Assembly (NCBI RefSeq): GCF_002295115.1
Contig: NZ_NSFV01000021.1
Span: forward strand, 1 to 64,000
Reading direction: 5' to 3'
DNA length: 64,000 nt
Origin: Mesorhizobium sp. WSM4311
GTDB taxonomy: Bacteria > Pseudomonadota > Alphaproteobacteria > Rhizobiales > Rhizobiaceae
Made by a program: the position numbers and the translations under genes. The notes beneath the pieces were generated by a model that was given only the letters and a program-made list of their open reading frames with translations, searched no databases and was not told the DNA's origin. This document shows, piece after piece, positions 1 through 64,000 of this stretch; the stretch's first letter is position 1; the number at the start of each line of letters is the position of its first letter.

Positions 1-135
1 ACGCAGCGGTGTGAGACGGGCATTCTTGTGGATGTTCATTCGGACCCTCCGATGGATGCTGAAGCGTGGTAACTCCAGTCTCCTCGGTCCGGTCCGAATG
101 GACAACCTCTCGAAAGCTCACACCTAGAACTCCTC

Positions 136-477
136 TTGAAAGCGTATCTAGCTTCAAAGGGCGTGTCGAAACGCGGTCTCCGGCTCGGCTTCGGTCACAA
201 GATCGAGGACATTTACGAAGCCGCAGTGGCCCTAGGAATGCCGCCGATTGGGAACGTGAAGATGATTGCCAACAACCTTGACCTGATGAATTCTCAGCAA
301 GATTTTAGGTACCCGTCGGGGTACAAGCTGAATGTCCCGCCGCCGAGCTTCTGCCGAGAAACGTATAACGCTCTCCACACAGCGATCGAGCCGAGGATCC
401 CCACCGAGGTACTGAAAGCCAACCTCAAATTTCATTGGGATTTTCGGGGGAAGACTGTCATTTGGAAGGACGAATAG
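136..477 (+). CDS. HEPN-like protein, N-terminally truncated remnant
   Basis: A 113-codon frame that opens with TTG. It contains an R-x4-H motif (RLGFGH, residues 17-22) inside a helix-rich segment reading LKAYLASKGV and GHKIEDI. This resembles the second helix and catalytic motif of HEPN-fold proteins, which are often RNases or toxin-like. The same frame is open back to position 73, and the residues before the TTG (HLELL) continue the helix, so the true start is unlikely to be 136. An in-frame TAA at 70-72 separates it from another open stretch (1-69). The first HEPN helix is therefore missing or broken, and the gene is probably a decayed remnant. It lies in the island end. Function is not assigned beyond the fold guess. 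Confidence 0.45.
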   Translation: MKAYLASKGVSKRGLRLGFGHKIEDIYEAAVALGMPPIGNVKMIANNLDLMNSQQDFRYPSGYKLNVPPPSFCRETYNALHTAIEPRIPTEVLKANLKFHWDFRGKTVIWKDE

Positions 478-616
478 CCCGAGGATGATCTTCCCCATCT
501 ACGTTGGCGTTCTTATGGCGCTGCTGTCAGCATCCGCCATTGGCGGTGGCGGCAAGGCGATCTTGTTGGGATGGCCGCCTCGCTGACAATGGCCGGGATG
601 GGCACTCGCCGGCTGG

Positions 617-828
617 CTAGGTTCTTAGCAGGCCATAGCCGGCTGTCTGGTGGAGATCGTCTTTCAGGGCTTTGATCGTCTGTGAAAGGTCGCGAACCTT
701 GTCCATCAGCGTCTGAATGGTCGCCCCGATGGGCTGGATCTTAACGCCTCAATCGTCGCGAGAAGCTCAAGGTAGACGTGGTTCAATTGAACTTTCTCCC
801 TTCGAGAGCTCTCAATGGTGATCGACAT
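617..828 (-). pseudogene. Frameshifted ~70-codon coiled-coil-like small gene
   Basis: Reading minus from the ATG at 828 gives MSITIESSRREKVQLNHVY and a helical stretch ending ATIEALR, after which the frame hits a stop. Adding one base near 740 restores an open frame through IQPIGATIQTLMDKV and a charged helix to TAG at 617. The 212-bp span is one base short of a multiple of three, consistent with a single deletion. The product would be ~70 residues, mostly helical, possibly coiled coil. It begins 16 bp after the stop of the 53-codon ORF (845-1006) and is probably the last gene of the DUF1403-ScpB cassette. No family is recognised. Confidence 0.4.
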
Positions 829-844
829 GTGCGACCAGGCTCGA

Positions 845-1006
845 TCAATTGCCTGTTCGCTTATCCTTCATCGACAAGCGGACGCGTGCCGCCACCTCCC
901 TTCCGTCACGCGAAGGACCCAGCCGGCGAGACCAGACGGCGTGCGTGGCGCAATCTTCTATGTGACGAGCGGCGAGATCGCGTGTGTCCCGCCGTGATGG
1001 GATCAT
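845..1006 (-). CDS. 53-residue basic protein downstream of scpB
   Basis: The ATG at 1006 directly follows a TAG (1007-1009) that would be the stop codon of scpB if its C-terminal frameshift were undone, giving a TAGATG junction typical of translational coupling. The protein starts MIPSRRDTRDLAARH, contains AVWSRRLGPSRDG, ends KDKRTGN, and is rich in Arg. It sits between scpB and the frameshifted small gene, all on the minus strand. No family is recognised. It could be a real small cassette protein or a chance frame. The junction with the ancestral scpB stop is the main support. Confidence 0.4.
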   Translation of the reverse strand: MIPSRRDTRDLAARHIEDCATHAVWSRRLGPSRDGREVAARVRLSMKDKRTGN

Positions 1007-1034
1007 CTATTCGTCGAGCGCGGCGCTGGCGCCA

Positions 1035-1697
1035 TCATCGTCGATATCTGCAAACCCTGGGATGATCCAGCAGCTTCTCCTTCGACAGCAGCCCGGCGTC
1101 CTCGAGCGCCTCGAAATCCGGCAGCTGGCGCAGCGTGTCGAGCCCGAACTGCGACAGAAAAGTTTTGGTCGTCACATAGGTGTAGGGCGCGCCCGGCTGC
1201 GGGCTGCGCGGCCCCGAGGCGACCAGCTGCTCAGCGCGCAGCACGCCGATCAGGTCACGTGACACCTCCTTGCCGAAAAAGCTCGACAGCTCGCCACGGG
1301 TGATCGGCTGGAAATAGGCAATGCACATCAAGACAAGCGCCTCCGCCTGCGACAGTTCTTTTGCTCCCTCGCCCGCTGCCGTGCCGAAGGCTGCGTGAAT
1401 GGCGTCGCCAAAAACCTTTTTGGTCCGGTGCTGCCAGCCGCCGGCGACCGCGACCAGCTCGTAAGGGCGGCCGGCGAGTTCGGCGCGAATGTCGTCGATG
1501 ATCAGCTCGATATTGCAGTTTTTTCCCACCACCCGCGCGAGGACACTACGTGTCACCGGTTCATTTGCCGCAAAGATCACCGCTTCGACGCGGGCCATCC
1601 ATTCGCACCAGCGCAGCTCCGGCGGCAGATGTTCCAGTTCGGTGTCGAGCAGCGCCGGCTGATCGTTTGGCTTGCGGCGGGCGGACGCTTCGCTCAT
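1035..1697 (-). CDS. scpB: SMC-Scp complex subunit ScpB-like protein
   Basis: This 220-residue protein has the tandem winged-helix layout of ScpB, the kleisin-associated (kite) subunit of bacterial condensin. The N-terminal wHTH covers about residues 30-95 (VEAVIFAANEPVTRSVLARV) and the second covers about 110-185 (LSQAEALVLMCIAYFQPITR). Core ScpB is normally encoded next to scpA, but here the upstream partner is a DUF1403 gene ending 2 bp before the start. This accessory pairing is known from rhizobial plasmids and islands. The last ~12 residues look out of frame: shifting by one base near 1065 gives an acidic tail (IIPGFADIDDDG) ending at 1007, more like ScpB tails. Function in DNA segregation or condensation of the element is inferred. 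Confidence 0.85.
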   Translation of the reverse strand: MSEASARRKPNDQPALLDTELEHLPPELRWCEWMARVEAVIFAANEPVTRSVLARVVGKNCNIELIIDDIRAELAGRPYELVAVAGGWQHRTKKVFGDAIHAAFGTAAGEGAKELSQAEALVLMCIAYFQPITRGELSSFFGKEVSRDLIGVLRAEQLVASGPRSPQPGAPYTYVTTKTFLSQFGLDTLRQLPDFEALEDAGLLSKEKLLDHPRVCRYRR

Positions 1698-1699
1698 CG

Positions 1700-2656
1700 C
1701 TACAGCCCGAACAGCCGGAATGTGGGGCGGCCGGAGAGCTCGCGCACGACCTCCAGTTGCTGCAGCCGTTCGAACAGCCGTCGCGATGCAAAGCGCGACA
1801 GATTGTCCGTCGTCAGCGATCCGGACACGGCGTCTTCACTGAGCAGCAGAAAGATTACGTCGCCGGCGCCTTTGGCGCGCAGTTTCGGCGCCACCGCCAG
1901 GAGTTTTTCGGCCCGGCGCGACAGCTCGGCGGCCAACCGACAAGCGTCCGCGGCGGCCGCGACGAGCGCGATGCAAACCGCCCGCTCAAAATTCTTGTCC
2001 CCGGGCCGGATGCGCCGGCCACCGCCGGCCTCGGTGCGGAAAGATGGTCCAAAACCCTGCGCCATTAGGAGCGGCAGGGGCTGCGGCCAGCCCAGGCGTT
2101 GCGCCAGTACCAGGTCGGCGAGCCACCAGCCAAAGACTTCGGCATCGGGACGCATGGCGACGACCTCAGCGGCGATCGCCGCGGCGTCGAATGGCGCCGA
2201 CCGCTGGGATACCCCGAGTTTTTCGATCTGCGTGCAAAGGTCGGCGAGCGCGGCGCCGTCCCAATGGAGGCCAAGCTGGTCGAGTATCTTCCCGAGCCGG
2301 CCGGGCGTAGCGGCGGGCGGCTGCCTGGCCAACTGCCGCCAGGCGCCAAAGACGGCGCCTGCGGGACCGGGGTCAGCACGTAGGGGACGCAAATGCCAGG
2401 CATCGCGCAAGGCGGCCGCATCCTCGGCGCGGCCGGCGAGCCGCATGCTGGAGGCGGCGCAGCGAACCGCCAGCCGCTGCCGCCAAGCGCCGGCCCAGGC
2501 TGCCTGCGCGCGGGCGAGCGTGTCGAGGGCACCCAGGGCGGCGCCGGCCCGGAAGGCGGCGTCGCCGTCACTCGGCGCGCCGGCGCTTGTGATCGCCCAC
2601 GCGGGAACGGAGGGCGGCGCAGAGGAGCTGGCGGTCGCGGGATCGAGGCGAATCAT
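1700..2656 (-). CDS. DUF1403 family protein
   Basis: A 318-residue protein matching the DUF1403 family as remembered: an N-terminal segment with FRAGAALGALDTLAR, then RQRLAVRCAASSMRLAGR followed by EDAAALRDAW, and a C-terminal winged-helix-like end (RLFERLQQLEVVRELSGRPTF then RLFGL). The ATG at 2656 was preferred to the upstream TTG at 2707 because MIRLDP resembles family N-termini, although no strong ribosome binding site is visible. It immediately precedes scpB. The biochemical role is unknown. Position next to ScpB and a possible C-terminal winged helix make a kleisin-like (ScpA-substituting) role conceivable, but that is inference only. Confidence 0.75.
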   Translation of the reverse strand: MIRLDPATASSSAPPSVPAWAITSAGAPSDGDAAFRAGAALGALDTLARAQAAWAGAWRQRLAVRCAASSMRLAGRAEDAAALRDAWHLRPLRADPGPAGAVFGAWRQLARQPPAATPGRLGKILDQLGLHWDGAALADLCTQIEKLGVSQRSAPFDAAAIAAEVVAMRPDAEVFGWWLADLVLAQRLGWPQPLPLLMAQGFGPSFRTEAGGGRRIRPGDKNFERAVCIALVAAAADACRLAAELSRRAEKLLAVAPKLRAKGAGDVIFLLLSEDAVSGSLTTDNLSRFASRRLFERLQQLEVVRELSGRPTFRLFGL

Positions 2657-2738
2657 AATTTGGAGAGTAAAGTGCCGGTGCGCTTTTCGCCATGATTTTC
2701 GTGCCAAAACGCACAGCCTGTCGGATCAGCACAACGAC

Positions 2739-2757
2739 TGATAGTGTTGCATTATCA
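2739..2757. promoter_or_regulatory. Imperfect palindrome upstream of the DUF1403-scpB cassette
   Basis: TGATAGTG-TTG-CATTATCA is an inverted repeat matching at 7 of 8 positions per arm. It lies about 80 bp upstream of the chosen DUF1403 start and on its 5' side, the right place for an operator of the cassette. No regulator gene is visible beside it. Confidence 0.3.
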
Positions 2758-3234
2758 ATCTCTTCACGAGTTCGTCCCTGCTAAGCCATTTGGCCAACAA
2801 GTAAGTCTCGACAGGGCACCTTTTTGCGCAGCCGGACGAAACTCCGTTCGGAAATGTGCCGGCTCGCGGCGTAGGAGCCTGCTCAGGTTCAGATGTCATG
2901 AAGGCATCTAACGCCCGATCTGCCGCGCAACTTCGGTCCCATATTCATTGCCGACGGGGTATCTGAGGGCGACGTTTTTTGCGGGTTTTTCCTGGTCGGC
3001 TTTGGAGGTGATGCTGGCGCCGATTGTCACAGGCTACTTCACTATCTGTTCCTTGACCGATGAGATCTTTTGCGCTGCGGCGCTCCCGTCTTTGCTGTGG
3101 GTCACCTTCTGACCCAAGCCCCAACGTACACACGCGGGAGTGTCCTACAAGCCATCGGTTTCGACAGATCGGATGGATTGGGCAGGCGAGCCCAAAAGCT
3201 GCGAGCTTAGAGCGGTTATAAATCGTAGTTGTAG
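2758..3234. other. Non-coding stretch at the island end
   Basis: No supported gene was found. Short frames on both strands lack a plausible start, ribosome binding site or family pattern. The stretch lies between the DUF1403 promoter region and the att-site repeats, so it is probably the terminal non-coding or decayed part of the island. No integrase C-terminus could be recognised. Confidence 0.5.
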
Positions 3235-3261
3235 CTGTGTAACAAACTGTGTAACAAAAAG
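3235..3261. repeat. Tandem 12-13 bp direct repeat beside the att site
   Basis: TGTGTAACAAAC is followed immediately by TGTGTAACAAAA. The pair lies 40 bp inside the island from the tRNA-Ser fragment. Short repeats in this position are commonly arm-type integrase binding sites, but that role is inferred. Confidence 0.4.
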
Positions 3262-3300
3262 CGCGAAAAGACTAGTATTTTCAGTATCATAGAGGTGAAA

Positions 3301-3322
3301 GGGAATCCCTCCCTCTCCGCCA
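3301..3322 (+). other. attR-type scar: 3' end of a tRNA-Ser gene
   Basis: The sequence ends with GAATCCCTCCCTCTCCGCCA: T-arm 3' half, acceptor 3' strand, discriminator G and encoded CCA of a bacterial tRNA-Ser. The 70 bases upstream do not form the rest of a tRNA, so this is a fragment, as left when an element integrates into the 3' end of a tRNA gene. Its orientation places the element to the left (positions 1-3300) and the original chromosome to the right. The intact tRNA-Ser copy should lie outside the window, on the left side. Confidence 0.7.
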
Positions 3323-3404
3323 TTGATCACCAATCGCATCCAGGATCGCGCATTCCGCGAGTGCTCATGACGCGATAGATTCGGCCAGTTGCTTGATGGC
3401 TGTT

Positions 3405-3668
3405 TCAATGGATCTGTACGCCAAGCCGCTCATTCTTCCTCCATCGCACCACGGCACGATATTCGACACCATCCGCAGGGACGTGCAGGACGAACCGCTC
3501 GGGAACAACCACGCCGGGCTCCACCCGTAGCTCCGCACCATGAGCGTGTTGATTTCTGACGGAGCAAGCGATTGTCATACCCTCTGTGACAATGGTTCCC
3601 TCCTTTAGAACGGCCGCCCGGGGAAGTGAGCGTCGTTCAATTGGTGGATCATCGCGGTTGCCGCTCAT
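3405..3668 (-). CDS. PilZ domain protein
   Basis: An 87-residue protein starting MSGNRDDPPIERRSLPR. The RRSLPRAAV segment resembles the RxxxR c-di-GMP-binding start of PilZ domains, and the rest (ELRVEPGVVVPERFVLHV, VVRWRKNERLGVQ) fits the PilZ beta barrel including the final W-R-x4-LGV strand. The D/NxSxxG motif is replaced by AHGAEL, so c-di-GMP binding is uncertain. ATG 3668 has AGGAA seven bases upstream and was chosen over an in-frame start at 3704. It is the first backbone gene after the island scar and stands alone. Confidence 0.7.
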   Translation of the reverse strand: MSGNRDDPPIERRSLPRAAVLKEGTIVTEGMTIACSVRNQHAHGAELRVEPGVVVPERFVLHVPADGVEYRAVVRWRKNERLGVQIH

Positions 3669-4046
3669 CTTATCATTCCTCCGAAATCTTGTGGCGAAAC
3701 GCATAAACTGACCGCGACAATGGCGATTAAATTAGCATACGCTAAAATAGTTCCGAAACTTTTATTGCGACGCAAGGTCGAGCGGTTGCGACGAAGGTAT
3801 TAGGTCCAGCCCCGGCAACTGCACGGCGGCGACCTTCTTCGAAAAAAGCAAGGCGGTCTGAGGATGCGGTCTTGCTCAGCATCGAAATGCTGCCGCCTAA
3901 TAGGCAAAAAGAGCCCACCCTGAATGGGGATCAAGGGCGGGCCAAGAGGTGGCTAGGGATCATCCCAGCTTAGGTCAACGAGCGGCGGAGGGGTTGGTTG
4001 CTTTGCTCACGCTGTAAAAGTGGTCATGAATTCCGAGCGGGGGCTT
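3669..4046. other. Intergenic region without recognised gene
   Basis: The part near the PilZ gene is AT-richer (attaaattagcatacg) and may hold its promoter. The remainder shows no frame with a convincing start or family pattern. Confidence 0.4.
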
Positions 4047-4121
4047 ATGGTCACAGACCTATTGCTCACCGTTGTCTCGGCATTCGCAATGCTTGCCCCG
4101 CTCTATTTCATTCTTGAGTGA
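4047..4121 (+). CDS. Possible 24-residue single-span membrane peptide
   Basis: ATG is preceded by GCGGGGGC seven bases upstream. The peptide runs MVTDLLLTVVSAFAMLAPLY and then FILE, a single hydrophobic helix with short ends. It ends about 100 bp before the 3' end of recQ, which is on the other strand. Small membrane peptides of this size are real in many bacteria, but a chance frame cannot be excluded. Confidence 0.2.
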   Translation: MVTDLLLTVVSAFAMLAPLYFILE

Positions 4122-4223
4122 CAGATGAAGATGGGCTCCGCGACGGGTACGGCGGCCGCTTATTCCAGTAGCGGTTGCGCTCCCGCTGGTGACCCTCACA
4201 GCTTGCAGGATGTGGTGCGGGCT

Positions 4224-6062
<1,839 letters not shown>

Positions 6063-6315
6063 CAGTCGGACACCGGACGGGAAGCGATTTTTCGGGGATG
6101 GGAGAGGATGTGGGAATCGATCAAGATGCTCTCCGCGTGAACCTTTGGAGTAGCGCAGCTATCCTTGGAACACAACCGGAACGGTCATCCATGTCGACGG
6201 CGGACTGACTGACCGTGGCCCGCGAAGGCACAGCTTCCCCAGCGACACCCGCACCCCCGCTGGATTCCTTCGCGCTCGGATGTAAGCTTGGCCGGCAAAA
6301 GCCAGGGAGGGCGCG

Positions 6316-7737
6316 ATGCTGCAGGTGAGACAGGATGTCCTGGGTGAACGGTTCCAGCTGCAGCGTACGGCCTTCGAGAAGCAGCCCTTTCCGGACCTGA
6401 GTGTTCGCAAAGACCGGCTGAAGCGCCTGCTGGCTTTGACCGAGCAGCATGAGGCGGAGATCTGCGCCGCGATCGGTGCCGACTTTGGCGGCCGCTCGGC
6501 GCATGAGACGCGCCTTGCCGAACTGTTTGTCGTGCGCGCCGGCATCCGCCACACGCTGTCTCATCTGAGCGGCTGGATGCGGGAACGTCGTGTCGCCACC
6601 ACCTTGCCGTTCCTGCCGGGCCGCAATCGCCTCGTGCCACAGCCGCTCGGCGTCGTCGGCATCGTGTCGCCCTGGAACTACCCGTTCCAGCTTGCCGTCG
6701 CGCCGGTCACGGCAGCGCTCGCCGCCGGCAACCGCGTGCTGGTAAAGCCGTCCGAACTGACGCCGGCCTTCTCCGCGCTGCTCGCCAGGCTGGCCGGCGA
6801 GCACTTCGCCTGGGACGAGTTGAGCGTCATCCCCGGCGATGCCGAGATGGGCAAGGCCTTCGTGTCGATGCCGTTCGATCATCTGCTGTTCACCGGCTCG
6901 ACCGCGGTCGGCCGCCAGGTCGCGATCGCCGCGGCCGCCAACCTCACTCCGGTCACGCTCGAACTCGGCGGCAAGTCGCCGGCGATCTTCGATCCCTCCT
7001 GCGATCTCGATGCGGCAACGGCCAGCATCGCCTATGGCAAGCTGCTCAATGCCGGGCAGACCTGCATCGCACCGGACTATCTGCTGGTGCCCAAGGGGCA
7101 GGCCGGCACGGTCGCCGCCAAACTCGCTGCCGCGGTGGCGCGGCTCTACCCGACGCTGCGCGACAACCCCGACTACACCGCCATCATCAGCGACCGGCAT
7201 TTTCAGCGCCTGCGCGCCATGATCGCGGAAGCCCGCGATGCCGGTGCCGATGTCGTCGAAATCAATCCGGCCGGCGAGGACTTCGGCGCCGCGAGCCGCA
7301 AACTTTTGCCGACCCTGGTCAGCAATGCCGGCCCGGATTTGCGGCTGATGCGCGAGGAGATTTTCGGCCCGGTGCTGCCGATCGTCGAATATGCCACCGT
7401 CGACGAGGCGATCAGCCATGTGAACCAGGCCGACCGGCCGCTGGCGCTCTACTGGTTCGGCAACGACAGCACCAACCGCCGGCGTATCTTGCGCGAGACC
7501 GTCGCCGGCGGCGTCACCGTCAACGACTGCATGCTGCATCTGGTGCAGGAGAACCAGCCTTTCGGCGGCGTCGGCGCCAGCGGCATGGGCGCCTATCACG
7601 GCGAATGGGGGTTCCGCACCTTCAGCAAGGAGAAGCCGGTTTTCCTGCAGTCGCGCCTGAGCGCCGGCGCCCTGCTGCGCCCGCCCTACGGCAAGACGTT
7701 CGAGCGGATTTTCAGCCTGCTCCGGCACATCACCTGA
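6316..7737 (+). CDS. calB: Coniferyl aldehyde dehydrogenase
   Basis: A 473-residue NAD(P)-dependent aldehyde dehydrogenase. Oxyanion Asn is in PWNYPFQ (N121), general-base Glu in LELGGKSP (E216) and catalytic Cys in NAGQTC (C250). The lack of the usual long N-terminal arm, the QTCIAPDY signature and the C-terminal membrane-like helix (FERIFSLLRHIT) match the coniferyl aldehyde dehydrogenase / fatty aldehyde dehydrogenase class (CalB), which oxidises lignin-derived aromatic or long-chain aldehydes. The start has a good site, GGGAGG, four bases upstream. It appears monocistronic, with a hairpin after the gene. The exact substrate is not decided by sequence. Confidence 0.85.
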   Translation: MLQVRQDVLGERFQLQRTAFEKQPFPDLSVRKDRLKRLLALTEQHEAEICAAIGADFGGRSAHETRLAELFVVRAGIRHTLSHLSGWMRERRVATTLPFLPGRNRLVPQPLGVVGIVSPWNYPFQLAVAPVTAALAAGNRVLVKPSELTPAFSALLARLAGEHFAWDELSVIPGDAEMGKAFVSMPFDHLLFTGSTAVGRQVAIAAAANLTPVTLELGGKSPAIFDPSCDLDAATASIAYGKLLNAGQTCIAPDYLLVPKGQAGTVAAKLAAAVARLYPTLRDNPDYTAIISDRHFQRLRAMIAEARDAGADVVEINPAGEDFGAASRKLLPTLVSNAGPDLRLMREEIFGPVLPIVEYATVDEAISHVNQADRPLALYWFGNDSTNRRRILRETVAGGVTVNDCMLHLVQENQPFGGVGASGMGAYHGEWGFRTFSKEKPVFLQSRLSAGALLRPPYGKTFERIFSLLRHIT

Positions 7738-7853
7738 CCGAAGGCAGCCGTCGGTTGTACGGCGCATTAAGCGTATCTTCACCACGATGCGGCAGTCTTC
7801 ACATCCTGCGGTCATGTCTTGAGTACCGCGGCGCCACAAGCGCCCAGGCAACA

Positions 7854-7879
7854 ACCCGCGCCTCTTTTGGGGCGCGGGT
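7854..7879. terminator. GC-rich hairpin after the aldehyde dehydrogenase gene
   Basis: ACCCGCGCC and GGCGCGGGT pair around a short TCTTTTGG loop. There is no T tract after it, so it may be a weak or Rho-assisted terminator between the convergent calB and kdgF genes. Confidence 0.4.
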
Positions 7880-7930
7880 CATGCGCCCGCACTCGATCTC
7901 CCAGATTTGGCTGGCCAAGTCCTCGGCTAA

Positions 7931-7990
7931 AGCATGATGCCGAAAACTGTGAAGCGGTTTTCGGACGACATCATGCTCTATCGCTTTGAT
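7931..7990. repeat. Rhizobial intergenic palindrome overlapping the end of kdgF
   Basis: AGCATGATGCCGAAAAC pairs with GTTTTCG..CATCATGCT around a short loop. The form resembles a palindrome remembered as widespread in Mesorhizobium intergenic regions. Its right side continues into CTCTATCGCTTTGATTTAG, which encodes the last residues and the TGA stop of kdgF (7971). Confidence 0.6.
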
Positions 7991-8330
7991 TTAGAGCAAG
8001 AAAATCGGCACGGTGCGGCGTAAAGCTGTCGACCAGCCGTCCCGCTTCCAGCGCCTTGACGCCATGCACCAGACCGGACGGCACGATGAAGCTGCCGCCG
8101 GCCTCGAGAATTTCCGTCCGCCCGTCGATGGTCACCTCGAAACGGCCCTCGGCGACATAGCTTGACTGGACATGCGGGTGCGAATGCAAGGCGCCGACGC
8201 CACCCTTGTCGAAGCCGAATTCAACCAGCATCAGCTCATCGGTGGAGAGGAGAACGCGCCGCCTGTTGCCGTCTGCCGTCGGCGTCCAGGCGCCCTCGCC
8301 GGCATGCGCGAAGATCTTGGTCTTGGTCAT
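7971..8330 (-). CDS. kdgF: KdgF-type cupin, unsaturated uronate linearising enzyme
   Basis: A 119-residue cupin. It carries the metal-site pattern HSHPHVQ with a later VHGV His, and the end VDSFTPHRADFL, both typical of KdgF (pectin degradation protein), which promotes conversion of 4,5-unsaturated uronates to the linear keto form that KduI uses. It is the last gene of the uronate operon, 9 bp after kduD, which supports the role. The last residues NQSDRA and the stop come from an intergenic palindrome, so the native C-terminus was probably altered; the active site is unaffected. An unspecified sugar-binding cupin is the alternative. Confidence 0.82.
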   Translation of the reverse strand: MTKTKIFAHAGEGAWTPTADGNRRRVLLSTDELMLVEFGFDKGGVGALHSHPHVQSSYVAEGRFEVTIDGRTEILEAGGSFIVPSGLVHGVKALEAGRLVDSFTPHRADFLALNQSDRA

Positions 8331-8339
8331 GTCCTCTCC

Positions 8340-9104
8340 TCAGCGCGCCAGCCAGCCGCCATCCACCGGAACCGCGGCGCCATGCATATAGTCGGAAGCC
8401 CGTGCCAGCAGGAAGACGGCGGCATCGCCAATGTCCGACGGCTCGCCCCACCGCCCCGCTGGAATGCGCCCGAGAATGGCGGCGCTGCGATCGGGGTCGG
8501 CCCGCAGCGCGTGCGTGTTGTTGGTCTCGACATAGCCCGGGGCGATGGCATTGACATTGATGCCCTTGGCCGCCCATTCGCAGGCGAGCAGGCGGGTGAT
8601 GCCGAGCACGCCGTGTTTCGAGGCGGTGTAGGAGGCGACGCGGATGCCACCCTGGAAACTCAGCACCGAGGCAATGTTGACGATCTTGCCCCGGCGACCA
8701 TCGGCAAGCGCGCGCCTGGCGAAGGACTGGCAAAGCAGAAACACCGTCTTCAAATTGACGTCCATGACGTCGTCCCAGTCGGTCTCGGCCAGATCGACGG
8801 CATCGGCGCGCCGGATGATGCCGGCATTGTTGACCAGCCCGTCGAGCGGCCCGCTTTCGTCCCACACCCGATCCAGCATCGGTCCGGCGGCCGCCGTGTC
8901 GGCAAGGTCGGCGCTCACCGCTTCGAACCTGGCGCCGATGGCCGCGACCTTGCTCGCCGTATCGTCCATCGACGAGCGGCCGACGCCGACCACCGTGCCG
9001 CCCGCGCGCGCGATCGAGAGGACAATGCCTTGGCCGATGCCGGTGTTGGCGCCGGTGACGAGAATGCGCTTGCCGGCCAGGCTGAAGGCGGAGAGATCGC
9101 TCAC
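8340..9104 (-). CDS. kduD: 2-dehydro-3-deoxy-D-gluconate 5-dehydrogenase KduD
   Basis: A 254-residue classical short-chain dehydrogenase: TGANTGIGQ cofactor loop at 17-25, NNAG at 92-95, Ser at ~146, and YTASK (Y159, K163). Best identified as KduD, which reduces 2,5-diketo-3-deoxygluconate to 2-keto-3-deoxygluconate (KDG) with NAD(P)H, because it directly follows kduI and precedes kdgF. The start is GTG, and its GTGA overlaps the kduI stop by four bases, indicating translational coupling. Confidence 0.88.
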   Translation of the reverse strand: MSDLSAFSLAGKRILVTGANTGIGQGIVLSIARAGGTVVGVGRSSMDDTASKVAAIGARFEAVSADLADTAAAGPMLDRVWDESGPLDGLVNNAGIIRRADAVDLAETDWDDVMDVNLKTVFLLCQSFARRALADGRRGKIVNIASVLSFQGGIRVASYTASKHGVLGITRLLACEWAAKGINVNAIAPGYVETNNTHALRADPDRSAAILGRIPAGRWGEPSDIGDAAVFLLARASDYMHGAAVPVDGGWLAR

Positions 9105-9952
9105 CGCAGCTCTTCCATCGTCACGGGCTCGATGTCGGTATAGTCGACATTGTCACCGGCCATGGCCCAGATGAAGGCATAGTTGGAGGTGCCCGCGCCC
9201 GAATGGATCGACCAGCCCGGCGACAGCACCGCTTCCTCGTTGCGCATGACGATATGGCGCGTTTCGTCCGGCTCGCCCATGAAATGGAAGACGCGTGCCG
9301 CCTCGGCCAGGTCGAAGTAAAGATAGGCCTCCATGCGGCGGTCGTGCACATGGCACGGCATGGTGTTCCAGATGGAGCCGGGCGCCAGCTGCGTCATGCC
9401 GACGACAAGCTGGCAGGTCTGTGCCCCTTCGGCATGGATGAACTGGAAGATCGAGCGCTCGTTGCAGGCATCCTTGCTGCCGAGGTCGAGGCGCCTGGCG
9501 TCACTGACGCGGATCAGCCGATTGGGATGTGCCTGGTGCGCTGGCGCGCTGAGCAGGTAGAACTTGGCCGGCGCGGCCTTGTCATCCGAGGCGAACGCCA
9601 CATCATTGGTGCCCATGCTGAGATAGAGCATGTCGCGCGCCTGCAATTCGAAGGACTGGCCGCCTGCTTCGATCGTGCCGGCGCCGCCGATGTTGACGGC
9701 GATCAGTTCGCGGCGATCGAGAAAACCTTTGGTCCCGGTCGGTTTGATCGCTTCCAGCCGCAACGCTGTCGCCACCGGCATGGCGCCACCGACGACCATG
9801 CGGTCATAATGAGTGTAGGTCAGGTTGATGCGGCCTGGCTGGAACAGGTCCCCGATGTGGAAATTGTGCCGCAGTTCGTCCGTTCCCATGGCCGCGGCGG
9901 CAACCGGATCAATGGCGAAGCGCGATGTATAGTCGGTATGGTTCTGGCTCAT
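9101..9952 (-). CDS. kduI: 5-dehydro-4-deoxy-D-glucuronate isomerase KduI
   Basis: A 283-residue cupin-fold isomerase that converts 5-keto-4-deoxyuronate (from unsaturated uronates) to 2,5-diketo-3-deoxygluconate. The zinc site is visible as CHVHDRRMEAYLYF (two His and a Glu), with the fourth ligand His in SIHSGAGTSNYAF. Family landmarks NLTYTHYDRM and the DFKGT-type segment IKPTGTKGFLDRRE are present. The ATG at 9952 (MSQNHTDYTSRF) was chosen over a longer frame to 10117 because the extra part lies inside the gntR gene and has no family similarity. Size is normal (~280). Confidence 0.93.
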   Translation of the reverse strand: MSQNHTDYTSRFAIDPVAAAAMGTDELRHNFHIGDLFQPGRINLTYTHYDRMVVGGAMPVATALRLEAIKPTGTKGFLDRRELIAVNIGGAGTIEAGGQSFELQARDMLYLSMGTNDVAFASDDKAAPAKFYLLSAPAHQAHPNRLIRVSDARRLDLGSKDACNERSIFQFIHAEGAQTCQLVVGMTQLAPGSIWNTMPCHVHDRRMEAYLYFDLAEAARVFHFMGEPDETRHIVMRNEEAVLSPGWSIHSGAGTSNYAFIWAMAGDNVDYTDIEPVTMEELR

Positions 9953-9974
9953 TTCCGTCCTGACTTCCGATGGA

Positions 9975-10748
9975 TCATTCGCCGGCGGCCGCCTTGACCG
10001 AACTGGCGTAATAAGCCTGTCGCGCGTGCAGACGCTCTCGGTAGCGTTGCTGGCTGGCGCCCAGATGGGCGCGCATCGCCTCGCGCGCGGCTTCGGCATC
10101 GCCCGATGTAATCGCATCGAGAATCACCAGATGCTCGCGCTGCAGCCCGTGCTGATAGCTGTCGGACTGCACCAGTTCGGTGGACCAGGGTGAGGTCACG
10201 TCGCACGGAATGGCGCGGCGGCCGAGCACGTCGAGCATCTCGACGTAGAACGGATTGTTGGTGGCGCTGGCGATGGCGCGGTGGAAGGCAAGATCGGCCG
10301 GACCGGTCGGCTCGCTGGCGAGCAGCAGCCGCTCGAATTCAAAGAAGGCTTCCTGGATCGCCGCCTCCTGAGCGGCGTTGCGGCGGATGGCGGCGAGCCC
10401 GGCCGATTCGATCTCGATCGCCAGGCGCACTTCGAGCACGTTGAGGGCGATCGAATCCTTGCTGCCCATGTCGGCGGCAAGCGCACCGAACATCGTCGAG
10501 ATGTGCTCGGTGACGAAGACGCCGGCGCCCTGGCGCGGCTCGACCAGGCCGTCGGCGGCAAGCTTGGCCAAGGCCTCGCGGATGACGGTGCGGCTGACGC
10601 CGAAGGTTCCGGTCAGTTGGCCTTCGGTGGGCAGTTTGTGGCCGGCGAGGATCTCGCCCGCCTGAAGCTGCCTGCGGATCGCCGCCACGACGGCCTCCGA
10701 CAGCTTGGGTTTTCTCTCGACCCGGAGGTCGGGCGCGGTATCGGACAC
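9975..10748 (-). CDS. GntR/FadR-family regulator of uronate catabolism
   Basis: A 257-residue regulator. The N-terminal winged helix (KLPTEGQLTGTFGVSRTVIRE, residues ~35-60) is typical GntR, and the helical C-terminal FCD domain (LEVRLAIEIE, DLAFHRAIASATNN, EHLVILDAI) is the FadR-type effector domain with metal-binding His. The GTG start has AGGAG eight bases upstream and reads VSDTAPDL. It is embedded in the operon between dctM (11 bp) and kduI (22 bp), so it probably senses a uronate pathway intermediate and controls this operon and divergent uxuB. Similar to ExuR/UxuR-type regulators, but the ligand is not shown by sequence. Confidence 0.88.
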   Translation of the reverse strand: MSDTAPDLRVERKPKLSEAVVAAIRRQLQAGEILAGHKLPTEGQLTGTFGVSRTVIREALAKLAADGLVEPRQGAGVFVTEHISTMFGALAADMGSKDSIALNVLEVRLAIEIESAGLAAIRRNAAQEAAIQEAFFEFERLLLASEPTGPADLAFHRAIASATNNPFYVEMLDVLGRRAIPCDVTSPWSTELVQSDSYQHGLQREHLVILDAITSGDAEAAREAMRAHLGASQQRYRERLHARQAYYASSVKAAAGE

Positions 10749-10759
10749 GTGGCGATCTC

Positions 10760-12040
10760 CTAGTGGAACAGGCTCGGCAGCCACAATGAAATTTCCGGCA
10801 CGTAGGTGACAAGCATCAGCACGACGAAGGCGGCACCATAGAATGGCCAGATCGAGCGCATCGCTGTCCAGATCGGGATACGGCCGATGGCGCAGCTGAC
10901 GAACAGAACCGCGCCGACCGGCGGCGTGCAAAGGCCGATGCCGAGATTGAGGATGAGGATCACGCCGAAATGGACGGGATCGACGCCATAGGCCATGACG
11001 ACCGGCAGGAAGATCGGGGTCGTGATGATGATGAGCGGCGACATGTCCATGAAAGTGCCGAGGATCAAAAGCACGACATTGATCAGCAGGAGAATGACCA
11101 GCTTGTCGCTGGACACCGATTGCAGGAAGGCGACGAGCGCGGCCGGCACGCGAAGATAGGCGAGCAACCAGCCGAAGGCAGCCGCACAGCCGATGATCAT
11201 CAGCACCATGGCGGTGGTACGCACCGCCGCCGTCGTGGCCGCGACGAAATCGCCCCAACTCATCGAGCGGTAGACGATCAACGTCACCAGGAAAGCATAG
11301 ACGATGGCGATGCACGAGCTTTCGGTCGCGGTGAAGACGCCGGACCTGACGCCGCCGAAGATTATGCCTATCAGGATGAGGCCGGGAATGGCGGCGACAA
11401 GCAACTGCAACGCCCGGCCGAAGCCGGCGAAGGGTTCCGTCGGATACCCTCGGCGGCTTGCGACCCAATACGCCGTTACCATCAGCGACAGCGCCAGCAG
11501 CAGACCCGGCAGGACGCCAGCCGTGAAAAGGTCCGCGATCGAGATGCGGCCGCCAGCAGAGATGGAATAGATGATCATATTGTGCGAGGGCGGAATCAAA
11601 AGGGCGATGATTGCGCCGACCGAGGTGATGTTGACGGCGTAGTCGATGCCGTAGCCGCGCGCCTTCATCTGCGGGATCATCAGCCCGCCGACCGCCGAAG
11701 CATCCGCGACCGCCGAGCCGGAAATGCCGCCAAACATCGTCGAGGCCGCTATGTTGACCTGCCCGAGGCCGCCGCGCAGATGGCCGACCAGCGATCCCGC
11801 CAGCGCCACCAGCCTTGCGGCGATGCCACCGCGCACCATCAGGTCGCCCGCGAAGATGAAGAACGGGATGGCCATGAGCGAAAAGACGCTGACGCCGGAA
11901 TTGAGCCGCTGGAACACCACGACGGGCGGCAGGCCGAGCGTCAGGATCGTCGCGAAGCTGGCGACGCCGAGACAGAACGCGATCGGCGTGCCGATGACCA
12001 GCAGGAACACGAATGTACCGAAGAGGACGGCCAGCGCCAT
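10760..12040 (-). CDS. dctM: TRAP transporter large permease DctM
   Basis: A 426-residue, ~12-segment membrane protein of the TRAP family large subunit, starting MALAVLFGTFVFLLVIGTPI. DctM landmarks are the re-entrant, small-residue-rich stretch AASTMFGGISGSAVADASAV and the C-terminal NLGIGLCTPPVGAVLFVSC. It acts in the inner membrane and drives sodium-coupled uptake of an organic acid delivered by DctP. It follows dctQ by 3 bp. In this operon the cargo is most likely a hexuronate or unsaturated uronate. Confidence 0.95.
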   Translation of the reverse strand: MALAVLFGTFVFLLVIGTPIAFCLGVASFATILTLGLPPVVVFQRLNSGVSVFSLMAIPFFIFAGDLMVRGGIAARLVALAGSLVGHLRGGLGQVNIAASTMFGGISGSAVADASAVGGLMIPQMKARGYGIDYAVNITSVGAIIALLIPPSHNMIIYSISAGGRISIADLFTAGVLPGLLLALSLMVTAYWVASRRGYPTEPFAGFGRALQLLVAAIPGLILIGIIFGGVRSGVFTATESSCIAIVYAFLVTLIVYRSMSWGDFVAATTAAVRTTAMVLMIIGCAAAFGWLLAYLRVPAALVAFLQSVSSDKLVILLLINVVLLILGTFMDMSPLIIITTPIFLPVVMAYGVDPVHFGVILILNLGIGLCTPPVGAVLFVSCAIGRIPIWTAMRSIWPFYGAAFVVLMLVTYVPEISLWLPSLFH

Positions 12041-12043
12041 TGT

Positions 12044-12631
12044 TCAAAGCTCCTCGCCGGTTGCATAGATATCCGCGTCGACGGGCAGGCCGGCAAAACG
12101 CCCGGCCAGCCGCTCCAGTGAAAACAGGCAGACCAACGCACCACCCAAAATGACCGGCAGGAAGCTGACGCCGCCGGGCAGCGCAAGCGAAGGCATCACC
12201 GTGTTCCATGTCAGTTTGGCCAGTTGGACCCCGTAGACGATCATGCCGGCACCGAAAGCGAACACGACGATGTCCGAAATGCTGCGCAGCACCGCCTTGG
12301 CCGAGGTGGGCAGGACATAAAGCAGCACATCGAAGCCGAGATGCGTGCGTTCACGCACGCCGACGGCCGCACCCAGGAAGATGAACCAGCCCATCAGGAG
12401 CACGGAAAAGGATTCCGTCCAGCTCGGCGAGCGGTTCAGCATATAGCGCGAGAAAACCTGCCAGAAGATGATGATCGTCATCAGCGTCAATCCGGCGCCG
12501 CTGACCCACAGGGCCAGCCGGGCGAGCCCGGAGAGCACGCGCTCCACACCGCGCCAGAACCCCTTGGCCGCGTTGATCGAAGGCAGCGCGGTGGTTTCCG
12601 CGCTGCTCGGCCCATTGCCCGTCCCGCTCAT
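12044..12631 (-). CDS. dctQ: TRAP transporter small permease DctQ
   Basis: A 195-residue protein with four predicted membrane helices (about 42-62, 76-93, 118-138, 155-175), the size and topology of DctQ. The conserved stretch [20 protein letters not shown] ends in the W-x-E motif of the family. Its ATG overlaps the dctP TGA by four bases (ATGA), so translation is coupled. The longer frame to 12976 was rejected because it lies inside dctP. DctQ stabilises and assists DctM. Confidence 0.93.
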
Positions 12632-13605
12632 TTCTCGGCCTGTATGCGCGCGGCCAGGTCCTTCAGCTCGGGCGTCGACAGATACTTGTCGTAGACCGGT
12701 TTCATCGCATCGATCAGCGGCTGCTTGTCGATTTCGCTGACCTTGACGCCGGCCTTCTCGACGATGCCGCGCGACTTCTTCTCCTGCGCGTCCCACAGTT
12801 CGCGCATCTTGACGACGCTGTCCTTGGCCGCTTGCCGCACGATCCCCTGGTCTTCCGGCGAGAGCTTCTCCCAGCTTGCCTTCGACATGACGAGCACTTC
12901 CGGCACGATCTGGTGCTGGTCCATCGTATAGTGCTTCGCGACTTCGTAATGTTTGGCGGATTCGAAGCTCGGCCAATTGTTCTCGGCACCGTCGATGACG
13001 CCGGTCTGCAACGCCGAATAGACCTCGCCATAGGCCATCGGCGTGGCATTGGCGCCCAGCGCATTGACCATGTCGACAAACACGTCCGACTGGATGACGC
13101 GGAACTTCATGCCTTTCAGGTCGGCGATCGAGGTGATGTCCTTCTTGGTGTTGTAGAAGGAACGCGCCCCGGAATCATAGAAGGCCAGACCGACGAGATC
13201 ATGCGTTTCGAACGCCTTCAGGATCTGGTCGCCGATGGGCCCGTCCATGACGTGGCGCATGTGCTCGACCGAACGGAACATGTAGGGCAGTGACGGCACT
13301 GCGGTCTCCGGCACGATGCCGTTGAAAGGCCCCATCGAGACGCGGTCGAGGTCGATGACCCCGGCCTGCGTCTGCTCGATCGTGTCCTTCTCCTCGCCAA
13401 GTTGCGCCGAATGATAGACCTCGACCGAATAGCGGCCATTGGTGCGCTGCTTGATCAGGTCGCCCATGTATTTGACCGCCTCGACCGTCGGATAGCCGTC
13501 CGGATGCGTATCCGACGATCGCAATACGGTCCCGGCGTTGGCAATGCCGACCAGCAGCGAGCCGAAGGCGAATGTGGCTGCCATCAGTTTCGAAAAATGC
13601 GCCAT
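12628..13605 (-). CDS. dctP: TRAP transporter solute-binding protein DctP
   Basis: A 325-residue periplasmic binding protein. ATG 13605 with GGGAGGAAA upstream gives a signal peptide ([20 protein letters not shown], then cleavage near IANA-GT); a longer frame to 13758 would bury it. The TRAP binding Arg lies in MKFRVIQS, and the family segment [20 protein letters not shown] is clear. [19 protein letters not shown] resembles sialate/uronate-type DctP proteins. First of the transport genes, 34 bp after uxaC, so the ligand is probably a hexuronate. Confidence 0.94.
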
Positions 13606-13639
13606 GACTTTCCTCCCTTTGAAAACCGAAACGCCCGGC

Positions 13640-15046
13640 TCACAGCCGGTACGCTTTCTTCGCGAGCGTGTAGGCAAGGTCGCGGGCCAATTCATGCGCC
13701 TCGCCCTCGCGCAATCGATGTTCGGCGACGAGCCGCGCCAGGAATGCGCAATCGACACGCCGCGCCACGTCGTGGCGCGCCGGTATCGAGGGAAAGGCGC
13801 GGGTGTCGTCGTTGAAGCCGACGGTGTTGTAGAAGCCTGCCGTCTCGGTCGTCATCTCGCGGAAGCGGCGCATGCCTTCCGGGCTGTCGTGGAACCACCA
13901 CGCCGGCCCGAGCTTCAGCGCCGGGTAGACGCCGGCCAGCGGCGCCAGTTCGCGCGCATAGCTGGTCTCGTCGAGCGTGAAGAGGATGACGGTCAGGTCG
14001 CGCTCCAGCCCGACGCAATCGAGCAACGGCTTCAGCGCCGTCACATAATCGGTCCGGGTCGGGATATCGAAGCCCTTGTCGCGGCCGAATCTCTGGAAAA
14101 TGGAAGGCGAATGATTGCGCCAGGAGCCGGGATGGATCTGCAGCACCAGCCCGTCATCCCGGCTCATCTTGGCCATCTCGGTCAGCATCTGGGCGCGGAA
14201 CAGTTTGCGCTCGCGCTCATCCTGCGAGCTGCGGCGGATGCGGTCGAACAGCTCCTGCGCCGCCGCATCGGAAAGATTGGCGGTCTCGGCCGTCGGGTGG
14301 CCATGATCCGACGAGGTCGCACCGAAGCTCTTGAAGAAGGCGCGCCGCTGGCGATGCGCCTCAAGATAGCCGGCCCAGCTCCCCGTATCGCAGCCTGTGA
14401 TTTCGCCGAGCCGGTCGAGATTGGCCGAAAACCCTTCGAAGTCGGGATCGACGACGGCATCCGGCCGATAGGCGGTGATAACGCGGCCTTCCCAGCCGCT
14501 GTCGCGGATCATCTGGTGCCATCTGAGATCGTCGAGCGCGCCTTCGGTGGTCGAGATGACCTCGATGTTGAAGCGCTCGAACAGCGCACGCGGGCGGAAA
14601 TTCTCCCACTGCAGCACCGTCGCGATCGTGTCGTAATGGCGGTCGGCCGTCGTTGCATCCAGCGGCTCTTCGATACTGAACAGATCGGCGAGCACATGGT
14701 CGAACCACAGCCGGGTCGGCGTGCCACGGAAGAGATAATAGTGTTCGGCGAAGCGTCGCCAGATCGTCCTGCCGTCGGTCTCCACCGGCGCGCCTTCGAG
14801 GGTCGGCACGCCGAGATCCTCGAGCCGAACGCCCTGACTGAACAGCATACGGAAGATGTAGTGGTCCGGGACGATAAGCAATTGCGCAGGGTCCGGGAAT
14901 GGCTCGTTGAGCGCGTACCAGCGCGGATCGGTGTGGCCGTGCGGGCTGACGAGCGGCAGGTCTTTGATCCCGGCATAGAGATCGCGGGCGATCGAGCGCG
15001 GATGCCCCTCGGCGGGAAACAGCAAATCCGCATCGGTCAGCGCCAC
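13640..15046 (-). CDS. uxaC: Glucuronate isomerase UxaC
   Basis: A 468-residue amidohydrolase-fold uronate isomerase that interconverts D-glucuronate/fructuronate and D-galacturonate/tagaturonate. The [10 protein letters not shown] motif near residue 35 carries the metal His pair, with family segments [23 protein letters not shown]-like [12 protein letters not shown], and [11 protein letters not shown] in the middle, and the C-terminal [20 protein letters not shown]. It is the promoter-proximal gene of the operon, facing uxuB. Length is usual for UxaC. Confidence 0.96.
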
Positions 15047-15090
15047 GGCGATCCTCCCAGGGCGCTATCGGTAGGGTCGGCTACAAATTA

Positions 15091-15127
15091 TGTCAACATA
15101 CAAAAATTAGACTGTTGTATGATGACT
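15091..15127. promoter_or_regulatory. Large inverted repeat between uxaC and uxuB
   Basis: TGTCAACATACAA and TTGTATGATGACT form 13-base arms matching at 11 positions, separated by 11 bases. It lies 45 bp upstream of uxaC and ~100 bp upstream of uxuB. The arms resemble GntR-family half-sites (TTGTATG-like). It is the best candidate for the operator of the GntR regulator encoded in the operon, controlling both directions. Confidence 0.55.
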
Positions 15128-15225
15128 TTTGAGCAAAGCTGAGCATTGTGGGCAAAGGCCGGCGATGTTACGTCGGTTGCCGATCCGCCCAGCAAGATCA
15201 CCAGTCAGACGAGCGCCGCGAACCG

Positions 15226-16728
15226 ATGACAGACCGCCGCCTTTCCAACCGCACGGCGCATGCGTTGCCGGTGGGGGTCGTCGCACCTCGATATGACCGC
15301 GGCACGGTTGCGCCGGGCATCGTGCATCTCGGCGTCGGTGCCTTCCATCGCGCCCATCAGGCCGCCTATGTCGACGAGTGCCTGGCGGCGGGCGAAACGG
15401 ACTGGGGCATCGTCGGCGTCTCCTTGCGCAGCCCCGACACGCGCGATGCGCTGTCGCCGCAGGACGGGCTCTACACGCTGGCGATCCGCAGCAGTGGCGA
15501 GGAGGAGCTGCGCGTCATCGGCTCTATCCAGTCGATGCTGGTGGCGCCGGAAGACCCGGGCGCGGTGCTGGCCGCGCTGACCGATCCGCGCACCCGCATC
15601 GTCACGCTGACCATCACCGAAAAGGCCTATCTCAGGGCCGCGGGCGGCGGATTGGACGTCGCCCATCCCGACATCATCCACGATGTAGCCAATCCGCGGG
15701 TGCCGAAGACGGCACATGGTTTCCTCGCCGAGGCGGTTGCCCGGAGACTGGCCGCCGGCACCGCGCCCTTCACCGTGCTGTGCTGCGACAACCTGCCGGC
15801 CAACGGCGCCACGCTGCATCGGCTGCTGACCGAATTCGCCGAGCTGCGCGATGCCAGGTTTGGCACGGCAGGCGACACCAGGATCGCCGACCATATCGCG
15901 AATGAAGTCGCCTTTCCGTCGAGCATGGTCGATCGCATCGTGCCGGCAACCACCGACGCCGACCGGGCACGCATAGCTGGCGAACTCGGTGTCGACGATG
16001 CCTGGCCCGTGATGACCGAGCCCTTCCGCCAATGGGTGGTCGAGGACAATTTTCCGGCCGGCAGGCCGGACTGGGAAAAGTTCGGCGTCACCATGGTCGG
16101 CGATGTCGGCCCCTTCGAGGACATGAAGCTCAGGCTGCTCAACGGCGCGCATTCGGGCATCGCCTATCTCGGCCTGCTCAGCGGCCACGCCACTGTCGAC
16201 CGCGCTTTCGCCGATCCGGCGATCCGGAAGTTCGTCGACGGGCTATGGGCCGAGGCCATCCCGACATTGCCGGAAGATGCCGGGCTCGACACGGCGACCT
16301 ACACGGCCGAGCTTGCCGAGCGTTTTTCTAACACCGCGCTCGCCCACCGCACGGCGCAGATCGCCAATGATGGCAGCCAGAAGCTGCCGCAGCGCATCAT
16401 CGCCTCCGCCATCGAGTGCCTCGAAGCCGGTACTGAGTTCGTGCATCTCACGCTGGTGGTGGCGGCCTGGATCGCCGCCTGCGCCGCACGCGGAAAAACC
16501 TTGCCCGAAAACCATTTCACCGACCCGCTCGATGCGGCGTTGACGGCGCTTTTGGACCAGCAATTGCCGGCGAACGAAACCGTGACGGTGGTGTTCGACT
16601 TGGCCGGCTTCGCCGGGGATCACGCCGAGCGCCAGACGCTGATTGAACTCGTGGCCGTCCATCTCGTTCACCTGCGACGGGACGGTCCGACACTGGCCTT
16701 CGCCGCGTTGGGAATAGGAACTGAATAG
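15226..16728 (+). CDS. uxuB: Fructuronate reductase UxuB (mannitol dehydrogenase family)
   Basis: A 500-residue long-chain polyol dehydrogenase. The N-terminal Rossmann domain begins IVHLGVGAFHRAHQAAYVDE, a signature of the family. The catalytic domain contains MKLRLLNGAHSGIAYLG, with the K-x5-N-x2-H pattern. Known members reduce D-fructuronate to D-mannonate (UxuB) or oxidise mannitol; position opposite uxaC in a uronate locus favours UxuB. ATG 15226 (MTDRRLSNRT) fits family N-termini but has only a weak ribosome binding site; the longer frame to 15148 lacks similarity. Product mannonate would need UxuA, not in this window. Confidence 0.88.
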   Translation: MTDRRLSNRTAHALPVGVVAPRYDRGTVAPGIVHLGVGAFHRAHQAAYVDECLAAGETDWGIVGVSLRSPDTRDALSPQDGLYTLAIRSSGEEELRVIGSIQSMLVAPEDPGAVLAALTDPRTRIVTLTITEKAYLRAAGGGLDVAHPDIIHDVANPRVPKTAHGFLAEAVARRLAAGTAPFTVLCCDNLPANGATLHRLLTEFAELRDARFGTAGDTRIADHIANEVAFPSSMVDRIVPATTDADRARIAGELGVDDAWPVMTEPFRQWVVEDNFPAGRPDWEKFGVTMVGDVGPFEDMKLRLLNGAHSGIAYLGLLSGHATVDRAFADPAIRKFVDGLWAEAIPTLPEDAGLDTATYTAELAERFSNTALAHRTAQIANDGSQKLPQRIIASAIECLEAGTEFVHLTLVVAAWIAACAARGKTLPENHFTDPLDAALTALLDQQLPANETVTVVFDLAGFAGDHAERQTLIELVAVHLVHLRRDGPTLAFAALGIGTE

Positions 16729-16750
16729 TCAAGGCGGGACCCGATACGGG

Positions 16751-17728
16751 CTATTTGGCAGCCGAACCGTCCAACGTCTGCCGGGAAGAATATTCCACGC
16801 CTCGCGAATTCCAGAACAGGCGCACCGCCTTGCCGACGAGATTTTCGTAGGGAACGAGGCCCATTTGGAAGCGGCTGTCGTTGGAGTTGTCGCGATTGTC
16901 GCCCAACGTGAAATACTCTCCCACGGGCACCACAAACTCGCGTGTGTTGTCGCCGACCGAATTGTCGGCCAGGTCGATCACCAGATAGGAAACTCCCTCC
17001 GGCAGTATTTCCCGCTGTAGCTTCGCCGATTTTACCTCTTCCGACGAATAATCGCCGACAGCCTCAAGCTTCACCGCCACACCGTTAATGTGGAGCACGC
17101 CATCGATCATCTGAATCCTGTCACCGGGCAAACCGATGAGTCTCTTGACGTAGTCTATGTCTGGGTTAGTCGGCACCCTGAAAACCATGATATCGCCTCG
17201 CCTTGGCTCGGCGCCGAATATGCGGCCATCGACCGGCAACAGCCCAAAGGGCACACTGTAGCGACCGTAGCCGTAGGCGAATTTGGAGACAAAGAAATAG
17301 TCTCCCTCCACCAGCGTCGGCTCCATGCTGCCGGACGGCGTGGAAAACGGCTGGAACAGGAACGCGCGTATTGAAAATGCAAACGGGTAAGTGGTCAAAA
17401 AGACAAGCACCAGCACCCAAAGCCCGTGCGCAAACCACTTGTCGGGCTTGAAGCGACGCGTGAAGGGCACAACGAGCCCGACCGACAGGAGCATCAAACC
17501 AATACTGGAAAGGTTGGCTACCGGGCCAAGATCGACGCCCGGCAACACCGGAAATCCTGTATAGACACACGCGAAAAAGATGGCGCTGAACACCATCAGG
17601 CTGGCGACCGCCAGTCTGCCGCTGCCGATCCAGAGGAACCCACCGAAGGGACCGCCAAACGCCGATACCAGAGCGGTCGACCACCGGGATCGCGAAGCTG
17701 GTTCTCGCGCAGCTGTTTCGTTGGTCAT
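16751..17728 (-). CDS. lepB: Signal peptidase I with extra N-terminal membrane segments
   Basis: A 325-residue S26 peptidase. The nucleophile Ser is in PSGSMEPTL (S134) and the general-base Lys in YVKRLIGLPGD (K195); later boxes GDNRDNSNDSR are intact. Unlike the usual rhizobial LepB (~245 residues, one or two helices), about 120 residues precede the active site, with helices near 30-58, 68-90 and 100-125. This suggests a second, specialised signal peptidase. ATG 17728 (MTNETAARE) follows GGGGGACGG. It sits just after the atp operon but is separated by a terminator. Confidence 0.88.
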   Translation of the reverse strand: MTNETAAREPASRSRWSTALVSAFGGPFGGFLWIGSGRLAVASLMVFSAIFFACVYTGFPVLPGVDLGPVANLSSIGLMLLSVGLVVPFTRRFKPDKWFAHGLWVLVLVFLTTYPFAFSIRAFLFQPFSTPSGSMEPTLVEGDYFFVSKFAYGYGRYSVPFGLLPVDGRIFGAEPRRGDIMVFRVPTNPDIDYVKRLIGLPGDRIQMIDGVLHINGVAVKLEAVGDYSSEEVKSAKLQREILPEGVSYLVIDLADNSVGDNTREFVVPVGEYFTLGDNRDNSNDSRFQMGLVPYENLVGKAVRLFWNSRGVEYSSRQTLDGSAAK

Positions 17729-17765
17729 CGGCCGTCCCCCTCGCCAAGTCCGACTGTCCAACAAA

Positions 17766-17797
17766 CAAAAAAGCGAGGCAAGGCCCCGCTTTTCAAT
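17766..17797 (-). terminator. Rho-independent terminator of the atp operon
   Basis: Read on the minus strand, AAAAGCGGGGCCTTGCCTCG is followed by CTTTTTTG: a GC stem with an A-side and a six-T tract. It lies 20 bp after atpC and before lepB, ending the atpHAGDC transcript. Confidence 0.75.
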
Positions 17798-17816
17798 CAG
17801 TCATTGGAAGCAAGTT

Positions 17817-18224
17817 TCAGGCCGGAAGAATCGCGCCTTCCAGCGTCGTGAGCTGGCTAAGGAACTGCTCGGCCTTGCTGCGCGCCTGGTCGTCCTTGGC
17901 GTCGGCGGCATCTTCCTTGGCTTCCTGGATGCGGCGGGCGAGATCGGCGCGGTCGACATCCTTCACGGCGACAGCCGATTCCGCCAGCAGCGTGCAGCCG
18001 GCCGGAACGATGTCGGCGAAACCGCCGAACACGACATAGCGTTCTTCGCCGCCCGAAGCGGTCTTCACCGTGACGACACCCGGCTTGATCGTGGTCATGA
18101 CCGGCGCGTGATGCGCCATCACCGTCATCTCGCCTTCGGCACCCGGAATGACGACGGATTCGACCTCGGTGGAAACCAGCAGGCGCTCCGGCGAGACCAG
18201 TTCGAATTTGAAAGCTTCAGCCAT
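17817..18224 (-). CDS. atpC: ATP synthase F1 subunit epsilon
   Basis: A 135-residue epsilon subunit of the F1 central stalk: an N-terminal beta sandwich (FELVSPERLLVSTEVESVVI, MTVMAHHAPVMTTIKPGVV) and a C-terminal helical part (ADLARRIQEAKEDA) that can regulate ATP hydrolysis. It is the last atp gene, but 110 bp after atpD, with an unusual inverted repeat in the gap. Length is typical for the group. Confidence 0.96.
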   Translation of the reverse strand: MAEAFKFELVSPERLLVSTEVESVVIPGAEGEMTVMAHHAPVMTTIKPGVVTVKTASGGEERYVVFGGFADIVPAGCTLLAESAVAVKDVDRADLARRIQEAKEDAADAKDDQARSKAEQFLSQLTTLEGAILPA

Positions 18225-18228
18225 GTCA

Positions 18229-18333
18229 ATTTAGTGAGTAGGGAATAGTGAGTAGGAAGTAGGGAGAGAGGGAACCGTCCCGATCACCCAGCTGCTATTC
18301 ACTACTGACTACTGACTACTCCCTATTCCCTTG
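18229..18333. repeat. Heptad-like inverted repeat in the atpD-atpC gap
   Basis: The left arm GTGAGTAGGGAATAGTGAGT faces the right arm CACTACTGACTACTGACTAC, followed by TCCCTATTCCC. The arms are built from repeated GTAGTGA / GAGTAG-like units and are largely complementary, so the transcript can form a long imperfect hairpin. It fills nearly all of the 110-bp gap, while other junctions in the operon are 70 bp or less. Confidence 0.6.
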
Positions 18334-18334
18334 A

Positions 18335-20900
<2,566 letters not shown>

Positions 20901-20932
20901 GCTTCAAACCTGATCCCGTCTTGTCGCTTTGC

Positions 20933-22462
20933 TCAGGCGAAGGTCTTGGCGAAAGCGTCGATCTCTGCCTTCAGCTTGGCGCGCAGATCGTCCGACAGCG
21001 CCTTTTCCTTGCGGATGGCGTCGAGAACGTCCTTGCCCGCCGCACGCATGTGGCTGAGCAGGCCATGCTCGAACTTGCCGACCTGGTTGACCGGCAGCTT
21101 GTCGAGATAGCCGTTGACGCCGGCGAAGATCACCGCGACCTGCTCTTCCGTCTTCAGCGGCGAGAACTGCGGCTGCTTCAGGAGTTCGGTCAGGCGCGAT
21201 CCGCGGTTGAGCAGGCGCTGCGTGGCGGCGTCGAGATCCGAGCCGAACTGCGCGAAGGCCGCCATTTCGCGGTACTGCGCGAGCTCGCCCTTGATCGAGC
21301 CGGCAACCTGCTTCATCGCCTTGATCTGCGCCGAGGAACCGACGCGCGACACCGACAGGCCGACGTTGACGGCCGGACGGATGCCCTGGAAGAACAGGTT
21401 GGTTTCGAGGAAGATCTGGCCGTCGGTGATCGAGATCACGTTGGTCGGGATGTAGGCCGACACGTCGTTGGCCTGGGTTTCGATGACCGGCAGAGCCGTC
21501 AGCGAGCCATTGCCCAGATCGTCATTGAGCTTGGCGGCGCGCTCGAGCAGGCGCGAGTGCAGGTAGAAGACGTCGCCCGGATAGGCTTCGCGGCCCGGCG
21601 GGCGGCGCAGGAGCAGCGACATCTGGCGATAGGCGACGGCCTGCTTCGACAGATCGTCGTAGCTGATCAGCGCGTGCATGCCGTTATCGCGGAAATATTC
21701 GCCCATGGTGCAGCCGGCGAACGGCGCCAGGAACTGCATCGGCGCCGGATCGGAAGCGGTGGCGGCGACGATGATCGAATATTCGAGCGCGCCGCGCTCT
21801 TCCAGCACCTTGACGAACTGCGCGACGGTCGAGCGCTTCTGGCCGACGGCGACGTAGACGCAGTAGAGCTTTTCCTTCTCGGGGCCGTTGTCGTGCACCG
21901 ACTTCTGGTTGAGCATCGTGTCGAGGATGATGGCGGTCTTGCCGGTCTGGCGGTCGCCGATCACCAGCTCGCGCTGGCCGCGGCCGACCGGGATCAGCGC
22001 GTCGATGGCCTTGAGGCCGGTCGACATCGGCTCATGCACCGACTTGCGCGGGATGATGCCGGGCGCCTTGACGTCGACGCGCTTGCGTTCGGTCGCCTTG
22101 ATCGGGCCCTTGCCGTCGATCGGGTTGCCGAGCGCGTCGACGACGCGGCCGAGCAGGCCCGGACCGACCGGAACGTCAACGATGGCGCCAGTGCGCTTGA
22201 CGGTGTCGCCTTCCTTGATGTCGCGGTCGGCGCCGAAGATGACGACGCCGACATTGTCGGCTTCGAGGTTGAGCGCCATGCCGCGGATGCCGCCGGGGAA
22301 TTCGACCATCTCGCCGGCCTGGACATTGTCGAGGCCGTAGACGCGGGCGATACCGTCACCGACGGACAGCACCTGTCCAACTTCGGAGACCTTGGCCTCC
22401 TTGCCGAAATTCTTGATCTGGTCTTTCAGAATTGCGGAAATTTCCGCGGCGCGGATGTCCAT
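20933..22462 (-). CDS. atpA: ATP synthase F1 subunit alpha
   Basis: A 509-residue non-catalytic nucleotide-binding subunit. The P loop GDRQTGKTA begins near residue 169, and family segments [34 protein letters not shown] and the Arg finger region (ISVTDGQIF-like ISITDGQIF, then [10 protein letters not shown]) are intact. Its ATG overlaps the atpH stop by one base (TGATG), so the two are translationally coupled. Confidence 0.97.
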
Positions 22463-23022
22463 CAGCCGACCTCTTTCAGTGCAAGCTTGAGCGAATTGAG
22501 TTTGGTTTTGAGCGACGTATCGATCTGGCGCGAGCCCATCTTGACCACCAGCCCGCCGAGCAGCGACGGATCGACGGTGACGGAGATGGCCACGTCCTTG
22601 CCGGCAACGCCTTTAAGCGCCGCCTTGAGTTCGGCCTGCTGGGCAGCCGTCAGCTCGTGAGCCGACGTCACTTCAGCAGCGGTCTCGCCACGATGCTCGG
22701 CGGCGATCTGGCGGAACGCCTTGATCATGCTGGGCACGGCGAACAGCCGGCGATTGCGGGCGACGACGCGCAGGAAATTACCGGTGAGGCCGGTGATCTT
22801 GGCCTTGTCGGCGATCGCCGCGATGGCCTTGGCCTGCTCCTCGCTGGAGAATACCGGGCTGTTGATCAGCCGGGTCAGGTCGGAACTGCCCGCGAGCATC
22901 GCCTCGAAACTGTTGAGGTCGGACTCGACCTTGGCCACGGAATTTGCCTGCAGGGCGAGTTCGAACAGCGAACCCGCATAGCGTTCTGCGACACCTGAGA
23001 TTGGCGATGACGATTGAGCCAC
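22462..23022 (-). CDS. atpH: ATP synthase F1 subunit delta
   Basis: A 186-residue peripheral-stalk (OSCP-like) subunit. The N-terminal helical domain reads [19 protein letters not shown], and the C-terminal part [20 protein letters not shown] followed by [13 protein letters not shown] is characteristic. The GTG start at 23022 with AAGAGAAAAGACGG upstream was chosen over the longer frame to 23112, whose extra residues do not match the family. First gene of atpHAGDC; the F0 genes are elsewhere, as usual in alphaproteobacteria. Confidence 0.94.
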
Positions 23023-23268
23023 GGACCGTCTTTTCTCTTGTCTGACAGGCCGCAGATTGTTGGCGCGAGCAAAAACTCTGGCTAAATCTTTGACCTTACT
23101 GCATTTTTTCAAGCACGGAGGCGCGGCTTCCGCTATCCCCGGCCGAAAGTCGATTGCCGTCTAGCACAGGCATTTTAAGACCGCAATGCGTCGTTCCGCA
23201 TGCTTTTCAGGCACTATTGTCGCATCCGGCGAAAGACTCGCGCCTGATGCGCCGGAATAGCCTTGGAT

Positions 23269-23664
23269 TCAGGGCACAAAGCCGAAGGCAAAGGCGAGCG
23301 GCAACGCCGCCAGGACCAACTCCACCACAATGGAAACCCAATTGAAAGGTGTGTTGGCGCCATCCGACATCATCGACAGCAGCCGGCCGAAGGCCGTGAA
23401 CAGCCAGGAGAAGCCGAGCGCCATGTAAACCAATGGCTGCGCCAAGAGAATGCAGCACAGGCCGACGCCGAGATAAAAGCCCGACATCCTGCCACGCCCC
23501 TCTGCGATCGCCGCCGCCTTCTCCGGTTTCGCCTGCAGGCGCAGGATGCGGAAGGCCAGCCCAGGCGCCAGGAAAAACAGAAACCCGAGCAGCACGGTGA
23601 AGACGGCGCTCGACCAGGCCAGCCATTCGCCCTGGCTCGTCGGCCATGGAAGCGCAAAATCCAT
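23269..23664 (-). CDS. DUF4345-like four-helix membrane protein
   Basis: A 131-residue protein with four hydrophobic segments (about 16-36, 58-80, 83-100, 110-128). It begins MDFALPWPTSQGEWLAWSSA and contains RMSGFYLGVGLCCILLAQPL, a pattern recalled from small alphaproteobacterial membrane proteins annotated as DUF4345. ATG 23664 has AGGGGACAG upstream. It stands alone between the atp operon promoter region and a palindromic repeat. Function unknown. Confidence 0.65.
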   Translation of the reverse strand: MDFALPWPTSQGEWLAWSSAVFTVLLGFLFFLAPGLAFRILRLQAKPEKAAAIAEGRGRMSGFYLGVGLCCILLAQPLVYMALGFSWLFTAFGRLLSMMSDGANTPFNWVSIVVELVLAALPLAFAFGFVP

Positions 23665-23760
23665 GCTGTCCCCTCGAAATGCCTGTTTTGAAATTCCGGG
23701 CATTCTAACCGAGGAAAAGCGCCGCGCCAGATGGCATCAGGCACTTTCAAGGCCATGCCA

Positions 23761-23807
23761 GGAAAAGTGTGAAACGTTTTCCCGGGAAAAACGCATAGCG
23801 TTTTCCC
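23761..23807. repeat. Double palindrome, two consecutive hairpins
   Basis: GGAAAAGTGTGAAACGTTTT with CCC is followed at once by GGGAAAAACGCATAGCGTTTT with CCC. Each half forms a 6-7 bp stem. It is of the rhizobial intergenic palindrome type and lies just after the racemase gene's 3' end. Confidence 0.5.
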
Positions 23808-23840
23808 TAGGCAATTGCGTCAGAATAAAAAGCGGGCGCA

Positions 23841-24536
23841 TCAACCGAGCGCGAATTCCACCGCCGCCTCGGCATGGATGCGTGTCGTGTCGAAAACCGG
23901 AATGTCGAAATCATCCTGTCCGATGAGCATGGTGATCTCGGTGCAGCCCATGATGATGCTGTCGGCGGCCTCGTCACGCCGAAGGCGTTCGGCCTCTTCC
24001 ATGTAGGCCGCCTTCGAAGCTTCGCTGACGATGCCCTGACAGAGCTCGTCATAGATGACGCGATGCACCATGTCGCGCCCGGCCGCATCGGGCACGACAG
24101 GCGACAGGCCGTATTTGTCGGCGAGCCGGCCCTTGTAGAAATCCTGCTCCATGGTGAAGCGCGTCGCCAGCAGCGCCGGGCGCTGCATGCCTGTGCGCTT
24201 GACCGCGGCCGCAGTGGCATCGGCGATATGGATCAAGGGGATCGACACCGACGCCTGCACCTGGTCAGCCAGTCTGTGCATGGTGTTGGTGCACAGAACC
24301 AGGCCTTCCGCACCGCCCGCCTCCAGCTTGCGCGCGGCATCATTCAGAAGCACGCCGGCGCCGTCCCAATCGCCATGATGCTGCCGCTCGGCGATCTCGG
24401 CGAAATCGAACGACCACAAAAGCAGCTTGGCCGAATGCAACCCGCCGAGGCGCTCGCGCACGATCTCGTTGAGCAGGCGATAGTAGATGGCGGTCGATTC
24501 CCAGCTCATGCCGCCGAGCAAGCCAAGGGTTTTCAT
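23841..24536 (-). CDS. Aspartate/glutamate racemase family protein
   Basis: A 231-residue PLP-independent amino acid racemase. The two catalytic Cys are C82 in LCTNTMH and C198 in IMGCTEI. The N-terminus MKTLGLLGGMSWESTAIYYR is typical of the aspartate racemase (YgeA-like) group. The ATG at 24536 with GGAAGA upstream was preferred to 24548. Precise substrate (Asp, Glu or broad) is not decided. It stands alone downstream of priA, in the same direction. Confidence 0.88.
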   Translation of the reverse strand: MKTLGLLGGMSWESTAIYYRLLNEIVRERLGGLHSAKLLLWSFDFAEIAERQHHGDWDGAGVLLNDAARKLEAGGAEGLVLCTNTMHRLADQVQASVSIPLIHIADATAAAVKRTGMQRPALLATRFTMEQDFYKGRLADKYGLSPVVPDAAGRDMVHRVIYDELCQGIVSEASKAAYMEEAERLRRDEAADSIIMGCTEITMLIGQDDFDIPVFDTTRIHAEAAVEFALG

Positions 24537-24586
24537 GTGATCTTCCATTTCTCGCTGGCCAGCAGCCTATCGCCGATATGGCGACC

Positions 24587-26770
24587 TTACAAAAAGCTCT
24601 GCGGATCGATGTCGACCTGCACCCGGACCGAACCTCGCTGCTTCGGCCCGTTGGCCAGCATGGCGCGGATAAAGCCCTGCATGTCGGCGCGCCGTTCGCC
24701 CTGGATCAGCAGGCGGAAGCGGTGGCGGCCGCCGAGCAGGGACAGCGGCGCTTCCGCCGGCCCCAGCACGAACAGGTCTGCCGCCTCGGGCGCGGCGCGG
24801 CGCAGGCCGCGTGCATGCCCTTCCGCTTCCGCCCGCGTCACCGCGCTGACGATGACGCCGGCCAGCCGGCCGAACGGTGGCAGCGCCGCCCGCTCGCGCT
24901 CGGCGATCTCGCGTTCGTAAAAAGCCTCGGCATCGCCCGAGACTATCGCCCGCATCACCGGATGGTCGGGCTGGAAAGTCTGCAGCAGGCCGAGGCTCTT
25001 CTTGCCGGTGCGGCCGGCGCGGCCGGTCACCTGGCTGAGCAGCTGGAAGGTGCGCTCGGCGGCGCGCGGATCGCCATTGGCAAGGCCAAGATCGGCATCG
25101 ACGACGCCGACCAGCGTCATGTTGGGAAAATTGTGGCCCTTGGCGACGAGCTGTGTGCCGATGACGATGTCGGCCTCGCCATCGGCGATCGCCTCCAGTT
25201 CCAGCCGCAGCCGCCGCACGCCGCCCATCAGGTCGGACGACAAGACAATGGTGCGCGCATCGGGGAAATGCGTGACGACCTCCTCGGCGATGCGCTCGAC
25301 GCCCGGGCCGCAGGCGACCAGATGATCGAGCGTGCCGCATTCCGGGCAGGCTTCGGGGCGGCGCTCATTGTGCCCGCAATGATGGCAGACCAGCTGGCCG
25401 CGAAAGCGATGCTCGACCAGCCAGGCCGAACAGACCGGGCAGCCGAAACGGTGGCCGCAGACGCGGCACAGCGTTAGCGGCGCATAGCCGCGCCGGTTGA
25501 GGAACAGCAGCGACTGTTCCTTCTTCTCCAGCGTCTTGCGCATATGGTCGATCAGCACCGGCGACAGGAAGCCGCCACGCGCCGGTGGCGCGCGCCGCAT
25601 GTCGATCGACTTCAGTTGGGGCAGCGCCGCCTCGGCGAAGCGGGCGGAGAGAATGGCCCTGTTGTACTTGCCCTGGCTCGCATTGACGCGGCTCTCGACC
25701 GATGGCGTCGCCGATGCCAGCACCACCGGGAAGCCGCCAATATGGCCGCGCACCACCGCCATGTCGCGCGCATTGTAGAAGACACGGTCCTCCTGCTTGT
25801 AGGCAGGGTCGTGCTCCTCGTCGACGACGATCAGGCCGAGCTCCTTGAACGGCAGGAACAGCGCCGAGCGCGCGCCGGCAACGACGCGCACCGTGCCTTC
25901 CGCCACCTGCCGCCAGACTTTTTCGCGCATCCTGGGCGGCAGGTCGGAATGCCATTCGCCCGGCTTGGCGCCGAAGCGCTGCTGGAAGCGTTCGAGGAAG
26001 GCATGGGTCAGCGCGATTTCCGGCAAAAGGATCAGCACCTGCTTGCCCTGGTCGAGCGCGGCCGCCACCGCCTCGAAATAGACCTCCGTCTTGCCAGACC
26101 CGGTGACGCCGTCGAGCAGCGCGACGTTGAAGGCGCCGGCCGCGACATTGGCGCGCAGCATCGATGCGGCGTCGCTCTGGTCTGGCATCAATTCCGGCAC
26201 GGCATAGCTCGGGTCAGGTGCTGCCACGACCGGGCGCGGCGGGATCATCACCGCCTCGAACACGCCTTGCGCCTTCAGCCCCTCGATCACCGTCGACGAC
26301 ACGCCGGCCGCATGCGCGAGGCCGGATCGTGTCCAGGCCAACCCGCCTTCGGCCGTTTCCAGCACGCGCGCCCGCGCATCCGTCATCCGGTCGGGAACGA
26401 TAAGGGTGCGCTGCAACCCCTCGATCCAGGGCTCCGGGTCGAAGGCCTCCGGCGCTCTGAGCAGCATCCGCGCCACCATGCCCGGCGCCGACAGCGTGTA
26501 TTGCGCCACCCAGTCGACGAAACGGCGCATCGAACGGTCGATCGGCGGGCAGTCGAAGACCTGTTCGATCGGGCGCAGTTTTTTCGCGTCGACAGTCTCG
26601 ACCGCGCCATCCCAGACGATGCCGGCAACCTGGCGCGGCCCGAGCGGCACGCGCACGATCGACCCCGGCACCACGCGCATGCCGGCCGGCACGGCATAGG
26701 TGTAGGGGCGTTCGGCAGGCATCGGCACCAGCACCGGCGCGGCTGCGACAAAGGGCGAATCTTCGATCAT
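24587..26770 (-). CDS. priA: Primosomal protein N' (replication restart helicase PriA)
   Basis: A 727-residue replication restart helicase. The N-terminal DNA-binding domain (YTYAVPAGMRVVPGSIVRVP) is followed by Walker A GVTGSGKTEVY, DEEHDPAYKQ (motif II), and the zinc-binding Cys set CRVCGHRFGCPVC / CHHCGHNE / CPECG. Later motifs QVTGRAGR are intact. Length fits alphaproteobacterial PriA. It diverges from the transaldolase gene with a ~90-bp gap. Confidence 0.96.
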   Translation of the reverse strand: MIEDSPFVAAAPVLVPMPAERPYTYAVPAGMRVVPGSIVRVPLGPRQVAGIVWDGAVETVDAKKLRPIEQVFDCPPIDRSMRRFVDWVAQYTLSAPGMVARMLLRAPEAFDPEPWIEGLQRTLIVPDRMTDARARVLETAEGGLAWTRSGLAHAAGVSSTVIEGLKAQGVFEAVMIPPRPVVAAPDPSYAVPELMPDQSDAASMLRANVAAGAFNVALLDGVTGSGKTEVYFEAVAAALDQGKQVLILLPEIALTHAFLERFQQRFGAKPGEWHSDLPPRMREKVWRQVAEGTVRVVAGARSALFLPFKELGLIVVDEEHDPAYKQEDRVFYNARDMAVVRGHIGGFPVVLASATPSVESRVNASQGKYNRAILSARFAEAALPQLKSIDMRRAPPARGGFLSPVLIDHMRKTLEKKEQSLLFLNRRGYAPLTLCRVCGHRFGCPVCSAWLVEHRFRGQLVCHHCGHNERRPEACPECGTLDHLVACGPGVERIAEEVVTHFPDARTIVLSSDLMGGVRRLRLELEAIADGEADIVIGTQLVAKGHNFPNMTLVGVVDADLGLANGDPRAAERTFQLLSQVTGRAGRTGKKSLGLLQTFQPDHPVMRAIVSGDAEAFYEREIAERERAALPPFGRLAGVIVSAVTRAEAEGHARGLRRAAPEAADLFVLGPAEAPLSLLGGRHRFRLLIQGERRADMQGFIRAMLANGPKQRGSVRVQVDIDPQSFL

Positions 26771-26860
26771 GAGGCGTGACCTTGCCCCGACTTTGGTCTA
26801 GATCAAAGAGCAACGCTGAACGTGCCTTCCCAAGCACGACGAAATCGTCAGGAGACCGCC

Positions 26861-27517
26861 ATGAAATTTTTTGTCGACACCGCCGACATCAAGGAAATCC
26901 GTGAGCTGAATGATCTGGGGCTGCTCGACGGCGTCACCACCAATCCGTCGCTGATTCTCAAATCCGGCGGCAAGATCGCCGACGTCACCAAGCAGATCTG
27001 CGATATCGTCGCCGGCCCGGTCTCGGCCGAAGTCGTGGCGACCGAATACAAGGACATGATGGCCGAGGCCGAGGTGCTGGCCAAGATCGCGCCAAATGTC
27101 TGCATCAAGGTGCCGCTGACGCTGGACGGCCTGAAGGCCTGCAAGACGATCCGCACCCAGATGAACCGCATGGTCAACGTCACGCTGTGCTTCTCGGCCA
27201 ACCAGGCGCTGCTCGCCGCCAAGGCCGGCGCCTCGTTCATCTCGCCCTTCGTCGGCCGCATCGACGACACCGGCTCGGACGGCATGGAGCTGATCCAGGA
27301 GATCCGGCAGATCTACGACAATTACGATTTCCAGACCGAGATCCTGACCGCTTCGGTGCGCACGGTGAACCACGTCAAGCAAGCGGCGCTCATCGGTGCC
27401 GACGTCATCACCGCGCCGCCGGCGACGCTGAAGGCGCTGGTCAACCATCCGCTGACCGACAAGGGTCTCGCCGCCTTCCTCGCAGACTGGGCCAAGACCG
27501 GCCAGAAGATCGGCTGA
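26861..27517 (+). CDS. tal: Small transaldolase / fructose-6-phosphate aldolase family
   Basis: A 218-residue class I aldolase of the short transaldolase (TalC/FSA) group. The Schiff-base Lys is K83 in [10 protein letters not shown]; the start [20 protein letters not shown] and [10 protein letters not shown] are diagnostic. ATG 26861 has CAGGAGA upstream and was chosen over 26822. In most alphaproteobacteria this gene serves as the pentose phosphate transaldolase. A clear terminator follows. Confidence 0.92.
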
Positions 27518-27537
27518 GATCGCACTGCTTCAATGAG

Positions 27538-27565
27538 AAAAGGCCGGGCGACCGGCCTTTTTTAT
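27538..27565 (+). terminator. Rho-independent terminator after tal
   Basis: AAGGCCGG-GCGA-CCGGCCTT followed by TTTT. An 8-bp perfect stem with tetraloop and T tract 20 bp after the stop. It may also serve the convergent ftsK gene. Confidence 0.85.
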
Positions 27566-27605
27566 TATGTGTCGGGAGAAGCCCGACCGCCGCAAGGGCC
27601 GCCGA

Positions 27606-30188
27606 TCATTCCGTGCCGTCGTCGTCGGGCGCGGCTGCCGGCGGGCGCCGGCCCATGATGATTTCGCGCTTGCCGACATGGTTGGGCGCGCCGACCAGGC
27701 CTTCCTTCTCCATGCGCTCGACCAGGGATGCGGCCCGGTTGTAGCCTATGCCGAGACGGCGCTGGATGTAGGACGTCGAACACTTCTTGTCGCGCACCAC
27801 CACCTTGACCGCTTCGTCATAGCTGGAATCGCCGTCCTCGGCGGCGACCGATCCCTTGTCGAAGACCGCGCCCTGATCGTCCTCGACTTCTTCCTCGTCC
27901 TCGTCGGCGGTCACCGTCTCCAGATATTCCGGGCGGCCCTGCGCCTTCAGATGCGCCACGACATGTTCGACCTCGGCGTCGGAGACGAAGGGGCCATGCA
28001 CGCGCGAAATGCGCCCGCCACCCATCATGTGCAGCATGTCGCCCTGGCCGAGCAGCTGTTCGGCGCCCTGCTCGCCCAGGATGGTGCGGCTGTCGATCTT
28101 GGAGGTGACCTGGAAGGAGATGCGGGTCGGGAAGTTGGCCTTGATCGTGCCGGTGATGACGTCGACCGAGGGGCGTTGCGTTGCCATGATCAGATGGATG
28201 CCGGCCGCGCGCGCCATCTGCGCCAGGCGCTGGATGGCGCCTTCGATCTCCTTGCCGGCGACCATCATCAGATCGGCCATCTCGTCAACGATGACGACGA
28301 TGTAGGGCATCGGCGCAAGATCGATTTCCTGCTGCTCGAACAGCGGCTCGCCGGTGCCTTTTTCGAAGCCGGTCTGCACGGTCATGACGACCGCTTCGCC
28401 TTTATCGCGGGCCTGGGCGGCGCGCTCATTGTAGCCGTCGATGTTGCGCACGCCGAGCCGCGCCATCTTGCGATAGCGGTCCTCCATCTCGCGCACCGCC
28501 CATTTGAGCGCGGTGACGGCCTTCTTGGGATCGGTGACGACGGGCGTCAGAAGATGCGGGATGCCGTCATAGACCGAGAGTTCCAGCATCTTCGGATCGA
28601 CCATGATCAGCCGGCATTCTTCCGGCTTCAGCCGGTAGAGCAGCGACAGGATCATCGTGTTGATGGCGACCGACTTGCCGGAGCCGGTGGTCCCGGCGAC
28701 CAGCAGATGCGGCATCTTCGCCAGTTCGGCGATGACGGGCTCGCCGCCGATCGTCTTGCCGAGGCAAAGCGCCAGCTTGCAGCTGGTCTTGCGGAAGCCC
28801 TGCGATTCGATCAGTTCGCGGAAATAGACGGTCTCGCGCGTCTCGTTCGGCAGCTCGATGCCGATGACGTTGCGGCCGGGCACGACGGCGACGCGCGCCG
28901 AAATCGCCGACATGGAGCGGGCGATATCATCGGCAAGACCGATGACGCGGGACGATTTGACGCCCGGCGCCGGCTCGAACTCATAGAGGGTGACGACCGG
29001 ACCCGGGCGAACGTGGATGATCTCGCCGCGCACGCCGAAATCCTCGAGCACGCTCTCCAGGAGATCGGCATTCTGCTCGAGCCGCTCCTGCGACATATAG
29101 AAGCCCTGCCCTTCCGGCGGCTGCTGCAGCAGCTCTTCCGAGGGAAGTTCGTACGCCTCGCCCGTCGTGGCTGGCACGATCTTGCCGGCCAAAGGCAGCG
29201 GCGAAGAGGCGCGCCCGGCCGGAACCTGCACGGTGTCCTCGGCGCCTTGCGCCGGAGCGGCATTGCCCGCGACGGCGGGTACTGCGACCCGCGCCTGGGT
29301 TCGCTTCGGCACACCACCCGCCGCCGGCTGAACCACCGCTTCGTTGGAGTTGGCCGGACGGACATCCGACGAGGCGGACGAGGCCTGCTGGCCTGGAAGG
29401 CAGTCGATGACACGGAACAACGCGGTCGGGTCGGCCGTCGGCGCGGCGCGAACATCGACCCGTCCGGCGGCGACCGGCGCGGCGGCGCGCTGAACCGGGA
29501 CGGCTCGCGACGCGGGCGACGAACCTTCGATCATGTAAGGCGCCATGAGCTCGAAGAAGACGTGATCCGACAGGTAGGGCCAGCGGACGGTTTCACGGCC
29601 TGTTGTCTTGACCGGCGCCGCCATTTCCTGGGCAGACGCCGCCGGCGCCGATGCACGTGCTGTTGCGGTGGTCCTCGGACCGGCCGTCACAACGGTCCGC
29701 GCCTTTTCGCTGGCATGCCTTGGCGGAATGGATGCCGAGGCCGGTGATCTTTCATGCATCACGGCTTTGTTGCCGGCGGGCGGCCGGGCGGCTTCCAAAG
29801 CGGCGTTCCGGCTTTTCATCGCCGCCGACAGTGACGGGGACGGGACCATGGACGACGGCGCAGCCGCGGCAGGCTGTGCGACGGCTTGCCGCGCCGGCGG
29901 CGCCGGCGATTCGCCTTGCTCGGAGGTGATCTGGCGCGGATGGCGTGCGCTGGCTTCGTAGTCCGGCGTGCGGGTAAACCGCACATTGGGCGCCAGGAAG
30001 AAATACTCCTGCCAGGCGGGACTTTCATTGCCGCCGAGATCGACAGGTGGCGGGAAATTGCCGCCCGCGGTCGCGCCGGGCGGCTGGCCGTCCACCTTGC
30101 CGCTCACGCCGTTGAAACGCTTTCCCTCGGGGTCATCGGGCGAAGCTGGCTTCAATGAATTGACCCGAGGAAAACGCTTGGATTCCAT
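27606..30188 (-). CDS. ftsK: FtsK/SpoIIIE-type DNA translocase lacking the membrane domain
   Basis: An 860-residue protein with a full FtsK motor: the alpha domain ends near residue 475, Walker A is [13 protein letters not shown] near 500, Walker [13 protein letters not shown] near 630, and a gamma winged helix ([20 protein letters not shown]) near 795-845. However, the first ~370 residues are a Pro/Ala-rich linker ([17 protein letters not shown] and similar) with no transmembrane helices. Known rhizobia carry a second, soluble FtsK-like protein besides the membrane one; this matches. ATG 30188 (MESKRFPRV) was chosen. Role inferred as DNA translocation in chromosome handling, not septal anchoring. 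Confidence 0.85.
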
Positions 30189-30453
30189 TCTCAAGACTCA
30201 CTCTGAAATGTCTGCTGAGCAATAGGGAGCGAGTGGTTAACAGTTGCTTCCCGCCAGCGCTTTTGGAGCGGTCGAAACGTATCTTTCGCGGCGATGTGAG
30301 GTGATCGGAATTCGAGCGGCTGATCCTCGTTCAACGGTCGCCCGCGCATCCCAATGCATCGGGCCAAAGGCGAGTTGAGAATATGCCGCCCGGCCGCTGC
30401 GAGGCGACCGGACACCAGGATCGAGATGGCGTTTCCGTGAAAAGAAGGTGGCG

Positions 30454-31032
30454 CTAGCTGGCCGCCTTGCCGTGCCTGACCAGATCCTGGGCGATGGACA
30501 GCTGCAGCGCCTCGGCCAGTTCGCGCGCGGCGCGGTTCTCGGCGTCGATCTGCGCCCTGTACGAGGCAAATTCCTGGCGCGGCCTGTCGAAGGACGAGGT
30601 AATCGAGCGCTTGCCGACGGTGATGACGGCGCCAGTTTTCGCATCGGTCAGCGTATAGTTGGCGGTCAGCGTCACCGAGCCGGCGGTCGGCTCGTCCTCA
30701 TCGGTGCCGACCTGCACGAGGGCCGAGGATTCAACAGCTTCGGCCACGCTGAGATTAAGCGAATAAAGCGGCGACGCCGGTTCGCCGGCGCCCCGCCCGA
30801 AGCCGAAGATCAGATTGTTGCGCACCTGCTGGGCATAACGCGTCCTGACCGGCTTGATGGCGATCGACGCCAGCTCGGCATTGGCGGTCGAGCCCGTCGA
30901 CAATGGCGCGTTGGAATAGAGCGGCCGTACCGTGCAGGCCGAAACCAGAGCCAGCGAGCCGACAAGGCCGGCGAGCGCGACGCGGCGCAGCAGACGGCTC
31001 AGCTCTGTCTTTTCCCGATCAGGCAACGACAT
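30454..31032 (-). CDS. lptE: LPS assembly lipoprotein LptE
   Basis: A 192-residue lipoprotein with lipobox LVSAC (C33) after a hydrophobic segment. The segment [10 protein letters not shown] and the repeats of beta strands with [20 protein letters not shown] are typical of alphaproteobacterial LptE, the outer-membrane partner of LptD. The start overlaps the leuS 3' end by 14 bp, matching the conserved leuS-lptE order. holA, often next in related genomes, is not found here. Confidence 0.88.
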
Positions 31033-33643
31033 TGACGATCCTCTGCGGTACGATGATCACCTTGCGCGGAGCCTTACCTTCGAGTGCTTTCTGCACGAAG
31101 TCGAGAGCCAATACCGCTTTTTCGACCGCACCTTGGTCCGCGTCGCGGGCAATTGTCAAATCCCCCCGCTTCTTGCCGTTGACCTGCACCGGATAGGTCA
31201 CTTCGTTGTCGACGACCAGCGCCGGATCGAAGACCGGCCATGGCCGTTCGGCGACCAGATCGGTGCCGCCGAGCGTCTCCCAGCACTCTTCTGCCAGATG
31301 CGGCATCACTGGCGCGATCAGATGCACCAGGATCTCAACCGCCTGGCGGGAGGCGCTCTGCAGTGCCGGATCGGCCTTGCCTTCCGCCACCTGGTTGAGC
31401 GGCGTGGTCAGCACATTGGCCAGTTCATAGATGCGGGCGATGGCGCGGTTGAAGCCGAGCTTCTCGATGTCCTCGCCGACCGCCTTCAGGATCTTGTGCG
31501 TGGCCTTCGACACCGCTCCCGCCTCGCCGGCGTCGGCCGCCGCGGGCTTGACGCCCGCCAGCGTCTCGGCCGCCGTCGACACCAGTCGCCAGATGCGCTG
31601 CATGAAGCGGTGCGCGCCGGCGGCGCCATCGTCGGTCCACTCGACATCGCGCTCGGGCGGCGAATCCGACAGCATGAACCAGCGCGCCGTGTCGGCGCCG
31701 TAGCCGTCGGTAATGTCTTCCGGGCTCACCGTGTTCTTCTTCGACTTCGACATCTTCTCCAGCGGGCCGATGGTGACAGCCTCGCCGGTGGCGATGTCGA
31801 AGGCGCGGCGTTCGCCGTCGACGCCCTCCAGCCGCACTTCGGTCGGCGCCAGCCAGCGGCCGTTCGAAGCCGATCCGACGCGGTAGGTCTCGTGCACCAC
31901 CATGCCTTGCGTGAACAGGCCCTTGAACGGCTCGGCCAGATCGACATGGCCGGTCTCGCGCATGGCGCGGGTGAAGAAGCGCGAATAGAGCAGATGCAGG
32001 ATCGCATGCTCGATGCCGCCGATATACTGGTCCACCGGCAGCCATTCGTTCGCCGCCCTGGGATCGGTCGGCTCATGCGCCCAGGGCGCGGTGAAGCGGG
32101 CGAAATACCAGGACGAATCGACGAACGTGTCCATCGTATCGGTCTCGCGCCGCGCGTCCTTGCCGCATTGCGGGCACTTCACATGCCGCCAGGTCGGATG
32201 CCGGTCGAGCGGGTTGCCCGGCCGGTCGAAATCGACATCGTCGGGCAGCTTGACCGGCAGGTCGGCCTTCGGCACGGGCACCACGCCGCAATCCTCGCAA
32301 TGGATCATCGGGATCGGGCAGCCCCAGTAGCGCTGGCGCGAAATGCCCCAGTCGCGCAGGCGGAAATTCACCTTGCGCTCGGCCATCGGCCTGTTGCCGA
32401 TCGTCTTCTGCTCCAGCAGCTTCGCCACCTCGTCGAAGGCGCGGTCCGGCTTCATGCCGTCGAGGAAGCGTGAATTGATCATCACCCCGTCGTCGACATA
32501 CGCTTCTTCCGTGATCTGGAACGACTTCGCATCGCCGCCTTCCGGCATCACCACCGGGATCACCGGCAGGCCGTATTTGTTGGCGAAGTCGAGGTCGCGC
32601 TGGTCGCCGGACGGACAGCCGAATATGGCGCCGGTGCCGTATTCCATCAGCACGAAATTGGCGACGTAGACGGGCAGCGTCCAGCTGTCGTCGAAGGGAT
32701 GGACGACGCGGATGCCGGTGTCGAAACCCTTCTTCTCGGCCGTCTCAAGTGCGGCCACCGACGTGCCCATATGGCGGACCTCGTCGATGAACTTCGCCAG
32801 CGCCGGATTGGTCTCGGCGGCCTTTTTGGCCAGCGGGTGATCGGCGGCGACGGCCATGAAGGAGGCACCGAAGATGGTGTCGGGCCGCGTCGTGTAGACT
32901 TCCAGCTCATGCTCGCCGGCAACGTCAGAGGCCAAAGGCCAGCGGATCAGCAGGCCTTCCGAACGGCCGATCCAGTTCTGCTGCATCAGCTTCACTTTTT
33001 CCGGCCATTCGTCGAGGCCGTCGAGCGAATCCAGCAGGTCCTGCGCAAAGTCGGTGATCTTGAAGAACCACTGCGTCAGTTCGCGCTGTTCGACCAGCGC
33101 TCCGGAGCGCCAGCCGCGCCCGTCGATGACCTGCTCGTTGGCGAGCACCGTCATATCCTCCGGGTCCCAGTTGACCTTGGAGGATTTGCGCGTCACCAGC
33201 CCCTTCTCGACGAAATCGAGGAACAGCATCTGCTGGCGGTGGTAGTAGTCGACGTCGCAGGTCGCGAATTCGCGCGCCCAGTCCAGCGACAGGCCCATGA
33301 CCTTGAGCTGCTCGCGCATGGTGGCGATGTTCTGGTAGGTCCATTCCTTGGGGTGGACCTTGTTCTGCATCGCTGCGTTTTCGGCCGGCATGCCGAAGGC
33401 GTCCCAGCCCATCGGATGCAGCACGTTGAACCCCTTGGCCCGCTTGTAGCGCGCCACCACGTCGCCCATCGTGTAATTGCGGGTGTGACCGATATGGATG
33501 CGCCCCGACGGATAGGGGAACATCTCCAGCACATAGTATTTCGGCTTCGGGTCGTCATTGCGCGCTTCGAACAGCTTCTTTTCGGCCCAGGCCTTCTGCC
33601 ATTTGGGTTCTGACGCGCGCGGATTGTATCGTTCGGTTGCCAT
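31019..33643 (-). CDS. leuS: Leucyl-tRNA synthetase
   Basis: An 874-residue class I synthetase. HIGH is HIGH at 50-53 ([14 protein letters not shown]) and KMSKS is EKMSKSKKN near 630. The CP1 editing domain holds the segment [20 protein letters not shown]. Zinc-site residues [10 protein letters not shown] and CPQCG are visible. Length is typical. The promoter-proximal gene of leuS-lptE, divergent from the yggS-type gene. Confidence 0.97.
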
Positions 33644-33799
33644 GGGACGTTTTTCACTTAAAAGCAGGCGCGAACCGCGGGCGACTGGCTCCGCGGTTCA
33701 GGGAATGTGGTCCGGGTGTTCACCATGGTTTGGCAAACCCGTCAACCATATGGGCATCGCGGCGGCTAAAAACGCGGGTCAAAACAGCGGGATTTGCAT

Positions 33800-34462
33800 A
33801 TGGGTGACACCGTTCAGCAGTTTTTCGCGGTCAAGGCGAAGATCGCCGCCGCCGAGCAGGAGGCCCGCCGCGAGGCCGGCGCGGTGACGCTGGTGGCCGT
33901 CTCCAAGACCTTTGACGCCGCCGACATCCGGCCGGTGATCGAGGCCGGCCAACGGGTCTTCGGCGAGAACCGCGTGCAGGAAGCGCAAGCCAAATGGCCC
34001 GATCTGAAGCAGGCTTTTCCTGACATCGAGTTGCATCTCATCGGTCCGCTGCAATCGAACAAGGCCAAGGAAGCGGTGGCGCTGTTCGACGTCATCGAAA
34101 CGATCGACCGCGAGAAAATCGCCGCCGAACTCGCCAAGGAAATCGCCAGGCAAGGCCGCGCACCGAAGCTCTATGTCCAGGTCAACACCGGCTCCGAGCC
34201 GCAGAAGGCCGGCATCGAGCCGCGCGCGGCGATCGCCTTCGTCGCCCGCTGCCGCGATGTCCACGGCCTCGCCATAGAAGGGCTTATGTGCATCCCCCCG
34301 GCCGACGAAAATCCCGGTCCGCATTTCGCCCTGCTGGAAAAGCTTGCCCGCGAGGCCGGCGTCGCCAAACTGTCGATGGGCATGTCCGGTGACTACGAGA
34401 CGGCCATCGCCTTCGGCGCCACCAGCGTCAGGGTCGGCTCGGCGATCTTCGGCAGCCGCTGA
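33800..34462 (+). CDS. YggS/PLPBP-type PLP homeostasis protein
   Basis: A 220-residue TIM-barrel PLP-binding protein. The PLP Lys is in LVAVSKTFDA, with GENRVQEAQ, HLIGPLQSNK and the C-terminal LSMGMSGDYETAIAFGATSV plus RVGSAIFG motifs. Known to tune PLP and amino acid pools; no catalytic activity known. ATG 33800 was chosen; a TTG two codons upstream is also open. Monocistronic, divergent from leuS. Confidence 0.93.
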   Translation: MGDTVQQFFAVKAKIAAAEQEARREAGAVTLVAVSKTFDAADIRPVIEAGQRVFGENRVQEAQAKWPDLKQAFPDIELHLIGPLQSNKAKEAVALFDVIETIDREKIAAELAKEIARQGRAPKLYVQVNTGSEPQKAGIEPRAAIAFVARCRDVHGLAIEGLMCIPPADENPGPHFALLEKLAREAGVAKLSMGMSGDYETAIAFGATSVRVGSAIFGSR

Positions 34463-34571
34463 TACGCACGCCTTTGGGCCAGTTCGGCAAGCCGGCTGCG
34501 CCACCACTTGAAACGAAACGTACCGTTCCTATTTGTTTTGTGTCATCACACATTTCTCCTGGAGCTTCGCC

Positions 34572-35621
34572 ATGCGTTACAACCAGCTTGGAAATACGGG
34601 GATGTTCGTCTCCGAACTGTGCCTCGGCACCATGACCTTCGGCGCCGCCGGCCAGAATGCCCAATGGGGGCTGATCGCCAGCCTCGACCAGAAGGGCGTC
34701 AACGAGATCGTCGGCCGCTCGATCGCCGCCGGCGTCAATTTCTTCGACACGGCCGACGTCTACTCCTTCGGCGAGTCCGAGCGCCTGCTCGGCCAGTCGC
34801 TCAGGGACCTCGGCGTCAAACGGTCGGACGTCGTCATCGCCACCAAGGTGCATGGCGCCATGGGCCAGGGTCCGAACGAGCGCGGCTCCTCGCGCGGCCA
34901 CATCATGGATTCGGTCGATGCCAGCCTCGAACGGCTGCAGCTCGACCATATCGATCTCTATCAGCTGCACGGCACCGACGCGGTGACGCCGATCGACGAG
35001 ACGCTACGGGCGCTGGACGACCTCGTTGCCAGCGGCAAGGTCCGCTATGTCGGCGTTTCCAACTGGGCGGCATGGCGCATCGCCAAGGCGCTCGGCATCG
35101 CCGACCGCAAGGACTTCGCCCGCTTCGAGACCATCCAGTCCTACTATTCGATCGCCGGCCGCGACCTCGAGCGCGAGATCGTGCCGCTCATCAGCGAAGA
35201 AAAACTCGGCCTGATGGTGTGGTCGCCGATGGCGGGCGGCCTGCTTTCCGGCAAGTACGGTCCTGGCGCGCCCGGCAATGGCGAGGGCCGCCGTGCGTCC
35301 TTCAACTTCCCGCCGGTCAACGAGGACCGCGCCTGGGCGGCCGTCGCCGTCATGCGCGAGATCGCCAAGAAGCATGACGTCAGCGTTGCCACGGTGGCGC
35401 TCGGCTATGTCCTGGCCAAGCCCTTCGTGATGAGCGTCATCATCGGCGCCAGCCGCATGGACCAGCTCGAACAGAACCTCGCCGCGGCTGAAGTGAAGCT
35501 CGACGCGGACGATCTCGCCAGGCTCGACGAGGTCAGCGCGCTGCCATCCGAATATCCCGGCTGGATGCTGGAGCGCCAGGCGGCCGGCCGTCGCCCGGCG
35601 CCGTTCGTGCCGAAAGCATAG
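34572..35621 (+). CDS. Aldo/keto reductase (first copy)
   Basis: A 349-residue NADPH-dependent aldo/keto reductase. Catalytic tetrad: Asp and Tyr in FFDTADVYSFGESE, Lys in VVIATKVHG, His in LYQLHGTD. The C-terminal cofactor region reads SVIIGASRMDQLEQNLAA. It groups with the YajO/TAS-like (AKR class 11-type) family; substrate unknown. ATG 34572 has TGGAG upstream. It stands alone, convergent with the LysR gene. Confidence 0.88.
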   Translation: MRYNQLGNTGMFVSELCLGTMTFGAAGQNAQWGLIASLDQKGVNEIVGRSIAAGVNFFDTADVYSFGESERLLGQSLRDLGVKRSDVVIATKVHGAMGQGPNERGSSRGHIMDSVDASLERLQLDHIDLYQLHGTDAVTPIDETLRALDDLVASGKVRYVGVSNWAAWRIAKALGIADRKDFARFETIQSYYSIAGRDLEREIVPLISEEKLGLMVWSPMAGGLLSGKYGPGAPGNGEGRRASFNFPPVNEDRAWAAVAVMREIAKKHDVSVATVALGYVLAKPFVMSVIIGASRMDQLEQNLAAAEVKLDADDLARLDEVSALPSEYPGWMLERQAAGRRPAPFVPKA

Positions 35622-35671
35622 TAGCTGCCAGCGCAGTTATCTCGGGAGCCCGGCGGCTCCCGAGTGTCCTG

Positions 35672-36580
35672 TCAGGCCAGCCGCACACTCTCTCCCAGAA
35701 AATCGAGAAAGGCCCGCACCCGCGCCGGCAGATGCCGGCCCTGGCCGACATAGACGGCGTGGGTCGCCTCCTCGTCGCCCGGATTGAATTCCTCCAGCAG
35801 CGCCACTAGCCGCCCGGCAGCGATATCGGCCGCGACATGCCAGCGCGCCAGCCGGGAGATGCCCGCTCCGGCCAGCGTCATCAGCCGCATCGCCTCGCCG
35901 TCGCTGACCAGCGTGTTGCCGGTGATCGGGACCATGACCGCGTTGCCGGCAGCGTCGACAAACGGCCAGCCATCAATGTGCCTGACGAAGCCGAAGCCCA
36001 TGCGATTATGCCCATCGAGATCGGCCGGCGTCAGCGGCTTGCCATGCGCTTCGAGATAGGACGGGGCCGCTACCACCACCACCGGGCTTTGCCCGAGCTT
36101 GCGCGCCACCAGCCGCGATTCGCCGAGCGGCCCGGCGCGGATGGCGACATCGGCGCGTTCGGCCATCAGGTCGATGACGCTGTCGGTCAGCACCAGATCG
36201 ACCGAAATTTCGGGATAGCGTTCGAGGAAGCGCGGCAACAGCGGGATCAGTCGGTGCACGCCGAAGGGCACGTAGGTGTTGACGCGCAGCCGCCCGCGCG
36301 GTGCGGCACCCGCCGCCGCCTCGCGCTCGGCCGCGGCCATGTCGGCCAGGATACGCAATCCGCTGTCGTAGAACGCCGTTCCCTCCGGCGTCAGCTGCAG
36401 CTTGCGTGTCGAGCGGCTGACCAGCCGCGCGCCGAGCCGGGCTTCCAGACGCGCGATCAGCTTGCTGACGGCTGATGGCGTCATGCGCAACATGCGCGCA
36501 GCCGCCGAGAAGCTACCCGCCTCGACCACGCGCACAAACACTTCGATCTCGCCGGAGCGGTTGATGTCGGGTCTGGCCAT
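35672..36580 (-). CDS. LysR-family transcriptional regulator
   Basis: A 302-residue LysR protein. The N-terminal winged helix reads VRVVEAGSFSAAARMLRMTP and SAVSKLIARLEARLGARLVS, followed by a linker helix and a substrate-binding domain (GRLRVNTYVPFGVHRLIPLL). It is divergent from an MFS gene, with a TGTGAA-N5-TTCACA palindrome immediately upstream of its own start, suggesting autoregulation and control of the transporter. Effector unknown. Confidence 0.93.
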   Translation of the reverse strand: MARPDINRSGEIEVFVRVVEAGSFSAAARMLRMTPSAVSKLIARLEARLGARLVSRSTRKLQLTPEGTAFYDSGLRILADMAAAEREAAAGAAPRGRLRVNTYVPFGVHRLIPLLPRFLERYPEISVDLVLTDSVIDLMAERADVAIRAGPLGESRLVARKLGQSPVVVVAAPSYLEAHGKPLTPADLDGHNRMGFGFVRHIDGWPFVDAAGNAVMVPITGNTLVSDGEAMRLMTLAGAGISRLARWHVAADIAAGRLVALLEEFNPGDEEATHAVYVGQGRHLPARVRAFLDFLGESVRLA

Positions 36581-36581
36581 T

Positions 36582-36598
36582 TGTGAATCTATTTCACA
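36582..36598. promoter_or_regulatory. Operator palindrome in the LysR/MFS intergenic region
   Basis: TGTGAATCTATTTCACA is a perfect 6-bp-arm inverted repeat with LysR-type T-N11-A geometry, one base from the LysR start. A further half-site, TTCACAGTG, occurs near 36625. Probably the binding site of the adjacent LysR regulator. Confidence 0.5.
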
Positions 36599-36702
36599 GA
36601 AAATGTGCCCATTGCAAGTCTGGTTCACAGTGCATGGCGACACGATCTTTTGGCTCGGAGCGCGGTTTGGACAAGGCGCTCGTCGCCAAAGTGGGAACTG
36701 CC

Positions 36703-37884
36703 ATGCCTCTTGCTCTCTACGCCCTCGCCGCCGGTGCCTTTGGCATTGGCGTCACCGAATTCGTCATCATGGGTCTGCTCATCGACGTCAGCAAGGACCT
36801 CGGCGTCTCGATCTCGGCCGCCGGCCAGCTCATTTCGGGCTATGCGCTGGGTGTCGTCATCGGCGCGCCGCTGCTCACCATCGCCACCGGCAACTGGCCG
36901 CGCAAGACCGTGCTGCTGGCGCTGATGGCGATCTTCACGCTGGGCAATCTCGCCTGTGCGCTGGCGCCCGATTATTGGACCCTGATGGGCGCGCGGATCA
37001 TCACCGCCTTTGCCCATGGCACGTTCTTCGGCGTCGGTTCTGTCGTCGCCACCGGCCTGGTCGCGCCCAACAAGAAGGCGTCGGCGATCGCGCTGATGTT
37101 CACCGGGCTCACGGTCGCCAACATCCTCGGCGTGCCCTTCGGCACCTGGCTCGGCCAGGCCTTCGGATGGCGCGCGACCTTCTGGGCGGTGGCCTTGGTC
37201 GGCCTGGCGGCCTTCGCCGTCATCCTGGCCCTGGTGCCGCGCAGCGAGGTCGCGCCCGAGAGGAGCGACCTGCGCGCCGATCTCGCCGTGCTGCGCCGCA
37301 CGCCGGTCCTGCTCGGCCTCGCCACCACCGTGCTCGGCTATGCCGGCGTCTTTGCCGTCTTCACCTACATCGCTCCGCTGTTGACCGAGATCAGCGGCTT
37401 CAAGGAAGCCGCCGTGTCGCCGATCCTGCTCGTCTTCGGCGGCGGCCTCATCGCCGGCAACCTCGCCGGCGGCAAGGTCGCGGACCGCTGGCTGGTGCCG
37501 GCGGTGCTGGGCAGCCTCGTGGTGCTCGCCGTGGTGCTGGCGACCATGAGCTTCGCCATCCACAGCCAGGTCATGGCCGTCATCTATGTCGGCCTGCTCG
37601 GCGCCGCCGCCTTCGGCACCGTGGCGCCGCTGCAGATGTGGGTGCTGGACAAGGCGCAAGGCGCCGGCCAGAGCCTTGCCTCCTCCTTCAACATCGCCGC
37701 CTTCAATCTCGGCAATGCCGCTGGCGCCTGGCTCGGCGGCGCGGTCATCGCCGATGGCCTTGGGCTGGGTTCGCTCACCTGGGTGGCCGCCTTGCTGCCG
37801 GTCGCGGCACTCGGCGTGGCCGGGCTGGCCCTGCGCCTCGATCGCGCCAACGCGCTCGGCGCGCCCGTCTCCGTCCGACCCTGA
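36703..37884 (+). CDS. MFS transporter, DHA1/AraJ-like
   Basis: A 393-residue protein with ~12 membrane segments. The start MPLALYALAAGAFGIGVTEF, followed by VIMGLLIDVS, is the typical N-terminus of AraJ/YdhP-like DHA1 efflux proteins. ATG 36703 with GTGGGAAC upstream was chosen; frames to 36634 or 36583 exist but add residues without family similarity. Divergent from the LysR regulator and 59 bp before the second aldo/keto reductase. Likely drug or sugar-acid efflux; cargo unknown. Confidence 0.88.
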   Translation: MPLALYALAAGAFGIGVTEFVIMGLLIDVSKDLGVSISAAGQLISGYALGVVIGAPLLTIATGNWPRKTVLLALMAIFTLGNLACALAPDYWTLMGARIITAFAHGTFFGVGSVVATGLVAPNKKASAIALMFTGLTVANILGVPFGTWLGQAFGWRATFWAVALVGLAAFAVILALVPRSEVAPERSDLRADLAVLRRTPVLLGLATTVLGYAGVFAVFTYIAPLLTEISGFKEAAVSPILLVFGGGLIAGNLAGGKVADRWLVPAVLGSLVVLAVVLATMSFAIHSQVMAVIYVGLLGAAAFGTVAPLQMWVLDKAQGAGQSLASSFNIAAFNLGNAAGAWLGGAVIADGLGLGSLTWVAALLPVAALGVAGLALRLDRANALGAPVSVRP

Positions 37885-37943
37885 CGCACGTCGACAGACG
37901 GGATTTTTTCGACACCCCTTTCCAAACCACCAGGAGTAAGAAA

Positions 37944-38978
37944 ATGGACTATCGACGTCTCGGCGCATCGGGCCTGAAAGTGCCCGCACTCTCATTTGGC
38001 GCGGGAACCTTTGGCGGCTCCGGTCCGCTGTTCGGCGCCTGGGGCAACAGCGACGCCAGGGAAGCGCGGCGGCTGGTCGACATCTGCCTGGAATCCGGCG
38101 TCAATCTGTTCGACACCGCCGACGTCTATTCGAACGGCGCCTCGGAAGAGGTGCTCGGCGAAGCCATCAAGGGCCGGCGCGATGCCGTGCTGATCTCGAC
38201 CAAGACGTCCTTGCCGATGGGTGATGGGCCGGCCGACTACGGCTCTTCCCGTTCACGACTGATCAAATCCGTGGACGCCGCGCTGAAGCGCCTCGGCACC
38301 GACTATATCGACCTGTTGCAACTGCACGCCTTCGATGCCGGCACGCCGATCGAGGAAGTGCTGTCGACGCTGGACAAGCTCGTGCGCGCCGGCAAGCTGC
38401 GCTATGTCGGCGTCTCCAACTTCTCCGGCTGGCAGGTGATGAAGTCGCTGGCGGAGGCCGACAAGCACGGTTATCCGCGTTACGTCGCGCACCAGGTCTA
38501 CTATTCGCTGGTCGGCCGCGACTATGAGTGGGAACTGATGCCGCTCGGCCTCGACCAGGGCGTCGGCGCGCTGGTGTGGAGCCCGCTCGGATGGGGGCGG
38601 CTGACCGGCAAGATCCGCCGCGGCCAGCCGCTGCCGGAAAAGAGCCGGCTGCATGACACCGCAAGCTTCGGCCCGCCGGTCGAGGACGAACATCTCTACC
38701 GGGTGATGGACGCGCTGGACGCGGTGGCGCGGGAAACCGGGAGGACCGTGCCGCAGATCGCCATCAACTGGCTGTTGCAGCGCCCGACCGTTTCCTCCGT
38801 CATCATCGGCGCCCGCAACGAGGAACAATTGCGCCAGAACCTCGGCGCCGTCGGCTGGGCCTTGACGCCCGAACAGGTGAAGAAACTCGACGCGGCAAGC
38901 GAAGTGACAGCGCCCTATCCGTATTTCCCCTATCGCCGCCAGGAAGGTTTTGCCCGGCTCAACCCGCCGGCGGTTTAA
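37944..38978 (+). CDS. Aldo/keto reductase (second copy)
   Basis: A 344-residue aldo/keto reductase with tetrad residues in LFDTADVYSNGASEE (Asp, Tyr), VLISTKTS (Lys) and LLQLHAFD (His), and C-terminal SSVIIGARNEEQLRQNLGAV. It is related to, but clearly different from, the copy at 34572. A strong CAGGAG site precedes ATG 37944. It follows the MFS gene by 59 bp in the same direction, so they may share a transcript and LysR control. Substrate unknown. Confidence 0.88.
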   Translation: MDYRRLGASGLKVPALSFGAGTFGGSGPLFGAWGNSDAREARRLVDICLESGVNLFDTADVYSNGASEEVLGEAIKGRRDAVLISTKTSLPMGDGPADYGSSRSRLIKSVDAALKRLGTDYIDLLQLHAFDAGTPIEEVLSTLDKLVRAGKLRYVGVSNFSGWQVMKSLAEADKHGYPRYVAHQVYYSLVGRDYEWELMPLGLDQGVGALVWSPLGWGRLTGKIRRGQPLPEKSRLHDTASFGPPVEDEHLYRVMDALDAVARETGRTVPQIAINWLLQRPTVSSVIIGARNEEQLRQNLGAVGWALTPEQVKKLDAASEVTAPYPYFPYRRQEGFARLNPPAV

Positions 38979-38989
38979 TTAAGTCTCGG

Positions 38990-39150
38990 TCCTACGCTCC
39001 GGGACCGCCATTGCAGCGGAGCAGAATTCTGCACCGCAGCGGCGCTCGGAAGTCGCGGCATGGATCCCTTGGGCTGCGGAGCAGTTCCAGGGGTCTGCGC
39101 CGCGTCGCTACGCTCCTTGCTCCGCCCGTGGATGACGAAGTGAAGGGCGT
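38990..39150. repeat. Degenerate rhizobial intergenic repeat
   Basis: The stretch contains CGCGTCGCTACGCTCCTTGC, then TCCGCCCGTGGATGACGAAG, resembling a repeat recalled from Mesorhizobium intergenic regions, plus the small palindrome around CGGTCCTACGCTCCGGGACCG. No gene is supported here. It separates convergent aldo/keto reductase and usg genes. Confidence 0.4.
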
Positions 39151-39192
39151 TTCCGCCAGTCACTAGCGGTCGACATGCCTGCGCTACAGCCC

Positions 39193-39465
39193 CTAATGCA
39201 GCACGAACTCGCCATCCACCTTGCGCCATTCGTTCGGCGCGATCAGCTTCTGGTGCGTGTAGACAACCGAGTGCAGCGGCCCGTCGAGCTTGGCCTTCCA
39301 GAATTCGATGAACTTGATCAGCACCGGAAACGTCGGAGCGATGTCGTAGTCCTGCCAGATGAAGCTCTGCAGCAGGTGGGGATGGTCGGGGAAATGATAG
39401 AGAATCTTGGCCGTGGTCAGGCCATAGCCTTTGAGCATCAGGTCCATTTCGGCATGGTTGCGCAT
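39193..39465 (-). CDS. usg: Usg family protein
   Basis: A 90-residue protein that matches the Usg family: MRNHAEMDLMLKGYGLTTAK, ILYHFPDHPHLLQSFIWQDY, then PLHSVVYTHQKLIAPNEWR. Usg proteins are small, conserved in alphaproteobacteria, and named from a tryptophan-biosynthesis neighbourhood in Caulobacter; their function is unknown. Here it stands alone, divergent from acs. Confidence 0.88.
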   Translation of the reverse strand: MRNHAEMDLMLKGYGLTTAKILYHFPDHPHLLQSFIWQDYDIAPTFPVLIKFIEFWKAKLDGPLHSVVYTHQKLIAPNEWRKVDGEFVLH

Positions 39466-39780
39466 TGCTGCCCCCTTGGCGGTCCCTTGGTTGAGTCTCC
39501 TTTCCTCCCAACGTCAGATTGTGCGCGCCGTTGCTTAACTGTCTATTGATTTTTCCTGATCGAAACAGGCTTTTCGACGCGAAAACATACAGTTAGCAGC
39601 GAGCTAAGCTGAGTGCTGACAACGTCCGCCAATGCGCCTGCGGCATCCCGCCACGCAAATCCAACGTCTAATATTGCCGTAACGCCGGAACTGGTAATAA
39701 TGCCGCCGAATTCGCGGCCGCTTCGCCGCGATCCAGCCGGCGGTTCAAGCCGGCGGATTGGTTTGGGAGGAAAGTCAGGA
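39466..39780. promoter_or_regulatory. Upstream region of usg and acs
   Basis: A 315-bp divergent region without a supported gene. It contains TAACTGT (39537-39543) and ACAGTTA (39589-39595), a 7-bp inverted pair 45 bp apart, and a short direct repeat GCCGGCGG near 39735-39755. The acs ribosome binding site (GGAGGAAAGTCAGGA) closes it. Confidence 0.35.
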
Positions 39781-41736
<1,956 letters not shown>

Positions 41737-41787
41737 AAACGACTGGTCGAAGGTCGCGGGAAGCCCGGCCAACGAGAGACCAGCGGA

Positions 41788-42528
41788 ATGAATGATATCG
41801 GCACTGTCGCGCAGCTCTGGCGCTATCCGGCGAGTTCACTCGCCGGCGAGCGCCAGGACGCCATCCTGGTCGGACCGGCGGGCATGGCGGGCGACCGCAT
41901 GTTCGGCCTCGTCGATGTCTCGGACAACGAGATCGCGAGGCCCGACCGCGAGGCGAAATGGCACAAGGTGCCGCGCATTCGCACCCGGCTGGCCAATGAT
42001 CGCGACCTGGAGATCGCCGTCCCTGGCGGCGACTGGGTGAGCGCACCCGGCGCCGAATGCGACCGTGCCATATCGGCCTATCTCGGCTTCGCCGCCTCGA
42101 TCCGGCCCTTCGGCCGGGAGAATGCGCCGCCGGCCTATGCCGGTCCGGTAACCGCCGCCCGCTACAGCAAGGCGCCTATCCACCTTTTGACCACGGCGTC
42201 GTTGGCGCGCCTGAAGGCGCTGCATCCGGATGGCGCCGCCGATCCGCGCCGCTTCCGCCCCAACGTCGTCGTCGACATGGCGGCGGTGGAAGGCTCGTTC
42301 CCCGAAACGGAATGGATCGGCCGCAAGCTCGCGATCGGCGATCTGCTGGTGACCATTTCGGAGCCTTGCCGCCGCTGCGGCTTCACCATCATCGCCCAGG
42401 ACGGCTTCGACCACGATCCCGGCATCCTGCGCAATCTGGTCCGCCACAACGCGCACAATCTCGGCGTCTACTGCACAGTGGATCGGCCGGCCGGTATCAA
42501 GGTCGGCGACGCGATGCGTTTTCTGTAG
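41788..42528 (+). CDS. MOSC domain protein
   Basis: A 246-residue protein with N-terminal MOSC-N beta barrel features (LWRYPASSLAGE, GDRMFGLVD) and a MOSC core with the Cys pair in SEPCRRCGFTIIA. MOSC proteins bind molybdenum cofactor or sulfur and act in reductions of N-hydroxylated compounds or as sulfur carriers. It follows acs by 51 bp in the same direction and ends adjacent to the convergent cfa stop. Confidence 0.88.
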   Translation: MNDIGTVAQLWRYPASSLAGERQDAILVGPAGMAGDRMFGLVDVSDNEIARPDREAKWHKVPRIRTRLANDRDLEIAVPGGDWVSAPGAECDRAISAYLGFAASIRPFGRENAPPAYAGPVTAARYSKAPIHLLTTASLARLKALHPDGAADPRRFRPNVVVDMAAVEGSFPETEWIGRKLAIGDLLVTISEPCRRCGFTIIAQDGFDHDPGILRNLVRHNAHNLGVYCTVDRPAGIKVGDAMRFL

Positions 42529-43797
42529 CTACCGATAAAGGTCGGCCCGTGTCGGCGGCAGGCCGCTTGGCCCCCGCGCGCGCTTGGTGACGACTGTCTG
42601 GAAAATCTGCGCCGAGCCGCGATCGAAGGTGATCGAACAGCCGGTGAGATAAAGCAGCCAGAGCCGTGCCTTGGGCTCGCCAACCTCAGCGATCGCCTCA
42701 TCGAAGCGGGCCTGCAGGCGCTCGGCCCACAGCCTGCAGGTGCGGGCATAATGCTCGCGCAAATTCTCGACGTCGGCGACGAGGAAACCGTGCGCCTCGA
42801 GATTCCCGAGCGTCATGCCGATGGTGTCGAGCTCGCCGCCCGGGAAGATGTATTTGATCAGCGCCCTGTATTCCGGTCCTTTGCGCAGGGTCTTCTTCGG
42901 GTCGCCCTTGCTGCGCCGCGTGATGGCGTGGTGCAGGTAGATGCCGCCGGGCTTCAGCAGACGGTGGACGGTCGAGAAATAGGCCGCATGGTTGGCGAGG
43001 CCCAGATGCTCGAACATGCCGATCGACGATATCTTGTCGAACGTGCCGGAAAGCTCGGCGTAGGATTTTATCTCGATGGTGATGCGGTCCTCGAGCCCCT
43101 CGGCGCGGATGCGTTCGCGCGCCAGCTTCGTCTGCGCTTCCGACAGCGACACGCCACGGCCGACGACGCCGTAGTGCTTCGCCGCGTGGATCAGCATCGC
43201 CCCCCAGCCGCAGCCGATGTCGAGCAGGCTTTCGCCCGGCTTCAGCCGGAGCTTGCGGCAGATGTGGTCGAGCTTGTCGATCTGCGCCTGGTCTATGCCG
43301 TTGGCGAAATCCCTGAAATAGCCGCAGCTGTAGACCATTCGTTCGTCGAGGAAGAGCCGGTAGAAAGCATTCGAAATGTCGTAGTGATGCTGGATCGCCT
43401 CCTTGCTCGAACCGCTGACATAAGGATTGTGTCCCGATAGATCGGTGCGTGCCGTCATCTGCTTTCGCGAAAGCAGCACGGCCGGGAGGTCGCGCAGAAT
43501 CGCCAGCTTCGGCAGCGATCTGAGCTTTGTCTTCAACTTACCTTGCGAAGGCAGGGCGTAGAAATCGAACAGCGATCCCTCTTCGATATCGACGGTTTTG
43601 GAAATCCACATCTCGACCAGCGTCGAGAAAGTCGGCCGACGGGCTAGTTGCCAGACGATGTCCTGGTCGTTGATGGCAAGCACAGGACCGCCGGCGGGGC
43701 CGATCCGTTCCCCGGTCCATAGCCTGACGGCAAAGCCCGGCTGCAGCGCCCCGATCACGGTTCGTACGATGCGCGCGGCTCTCTCGGTGGCGTCCAT
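42529..43797 (-). CDS. cfa: Cyclopropane-fatty-acyl-phospholipid synthase
   Basis: A 422-residue SAM-dependent enzyme that adds a methylene bridge to unsaturated phospholipid acyl chains. SAM motif I is LLDIGCGWGAML, with NPYVSGSSKEAIQHHYDISN before it and FEHLGLANH after. Family end segment RTCRLWAERLQARFDE and LYLTGCSITFDRG are present. ATG 43797 with GGGAGGGAC upstream was chosen; a longer frame to 43851 exists. Stop codons of cfa and the MOSC gene are adjacent. Confidence 0.92.
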   Translation of the reverse strand: MDATERAARIVRTVIGALQPGFAVRLWTGERIGPAGGPVLAINDQDIVWQLARRPTFSTLVEMWISKTVDIEEGSLFDFYALPSQGKLKTKLRSLPKLAILRDLPAVLLSRKQMTARTDLSGHNPYVSGSSKEAIQHHYDISNAFYRLFLDERMVYSCGYFRDFANGIDQAQIDKLDHICRKLRLKPGESLLDIGCGWGAMLIHAAKHYGVVGRGVSLSEAQTKLARERIRAEGLEDRITIEIKSYAELSGTFDKISSIGMFEHLGLANHAAYFSTVHRLLKPGGIYLHHAITRRSKGDPKKTLRKGPEYRALIKYIFPGGELDTIGMTLGNLEAHGFLVADVENLREHYARTCRLWAERLQARFDEAIAEVGEPKARLWLLYLTGCSITFDRGSAQIFQTVVTKRARGPSGLPPTRADLYR

Positions 43798-43964
43798 GGT
43801 CCCTCCCGTGACCGATAACGCCATGTTGTCCGTTTTGGCCGGGGATCGCAAGCCGAAGCACGCGGACCCGACTGCGCGGCATTCTCCGGCGGGACGCCTT
43901 TTTCAGCCCGGCATCTTGTCATTTGCTGCAACGCACCCCATCATGAGGATGTGTTCAACAAATC

Positions 43965-43979
43965 GAAAGGAGGTGATCC
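43965..43979 (+). promoter_or_regulatory. Exceptionally long Shine-Dalgarno sequence
   Basis: GAAAGGAGGTGATCC is complementary over 15 contiguous bases to the 3' end of 16S rRNA as known for rhizobia. The GGAGG core is seven bases before the ATG at 43981. Far longer than any other ribosome binding site in this window. Confidence 0.8.
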
Positions 43980-43980
43980 G

Positions 43981-44052
43981 ATGTCGAGTGATTTCGTTTT
44001 CCAGAACGTGGCCTCAGCGGATTGCACTTTCGGGAAGCAGTCTTCCCGTTAA
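43981..44052 (+). CDS. 23-residue peptide behind an extreme Shine-Dalgarno site
   Basis: The frame reads MSSDFVFQNVASADCTFGKQ then SSR and TAA. It is not hydrophobic and shows no family similarity that I recognise. It lies alone between the divergent upstream side of cfa and the convergent 3' end of the TadG-like gene, so it is not a leader of either gene. A structured segment and a strong terminator follow within 110 bp, making an independent ~200-base transcript likely. It could be a translated small protein, or the frame could serve a regulatory RNA that binds ribosomes. Confidence 0.45.
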   Translation: MSSDFVFQNVASADCTFGKQSSR

Positions 44053-44105
44053 GGCGCGAGATGCGCGGCAGGTAGCCCGAAGGGGTTGCCGCCACAGGCC
44101 GCGCC
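44053..44105 (+). ncRNA. Potential structured RNA segment after the 23-codon ORF
   Basis: GGCGCG (44053-44058) can pair with CGCGCC (44100-44105), enclosing GCGGCA (44065-44070) paired with TGCCGC (44087-44092) and an inner CCC/GGG stem. The nested pairing spans exactly the gap between the stop codon and the terminator. Not matched to any RNA family I know. Confidence 0.4.
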
Positions 44106-44118
44106 ATGGACGGAAACA

Positions 44119-44161
44119 CGGAAGGCCGCCGGCTTCGAAAGAAGCGGCGGCCTTTTCCGTT
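44119..44161 (+). terminator. Strong Rho-independent terminator
   Basis: CGGAAGGCCGCC and GGCGGCCTTTTCCG pair, with inner GCTTC/GAAGC and a GAAA loop. The stem is long, GC-rich and followed by T-rich sequence. It terminates the small + strand unit and may also end the TadG-like gene from the other side. Confidence 0.8.
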
Positions 44162-44190
44162 GGGCCAATGTCGCCGGAGGCCACGGCGGT

Positions 44191-45624
44191 TCACTTGGCG
44201 ATCGTCAGCCGCTCGATGTTCTGCACGATGGCATTGAACGCTTCGTTCAGTTCGGGACCCGTAGCCGCCTCGTAATAATGTTTCAGGGTGGACGTGTCCG
44301 CTGTCGAGCAGCCCTGGAGCACGCTCTTTGCCTGATCCCGCTCGGTCGATGTCATCGACGGATCGTCGAGATCGAAACCTATGGTGAAGATCTCGATGCC
44401 GTCGCGCTTCATGTTGTCGCAAATGCTTTCGGCATTGCTTCGCGACATCTGACCGGCATTCTGCGATCTGGGTGCGCTTCGCCCGCCGGCGAACGCCGTG
44501 TTGAACTGGCCGTCCGTCATCAGGATCGCGACCTTGCCGACCTTTCTGTTGTCGAAATTGGCGGGACCGGTGCCCAGCCGGGCGTTGACAATGGTCGAGC
44601 GCCAGGACGGCGAGAGCATGTAATAGCCCCATTGCACGGCGATGCCGCCGGCGGTCACGCCCGCCGCCTTGAAATCAGCAATCGTGTCGAGCAATTTCTG
44701 TTTGTCGGCTGTCAGCGGAATGAGCTCCGGCGTCGGGCAGGTACCCATGCGATCATCGCGGTTGACCTTGGCGAGATACTCCTGGTTCTGGTTGTTCCTG
44801 CGCAACTCGGACGGCCCGTCGGACGAGTAATCGGCATAGCCATCCTTGTCCTTGCGCTCGGTGGCGCATTTGTCGGGCCGCAGGGTCACGGATGAGCCAA
44901 CCGGGATCGGTGCACCCGCTGATGGCACTGGTGGTGGCAGATTCGAGCCCCCTGCCTGCTCGACGAAAACGCTGTCGGCGAGGCCGCCCGTATTCACCGC
45001 TTCGGCATAGGGAACAATGGCCACGCGCACGCGCGGATTGTTCGGGTCGATGTTGTTGTCCAGCAGATTTTCTACGGCGGTTGAAGCGGCGGCCTGCAGG
45101 TCGCCGATCTTGTCGGTCTTTGCCCACCAGTTGGCGGCCATCGATCCTGTCACATCGAGCATCATCGCCACTTCGATGGTCTTGTCCGAATAAAGCGATG
45201 TCGTCGACGCGGTGACGCGTTTCGTATTGCCCATGCCGAAAACTGGGAAGAACAGGGCGACATCGACATGGGCGTCCGCCTGCACCGTGTTGGCGGTCCT
45301 GTCGACGATAAGCTTGTCGAGCACTATTTGGTCGGGCTGCAGAATGCCCGCCGTGCTGTTGGCCACGAGAAAGTTCTGCACCGCCTTGTTGGCGTCGGCC
45401 TCCTTGATGACCCCGGTCGTCAGGTCGCGGGCCGTCGATGTCACCGCGGCGTCGATCACCCCTTGCAGGCTCGATTTGGCGTTGTAGAGCTGCGAGATGT
45501 CGACCGAGAAGCCTGCGGCCAGCGCCAGGACCGAGGCAGCAAAGCTGAACAGGATCGCGAAATTTCCACCGCTGTGTCTGGCGAACCCGCCGACCGCGTG
45601 AACAAGACCCCCGTAATTTCGCAT
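44191..45624 (-). CDS. TadG-like pilus-associated protein with von Willebrand domain
   Basis: A 477-residue protein. An N-terminal TadE/TadG-type signal and helix (GNFAILFSFAASVLALAAGF, residues 20-40, preceding VDISQLYNAKSSLQGVIDAA) is followed by a von Willebrand A domain with MIDAS motif DVTGSM. It is probably secreted or membrane-anchored and cell-surface-associated. ATG 45624 with GGAGGC upstream was chosen over a frame reaching 45783. It stands alone, without tad secretion genes nearby. Role in adhesion or pilus assembly is inferred from family. Confidence 0.85.
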   Translation of the reverse strand: MRNYGGLVHAVGGFARHSGGNFAILFSFAASVLALAAGFSVDISQLYNAKSSLQGVIDAAVTSTARDLTTGVIKEADANKAVQNFLVANSTAGILQPDQIVLDKLIVDRTANTVQADAHVDVALFFPVFGMGNTKRVTASTTSLYSDKTIEVAMMLDVTGSMAANWWAKTDKIGDLQAAASTAVENLLDNNIDPNNPRVRVAIVPYAEAVNTGGLADSVFVEQAGGSNLPPPVPSAGAPIPVGSSVTLRPDKCATERKDKDGYADYSSDGPSELRRNNQNQEYLAKVNRDDRMGTCPTPELIPLTADKQKLLDTIADFKAAGVTAGGIAVQWGYYMLSPSWRSTIVNARLGTGPANFDNRKVGKVAILMTDGQFNTAFAGGRSAPRSQNAGQMSRSNAESICDNMKRDGIEIFTIGFDLDDPSMTSTERDQAKSVLQGCSTADTSTLKHYYEAATGPELNEAFNAIVQNIERLTIAK

Positions 45625-46004
45625 CCAACAGCCTCCGCTTGCCTCGGCCTCGTCGCCGCAATGAGGGCAATGCAGGATTCCAGCCGGAAGCCGCTCGTCA
45701 GGCGCCGGAACCGAGCCCCTAACCTTCAACCTTTTGTTTTTGTTGGACTTCGGCTGTGTCGAAGGTGAATGACTGGTAAACAAAAAGTCGCGGCATCAGC
45801 CGCGTTTACGGACTGCTTACCATGCTTGAATCGAGGCTATCGCGGACTGCTTCGCACCGTCCTGATGCGGCACATGCCTTCTGTGCCGCAACGGGCCAAC
45901 TGTACCGAGATAGCCGAGTAAGTTGGGGCGCGAACGGAATCAAAATGTGTTGAGATTCAGGTCAGGCCATTTGCGAGCCGGCATCACCTGAATATCAACA
46001 TACC
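45625..46004. other. Intergenic region with two hairpins
   Basis: No supported gene. TGCGGCAC (45866-45873) and GTGCCGCA (45883-45890) form a perfect 8-bp stem with a 9-base loop. ATTCAGGT (45955-45962) and ACCTGAAT (45986-45993) form a second, looser stem next to the end of the transglutaminase-like gene. The first may be regulatory for the TadG-like gene; the second may be a weak terminator. Confidence 0.45.
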
Positions 46005-46874
46005 TTAGGCCAGCATCTGTGCGCTGGCCGTCCTGTCGATACCGTGATGGGGCGGATTGAACAGATTGCCTTCCTGCTCATAGGTCCACACCTTGAACAG
46101 GCTGAGCCGGTGTGGACCAAAACTGTGCAGCAAAGGCACGTCGGTGGCGTCGCGGCCGCGCGCGATGACGACACGACCGGTCCTAGGCCGGTTGTGGCGT
46201 GGATCGAACGTGTACCATTTGCCGTCGACGAACACTTCCATCCACGCCGAGAAATCCATCGGCGCCGGATCGATCGGCACGCCGATATCGCCGAGATAGC
46301 CGTTCACATAGCGCGCCGGAATGTTCATGCAGCGGCAGAGCGTGATCGCCAGATGGGCGAAGTCGCGGCAGACGCCGACCCGCTCCTCATGCGCCTGCGC
46401 CGCCGTGCGGGTCGAACGCGCATAGCCATAGCCGAACGACAGCCGGTTGTGGACATAGTCGACGATCGCCTGCACCCGTGCCCAGCCGGAGGGAAGATGG
46501 CCAAACAGCTGCCAGGCGAGACTACTGAGGTGATCGGTCTCGCAATAGCGGCTGCCCAGGAGATAGACGAGCACATCGTCGGGTAATTCGGCCACCGGCA
46601 CTTCCCGGGCCAGCGTGTTGACCTCGTCCGTCTCGCCACTGTCTTCGATCACTGCGTCATAGAGGATGCGAAAGGCGCCGGCTGGTGCGGTGAAGCGGCG
46701 GCAGCCATTGCCATGCAGGTCATGGTAGAGCTTGGTCGGCACCGAAGGCGAGGTCAGCACCCGCGTCTGCCGCTTGATGTCGGCTTGCCTGTCCTTGTGG
46801 ATCTCGAGCAGCGAAATCACCGGCGTGGCCTCTGCGCACTCAATGGCGATTTCGTAGCCGAGCCGGATCAGCAT
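46005..46874 (-). CDS. Transglutaminase-like protein
   Basis: A 289-residue transglutaminase-fold protein with an N-terminal beta domain and catalytic-type Cys C169 in RVGVCRDFAH. The Asp site is in KWYTFDPRHNRPRTGRV. At the usual catalytic His position (HxWxE) the sequence reads FSAWMEVF, so His is replaced by Ser; this variant may be common in rhizobial members but implies a modified or lost activity. ATG 46874 with GGGGACC was chosen over 47036. Function unknown, possibly peptidase-like. Adjacent to the HAD gene in divergent orientation. Confidence 0.82.
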   Translation of the reverse strand: MLIRLGYEIAIECAEATPVISLLEIHKDRQADIKRQTRVLTSPSVPTKLYHDLHGNGCRRFTAPAGAFRILYDAVIEDSGETDEVNTLAREVPVAELPDDVLVYLLGSRYCETDHLSSLAWQLFGHLPSGWARVQAIVDYVHNRLSFGYGYARSTRTAAQAHEERVGVCRDFAHLAITLCRCMNIPARYVNGYLGDIGVPIDPAPMDFSAWMEVFVDGKWYTFDPRHNRPRTGRVVIARGRDATDVPLLHSFGPHRLSLFKVWTYEQEGNLFNPPHHGIDRTASAQMLA

Positions 46875-47044
46875 CACAGGTCCCCTTCGATCGTCATGGA
46901 AAGCAATGCCGTTCCAACGTCGCGAGATGGCTGTGGTTCCCTGGACCGCCGCAAAATAGGCCCTCGTGCCTTTCCATGCCCGCGCCTTGACGTTACGGTT
47001 GGGCAGCCCTCCCTCGACACGCTCCCCCGACTTCAAGGAAAATC

Positions 47045-47710
47045 ATGTTTGCTGGCAGAAAATTCGCGGCCTTCCTTTTCGACATGGATGGCACGCTCAT
47101 CAATTCCATCGCCTCGGCGGAGCGGGTGTGGAGCGATTGGGCGCGCCGCCATGGCCTCGACGTCGCCGCCTTCCTGCCGACGATCCACGGCGTGCGGGCG
47201 ATCGAGACCATCACCAACCTTGCCCTTCCAGGCGTCGACCCGGCGCATGAGGCCGACCTGCTGCTGAAGGCCGAGGCCGCCGATCTCGACGGCATTGTCC
47301 CGATCGCCGGCGCCGTGGCGTTTCTCAAGGCGCTGCCGGGCGAAAGCTGGGCGATCGTCACCTCGGCGCCACGCTCCCTGGCGCTTGCGCGCATGGAGGC
47401 TGCCGGCATTCCTGTCCCCGCGGTCATCGTTGCGGCTGAAGACGTTTCGCGTGGCAAGCCGGCCCCCGACTGTTTCCGGCTTGGCGCGCAACGGCTCGGC
47501 TTCGATGCGCGCGACTGCCTGGTGTTCGAGGATGCTCCGGCCGGCATCGCGGCGGCCGAGGCCGCGCAAGCCGCGGTCATGGTGATCAGCGCCACGCATT
47601 CGCACCCGCTGCCGACACTGCATGCCGCGATCCTGGGCTATGACAATGTCGGCATCACCATCGACGAGCGCGGTTGGCTGGCGCTTGAGGCGCAGCGCAA
47701 CGCCGCTTGA
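47045..47710 (+). CDS. HAD-superfamily sugar phosphatase
   Basis: A 221-residue haloacid dehalogenase-like hydrolase of the beta-phosphoglucomutase/phosphatase type. Motif I FDMDGTL (12-18), motif II TSAPRS, motif III GKPAPD with Lys, and FEDAPAG (motif IV). The cap domain is the small helical type. Related to glycerol-3-phosphatase/sugar phosphatases; substrate unknown. Ends 9 bp from the convergent DUF1674 gene. Confidence 0.9.
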   Translation: MFAGRKFAAFLFDMDGTLINSIASAERVWSDWARRHGLDVAAFLPTIHGVRAIETITNLALPGVDPAHEADLLLKAEAADLDGIVPIAGAVAFLKALPGESWAIVTSAPRSLALARMEAAGIPVPAVIVAAEDVSRGKPAPDCFRLGAQRLGFDARDCLVFEDAPAGIAAAEAAQAAVMVISATHSHPLPTLHAAILGYDNVGITIDERGWLALEAQRNAA

Positions 47711-47719
47711 GACCAATCC

Positions 47720-47941
47720 CTAAAAATCGCTGGTCAGCCCTTTGACTTCCCAGTCACCATAGCGGCCGGGTTCCTTGCCGCCACGGCCGCCGACTTCCTT
47801 CGGCAGCGCGGCTTCCTTGCTGCGATAATCCGTACGCCGCGCCTCGGCCTCGGCCAGCGCCCGCTGTGCGGCGGGCGACAGGTCTCTTGGCGGCGCATCG
47901 TCGTTCGGGCCGGCTGGCGTTTTGCTGGTCTGGTCGGTCAT
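47720..47941 (-). CDS. DUF1674 protein (succinate dehydrogenase assembly factor 4-like)
   Basis: A 73-residue protein ending KEVGGRGGKEPGRYGDWEVK with GLTSDF, the conserved DUF1674/SDHAF4 C-terminus (G-R-GGKEP-RYGDWE). The eukaryotic homologue assists flavinylated SdhA in complex II assembly; the bacterial role is inferred to be the same. The N-terminal half is disordered and charged. Located beside htpX, in an order typical for rhizobia. Confidence 0.9.
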   Translation of the reverse strand: MTDQTSKTPAGPNDDAPPRDLSPAAQRALAEAEARRTDYRSKEAALPKEVGGRGGKEPGRYGDWEVKGLTSDF

Positions 47942-48046
47942 GCGATAGTCCCGGCAGATTGAAATGGGGGCAGGTGTTTCCCATCATATAGCCATGAACC
48001 CACGACGATCGACCCCCTTTCACCGCTTTCTGGACAGGAGCAGACG

Positions 48047-49066
48047 ATGAACACCCTTCGCACCGCCATGCTTCTGGCCGCGATGACGGCGCTGTTCATG
48101 GGCGTCGGCTTCCTGATCGGCGGTTCGGGCGGCATGATGATCGCCCTGCTGATCGCCGCCGGCACCAATCTGTTCAGCTACTGGAACGCCGACAAGATGG
48201 TGCTGTCGATGAACCGCGCCGTCGAGGTCGATGAGAAGAACGCGCCGGAATATTACGCCATCGTCCAGGGGCTGGCCAAGCAGGCCGGGCTGCCGATGCC
48301 CAGGACCTATCTGATCGACAACCCGCAGCCCAACGCCTTCGCCACCGGCCGCAACCCGCAGAACGCGGCGGTCGCCGCCTCCACCGGGCTGCTGCAGCGG
48401 CTGACCCATGAAGAGGTCGCGGCCGTGATGGCGCACGAACTCGCCCACGTCCAGCACCGCGACACGCTGACCATGACCATCGTCGCCACCTTTGCCGGCG
48501 CCATCTCGATGCTCGGCAATTTCGCCTTCTTCCTCGGCGGCAACCGCGACAACAACAACCCGTTCGGTTTTGTCGGCGTGCTGGCGGCGATGATCGTGGC
48601 GCCCTTTGCCGCGATGATCGTGCAGATGGCGGTCAGCCGCACCCGCGAATACGAGGCCGACCGGCGCGGTGCCGAAATCTGTGGACACCCGCTGTGGCTG
48701 GCATCGGCGCTTGACAAGATCGCCCGCGGCGCCGAACGCATTCCCAACCCCGATGCGGAGCGCAATCCGGCGATGGCGCATCTCTTCATCATCAATCCCC
48801 TGCACGGCGAGCGCATGGACAATCTGTTCTCCACCCACCCGAGCACTGAAAACCGCATCACCGCATTGCAGAAGATGGCACGGCAGATGGCGGGCGGCAA
48901 CCAGGCCGCCCCGCGCCCGACGCCAGCGCCTCGGCAGGCCGGGGAACAACAGCCGTCCGGCCCGTGGGGCCAGGCCCCTCAAGCGGAACAGCCGGCGGCA
49001 CCGGAAAGGCCTAAGGCCAACCCATGGGGGCGCAATCCGACCGGACCCAAAGGCCGATGGTCGTGA
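48047..49066 (+). CDS. htpX: Zinc metalloprotease HtpX
   Basis: A 339-residue M48 membrane protease for quality control of inner-membrane proteins. HELAH zinc motif at 130-134 and the third ligand in REYEADRRG. Four hydrophobic segments (8-25, 28-45, 148-165, 180-198) place the active site in the cytoplasm. The C-terminal ~45 residues are Pro/Gln/Ala-rich and variable. Overlaps the start of rsmB by 10 bp, so the two are co-transcribed. Confidence 0.94.
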
Positions 49067-50445
49067 GCGTGGCGGGATCTCGACGCGCAGGCTCAGGCAA
49101 TCAGGATCATAGAGACGGCGGCGAATTCGTCGCCGGTCTCGCCGCCCGCAAGGCGGCGGCGCGGCTGCTTGCCGCTGTCATCGATGCCAGGACTCCGCTC
49201 GACGGACTGACCGACCACGAAAACGGCCATCCGCAATACAAGGCGCTCGATTTGCGCGATCGTGGCCTGGTGCGGGCAATCCTGGTCACCGCGCTGCGCT
49301 TCCGCATGACCATTACGGGCCTGCTGGCGCGGCGCCTGGAAAAGCCGCTGCCGCCCAACGCCACCGCTTTGTCGCATATGCTGCATGTGGCGGCCGCGCA
49401 GATCCTGTTCCTCGACATTCCCGACAGCGCCGCTGTCGACCTTGCGGTCACCCACGCCAAGTCCGATCCGCGCACGCAACGCTTTTCCGGCCTCGTCAAC
49501 GGCGTGCTGCGCACGCTCGCGCGTGCCAAGGAAACCGAACTGCCCGCCGCTCTTGCCGCGACCGATGAAGCGCCAAAATGGTTTTCCGACCGGCTGAAGG
49601 CTGCCTATGGCGCCAATAAAGCGAAGCTCATTCTCGCCGCGCACCGGTACGAGGCGCCGGTCGACTTCTCGGTCAAGGCCGATCCCGAACTCTGGGCCGA
49701 AAAACTCGGCGGCATCGTGCTGCCGACCGGCACGGTGCGCGTGCAAAATCTTGCCGGTGCCGTCACCGACCTGCCCGGCTTCGCCGAAGGTGCCTGGTGG
49801 GTCCAGGATGCCGCGGCCAGCCTGCCGGCGCGGCTTTTCGGCGATGTCGGCGGATTGCGCGTCGCCGACCTCTGCGCCGCGCCCGGCGGCAAGACCGCGC
49901 AGCTGGTCCTGGCCGGCGCCCGGGTCACCGCCGTCGACACCTCGAAAAACCGGCTTGGGCGGCTGGCGCAGAATCTCGACCGCCTCGGCCTCTCGGCCGA
50001 AATCGTCCAGGCCGACTTGCTCAAATATGAGCCCACGGAGCTGTTCGACGCCGTGCTGCTCGACGCGCCGTGCTCGTCGACCGGCACGGTGCGCCGGCAT
50101 CCCGACGTGCCATGGACCAAGACGGCGGCCGATGTCGAAAAGCTCGCCGACCTGCAAAGGCGGTTGCTCGCCCGCGCCGTCACGCTGGTCAGGCCCGGTG
50201 GCCGGATCGTCTTTTCCAATTGTTCGCTCGACCCGCTCGAAGGCGAAGACCTGTATCTGGCGTTTCTGAAGGAAACGCCAGTGGTCGTCGATGATCCGCT
50301 GCGGCAAGGCGAGATCGCCGGCATCGATTCGTTCCTGACGGCGCAAGGCACGCTGCGCACCACGCCCGCCGATCTCGACCTCGGCGCCCCGGAGCGCTCG
50401 GGGCTGGACGGTTTCTTCGCCGCGCGCATGCGCCGCGCCGGCTAA
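49057..50445 (+). CDS. rsmB: 16S rRNA m5C967 methyltransferase RsmB
   Basis: A 462-residue RNA cytosine-C5 methyltransferase. N-terminal NusB-like domain (residues ~25-150), then SAM-binding [15 protein letters not shown], catalytic [16 protein letters not shown] (motif IV) and [13 protein letters not shown] (motif VI Cys). The start is taken as ATG 49057, overlapping htpX. A GTG at 49063 that forms GTGA with the htpX stop is equally possible. Cytoplasmic rRNA modification enzyme; length fits alphaproteobacterial members. Confidence 0.9.
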
Positions 50446-50494
50446 ATGCATGTCGCCCAAAAGTGCGTAGCGGTTTTGGGACAACGACATGCAT
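50446..50494. repeat. Rhizobial intergenic palindrome after rsmB
   Basis: ATGCATGTCGCCCAAAA pairs with TTTTGGG..CGACATGCAT around GTGCGTAGCGG. It begins right after the rsmB stop and shares its form with the palindrome at 7931. Confidence 0.55.
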
Positions 50495-50583
50495 GGAACA
50501 AAAAGCAAGTCGCGTCGCGTCCGGCCGGCGGGTGCGGCGCTATTTGACTTAACTCACAGGATTTGCTGACTTTTTTAGGGAGA

Positions 50584-50605
50584 GTATAGGCCCCCGGACC
50601 TATAC
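50584..50605. promoter_or_regulatory. 7-bp inverted repeat upstream of the heparinase-like gene
   Basis: GTATAGG-CCCCCGGA-CCTATAC, a perfect palindrome 77 bp before the gene start. TATAGG could double as a -10 element with TTGCTG 16 bp upstream. Candidate operator or promoter-proximal hairpin. Confidence 0.35.
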
Positions 50606-50681
50606 CCAGGAATTCGCCTTCGCACGACTCGTTCATTCATGTAAACTCTGCGCCGGGGTAGAGGACGGACCAGGAGGGCTT

Positions 50682-52406
50682 TTGGCACTGGCTGCCAGCA
50701 ACACGACGCGTCTGTGGACGCTTGTCGCGAAGGAGTTCTGGCGCAAGACGCGCCGGCGTTTGCGCGCCGGGCCGGTCTATCGCTGGCGCTATTCCGGCCG
50801 CACGCCCGAACGCGTGCTGATCGCACCGCCGGACCTGCGGCTGGCCGACCCGCAGATCGCGCTCGAGATCTATTACGGCCGCTATCCCTTGTCGGGGCAC
50901 CTGGTCGAAACCGGCGGCAAGTCGCCCTTCCAGATCAACGTGCCCAATCATGGCTGGCAAAAGACGCTGCATGGCTTTCGCTGGCTGCGCCACATGCGCG
51001 CCGCCGGCACCGAACTTGCCGCCGCCAATGCGCGTGCCCTGGTGTCCGACTGGATCGCCATGCACGGAAACAACATTGCCGGTATCGCCTGGGAGCCCGG
51101 GACGACGGCGAAGCGCGTCATCGCCTGGCTGCAGCATTCCTCCGTCGTGCTGCAGGGCGCAGAGTTCCCCTTCTATCGCGCCTTCCTGAAATCGCTGGCC
51201 GTCCAGATCCGCTACCTCAGGTCGATGGCGCGCGAAATGCCCGACGGCAAGGACCGGCTGCGCGCCCGCATAGCACTTGCCTTCGCCGCGCTTTCCCTGC
51301 CGGCGCCGGCTTCTGCGCTGCGCGGCGCCACCCGCAACCTCGCCGAGGAACTCAACCGCCAGATCCTCGCCGATGGCGGCCATATCTCACGCAATCCGAT
51401 GTCGGTGCTGGAAATCCTCGCCGACCTTTTGCCGCTGCGCCAGACCTACGCCAACCAGGCGGAGACCCCGCCGCAGGCACTGATCGGCGCCATCGACCGC
51501 ATGCTGCCGGCGCTGCGCTTCTTCCGCCACCAGGATGGCAGCCTCGCCCGCTTCAACGGCATGGGCGCCACCATCCATGACCGCATCGCCACCATATTGC
51601 GACATGACGACACCGCCGGCGCGCCGCTGCTGCACGCGCCGCATTCGGGCTATGAGCGGCTGTCGATGGGCGGCGTCACCGTCATCGCTGACACCGGCCT
51701 ACCGCCGCCGGTCGATGTTTCCAACGCAGCGCACGCCGGCTGCCTTGCCTTCGAACTGTCGTCCGGCCGCCAGCATTACATCGTCAATGCCGGCATCGAC
51801 ACCTATGGCGCCGCCGAGTTCCGGCCGCTGGCCCGCGCCACCGCCGCGCACTCGACCGCCACCATCAACGACACCTCGTCGGCGCGCTTCAGCCATTCGC
51901 TGCGCGTCAACGACCTGCTTGGTTCGCCGCTGATCGGCGGCCCGCAGCATGTGCAGTGCAAGCGCATCGACCAGAAGGGCGTCCAGGGCTTCATCGCCCG
52001 CCATGACGGCTACGTCCCGCGTTTCGGCTTCCTGCACGAGCGCGAGCTGAAACTGTCGTCGAACGGCAATGTGCTGGCCGGCAGGGACCGGTTCCAGCGC
52101 CCCGGCAATGCCGCGATCCGCAACAATGGCCGTGACTTCATCACCGTGCGCTTCCATGTCCACCCCGACATCAACTTGCTGCAGGACGAACATGACCGCC
52201 TGGTGCTGACCGCCGAGCAGGCCGACAGCTGGGTGTTCACCTCGGGCGAAGTGGTACCTGAGGTCGAGGAATCGATCTATTTCGCCGGTCTTGGCGGCCC
52301 GCGCCGCAGCCGGCAGATCGTGCTTGCCTTCAAGGCGTCCGACATGTCCGAAGTCCACTGGCAACTGACGCGCACCAGCATCGTCGGCTATCCGGAAAAC
52401 AACTGA
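50682..52406 (+). CDS. Heparinase II/III-like protein
   Basis: A 574-residue protein with an N-terminal alpha/alpha toroid and C-terminal beta-sandwich of the heparinase II/III family. Visible: HGFRWLRHM, DGGHISRNPMSVLEILADL (conserved DGGH.SR.P), GGVTVIADTG, SSARFSHSLR. It begins with TTG, but GGAGGG six bases upstream makes this a sound start. Conserved between rsmB and purH in rhizobia; the true polysaccharide target is unknown. No export signal, so a cytoplasmic role is possible. Confidence 0.85.
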   Translation: MALAASNTTRLWTLVAKEFWRKTRRRLRAGPVYRWRYSGRTPERVLIAPPDLRLADPQIALEIYYGRYPLSGHLVETGGKSPFQINVPNHGWQKTLHGFRWLRHMRAAGTELAAANARALVSDWIAMHGNNIAGIAWEPGTTAKRVIAWLQHSSVVLQGAEFPFYRAFLKSLAVQIRYLRSMAREMPDGKDRLRARIALAFAALSLPAPASALRGATRNLAEELNRQILADGGHISRNPMSVLEILADLLPLRQTYANQAETPPQALIGAIDRMLPALRFFRHQDGSLARFNGMGATIHDRIATILRHDDTAGAPLLHAPHSGYERLSMGGVTVIADTGLPPPVDVSNAAHAGCLAFELSSGRQHYIVNAGIDTYGAAEFRPLARATAAHSTATINDTSSARFSHSLRVNDLLGSPLIGGPQHVQCKRIDQKGVQGFIARHDGYVPRFGFLHERELKLSSNGNVLAGRDRFQRPGNAAIRNNGRDFITVRFHVHPDINLLQDEHDRLVLTAEQADSWVFTSGEVVPEVEESIYFAGLGGPRRSRQIVLAFKASDMSEVHWQLTRTSIVGYPENN

Positions 52407-52433
52407 TTTGCCGCGCGAAGGCGGCCGGCTCGC

Positions 52434-52742
52434 TCAAGCCTGCTGCGGGATGCCGAAGGCCTCATAGGTGCTGAGCGTCGGCGGACCGGCGAAGGCGAAA
52501 CGGATCTTGTCGACCATCGCCGCCGCCTGACCGCTGCGGTCATAGCGCTCCGCGTCCTCGACAGCGCTCCATACGGTGATTGCCATGAAAGTGTCAGGCG
52601 CCTGATGCTGCTGCAGCAGCACGGCGCTGATGTTGCCGTTTGCGGCGCGGATGGCTGGGATCGCCTCGGTTTCGTAGATCGCCCGCAACCGCTCGGTCGT
52701 ATCCGGTAATGCCGTGAACTGGCCAATGCGGACAAATGCCAT
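52434..52742 (-). CDS. Antibiotic biosynthesis monooxygenase (ABM) fold protein
   Basis: A 102-residue dimeric alpha/beta barrel protein. It starts MAFVRIGQFTALPDTTERLR and contains NGNISAVLLQQHQAPDTFMA followed by ITVWSAVEDAERYDRSGQA, the ABM pattern. GGAGGAAC precedes ATG 52742. Substrate unknown; such proteins act on quinones or haem, or only sense small molecules. Located between the heparinase-like gene and purH, on the other strand. Confidence 0.8.
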   Translation of the reverse strand: MAFVRIGQFTALPDTTERLRAIYETEAIPAIRAANGNISAVLLQQHQAPDTFMAITVWSAVEDAERYDRSGQAAAMVDKIRFAFAGPPTLSTYEAFGIPQQA

Positions 52743-52889
52743 CAATGTTCCTCCATCGCGAGGGATCAGCCTATACCTTGGGCCGGCAAATTGCATATCA
52801 AACCGTCGAATGGTGCACGGCGCTTGATTTCCTGATGTCATGTGCTACGGCGCGGGCTTGCCCCTCCAGCCGTGAAAGGCCGCCAGCCC

Positions 52890-54506
52890 ATGGCCGTCGC
52901 CGCCAAGAACATTCCCGCCCCGGACCTCGTTCCCGTACGCCGTGCCTTGCTTTCGGTGTTCGACAAGACCGGCCTCATCGACTTCGCCACGGCCTTGGCC
53001 GCGGCCGGTGTCGAACTGGTCTCGACCGGCGGCACCGCCAAGGCGCTCGCCGAGGCCGGGCTGGCGGTGCGCGACGTCTCCGAGCTCACCGGCTTCCCCG
53101 AGATCATGGATGGCCGCGTCAAGACGCTGCATCCTTCCGTGCATGGCGCGCTGCTTGGCGTGCGCGACGACCCCGAGCATGCGGCGGCGATGCGCAAATA
53201 CGGCATCGAGCCGATCGACCTCCTCGTCTCCAATCTCTATCCGTTCGAGGAAGTCCGCCGCTCCGGCGCCGACTATGCGGCCATCGTCGAGAACATCGAC
53301 ATTGGCGGCCCGGCGATGATCCGCGCCTCGGCCAAGAATCATGCCTATGTCGCCATCGTCACCGATCCGGGCGACTATGCCTCGGTGCTGAACGCGCTGG
53401 AGATGAACATCGGCTCGCTGTCGCTGGATTTCCGCAAGAAGCTGGCGGCCAAGGCCTTTGCCCGCACCGCCAGCTATGACGCGGCGATTTCCAGCTGGTT
53501 CGCCGAGGCGCTGGAGATCGAGCATCCGACCTGGCGCGCCTTTGGCGGCCGGCTGGCCGAAGTGATGCGCTACGGCGAAAACCCGCACCAGAGCGCCGGC
53601 TTCTACGTCAATGGCGACAAGCGTCCAGGTGTCGCCACGGCGCGGCAGCTGCAGGGCAAGCAGCTCTCCTACAACAACATCAACGACACCGACGCCGCCT
53701 TCGAACTGGCCGGCGAGTTCGACCCCAGCCGCTCCGCCGCCGTCGCCATCATCAAGCACGCCAACCCGTGCGGCGTCGCCGAGGGCGCGTCGCTGAAACA
53801 AGCCTATGCCAAGGCGCTCGCCTGCGATCCGGTCTCGGCCTTCGGCGGCATCGTCGCATTGAATCGCACGCTCGACGCCGAAGCGGCGGAGGACATCGTG
53901 AAGACCTTCACCGAGGTGATCATCGCGCCCGATGCCACGGACGAGGCCGCGGCGATCGTTGCCGCGAAGAAAAACCTGCGCCTGCTGGTCACCGGTGGCC
54001 TGGCCGACCCGCGCTCGCCCGGCACGACGGTCAAGTCCGTTGCCGGCGGCCTGCTCGTCCAAGGCCGGGACAATGCCGTGGTCGAGGATCTCGAGCTGAA
54101 AGTGGTAACCAGGCGCGCACCGACGCCGGCGGAGATGGCCGATCTCAAATTCGCCTTCCGCGTCGCCAAGCACGTCAAGTCCAACGCCATCGTCTATGCA
54201 AAAGACGGCGCCACAGTCGGCATCGGCGCCGGCCAGATGAGCCGCGTCGATTCCTCCCGCATCGCCGCCCGCAAGGCACTCGACGCGGCCGAGGCTGCCG
54301 GCATGGCCGAACCGCTGACCAAGGGCTCGGTGGTGGCTTCCGATGCCTTCTTCCCCTTCGCCGACGGTCTGCTTGCCGCAGTCGCCGCCGGCGCCACCGC
54401 CGTCATCCAGCCCGGCGGCTCGATGAACGACAAGGACGTCATTGCGGCCGCCGATGAACATGGCATTGCGATGGTGTTTACCGGGGTCAGGCATTTCCGG
54501 CACTGA
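52890..54506 (+). CDS. purH: Bifunctional AICAR transformylase/IMP cyclohydrolase PurH
   Basis: A 538-residue enzyme for the last two steps of purine synthesis. The N-terminal IMP cyclohydrolase domain includes [15 protein letters not shown] and [15 protein letters not shown]; the transformylase domain has [21 protein letters not shown], and KHANPCGVA with its catalytic Lys-His. The C-terminus RHFRH is family-typical. ATG 52890 ([11 protein letters not shown]) was chosen over 52842. Length normal. Confidence 0.97.
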
Positions 54507-54512
54507 GCACTT

Positions 54513-54636
54513 TTACCCTCCCCTCGATGGGGAGGGTCGGTGCGCTCGCTTGCGAGCGCGCCGGGGTGGGGTAATGGCGCTGACCCCCACCCCGCTCCGC
54601 TTCGCGGATCGACCCTCCCCACAAGGGGGAGGGTAA
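54513..54636. repeat. Repeat unit A flanking the UMF1-type MFS gene
   Basis: A composite of palindromes: CCCTCCCC..GGGGAGGG, GCGCTCGCTTGCGAGCGC, GGGGTGGGG..CCCCACCCC and CTCCGCTTCGCGGAT, ending GACCCTCCCCACAAGGGG. It follows purH and precedes the MFS stop by 5 bp. The similar unit B lies at 56101-56208. Confidence 0.6.
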
Positions 54637-54640
54637 GGCG

Positions 54641-56017
54641 CTACTCCGACGGCCGATCCGCCGGATACGGCGTGCGAACCAGTATTGCCATGCCGATGCC
54701 GAGGAACAGGATGATCACGGCCATGCCGAGCCGCGCCGAGTCGGAGAGCGCGGTGATGGTCGCCACCAGGAACGGCGCCAGGAAGCTGGTCGCCCGACCG
54801 GCCAGCGCGTAGATGCCGAAATAGCGGCCGGATTCCGCCGCTGTCACGCTGCGCGCCATGTAGGAGCGCGACGACGCCTGCACGGGGCCGAAAGCCAGGC
54901 CGATCAACAGCCCGTAGAGGATATAGGCCTTTTCGGCCGCCGTGCCGAACAGCCCGCCTGAATCGGTGGTCGGGAGCTGGATCAGGCCCAGCAGCGTGAA
55001 GCCCGGCCCCGTCGAGATGACGCCTATGGTTGCTATCGACAGCATGACCAGTGCGATCATCACCACGGCCTTGGAGCCGAGCGCGGTGTCGAGGCGTGCC
55101 GCGATCCAGCAGCCGAAGATGGCGACGACATTGAGGATGATGCCGAACATGCCGATCTCGGTGATCGACCACTGGAACATGCCCGCCGCGAAGGTGCCGC
55201 CAAGCGCCAGCAGCGCGTTGACGCCGTCCTGGTAGATCATGCGGGCGACGAGGAAGCGGAAGATGCCGCCGCGCCTGCGCACCTCGGCCAGCGTCGATTT
55301 CAGCTCCGACAGGCCTTCCCGCACCGCCGGCCCGATCGGGATGCCCTTGATGGCGTCGGGCGTAAAGAAGAACATCGGCAGGATGAACAGGAAATACCAA
55401 CCGGCCGACAGCGGTCCGGTGGCGCGCGCATCCTCGCCGAGCTTCGGATCGAGCCCGAACAGCGGGTCGATGCCGATGATCGTCTTGCCGGTCTCCGGCG
55501 AGCCGGCGAGGCAGGTGACGACAAAGATCAGCGCGATCATGCCGCCGAGATAGCCGAGACCCCAGGCCGTGTTGGAGATGCGGCCGATCTCGCTCTTCGG
55601 CACCAGCCGCGGCATCATCGAATCGTTGAACACGGTAGAAAATTCCGCTGCTACCGACGCCAGCGAGAACAAAGCCACGACCAGGAACAGGTTCGAGCCG
55701 GGTGCGGCAAACCAGAGCAAAGCGAGACTGGTGATCTTGATCGCGGCGAAGAAAGCGATCCACGGCTTGCGCGGCCCGGTCTGGTCGGCGATCGAACCGA
55801 GGATCGGTGAGAGCACGGCGATGACCAGTCCTGCCGCGGCGATACCGTAGCCCCAGACCGCTTGGCCGGTGTTGGGATCGCCAGCCATGCGCGAGACGAA
55901 ATACGGACCGAAGATGAAAGTGGTGACGACCGTGAAGAACGGCTGCGCCGCCCAGTCGAAGAACATCCATCCCCAGATGCCGCGCCCGGACGCCCGCTGC
56001 ACTGTCTCTACCGCCAT
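54641..56017 (-). CDS. MFS transporter, UMF1 (Atg22-like) family
   Basis: A 458-residue membrane protein of ~12 segments. The start MAVETVQRASGRGIWGWMFF followed by DWAAQPFFTVVTTFIFGPYF is the signature of the UMF1/ATG22-like family (W-x-x-YDWANS-like). ADQTGPRKPWI is the MFS A loop. ATG 56017 with AGGGGATC upstream was chosen over a long frame into repeat B. Cargo unknown; eukaryotic Atg22 exports amino acids from vacuoles. Flanked by two related palindromic repeats in the same orientation. Confidence 0.85.
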   Translation of the reverse strand: MAVETVQRASGRGIWGWMFFDWAAQPFFTVVTTFIFGPYFVSRMAGDPNTGQAVWGYGIAAAGLVIAVLSPILGSIADQTGPRKPWIAFFAAIKITSLALLWFAAPGSNLFLVVALFSLASVAAEFSTVFNDSMMPRLVPKSEIGRISNTAWGLGYLGGMIALIFVVTCLAGSPETGKTIIGIDPLFGLDPKLGEDARATGPLSAGWYFLFILPMFFFTPDAIKGIPIGPAVREGLSELKSTLAEVRRRGGIFRFLVARMIYQDGVNALLALGGTFAAGMFQWSITEIGMFGIILNVVAIFGCWIAARLDTALGSKAVVMIALVMLSIATIGVISTGPGFTLLGLIQLPTTDSGGLFGTAAEKAYILYGLLIGLAFGPVQASSRSYMARSVTAAESGRYFGIYALAGRATSFLAPFLVATITALSDSARLGMAVIILFLGIGMAILVRTPYPADRPSE

Positions 56018-56100
56018 GATGATCCCCTCGGCCCCACCCGCATCGGCGCCATGTCTGCATGTTTCTGATGCCCATGCAAATGACAAGCCTCGCGAGCGCC

Positions 56101-56208
56101 CACCCCTACCTCCCCCTTGTGGGGAGGTCGGAACGAAGGTCCGCGTGGGGTCGGCGCCGCCCCCACCCCGCTGCTTCGCAGCGACCCTCCCCACAAGGAG
56201 GAGGGTAG
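56101..56208. repeat. Repeat unit B flanking the UMF1-type MFS gene
   Basis: CCTCCCCCTTGTGGGGAGG, GGGGT..CCCCCACCCCG, CTGCTTCGCAGCGACCCTCC and CCACAAGGAGGAGGGTA. Same order and orientation as unit A, with differences in the middle. It abuts the 3' end of the NAD-GDH gene (stop 56221). Confidence 0.6.
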
Positions 56209-56220
56209 GCCTCCGAAGCC

Positions 56221-59200
56221 TCACATCCCGGTCAGATCGCTCATCAGCCCAGACGCCACCGACAGCCGCGACACGGTGATGTCGCCGCCTTCGGTCAGCG
56301 CCTGCAGCCGCTCGCGGATGCGCGCCACGCGCTCGCCGCCGGCTTCCAGCCAGGCCGCCACCGGATCCGCTGCCTTGGCATGGCCGGTGAGCGCCGCGAC
56401 CGCGATGCCGCGCCGCGCCGCGCCGATCGTGTCGGTGGCGCGCGACAGCGCCAACTGGTCGTAGTAGTCCGACGGCGTGATCGAGCGCGCCGCGTCCTCG
56501 ACACGCGGGATGCGGAAGGCATCGCTGACCGCAAAGAAAGCCTTGGCGGCGGCGACAATGTCGGCGCCGGCCGTGCGCGCCGTCAGCGCGATGTCGGGGA
56601 CGAGTTCCGCCACCTCGCTCAGCGCCAGCTGCTCGGCCAGCCTTTCCGGCGCGCCGGCCTTGAACAGCCCGTGCCGCTTCTCCTCGATCCGCTCGCGCGA
56701 AAACGCCGGCAGCAGCGAAACGAGCTTCGGCTCCAGCGCCTTGCGCGCGTCCTGCAGCTCGGCGATGCGTTGGCCGAGCGGCGCCGTGCCGGCATCGTTC
56801 TTCAGATACCAGCCGCTGGTCACATAGATCAGCCTGCTGACCATCTGGTAGAGATCGAGCTGCACCTGGCCGTCGATCTGGTTATCGAGCGCATCGATCT
56901 CGCTATAGAGCGCCGGCAGCGCAAAGCCGTCTCGCACCACGGCAAAGGTGCGCACCACGTCGGCGGCGGTGCGCCCGGTGGCTTCCTGCAGCCGGTTGAC
57001 GAAGGACGGGCCGCCGCGATTGACCAAATCGTTGGCGACGACGCGGGCGATGATCTCGCGGCGCAGCCGGTGACCGTGGATTTCGGCGGCGTATTTCTTC
57101 GCCATCCGGTCCGGGAAATAGCCCATCAGGTCACGGTCGAAATGCGCATCGTCAGGCACGTCGCTGGCGACGATGTCGGAAAACAGCACGATCTTGGCAT
57201 AGGCGAGCAGCACGCCGAGCTCGGCCCTGGTCAGCGGCTCGCCGCGCGCCTCGCGCTCGGCAAGGGCAGCCGGCGACGGTAGCGTCTCCACGGCGCGGTC
57301 TAGCAGCCCGCGCGCTTCGAGCGCCGACATGAAGCGGGCCTGGTGCGCGATGTCGGCAAGGCCGCGCTTGCGGGCGATCGAAAGCGCCAGCGTCTGCTGG
57401 TAGTTGTTGGAGAGTACAAGGCCGCCGACCTCGCCGGTCATCTCGGCCAGCAGCTTGTTGCGCGCCGGTCGCGTCAGCGATCCCTTGCGCATGGCCGACG
57501 CCAGCGCGATCTTGATGTTGACCTCGACGTCGGAGCAGTTGACGCCGCCCGAATTGTCGATGGCGTCGGAATTGCAGCGGCCGCCATTCATGCCGAACTC
57601 GATGCGGGCGCGCTGCGTGACGCCGAGATTGGCGCCCTCGCCGATCACCTTGGCGCGCACGTCGAGCGCGGTGATGCGGATGGCATCGTTGGCGCGGTCG
57701 CCGACCTCGGCATTGGTTTCGGTGGAGGCCCTGAGATAGGTGCCGATGCCGCCGAACCACAGGAGGTCGACCGGCGCCTTGAGGATGGCGGTCATGATCT
57801 CGGCCGGCGTGGCGGTCGTCTTTGTCAGGCCGATCGCCGCCGCGGCCGCCGCCGGCAAGGTGATCGACTTCTGGCTGCGCGAGACGATGACGCCACCCTC
57901 CGACAGCTTCGTCTTGTCATAGTCCTGCCAGCTCGAACGCGGCAGCGCGAACATGCGCTCGCGCTCGGCCATCGAGGCCGCCCTGTCGGGATCGGGATCG
58001 ATGAAGATGTCGCGATGGTCGAAGGCGGCGATCAGCCTTGTCTGCGGCGACAACAGCATGCCGTTGCCGAACACGTCGCCCGACATGTCGCCGACGCCGA
58101 CGACAGTGAAAGGTGAGGTCTGGATGTCGCGGTTGATCTCGCGGAAATGCCGCTTGACCGCTTCCCAGGCGCCCTTGGCGGTGATGCCCATCTTCTTGTG
58201 GTCATAGCCGGCAGAGCCGCCGCTGGCGAAGGCATCGTCGAGCCAGAAGCCATGCTTCTCGGAGATCGCGTTGGCGGTGTCGGAGAAGGTCGCCGTGCCC
58301 TTGTCGGCGGCGACGACGAAATAGGGATCGTCCCGGTCGCGCCTCATGACGCCGGCCGGCGGGATGACCCCGTCCAGGCCGATATTGTCGGTGATCGACA
58401 AAAGGCTGGAGACGAAATTCTTGTAGGCCGAGGTGCCGACCTCGAAGATCGCGTCTCGGCTGCCGCCCGTCGGCAGGCGCTTGGGGAAGAAGCCGCCCTT
58501 GGCGCCGACCGGCACGATGACGGCGTTCTTGACCTGCTGCGCCTTGACCAGGCCGAGCACCTCGGTGCGGTAGTCCTGGGCGCGGTCCGACCAGCGCAGG
58601 CCGCCGCGCGCCACCGGGCCGAAGCGCAGATGCACGCCCTCGACCTCGGAACCGTAGACGAAGATCTCACGCCATGGCCGTGGCGCCGGCAGTCCCTCGA
58701 TCGCCTGCGAGTCGAGTTTGATCGCCAGCGACTGGCCCTTCTCGTTCGTATCGGCAACGAAATGATTGGTGCGCAGCGAGGCCTCGATCAGATTGAGGTA
58801 GCGGCGGATGATGGTGTCGTCGTCGATGTTGGGCACATCCTCCAGCGCATCCCTGATCTTGGCCTTGAGGTGCTTTGCCGCCACCACGCCCTCTGTCTCC
58901 GCCATCGAGCCGAGGCGGGCGATGAACAGCGCGTGCAGGCCGCGCGCGATCTCCGGATAGCGGTTAAGCGCCGCGGCGATGAAATCCTGGCTTTGCGGAA
59001 TGCCGACCTGCTGCAGATAGCGGCCATAGGCGCGCAGGATGGTGATTTCGCCGGACCACAGGCCGGCGGTCTGGGCCAGACCATTATAGCCATCATTGTC
59101 GACGTCGCCGCGCCACACCGACAGGAAAGCGTCCTCGAACAGCGCGCCGCCATCGGTAAGGTCGATCGGGTTGCCGTAGCTGTTCTCCAGTTCCATGTCG

Positions 59201-61026
59201 TGGATGAAGACCATGCCGGGCTGATCCCCGTTGATCATGCCGGTCGCGTCGTCGCCGACCTCGAAGGTTCGCTCGCTGATGACGCGGAAGCCGATGTTTT
59301 CCAGCACCGGCACGCGCCGCGACAGCGCCACCGGGCTGCCGTGGTGATAGATCTTCAGCGCCGCCTGGTGCGGCTTCTGCTCGCCATGGCGGTAATAGTC
59401 GATGGCGATCGGATTGGCGGCGCTGATCCTGGCGATGCGCCCGGCATCGGCCAGCGCCACGGCCGGCGAGAAACTATCGCGATAGCTTTCGGAAAACCGT
59501 GCGGCGATCGCCGTCCGTGCGGGATCGGCTCCAGTCTCGGCCGCTGTTTCCCGAAGCGCGTCGTCCCAGGTGCGGACAATGTCGCGGATCGCTTCCTCGA
59601 TCGTCGCCTGCTCGATTTTCGGCGTCTTGCCGCCGGAGCGGCCTATGATGAAATGCACCCGCGCCAGCCCGCCTTCCGGAAAGGCCGGGTAGTAGGCCGA
59701 CAACCGCCCCTCGAACGCCGTTTTCAGATAGGCGCCGATCTTCTCGCGCACGACGCTGTCGTAACGGTCACGCGGCACGAAGACGAGGATCGAGACAAAG
59801 CGGTCGAACTGGTCGGCACGCACCAGCGCCCTGACGCGGGGACGCTCCACCAGGCCCAGAATAGCCTCGGCGTGCTTGCGCAGGATCGGCACCGGGACCT
59901 GGAACAGTTCGTCGCGCGGATAGCTCTCCAGCACGTTGATCAGCGCCTTGCCGGAATGATCACCCGGATTGAAGCCGGATTTGGCAATGATGGTTTCGGC
60001 CTTCGACCGCAGATACGGTATCTTCATCACCGAGCGCGTGTAGGCGGTCGAGGTGAACAGGCCGACGATGCGCAGTTCGCCCGACAGCACACCCTTGGCG
60101 GTGTAGGTCTTGACGCCGATGTAATCGAGATAGATGCGGCGGTGCACGGAAGACTTGGCATTGGCCTTGGTGACGATCAGCGGCTCCGGCCCATGCAGGA
60201 AGGCGCGAATCTCGGGCGTGGTGGTCACCGCTTCGGTGCCGCGCCGCAGCACCAGCACGTCGGGATCGGACAGGATGCCGAGGCCGGGCTTGTCGGCGCG
60301 CTCCAGCATGCCGCTCTTTTCGCTGCCGGTGTATTTGAACTCGCGCATGCCGAGGAAAGTGAAGTTGTCGTCCCGCAACCATTCGAGGAAGGCTATCGCC
60401 TCGGTGACGCTGGTCTTGTCGAGTGGCACCGGCGAGTAGCGGAATTCGGAGATCGCCTGGTCGAGGCGGGCCAGCATCGGCTTCCAGTCGGTCACGGCGG
60501 CGCGCACCTGGCCGAGCAGCTTCTTCAATCGACCGGCCAAGGCTTCGGCCTGGTCGGGCGGCAGGCGGCCGATATGGACATGAATCACGCTCAGCCGGTC
60601 ATGGCCGGTGTCGCCCTTGGCGGGGCCGCCGTCACCGAGGATTTCCTCGACGCCGCCCTTGCCGTGCCTGACGACGATCACCGGATGGGTAACCAGCAAA
60701 GGCTCACCGGCACTATCGGTGATCTCGCCAAGGACGGAATCGAACAGGAACGGCATGTTGTCGTTGACGACGGTGATCACCGTCACCGGGCGGCCTTGGC
60801 GAACGACCTCGGAATCGACATCTATGGCGACGACGCAATCGCCCTTTTTATGTCTGGCGACAGCGCGCCCGGCGAGATCGGCGGCGCGCACGAGATCGGC
60901 GACGTCATAGGCGGCAATGTCTTCTGCAGGAGCTCGTGCCAACAGATAGTCGGCGAGCTTGCCGGACCTGTCTTCTGCCTTTGCCGCGCTCTTTTTTGGC
61001 GGATTTGCGGTTTTTGGATTGGCCAT
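56221..61026 (-). CDS. gdhB: NAD-specific glutamate dehydrogenase, large (L180-like) type
   Basis: A 1601-residue NAD-glutamate dehydrogenase of the ~180-kDa class. The N-terminal third holds ACT-like regulatory segments; the catalytic part contains RGGLRWSDRAQDYRTEVLGL, PVGAKGGFFPKRLP (catalytic Lys), the Rossmann segment VVGVGDMSGDVFGNGMLLS, and GEGANLGVTQRARIEF. A long C-terminal helical domain follows. It oxidises glutamate to 2-oxoglutarate, mainly in catabolism, and is often allosterically controlled. ATG 61026 has GGGAGGGAA upstream. Monocistronic; a repeat follows. Confidence 0.95.
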   Translation of the reverse strand: MANPKTANPPKKSAAKAEDRSGKLADYLLARAPAEDIAAYDVADLVRAADLAGRAVARHKKGDCVVAIDVDSEVVRQGRPVTVITVVNDNMPFLFDSVLGEITDSAGEPLLVTHPVIVVRHGKGGVEEILGDGGPAKGDTGHDRLSVIHVHIGRLPPDQAEALAGRLKKLLGQVRAAVTDWKPMLARLDQAISEFRYSPVPLDKTSVTEAIAFLEWLRDDNFTFLGMREFKYTGSEKSGMLERADKPGLGILSDPDVLVLRRGTEAVTTTPEIRAFLHGPEPLIVTKANAKSSVHRRIYLDYIGVKTYTAKGVLSGELRIVGLFTSTAYTRSVMKIPYLRSKAETIIAKSGFNPGDHSGKALINVLESYPRDELFQVPVPILRKHAEAILGLVERPRVRALVRADQFDRFVSILVFVPRDRYDSVVREKIGAYLKTAFEGRLSAYYPAFPEGGLARVHFIIGRSGGKTPKIEQATIEEAIRDIVRTWDDALRETAAETGADPARTAIAARFSESYRDSFSPAVALADAGRIARISAANPIAIDYYRHGEQKPHQAALKIYHHGSPVALSRRVPVLENIGFRVISERTFEVGDDATGMINGDQPGMVFIHDMELENSYGNPIDLTDGGALFEDAFLSVWRGDVDNDGYNGLAQTAGLWSGEITILRAYGRYLQQVGIPQSQDFIAAALNRYPEIARGLHALFIARLGSMAETEGVVAAKHLKAKIRDALEDVPNIDDDTIIRRYLNLIEASLRTNHFVADTNEKGQSLAIKLDSQAIEGLPAPRPWREIFVYGSEVEGVHLRFGPVARGGLRWSDRAQDYRTEVLGLVKAQQVKNAVIVPVGAKGGFFPKRLPTGGSRDAIFEVGTSAYKNFVSSLLSITDNIGLDGVIPPAGVMRRDRDDPYFVVAADKGTATFSDTANAISEKHGFWLDDAFASGGSAGYDHKKMGITAKGAWEAVKRHFREINRDIQTSPFTVVGVGDMSGDVFGNGMLLSPQTRLIAAFDHRDIFIDPDPDRAASMAERERMFALPRSSWQDYDKTKLSEGGVIVSRSQKSITLPAAAAAAIGLTKTTATPAEIMTAILKAPVDLLWFGGIGTYLRASTETNAEVGDRANDAIRITALDVRAKVIGEGANLGVTQRARIEFGMNGGRCNSDAIDNSGGVNCSDVEVNIKIALASAMRKGSLTRPARNKLLAEMTGEVGGLVLSNNYQQTLALSIARKRGLADIAHQARFMSALEARGLLDRAVETLPSPAALAEREARGEPLTRAELGVLLAYAKIVLFSDIVASDVPDDAHFDRDLMGYFPDRMAKKYAAEIHGHRLRREIIARVVANDLVNRGGPSFVNRLQEATGRTAADVVRTFAVVRDGFALPALYSEIDALDNQIDGQVQLDLYQMVSRLIYVTSGWYLKNDAGTAPLGQRIAELQDARKALEPKLVSLLPAFSRERIEEKRHGLFKAGAPERLAEQLALSEVAELVPDIALTARTAGADIVAAAKAFFAVSDAFRIPRVEDAARSITPSDYYDQLALSRATDTIGAARRGIAVAALTGHAKAADPVAAWLEAGGERVARIRERLQALTEGGDITVSRLSVASGLMSDLTGM

Positions 61027-61162
61027 GACGCTATTCCCTCCCGTCGAATGCTTTTACGGCTATCGTAGCAGATGACCGCTGTTTGGCGACAAAGGTTTGA
61101 CGGCTTGCCGAGAATTATCGGAATTCGGCGGCAAGCCATCATCCAACCAGGAGAAACGACAC

Positions 61163-61726
61163 ATGACCGGCAAAATTTCAGCGCTTGATCTGGCCTCGGG
61201 AGAGCTGAGCGAGCCGACAAAGGCCTATTTCGCCAAATGCGAGGAAAAGCTCGGCCTGGTTCCCAACGTGCTCAAGGCCTATGCCTTCGACGACAAGAAA
61301 CTGCGCGCCTTCACCGACATGTACAACGACCTGATGCTGGGTGAGTCCGGCTTGTCGAAGCTGGAGCGGGAGATGATCGCCGTTGCAGTCTCCTCCATCA
61401 ACCATTGCTACTACTGCCTGACCGCGCATGGCGCCGCAGTGCGCCAGCTGTCGGGTGACCCGGCGCTCGGCGAGATGATGGTGATGAATTTCCGCGCCGC
61501 CGATCTCTCGCCAAGGCAGACCGCGATGCTCCAATTCGCCGTCAAGCTGACGGAGGAGCCGGCCAAGATCGTCGAGGCCGACCGGGCCGCACTGCGAAAG
61601 GCCGGCTTCAGCGACCGCGACATCTGGGACATCGCCTCGACCGCGGCCTTCTTCAACATGTCGAACCGGGTGGCCGCCGCAATCGACATGCGGCCGAACG
61701 ACGAATACCACGCCATGGCGCGTTGA
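61163..61726 (+). CDS. AhpD-like peroxidase-related protein (carboxymuconolactone decarboxylase fold)
   Basis: A 187-residue all-helical protein with CxxC-x3-H motif NHCYYCLTAHG, the redox-active site of AhpD-like proteins. It contains LGLVPNVLKAYAFDDKKLRA and IWDIASTAAFFNMSNRVAAA, which match the uncharacterised peroxidase-related group. ATG 61163 has CAGGAGAAA upstream. Divergent from gdhB. Likely antioxidant or thiol-disulfide function; partner unknown. Confidence 0.88.
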   Translation: MTGKISALDLASGELSEPTKAYFAKCEEKLGLVPNVLKAYAFDDKKLRAFTDMYNDLMLGESGLSKLEREMIAVAVSSINHCYYCLTAHGAAVRQLSGDPALGEMMVMNFRAADLSPRQTAMLQFAVKLTEEPAKIVEADRAALRKAGFSDRDIWDIASTAAFFNMSNRVAAAIDMRPNDEYHAMAR

Positions 61727-61858
61727 GGCTCGCGGAGGCCCAACGCGCCTAATATTAGTCATCTCTCATTTCCGTTGCGTGTTTGCCGGTTTGGTCCGAT
61801 GATCGGCGGGCGGCATGACCGCATGCCGGTTCAATGCCGCTCATCACGGGAGGAGAAC

Positions 61859-62185
61859 ATGGCGAAGTTTCTCTATGTCTATCACGGCTCCGGCAAGATG
61901 CCGACGAGCGAAACCGAGCGAAAGGCCATGACCGACGCCTGGACAGGCTGGTTTGGAAAGCTTGGCTCGGCCGTTGTCGACCAAGGCAATCCAGTCGGCA
62001 TGTCGAAGACCGTCCTGCCAGGCGGCAAGATAGAAAACAACGGCGGCAGCAACCCGACCGGCGGCTACTCGATCATCGAGGCCAAGGATATCGACGATGC
62101 CGCCGAGAAGGCCAAGGGCTGCCCGATGCTGGCCATGCCGAACTGCAACGTCGAGATCGCACCGATCATCAATATGATGGCCTGA
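61859..62185 (+). CDS. YCII-related domain protein
   Basis: A 108-residue protein starting MAKFLYVYHGSGKMPTSE, with WTGWFGKLGSAVVDQGNPVG, GGYSIIEAKDIDDAAEKAKG and CPMLAMPNCNVEIAPIIN, a YCII-like ferredoxin-type fold often found in small DGPF-group proteins. GGGAGGAGAAC lies directly before ATG 61859. Function is unknown; related proteins act as small-molecule binders or weak enzymes. 132 bp after the AhpD-like gene in the same direction. Confidence 0.82.
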   Translation: MAKFLYVYHGSGKMPTSETERKAMTDAWTGWFGKLGSAVVDQGNPVGMSKTVLPGGKIENNGGSNPTGGYSIIEAKDIDDAAEKAKGCPMLAMPNCNVEIAPIINMMA

Positions 62186-62206
62186 CGCCTCGCCTCAGGA
62201 TCATGC

Positions 62207-62821
62207 TCAAGACCGCGCCGCGATCGCTGCGGCGGCGCCGGCCATCGTGGTGGCGCTGACGCGGTTGGCGATCTTCATGGCGCGCTTGCTCTTCAGCAGC
62301 TTGCGCGCCTGCGCGGCGGCGAGCACCCAGGCGAGATCGATGGCGATCAAAACCACCGCCATGGTCGCCGTGAGCTCGACCCAGCCGACGATGCTGACCG
62401 AGGCGAGGTCGATGATGGTCGGCAGCAGCGCCAGGTAGAACATCATGATCTTGGGGTTGCCGAGCGTCACCGCCATGCCGGCGAAGAACAGCTTCACGGC
62501 TGAATCCTCGCGCGGCATCTCGCCCTCTTCGGCATCGACCGGCGCCGTCCACATCTTCCAGGCAAGGTAAGCGAGATAGGCGACACCGACCCACTTCACG
62601 ACGACAAAGGCGAAGTGAAAAGTCTGCGCCACCACGGCAAGTCCGAACACTGCCAGCGACAGCCAGATGCCCTCGCCGATCCACATGGCGAGCAGGAAGG
62701 GGAACACGTCGCGAAAGCCCTTCGCGATGACGCGTGCGACCAGTGCCGCGATCGACGGACCGGGTGAGCCGGCGGCAACGAACAAGGCGGCGGCGAAAAT
62801 CAGCAGCGAGGTGAGATGCAT
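62207..62821 (-). CDS. LysE-family exporter
   Basis: A 204-residue membrane protein with ~6 helices and the LysE/RhtB N-terminus (MHLTSLLIFAAALFVAAGSP then GPSIAALVARVIAKGFRD). The segment VKLFFAGMAVTLGNPKIMMF is typical. ATG 62821 with GGAGGCAG upstream was chosen over 63004. Exports amino acids or similar compounds; cargo unknown. Convergent with the YCII-like gene. Confidence 0.92.
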   Translation of the reverse strand: MHLTSLLIFAAALFVAAGSPGPSIAALVARVIAKGFRDVFPFLLAMWIGEGIWLSLAVFGLAVVAQTFHFAFVVVKWVGVAYLAYLAWKMWTAPVDAEEGEMPREDSAVKLFFAGMAVTLGNPKIMMFYLALLPTIIDLASVSIVGWVELTATMAVVLIAIDLAWVLAAAQARKLLKSKRAMKIANRVSATTMAGAAAAIAARS

Positions 62822-62991
62822 GGCACTGCCTCCAAACGGTTGAAGGGCGGACGATATCCGATCGACATCGCCGCTTGCAACGCCGGTGGCAGCGGATCCC
62901 GGACTGGCTCCGCGTTTGGCCATGCCCTTGACTGCCATGCCCGACTTGCAGTCAGGTTGATCTTGCCGAGCAGGCGGAAGGAGGCGTTTTC

Positions 62992-63816
62992 GTGGTTGTG
63001 CCAAGGCGCGCGGTCGTTCGACGGTTCTCCATGCTGGCTGTCCTGGCAGCCATCATGGCGCTGAGCGGAGGGCTCCAGGCTGTCGCATCGTCGGGAAAGC
63101 CGCCGAAATATGATCACGTGGTTGTCGTGATCATGGAGAACCACAGCTTTGAGCAGATTTCCCTGGCGAGGCGAGCCGCCCCCTATTTGAACAGGCTGGC
63201 AAAGGGCGGCGCGCTGTTCGAACAATCCTATGGGGTTGCTCACCCCAGCCAACCCAATTACCTCGCGCTGTTCAGCGGCCTGACACAAGGCGTCCATGAC
63301 GATGGCATGCATAGCTTTGCAGCGCCGAACCTGGCCGCTCGTCTTCGGGCTCATAGCAAGACGTTCGCGGGCTACGTCGAAGCCAGATCGCCGCGAAAAC
63401 ACAATCCCTGGGAATCGTTTGCGGATTCAAAGGGATTTGAGAAGCCTTTGGCCCAGTTCCCTCGCGACTATGCGAAGCTACCATCCGTTAGCTTCGTAAT
63501 CCCCAATCTCGATAATGACATGCATGATGGCACAATAGAGGCGGCGGATGCCTGGTTGAAAACTTACCTTGGGGGCTACGCGGCTTGGTCGAAGAAAAAC
63601 AACAGCCTTTTTATAGTGACGTTCGATGAAGACGACTACCATACAGAGAATCATATATTTACTGTATTCTATGGATTTGGAGTTGAACCAGGGCGTTACT
63701 CCGAAAAGGTCGATCACTATTCCGTCTTGCGAACCATTGAAGACATCGAGAGCATACCCCCCTTGGGCACCAGCGTCATCAGAACGGTGATCGCAAGTGG
63801 CTGGAGCCGGCGGTAG
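62992..63816 (+). CDS. Secreted phosphoesterase (acid phosphatase/phospholipase C-like)
   Basis: A 274-residue PF04185-type phosphoesterase. An N-terminal signal peptide (RRFSMLAVLAAIMALSGGLQ, cleavage near AVASS) is followed by VVVVIMENHSFEQI (metal-binding Glu-Asn), HPSQPNYLALFSG, and IVTFDEDDYHTENHIFT (Asp and His ligands). GTG 62992 with GGAAGGAGG upstream was chosen. The last third uses AT-rich codons (att, ata, gaa, tat), unlike neighbours, suggesting horizontal acquisition. Exported hydrolase of phosphate esters; substrate unknown. Confidence 0.85.
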   Translation: MVVPRRAVVRRFSMLAVLAAIMALSGGLQAVASSGKPPKYDHVVVVIMENHSFEQISLARRAAPYLNRLAKGGALFEQSYGVAHPSQPNYLALFSGLTQGVHDDGMHSFAAPNLAARLRAHSKTFAGYVEARSPRKHNPWESFADSKGFEKPLAQFPRDYAKLPSVSFVIPNLDNDMHDGTIEAADAWLKTYLGGYAAWSKKNNSLFIVTFDEDDYHTENHIFTVFYGFGVEPGRYSEKVDHYSVLRTIEDIESIPPLGTSVIRTVIASGWSRR

Positions 63817-64000
63817 TTTCCCACCTTCCGTCGCCAAATGATCGCCCCCGAATAACGTCGGAAGCCATCATTCGTTCGAAGTTACTGCCTCCCTTGCGGT
63901 CCTTGTTGGCTACGGCTAGAAGACGCGCCGCGAAACATTTTCGAGCTTCACCTTGCCTCAGTAACCGCCGGTCTCGTCAACTCCCCCGACACACTTGCAT
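63817..64000. other. Right edge, no gene recognised
   Basis: No supported frame or structure. It may hold part of the next gene's region beyond the window. Confidence 0.4.

Follow-up and report, generated by a model that had tools for sequence, protein, structure and literature searches.

Resolution of plasmid multimers by a tyrosine recombinase is well known from XerCD/dif, from Xer systems with a single recombinase and from Cre/loxP. On the plasmid pSmeLPU88b, a XerD/Cre-like recombinase (CDS5) is located downstream of repABC together with toxin-antitoxin genes, and dimer resolution has been proposed there, according to the main text of the report (PMC10194956). It resembles the system considered below in being a tyrosine recombinase near repABC, a likeness that is one of description, and that main text does not contain the terms ScpB, condensation or integrase; its section on this region gives no site. 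RinQ, from a Rhizobium etli plasmid, was dropped as a parallel since the same text places it in the invertase/resolvase family (PMC10194956), and the dimer resolution treated in the accessible text of PMC12153318 concerns chromosomal XerCD/dif. With most subscription papers outside our search, we found no study of multimer resolution by repABC plasmids carrying the module described below, and nothing on DUF1403 or on repABC plasmids with ScpB or condensation protein B.

We analysed a stretch of 64,000 nucleotides (the window) that forms the start of a contig in the 7-Mb genome of Mesorhizobium sp. WSM4311. A preliminary description of this DNA had noted adjacent genes for DUF1403 and ScpB, and this was borne out by matches to PF07183 (Pfam, E 1.1e-103) and PF04079 (E 6.2e-32) on the two sides of a two-base gap (Table 1). 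Our preferred reading, in which we place slightly more belief than doubt, is that the pair belongs to a system for resolving plasmid multimers in which a dead Fic-fold protein and a plasmid ScpB serve as accessory proteins. Both window genes are under purifying selection relative to plasmid-type copies: comparison with two such copies gave dN/dS values of 0.26 and 0.31 for DUF1403, and of 0.19 and 0.11 for ScpB (window codons 1-208). The genome holds one further DUF1403-ScpB pair, on contig C3, which adjoins repABC and a tyrosine recombinase, and a single chromosomal scpA-scpB locus. A recombinase with its own site beside partition genes is present in plasmid relatives of the module; the recombinase is absent from the window copy, and for this reason it went unseen in the preliminary description.

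Table 1. Features of the DUF1403-scpB region and of the element end that carries it (window coordinates).
Feature	Position	Strand	Description
DUF1403 gene	1700..2656	-	318 aa + stop (ATG at 2656, stop at 1700-1702); predicted catalytically dead Fic fold, C-terminal winged helix
Plasmid-type ScpB gene	1035..1697	-	220 aa + stop; tail frameshifted
Decayed palindromic site	2733..2763	-	AGAGATTGATAA TGCAACA CTATCAGTCGTT
Second inverted repeat	2678..2714	-	GTGCGTTTT-N19-AAAGCGCAC; arms 2706-2714 and 2678-2686; proposed operator/accessory binding site
53-aa ORF	845..1006	-	rejected; antisense to decayed UvrD-helicase 3' end (plus strand)
Attachment core GAATCCCTCCCTCTCCGCCA	3304..3323	.	end of integrated element carrying the pair

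An ScpB coding stretch lay directly 3' of DUF1403 in every one of 80 loci, the best among 536 confirmed relatives in the genome collection; a few of these stretches are broken or cut by contig ends. The earlier view that the pair is constant on mobile DNA was thereby upheld. For 71 of these loci, among which four are copies of the element in the window, the sequence upstream of the site position extended over at least 2.5 kb. A strict site pattern was found in 47 of the 71 and none by that pattern in 24, 33 had a divergent Xer-like recombinase at a distance of up to about 6 kb and 38 had none, and a rep gene was seen in 20. We also considered annotated plasmid stretches that contain DUF1403; the 18 selected from match lists, 13 of them through DUF1403, four through the recombinase and one through DNA, include Hyphomicrobiales and Rhodobacterales. 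ScpB was the next gene in 17 of them, a tyrosine recombinase was near in 14, repABC was present in 14 and Tni transposition genes in six. Two of the 18 have a gene for a YhaN family ATPase downstream. Plasmid pMJ700743a of Mesorhizobium jarvisii ATCC 33669 carries an intact recombinase, site and DUF1403-scpB pair next to one another. When genomes were drawn evenly, DUF1403 occurred in 4 of 385 at the level of the class (own genome included; three over the family cut-off), in 109 of 297 for the family and in 72 of 99 for the genus. At the level of sequence, the gene order, the site and the site's tie to DUF1403 are established for the plasmid relatives.

The divergent recombinase of these relatives is of the Xer/integrase type. 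All nine proteins examined have the motifs HSLR and LGH..T..Y, and seven of the nine have GLRRSE by a strict pattern; motifs of these types we take to be the catalytic motifs of tyrosine recombinases, which by this measure the recombinase of the relatives possesses. The nearest models are Xer, with scores far below their cut-offs (58 bits vs 279; XerD 57 vs 329.6; XerC 53 vs 335.15). The recombinase was found in 715 plasmid records (E<=1e-30) and DUF1403 in 699 (E<=1e-5), two separate lists that were compared by genus only and that share the same ten leading genera. One divergent recombinase (48% identity) lies on a stretch without DUF1403. The module resembles XerCD/dif, single-recombinase Xer systems and Cre/loxP in its tyrosine recombinase, in the inverted arms round a short centre and in its place near partition genes, but it differs from them in a recombinase far below the Xer cut-offs, in a site that adjoins its own recombinase, and in having DUF1403 and ScpB as partners.

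The site between recombinase and DUF1403 spans 31 bp and consists of two inverted 12-bp arms and a 7-bp centre, as in the example AACGAACGATAA-TGGAAGT-TTATCGTTCGTT from relatives. Its general form is about AACGAACGATAA TGCAANA TTATCGTTCGTT, and its distance upstream of DUF1403 is nearly fixed in relatives. A tight site pattern gave two matches in the window's own genome, both adjoining DUF1403 and one of them the decayed window copy, and the reversed-pattern control gave none; in 99 Mesorhizobium genomes there were 113 matches in 62 genomes, with one for the reversed control. Measured to the DUF1403 matches listed, which are not necessarily all, 95 of the 113 sites lay at most 300 bp from DUF1403, and 17 were separated from it by over 2 kb or lay on a different contig. 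At the outer arm bases a mean of 5.09 of 7 matched, versus 4.26 with arms swapped between sites. None of 5000 arm-swap permutations reached the observed value, which was computed from 94 distinct pattern matches that include related sequences and at least one probable chance match.

The distribution of transposition genes around the module bears on its possible function. TniB genes are part of transposons of the Tn402/Tn5053 type, for which the accessible text of PMC7765201 uses the name res-site hunters. Among 31 strong TniB rows (E<=1e-20) from 99 genomes, two of which are halves of one gene, nine lay within 4 kb of DUF1403 or the site, a zone that makes up about 0.2% of the DNA, and 22 lay outside; the TniB genes were assigned to Tn402/Tn5053 by gene content alone. 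A TniB gene was also present in 8 of the 80 loci. This clustering, taken together with the habit of hunting res sites, suggests, short of proof, that the module region behaves as a resolution site. Two further assignments were considered and rejected. An empty PADLOC result for DUF1403, ScpB and the recombinase ruled against a defence system. Against a phage origin, one scan of viral contigs gave no relative of DUF1403, and in PHROGs the recombinase matched integrase families, ScpB one family of unknown function and DUF1403 nothing.

A second inverted repeat, with the consensus GTGCGKTTT-N19-AAASCGCAC, is located between the site and DUF1403 (in the window, from 58 to 22 bases upstream of where DUF1403 starts). 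At least eight of its nine base pairs were found in 75 of 110 distinct regions (68%), compared with 9% in shuffles, and the repeat stood at two fixed offsets in 55 of the 110. In the window this repeat has been kept and the palindromic site has decayed. We propose that the repeat is an operator or an accessory binding site, and it could be an ordinary operator. DUF1403 and ScpB might then be transcriptional regulators only, controlling the divergent recombinase and themselves via this repeat, an account that fits its position in the promoter region of the window copy, the winged helix predicted for DUF1403, and the winged helix that we take to be the fold of the ScpB family in its solved structures. 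However, a strictly paired two-protein regulator would be unusual, and the pair persists in the 38 loci that have no recombinase in reach, which makes a purely regulatory role quite unlikely in our judgement.

The preliminary description had suggested that DUF1403 could be a divergent kleisin, the equivalent of ScpA, or a loader for ScpB, and that the genes might form an accessory condensin-like system. Strict pairing with ScpB, a C-terminal winged helix and a position upstream of scpB like that of chromosomal scpA all speak for such an identity. The winged helix was indeed supported by an AlphaFold2 model (pLDDT 90.9, pTM 0.90), for which the alignment comprised the window DUF1403 and 66 locus proteins drawn from the 80 loci, and by structural comparison. 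The best structural match of this model was, however, SoFic (3zcn_A; Z 18.9 over 279 residues, rmsd 4.4, 11% identity), in an alignment that includes the C-terminal winged helix; the top 24 rows were all Fic, covering residues 27-318, and with this tool helical models without a clear match typically reach a best Z of 14. Foldseek gave a best E of 4.6e-3 and nothing at E<=0.001; it is the structural alignment on which we base the Fic assignment. Comparison with Fic sequence profiles gave E 0.0059 (probability 6%) with one alignment and 0.054 (1%) with another, and these weak alignments were in register, with VVAMRPDAEVFG of DUF1403 opposite IHPFEDGNGR of Fic. SoFic (3zcn/3eqx) belongs to what we take to be the class II Fic proteins, to which DUF1403 is similar in fold over the 279 residues, winged helix included. 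Unlike them, it lacks the catalytic motif HPFxDGNGR, which was found in none of 138 distinct DUF1403 proteins, even with a looser pattern. In the structural model DUF1403 thus has a Fic fold over nearly its whole length with the Fic motif missing, and it is predicted to be catalytically dead.

Sequence comparison with kleisins pointed the same way. A profile comparison with 33 ScpA proteins aligned 14 columns with a probability of 0.3%, and ScpA was absent from the Pfam results for DUF1403 at E<=1, where weak matches to HTH_13 and GHMP kinase N were the only others. As to kleisin N and C domains, the structural rows that were listed did not include ScpA, and such a listing does not exclude families outside it. 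A readthrough model of DUF1403 and ScpB reached a pTM of 0.61 with no confident mutual placement, from an alignment that held 3 paired rows only. The two genes share one frame in 4 of the 80 loci, with a stop between them, and no natural fusion occurs among the 80. With a Fic match of this length and so little likeness to ScpA, we regard a kleisin identity of DUF1403 as very improbable.

The ScpB partner was compared with chromosomal ScpB in a tree, in which 39 DUF1403-linked proteins (selected by choice) and 55 scpA-linked ones (of 58, after a length filter) fell on opposite sides of one 100/100 branch. This branch is very long (2.23 + 0.95 changes per column), and as judged from the tree the DUF1403-linked ScpB proteins form a clade of their own. 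The window ScpB has the SMC_ScpB domain (PF04079, 110.8 bits; cut-off 27.4) but scores below the equivalog cut-off of TIGR00281 (75.7 vs 89.2 bits). The module is like the SMC-ScpA-ScpB condensin in containing a protein with the ScpB family domain, and differs from it in having no ScpA or gene annotated as SMC (neither annotation occurs in the 18 annotated plasmid stretches) and in its separate ScpB clade. One could still imagine that the plasmid ScpB pairs with chromosomal ScpA and Smc, perhaps with DUF1403 as adaptor, and brings the SMC complex beside repABC, the recombinase resolving dimers separately. The retained SMC_ScpB domain would agree with this, as would the adjoining repABC and the single ScpA of the window's own genome, encoded at the chromosomal scpA-scpB locus, which could be shared; the gene order xerD-scpA-scpB, which occurs in other bacteria, is a further point in its favour. 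Yet the length of the branch that parts plasmid from scpA-linked ScpB, the score under the equivalog cut-off and the lack of ScpA or SMC annotation on the plasmid stretches lead us to think that recruitment of the SMC complex is rather unlikely.

Under the multimer-resolution reading, DUF1403-scpB would form the right half of a module for plasmid maintenance that is carried by repABC-type plasmids of Alphaproteobacteria, with the gene for the Xer-like tyrosine recombinase diverging from it and with the site and the second repeat in the gap. In a plasmid dimer, the recombinase would recombine one copy of the site with the other, so that multimers would be resolved before segregation by repABC. 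DUF1403, as a dead Fic protein whose winged helix would bind DNA, and the plasmid ScpB, likewise a winged-helix protein, would act jointly at the second repeat. From there the two would govern the divergent promoters and assemble or license the synapse, such that recombination runs in the resolving direction only. ArgR/PepA or FtsK play such an accessory role for XerCD. That recombination takes place, that it serves resolution, and what DUF1403 and ScpB do in it we infer from linkage and analogy; in the computed evidence, linkage is the only tie between these two proteins and recombination. In a more specific version, the Xer-like recombinase would have acquired ScpB and the dead Fic protein as its architectural switch, which would couple resolution to DNA compaction or to the repABC partition complex; this version we hold with more doubt than belief. 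A recombinase, a site and two named partner proteins make the system directly testable. DUF1403 would gain a fold and a setting, and, if the module reading is true, ScpB would be seen working away from ScpA and hundreds of alphaproteobacterial plasmids would carry such a resolution system.

The preliminary description had extended the DUF1403-scpB pair to a cassette of four genes, with ORFs of 53 and 70 aa following scpB, and this part of it did not survive closer comparison. Relative to plasmid pB2-1-8, an 8-bp gap shifts the last ~10 codons of the window ScpB, and because of this change of frame the window gene has its stop at 1035; the other reading frame yields a tail (GFADIDDDGASAALDE) similar to that of ScpB in pB2-1-8 (AFADIGDDGGSAALDK). 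The TAG of the reported TAGATG junction, at 1009-1007, lies in another frame and is not ScpB's own stop. The 53-aa ORF is open as described, but the plus strand at this position represents a UvrD-helicase gene at its decayed 3' end; in pB2-1-8 a UvrD-helicase gene ends against scpB (compared ends GGIVYLTSGEIAW vs GAIFYVTSGEIAC), and a search of the plasmid collection at E<=1 gave nothing for the protein of the 53-aa ORF. The supposed 70-aa ORF is interrupted by three stops on the minus strand of window 617-828, a region with ORFs of 40 and 29 aa in different frames. Conservation of small ORFs after scpB likewise found no support, as only identical copies of the same element (four loci) matched before window base 1000 among the 103 loci compared. 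Non-identical matches to the window had 927 as their lowest start among the matches listed, and two plasmids match window 927-1066, which corresponds to the UvrD and ScpB ends.

Seven of 146 genomes of the genus (own included; two from base 51 onward only) have a sequence identical to window 1-3323, and identity to other genomes stops at GAATCCCTCCCTCTCCGCCA. In the accessible text of PMC8090884, this sequence is the 20-bp repeat given for ICEMcSym1192, a chickpea symbiosis ICE at a Ser-tRNA gene, and strains WSM4313 and WSM4306 of the same paper are the source of two identical contigs. The window half-module is riding at the end of an ICEMcSym1192-type element. ARAGORN reported no tRNA in the window or in the boundary loci, and no plasmid match was found for window 2764-3323. 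On the multimer-resolution reading, the half-module would have moved without its recombinase into the end of the symbiosis ICE, where the genes would have stayed under selection and the site would have decayed. A relative of this ICE end (96% over 529 bp) has no DUF1403, and its similarity stops 18 bp beyond the site. When plasmid-type copies were compared with window 1-3323, many of the listed matches ended at 2756-2767 and a few reached 2840-2857, so that homology ending at the site is typical, not absolute.

The first part of the window is the terminus of an ICEMcSym1192-type integrative element and has its limit at the 20-bp Ser-tRNA att repeat. This terminus was identical in 7 of 146 genus genomes (its own included), and six draft contigs broke off near its first bases. 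In the complete chromosome L104, an ORF judged by eye to be IS transposase-like was located where these contigs end.

A copy of this ICE end in another locus, L107, was 96% identical and lacked DUF1403-ScpB. Because its similarity to the window ends 18 bp past the recombination site, the alignment suggests that DUF1403-ScpB entered the ICE near this site. The 94 bp beyond the site were common to other DUF1403 copies (L135, L137, L085, L088 and L089), at 83-94% identity. Among 113 tight-pattern matches to the site in 99 Mesorhizobium-genus genomes, 17 were more than 2 kb from DUF1403 or on a different contig, considering the DUF1403 matches listed; such copies could have arisen as scars of integration or could be sites that stand alone.

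In some plasmids (L100, L101, L072) the gap between the tyrosine recombinase and the site holds toxin-antitoxin pairs or another gene, an arrangement that may be likened to modules swapped at Xer sites. Tn402/Tn5053-like TniA/B/Q genes repeatedly adjoin the recombinase-site-DUF1403 region (L073, L075, L097, L253, L254, L255), and in three plasmids the recombinase is adjoined by a gene annotated 'recombinase family protein'. In two Rhodobacterales plasmids, Fic proteins that retain the complete HPFEDGNGR motif are encoded a short way downstream of DUF1403-ScpB, in which DUF1403 is the predicted dead Fic. Two closely related Mesorhizobium plasmids carry a DNA repair exonuclease and YhaN family ATPase gene after the pair.

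Coordinates of the features in the window and in the compared loci
Feature	Locus	Position
ICE terminus	window	1-3323
Break of six draft contigs	window	~1-51
Shared stretch beyond site	window	2764-2857
ICE end without DUF1403-ScpB	L107	154-682
'Recombinase family protein'	L099	6612-7508
'Recombinase family protein'	L103	4001-4942
'Recombinase family protein'	L251	7082-7966
Fic protein	L099	10699-11814
Fic protein	L101	7706-8806
Exonuclease and YhaN family ATPase	L071	8492-13221
Exonuclease and YhaN family ATPase	L076	11693-16419
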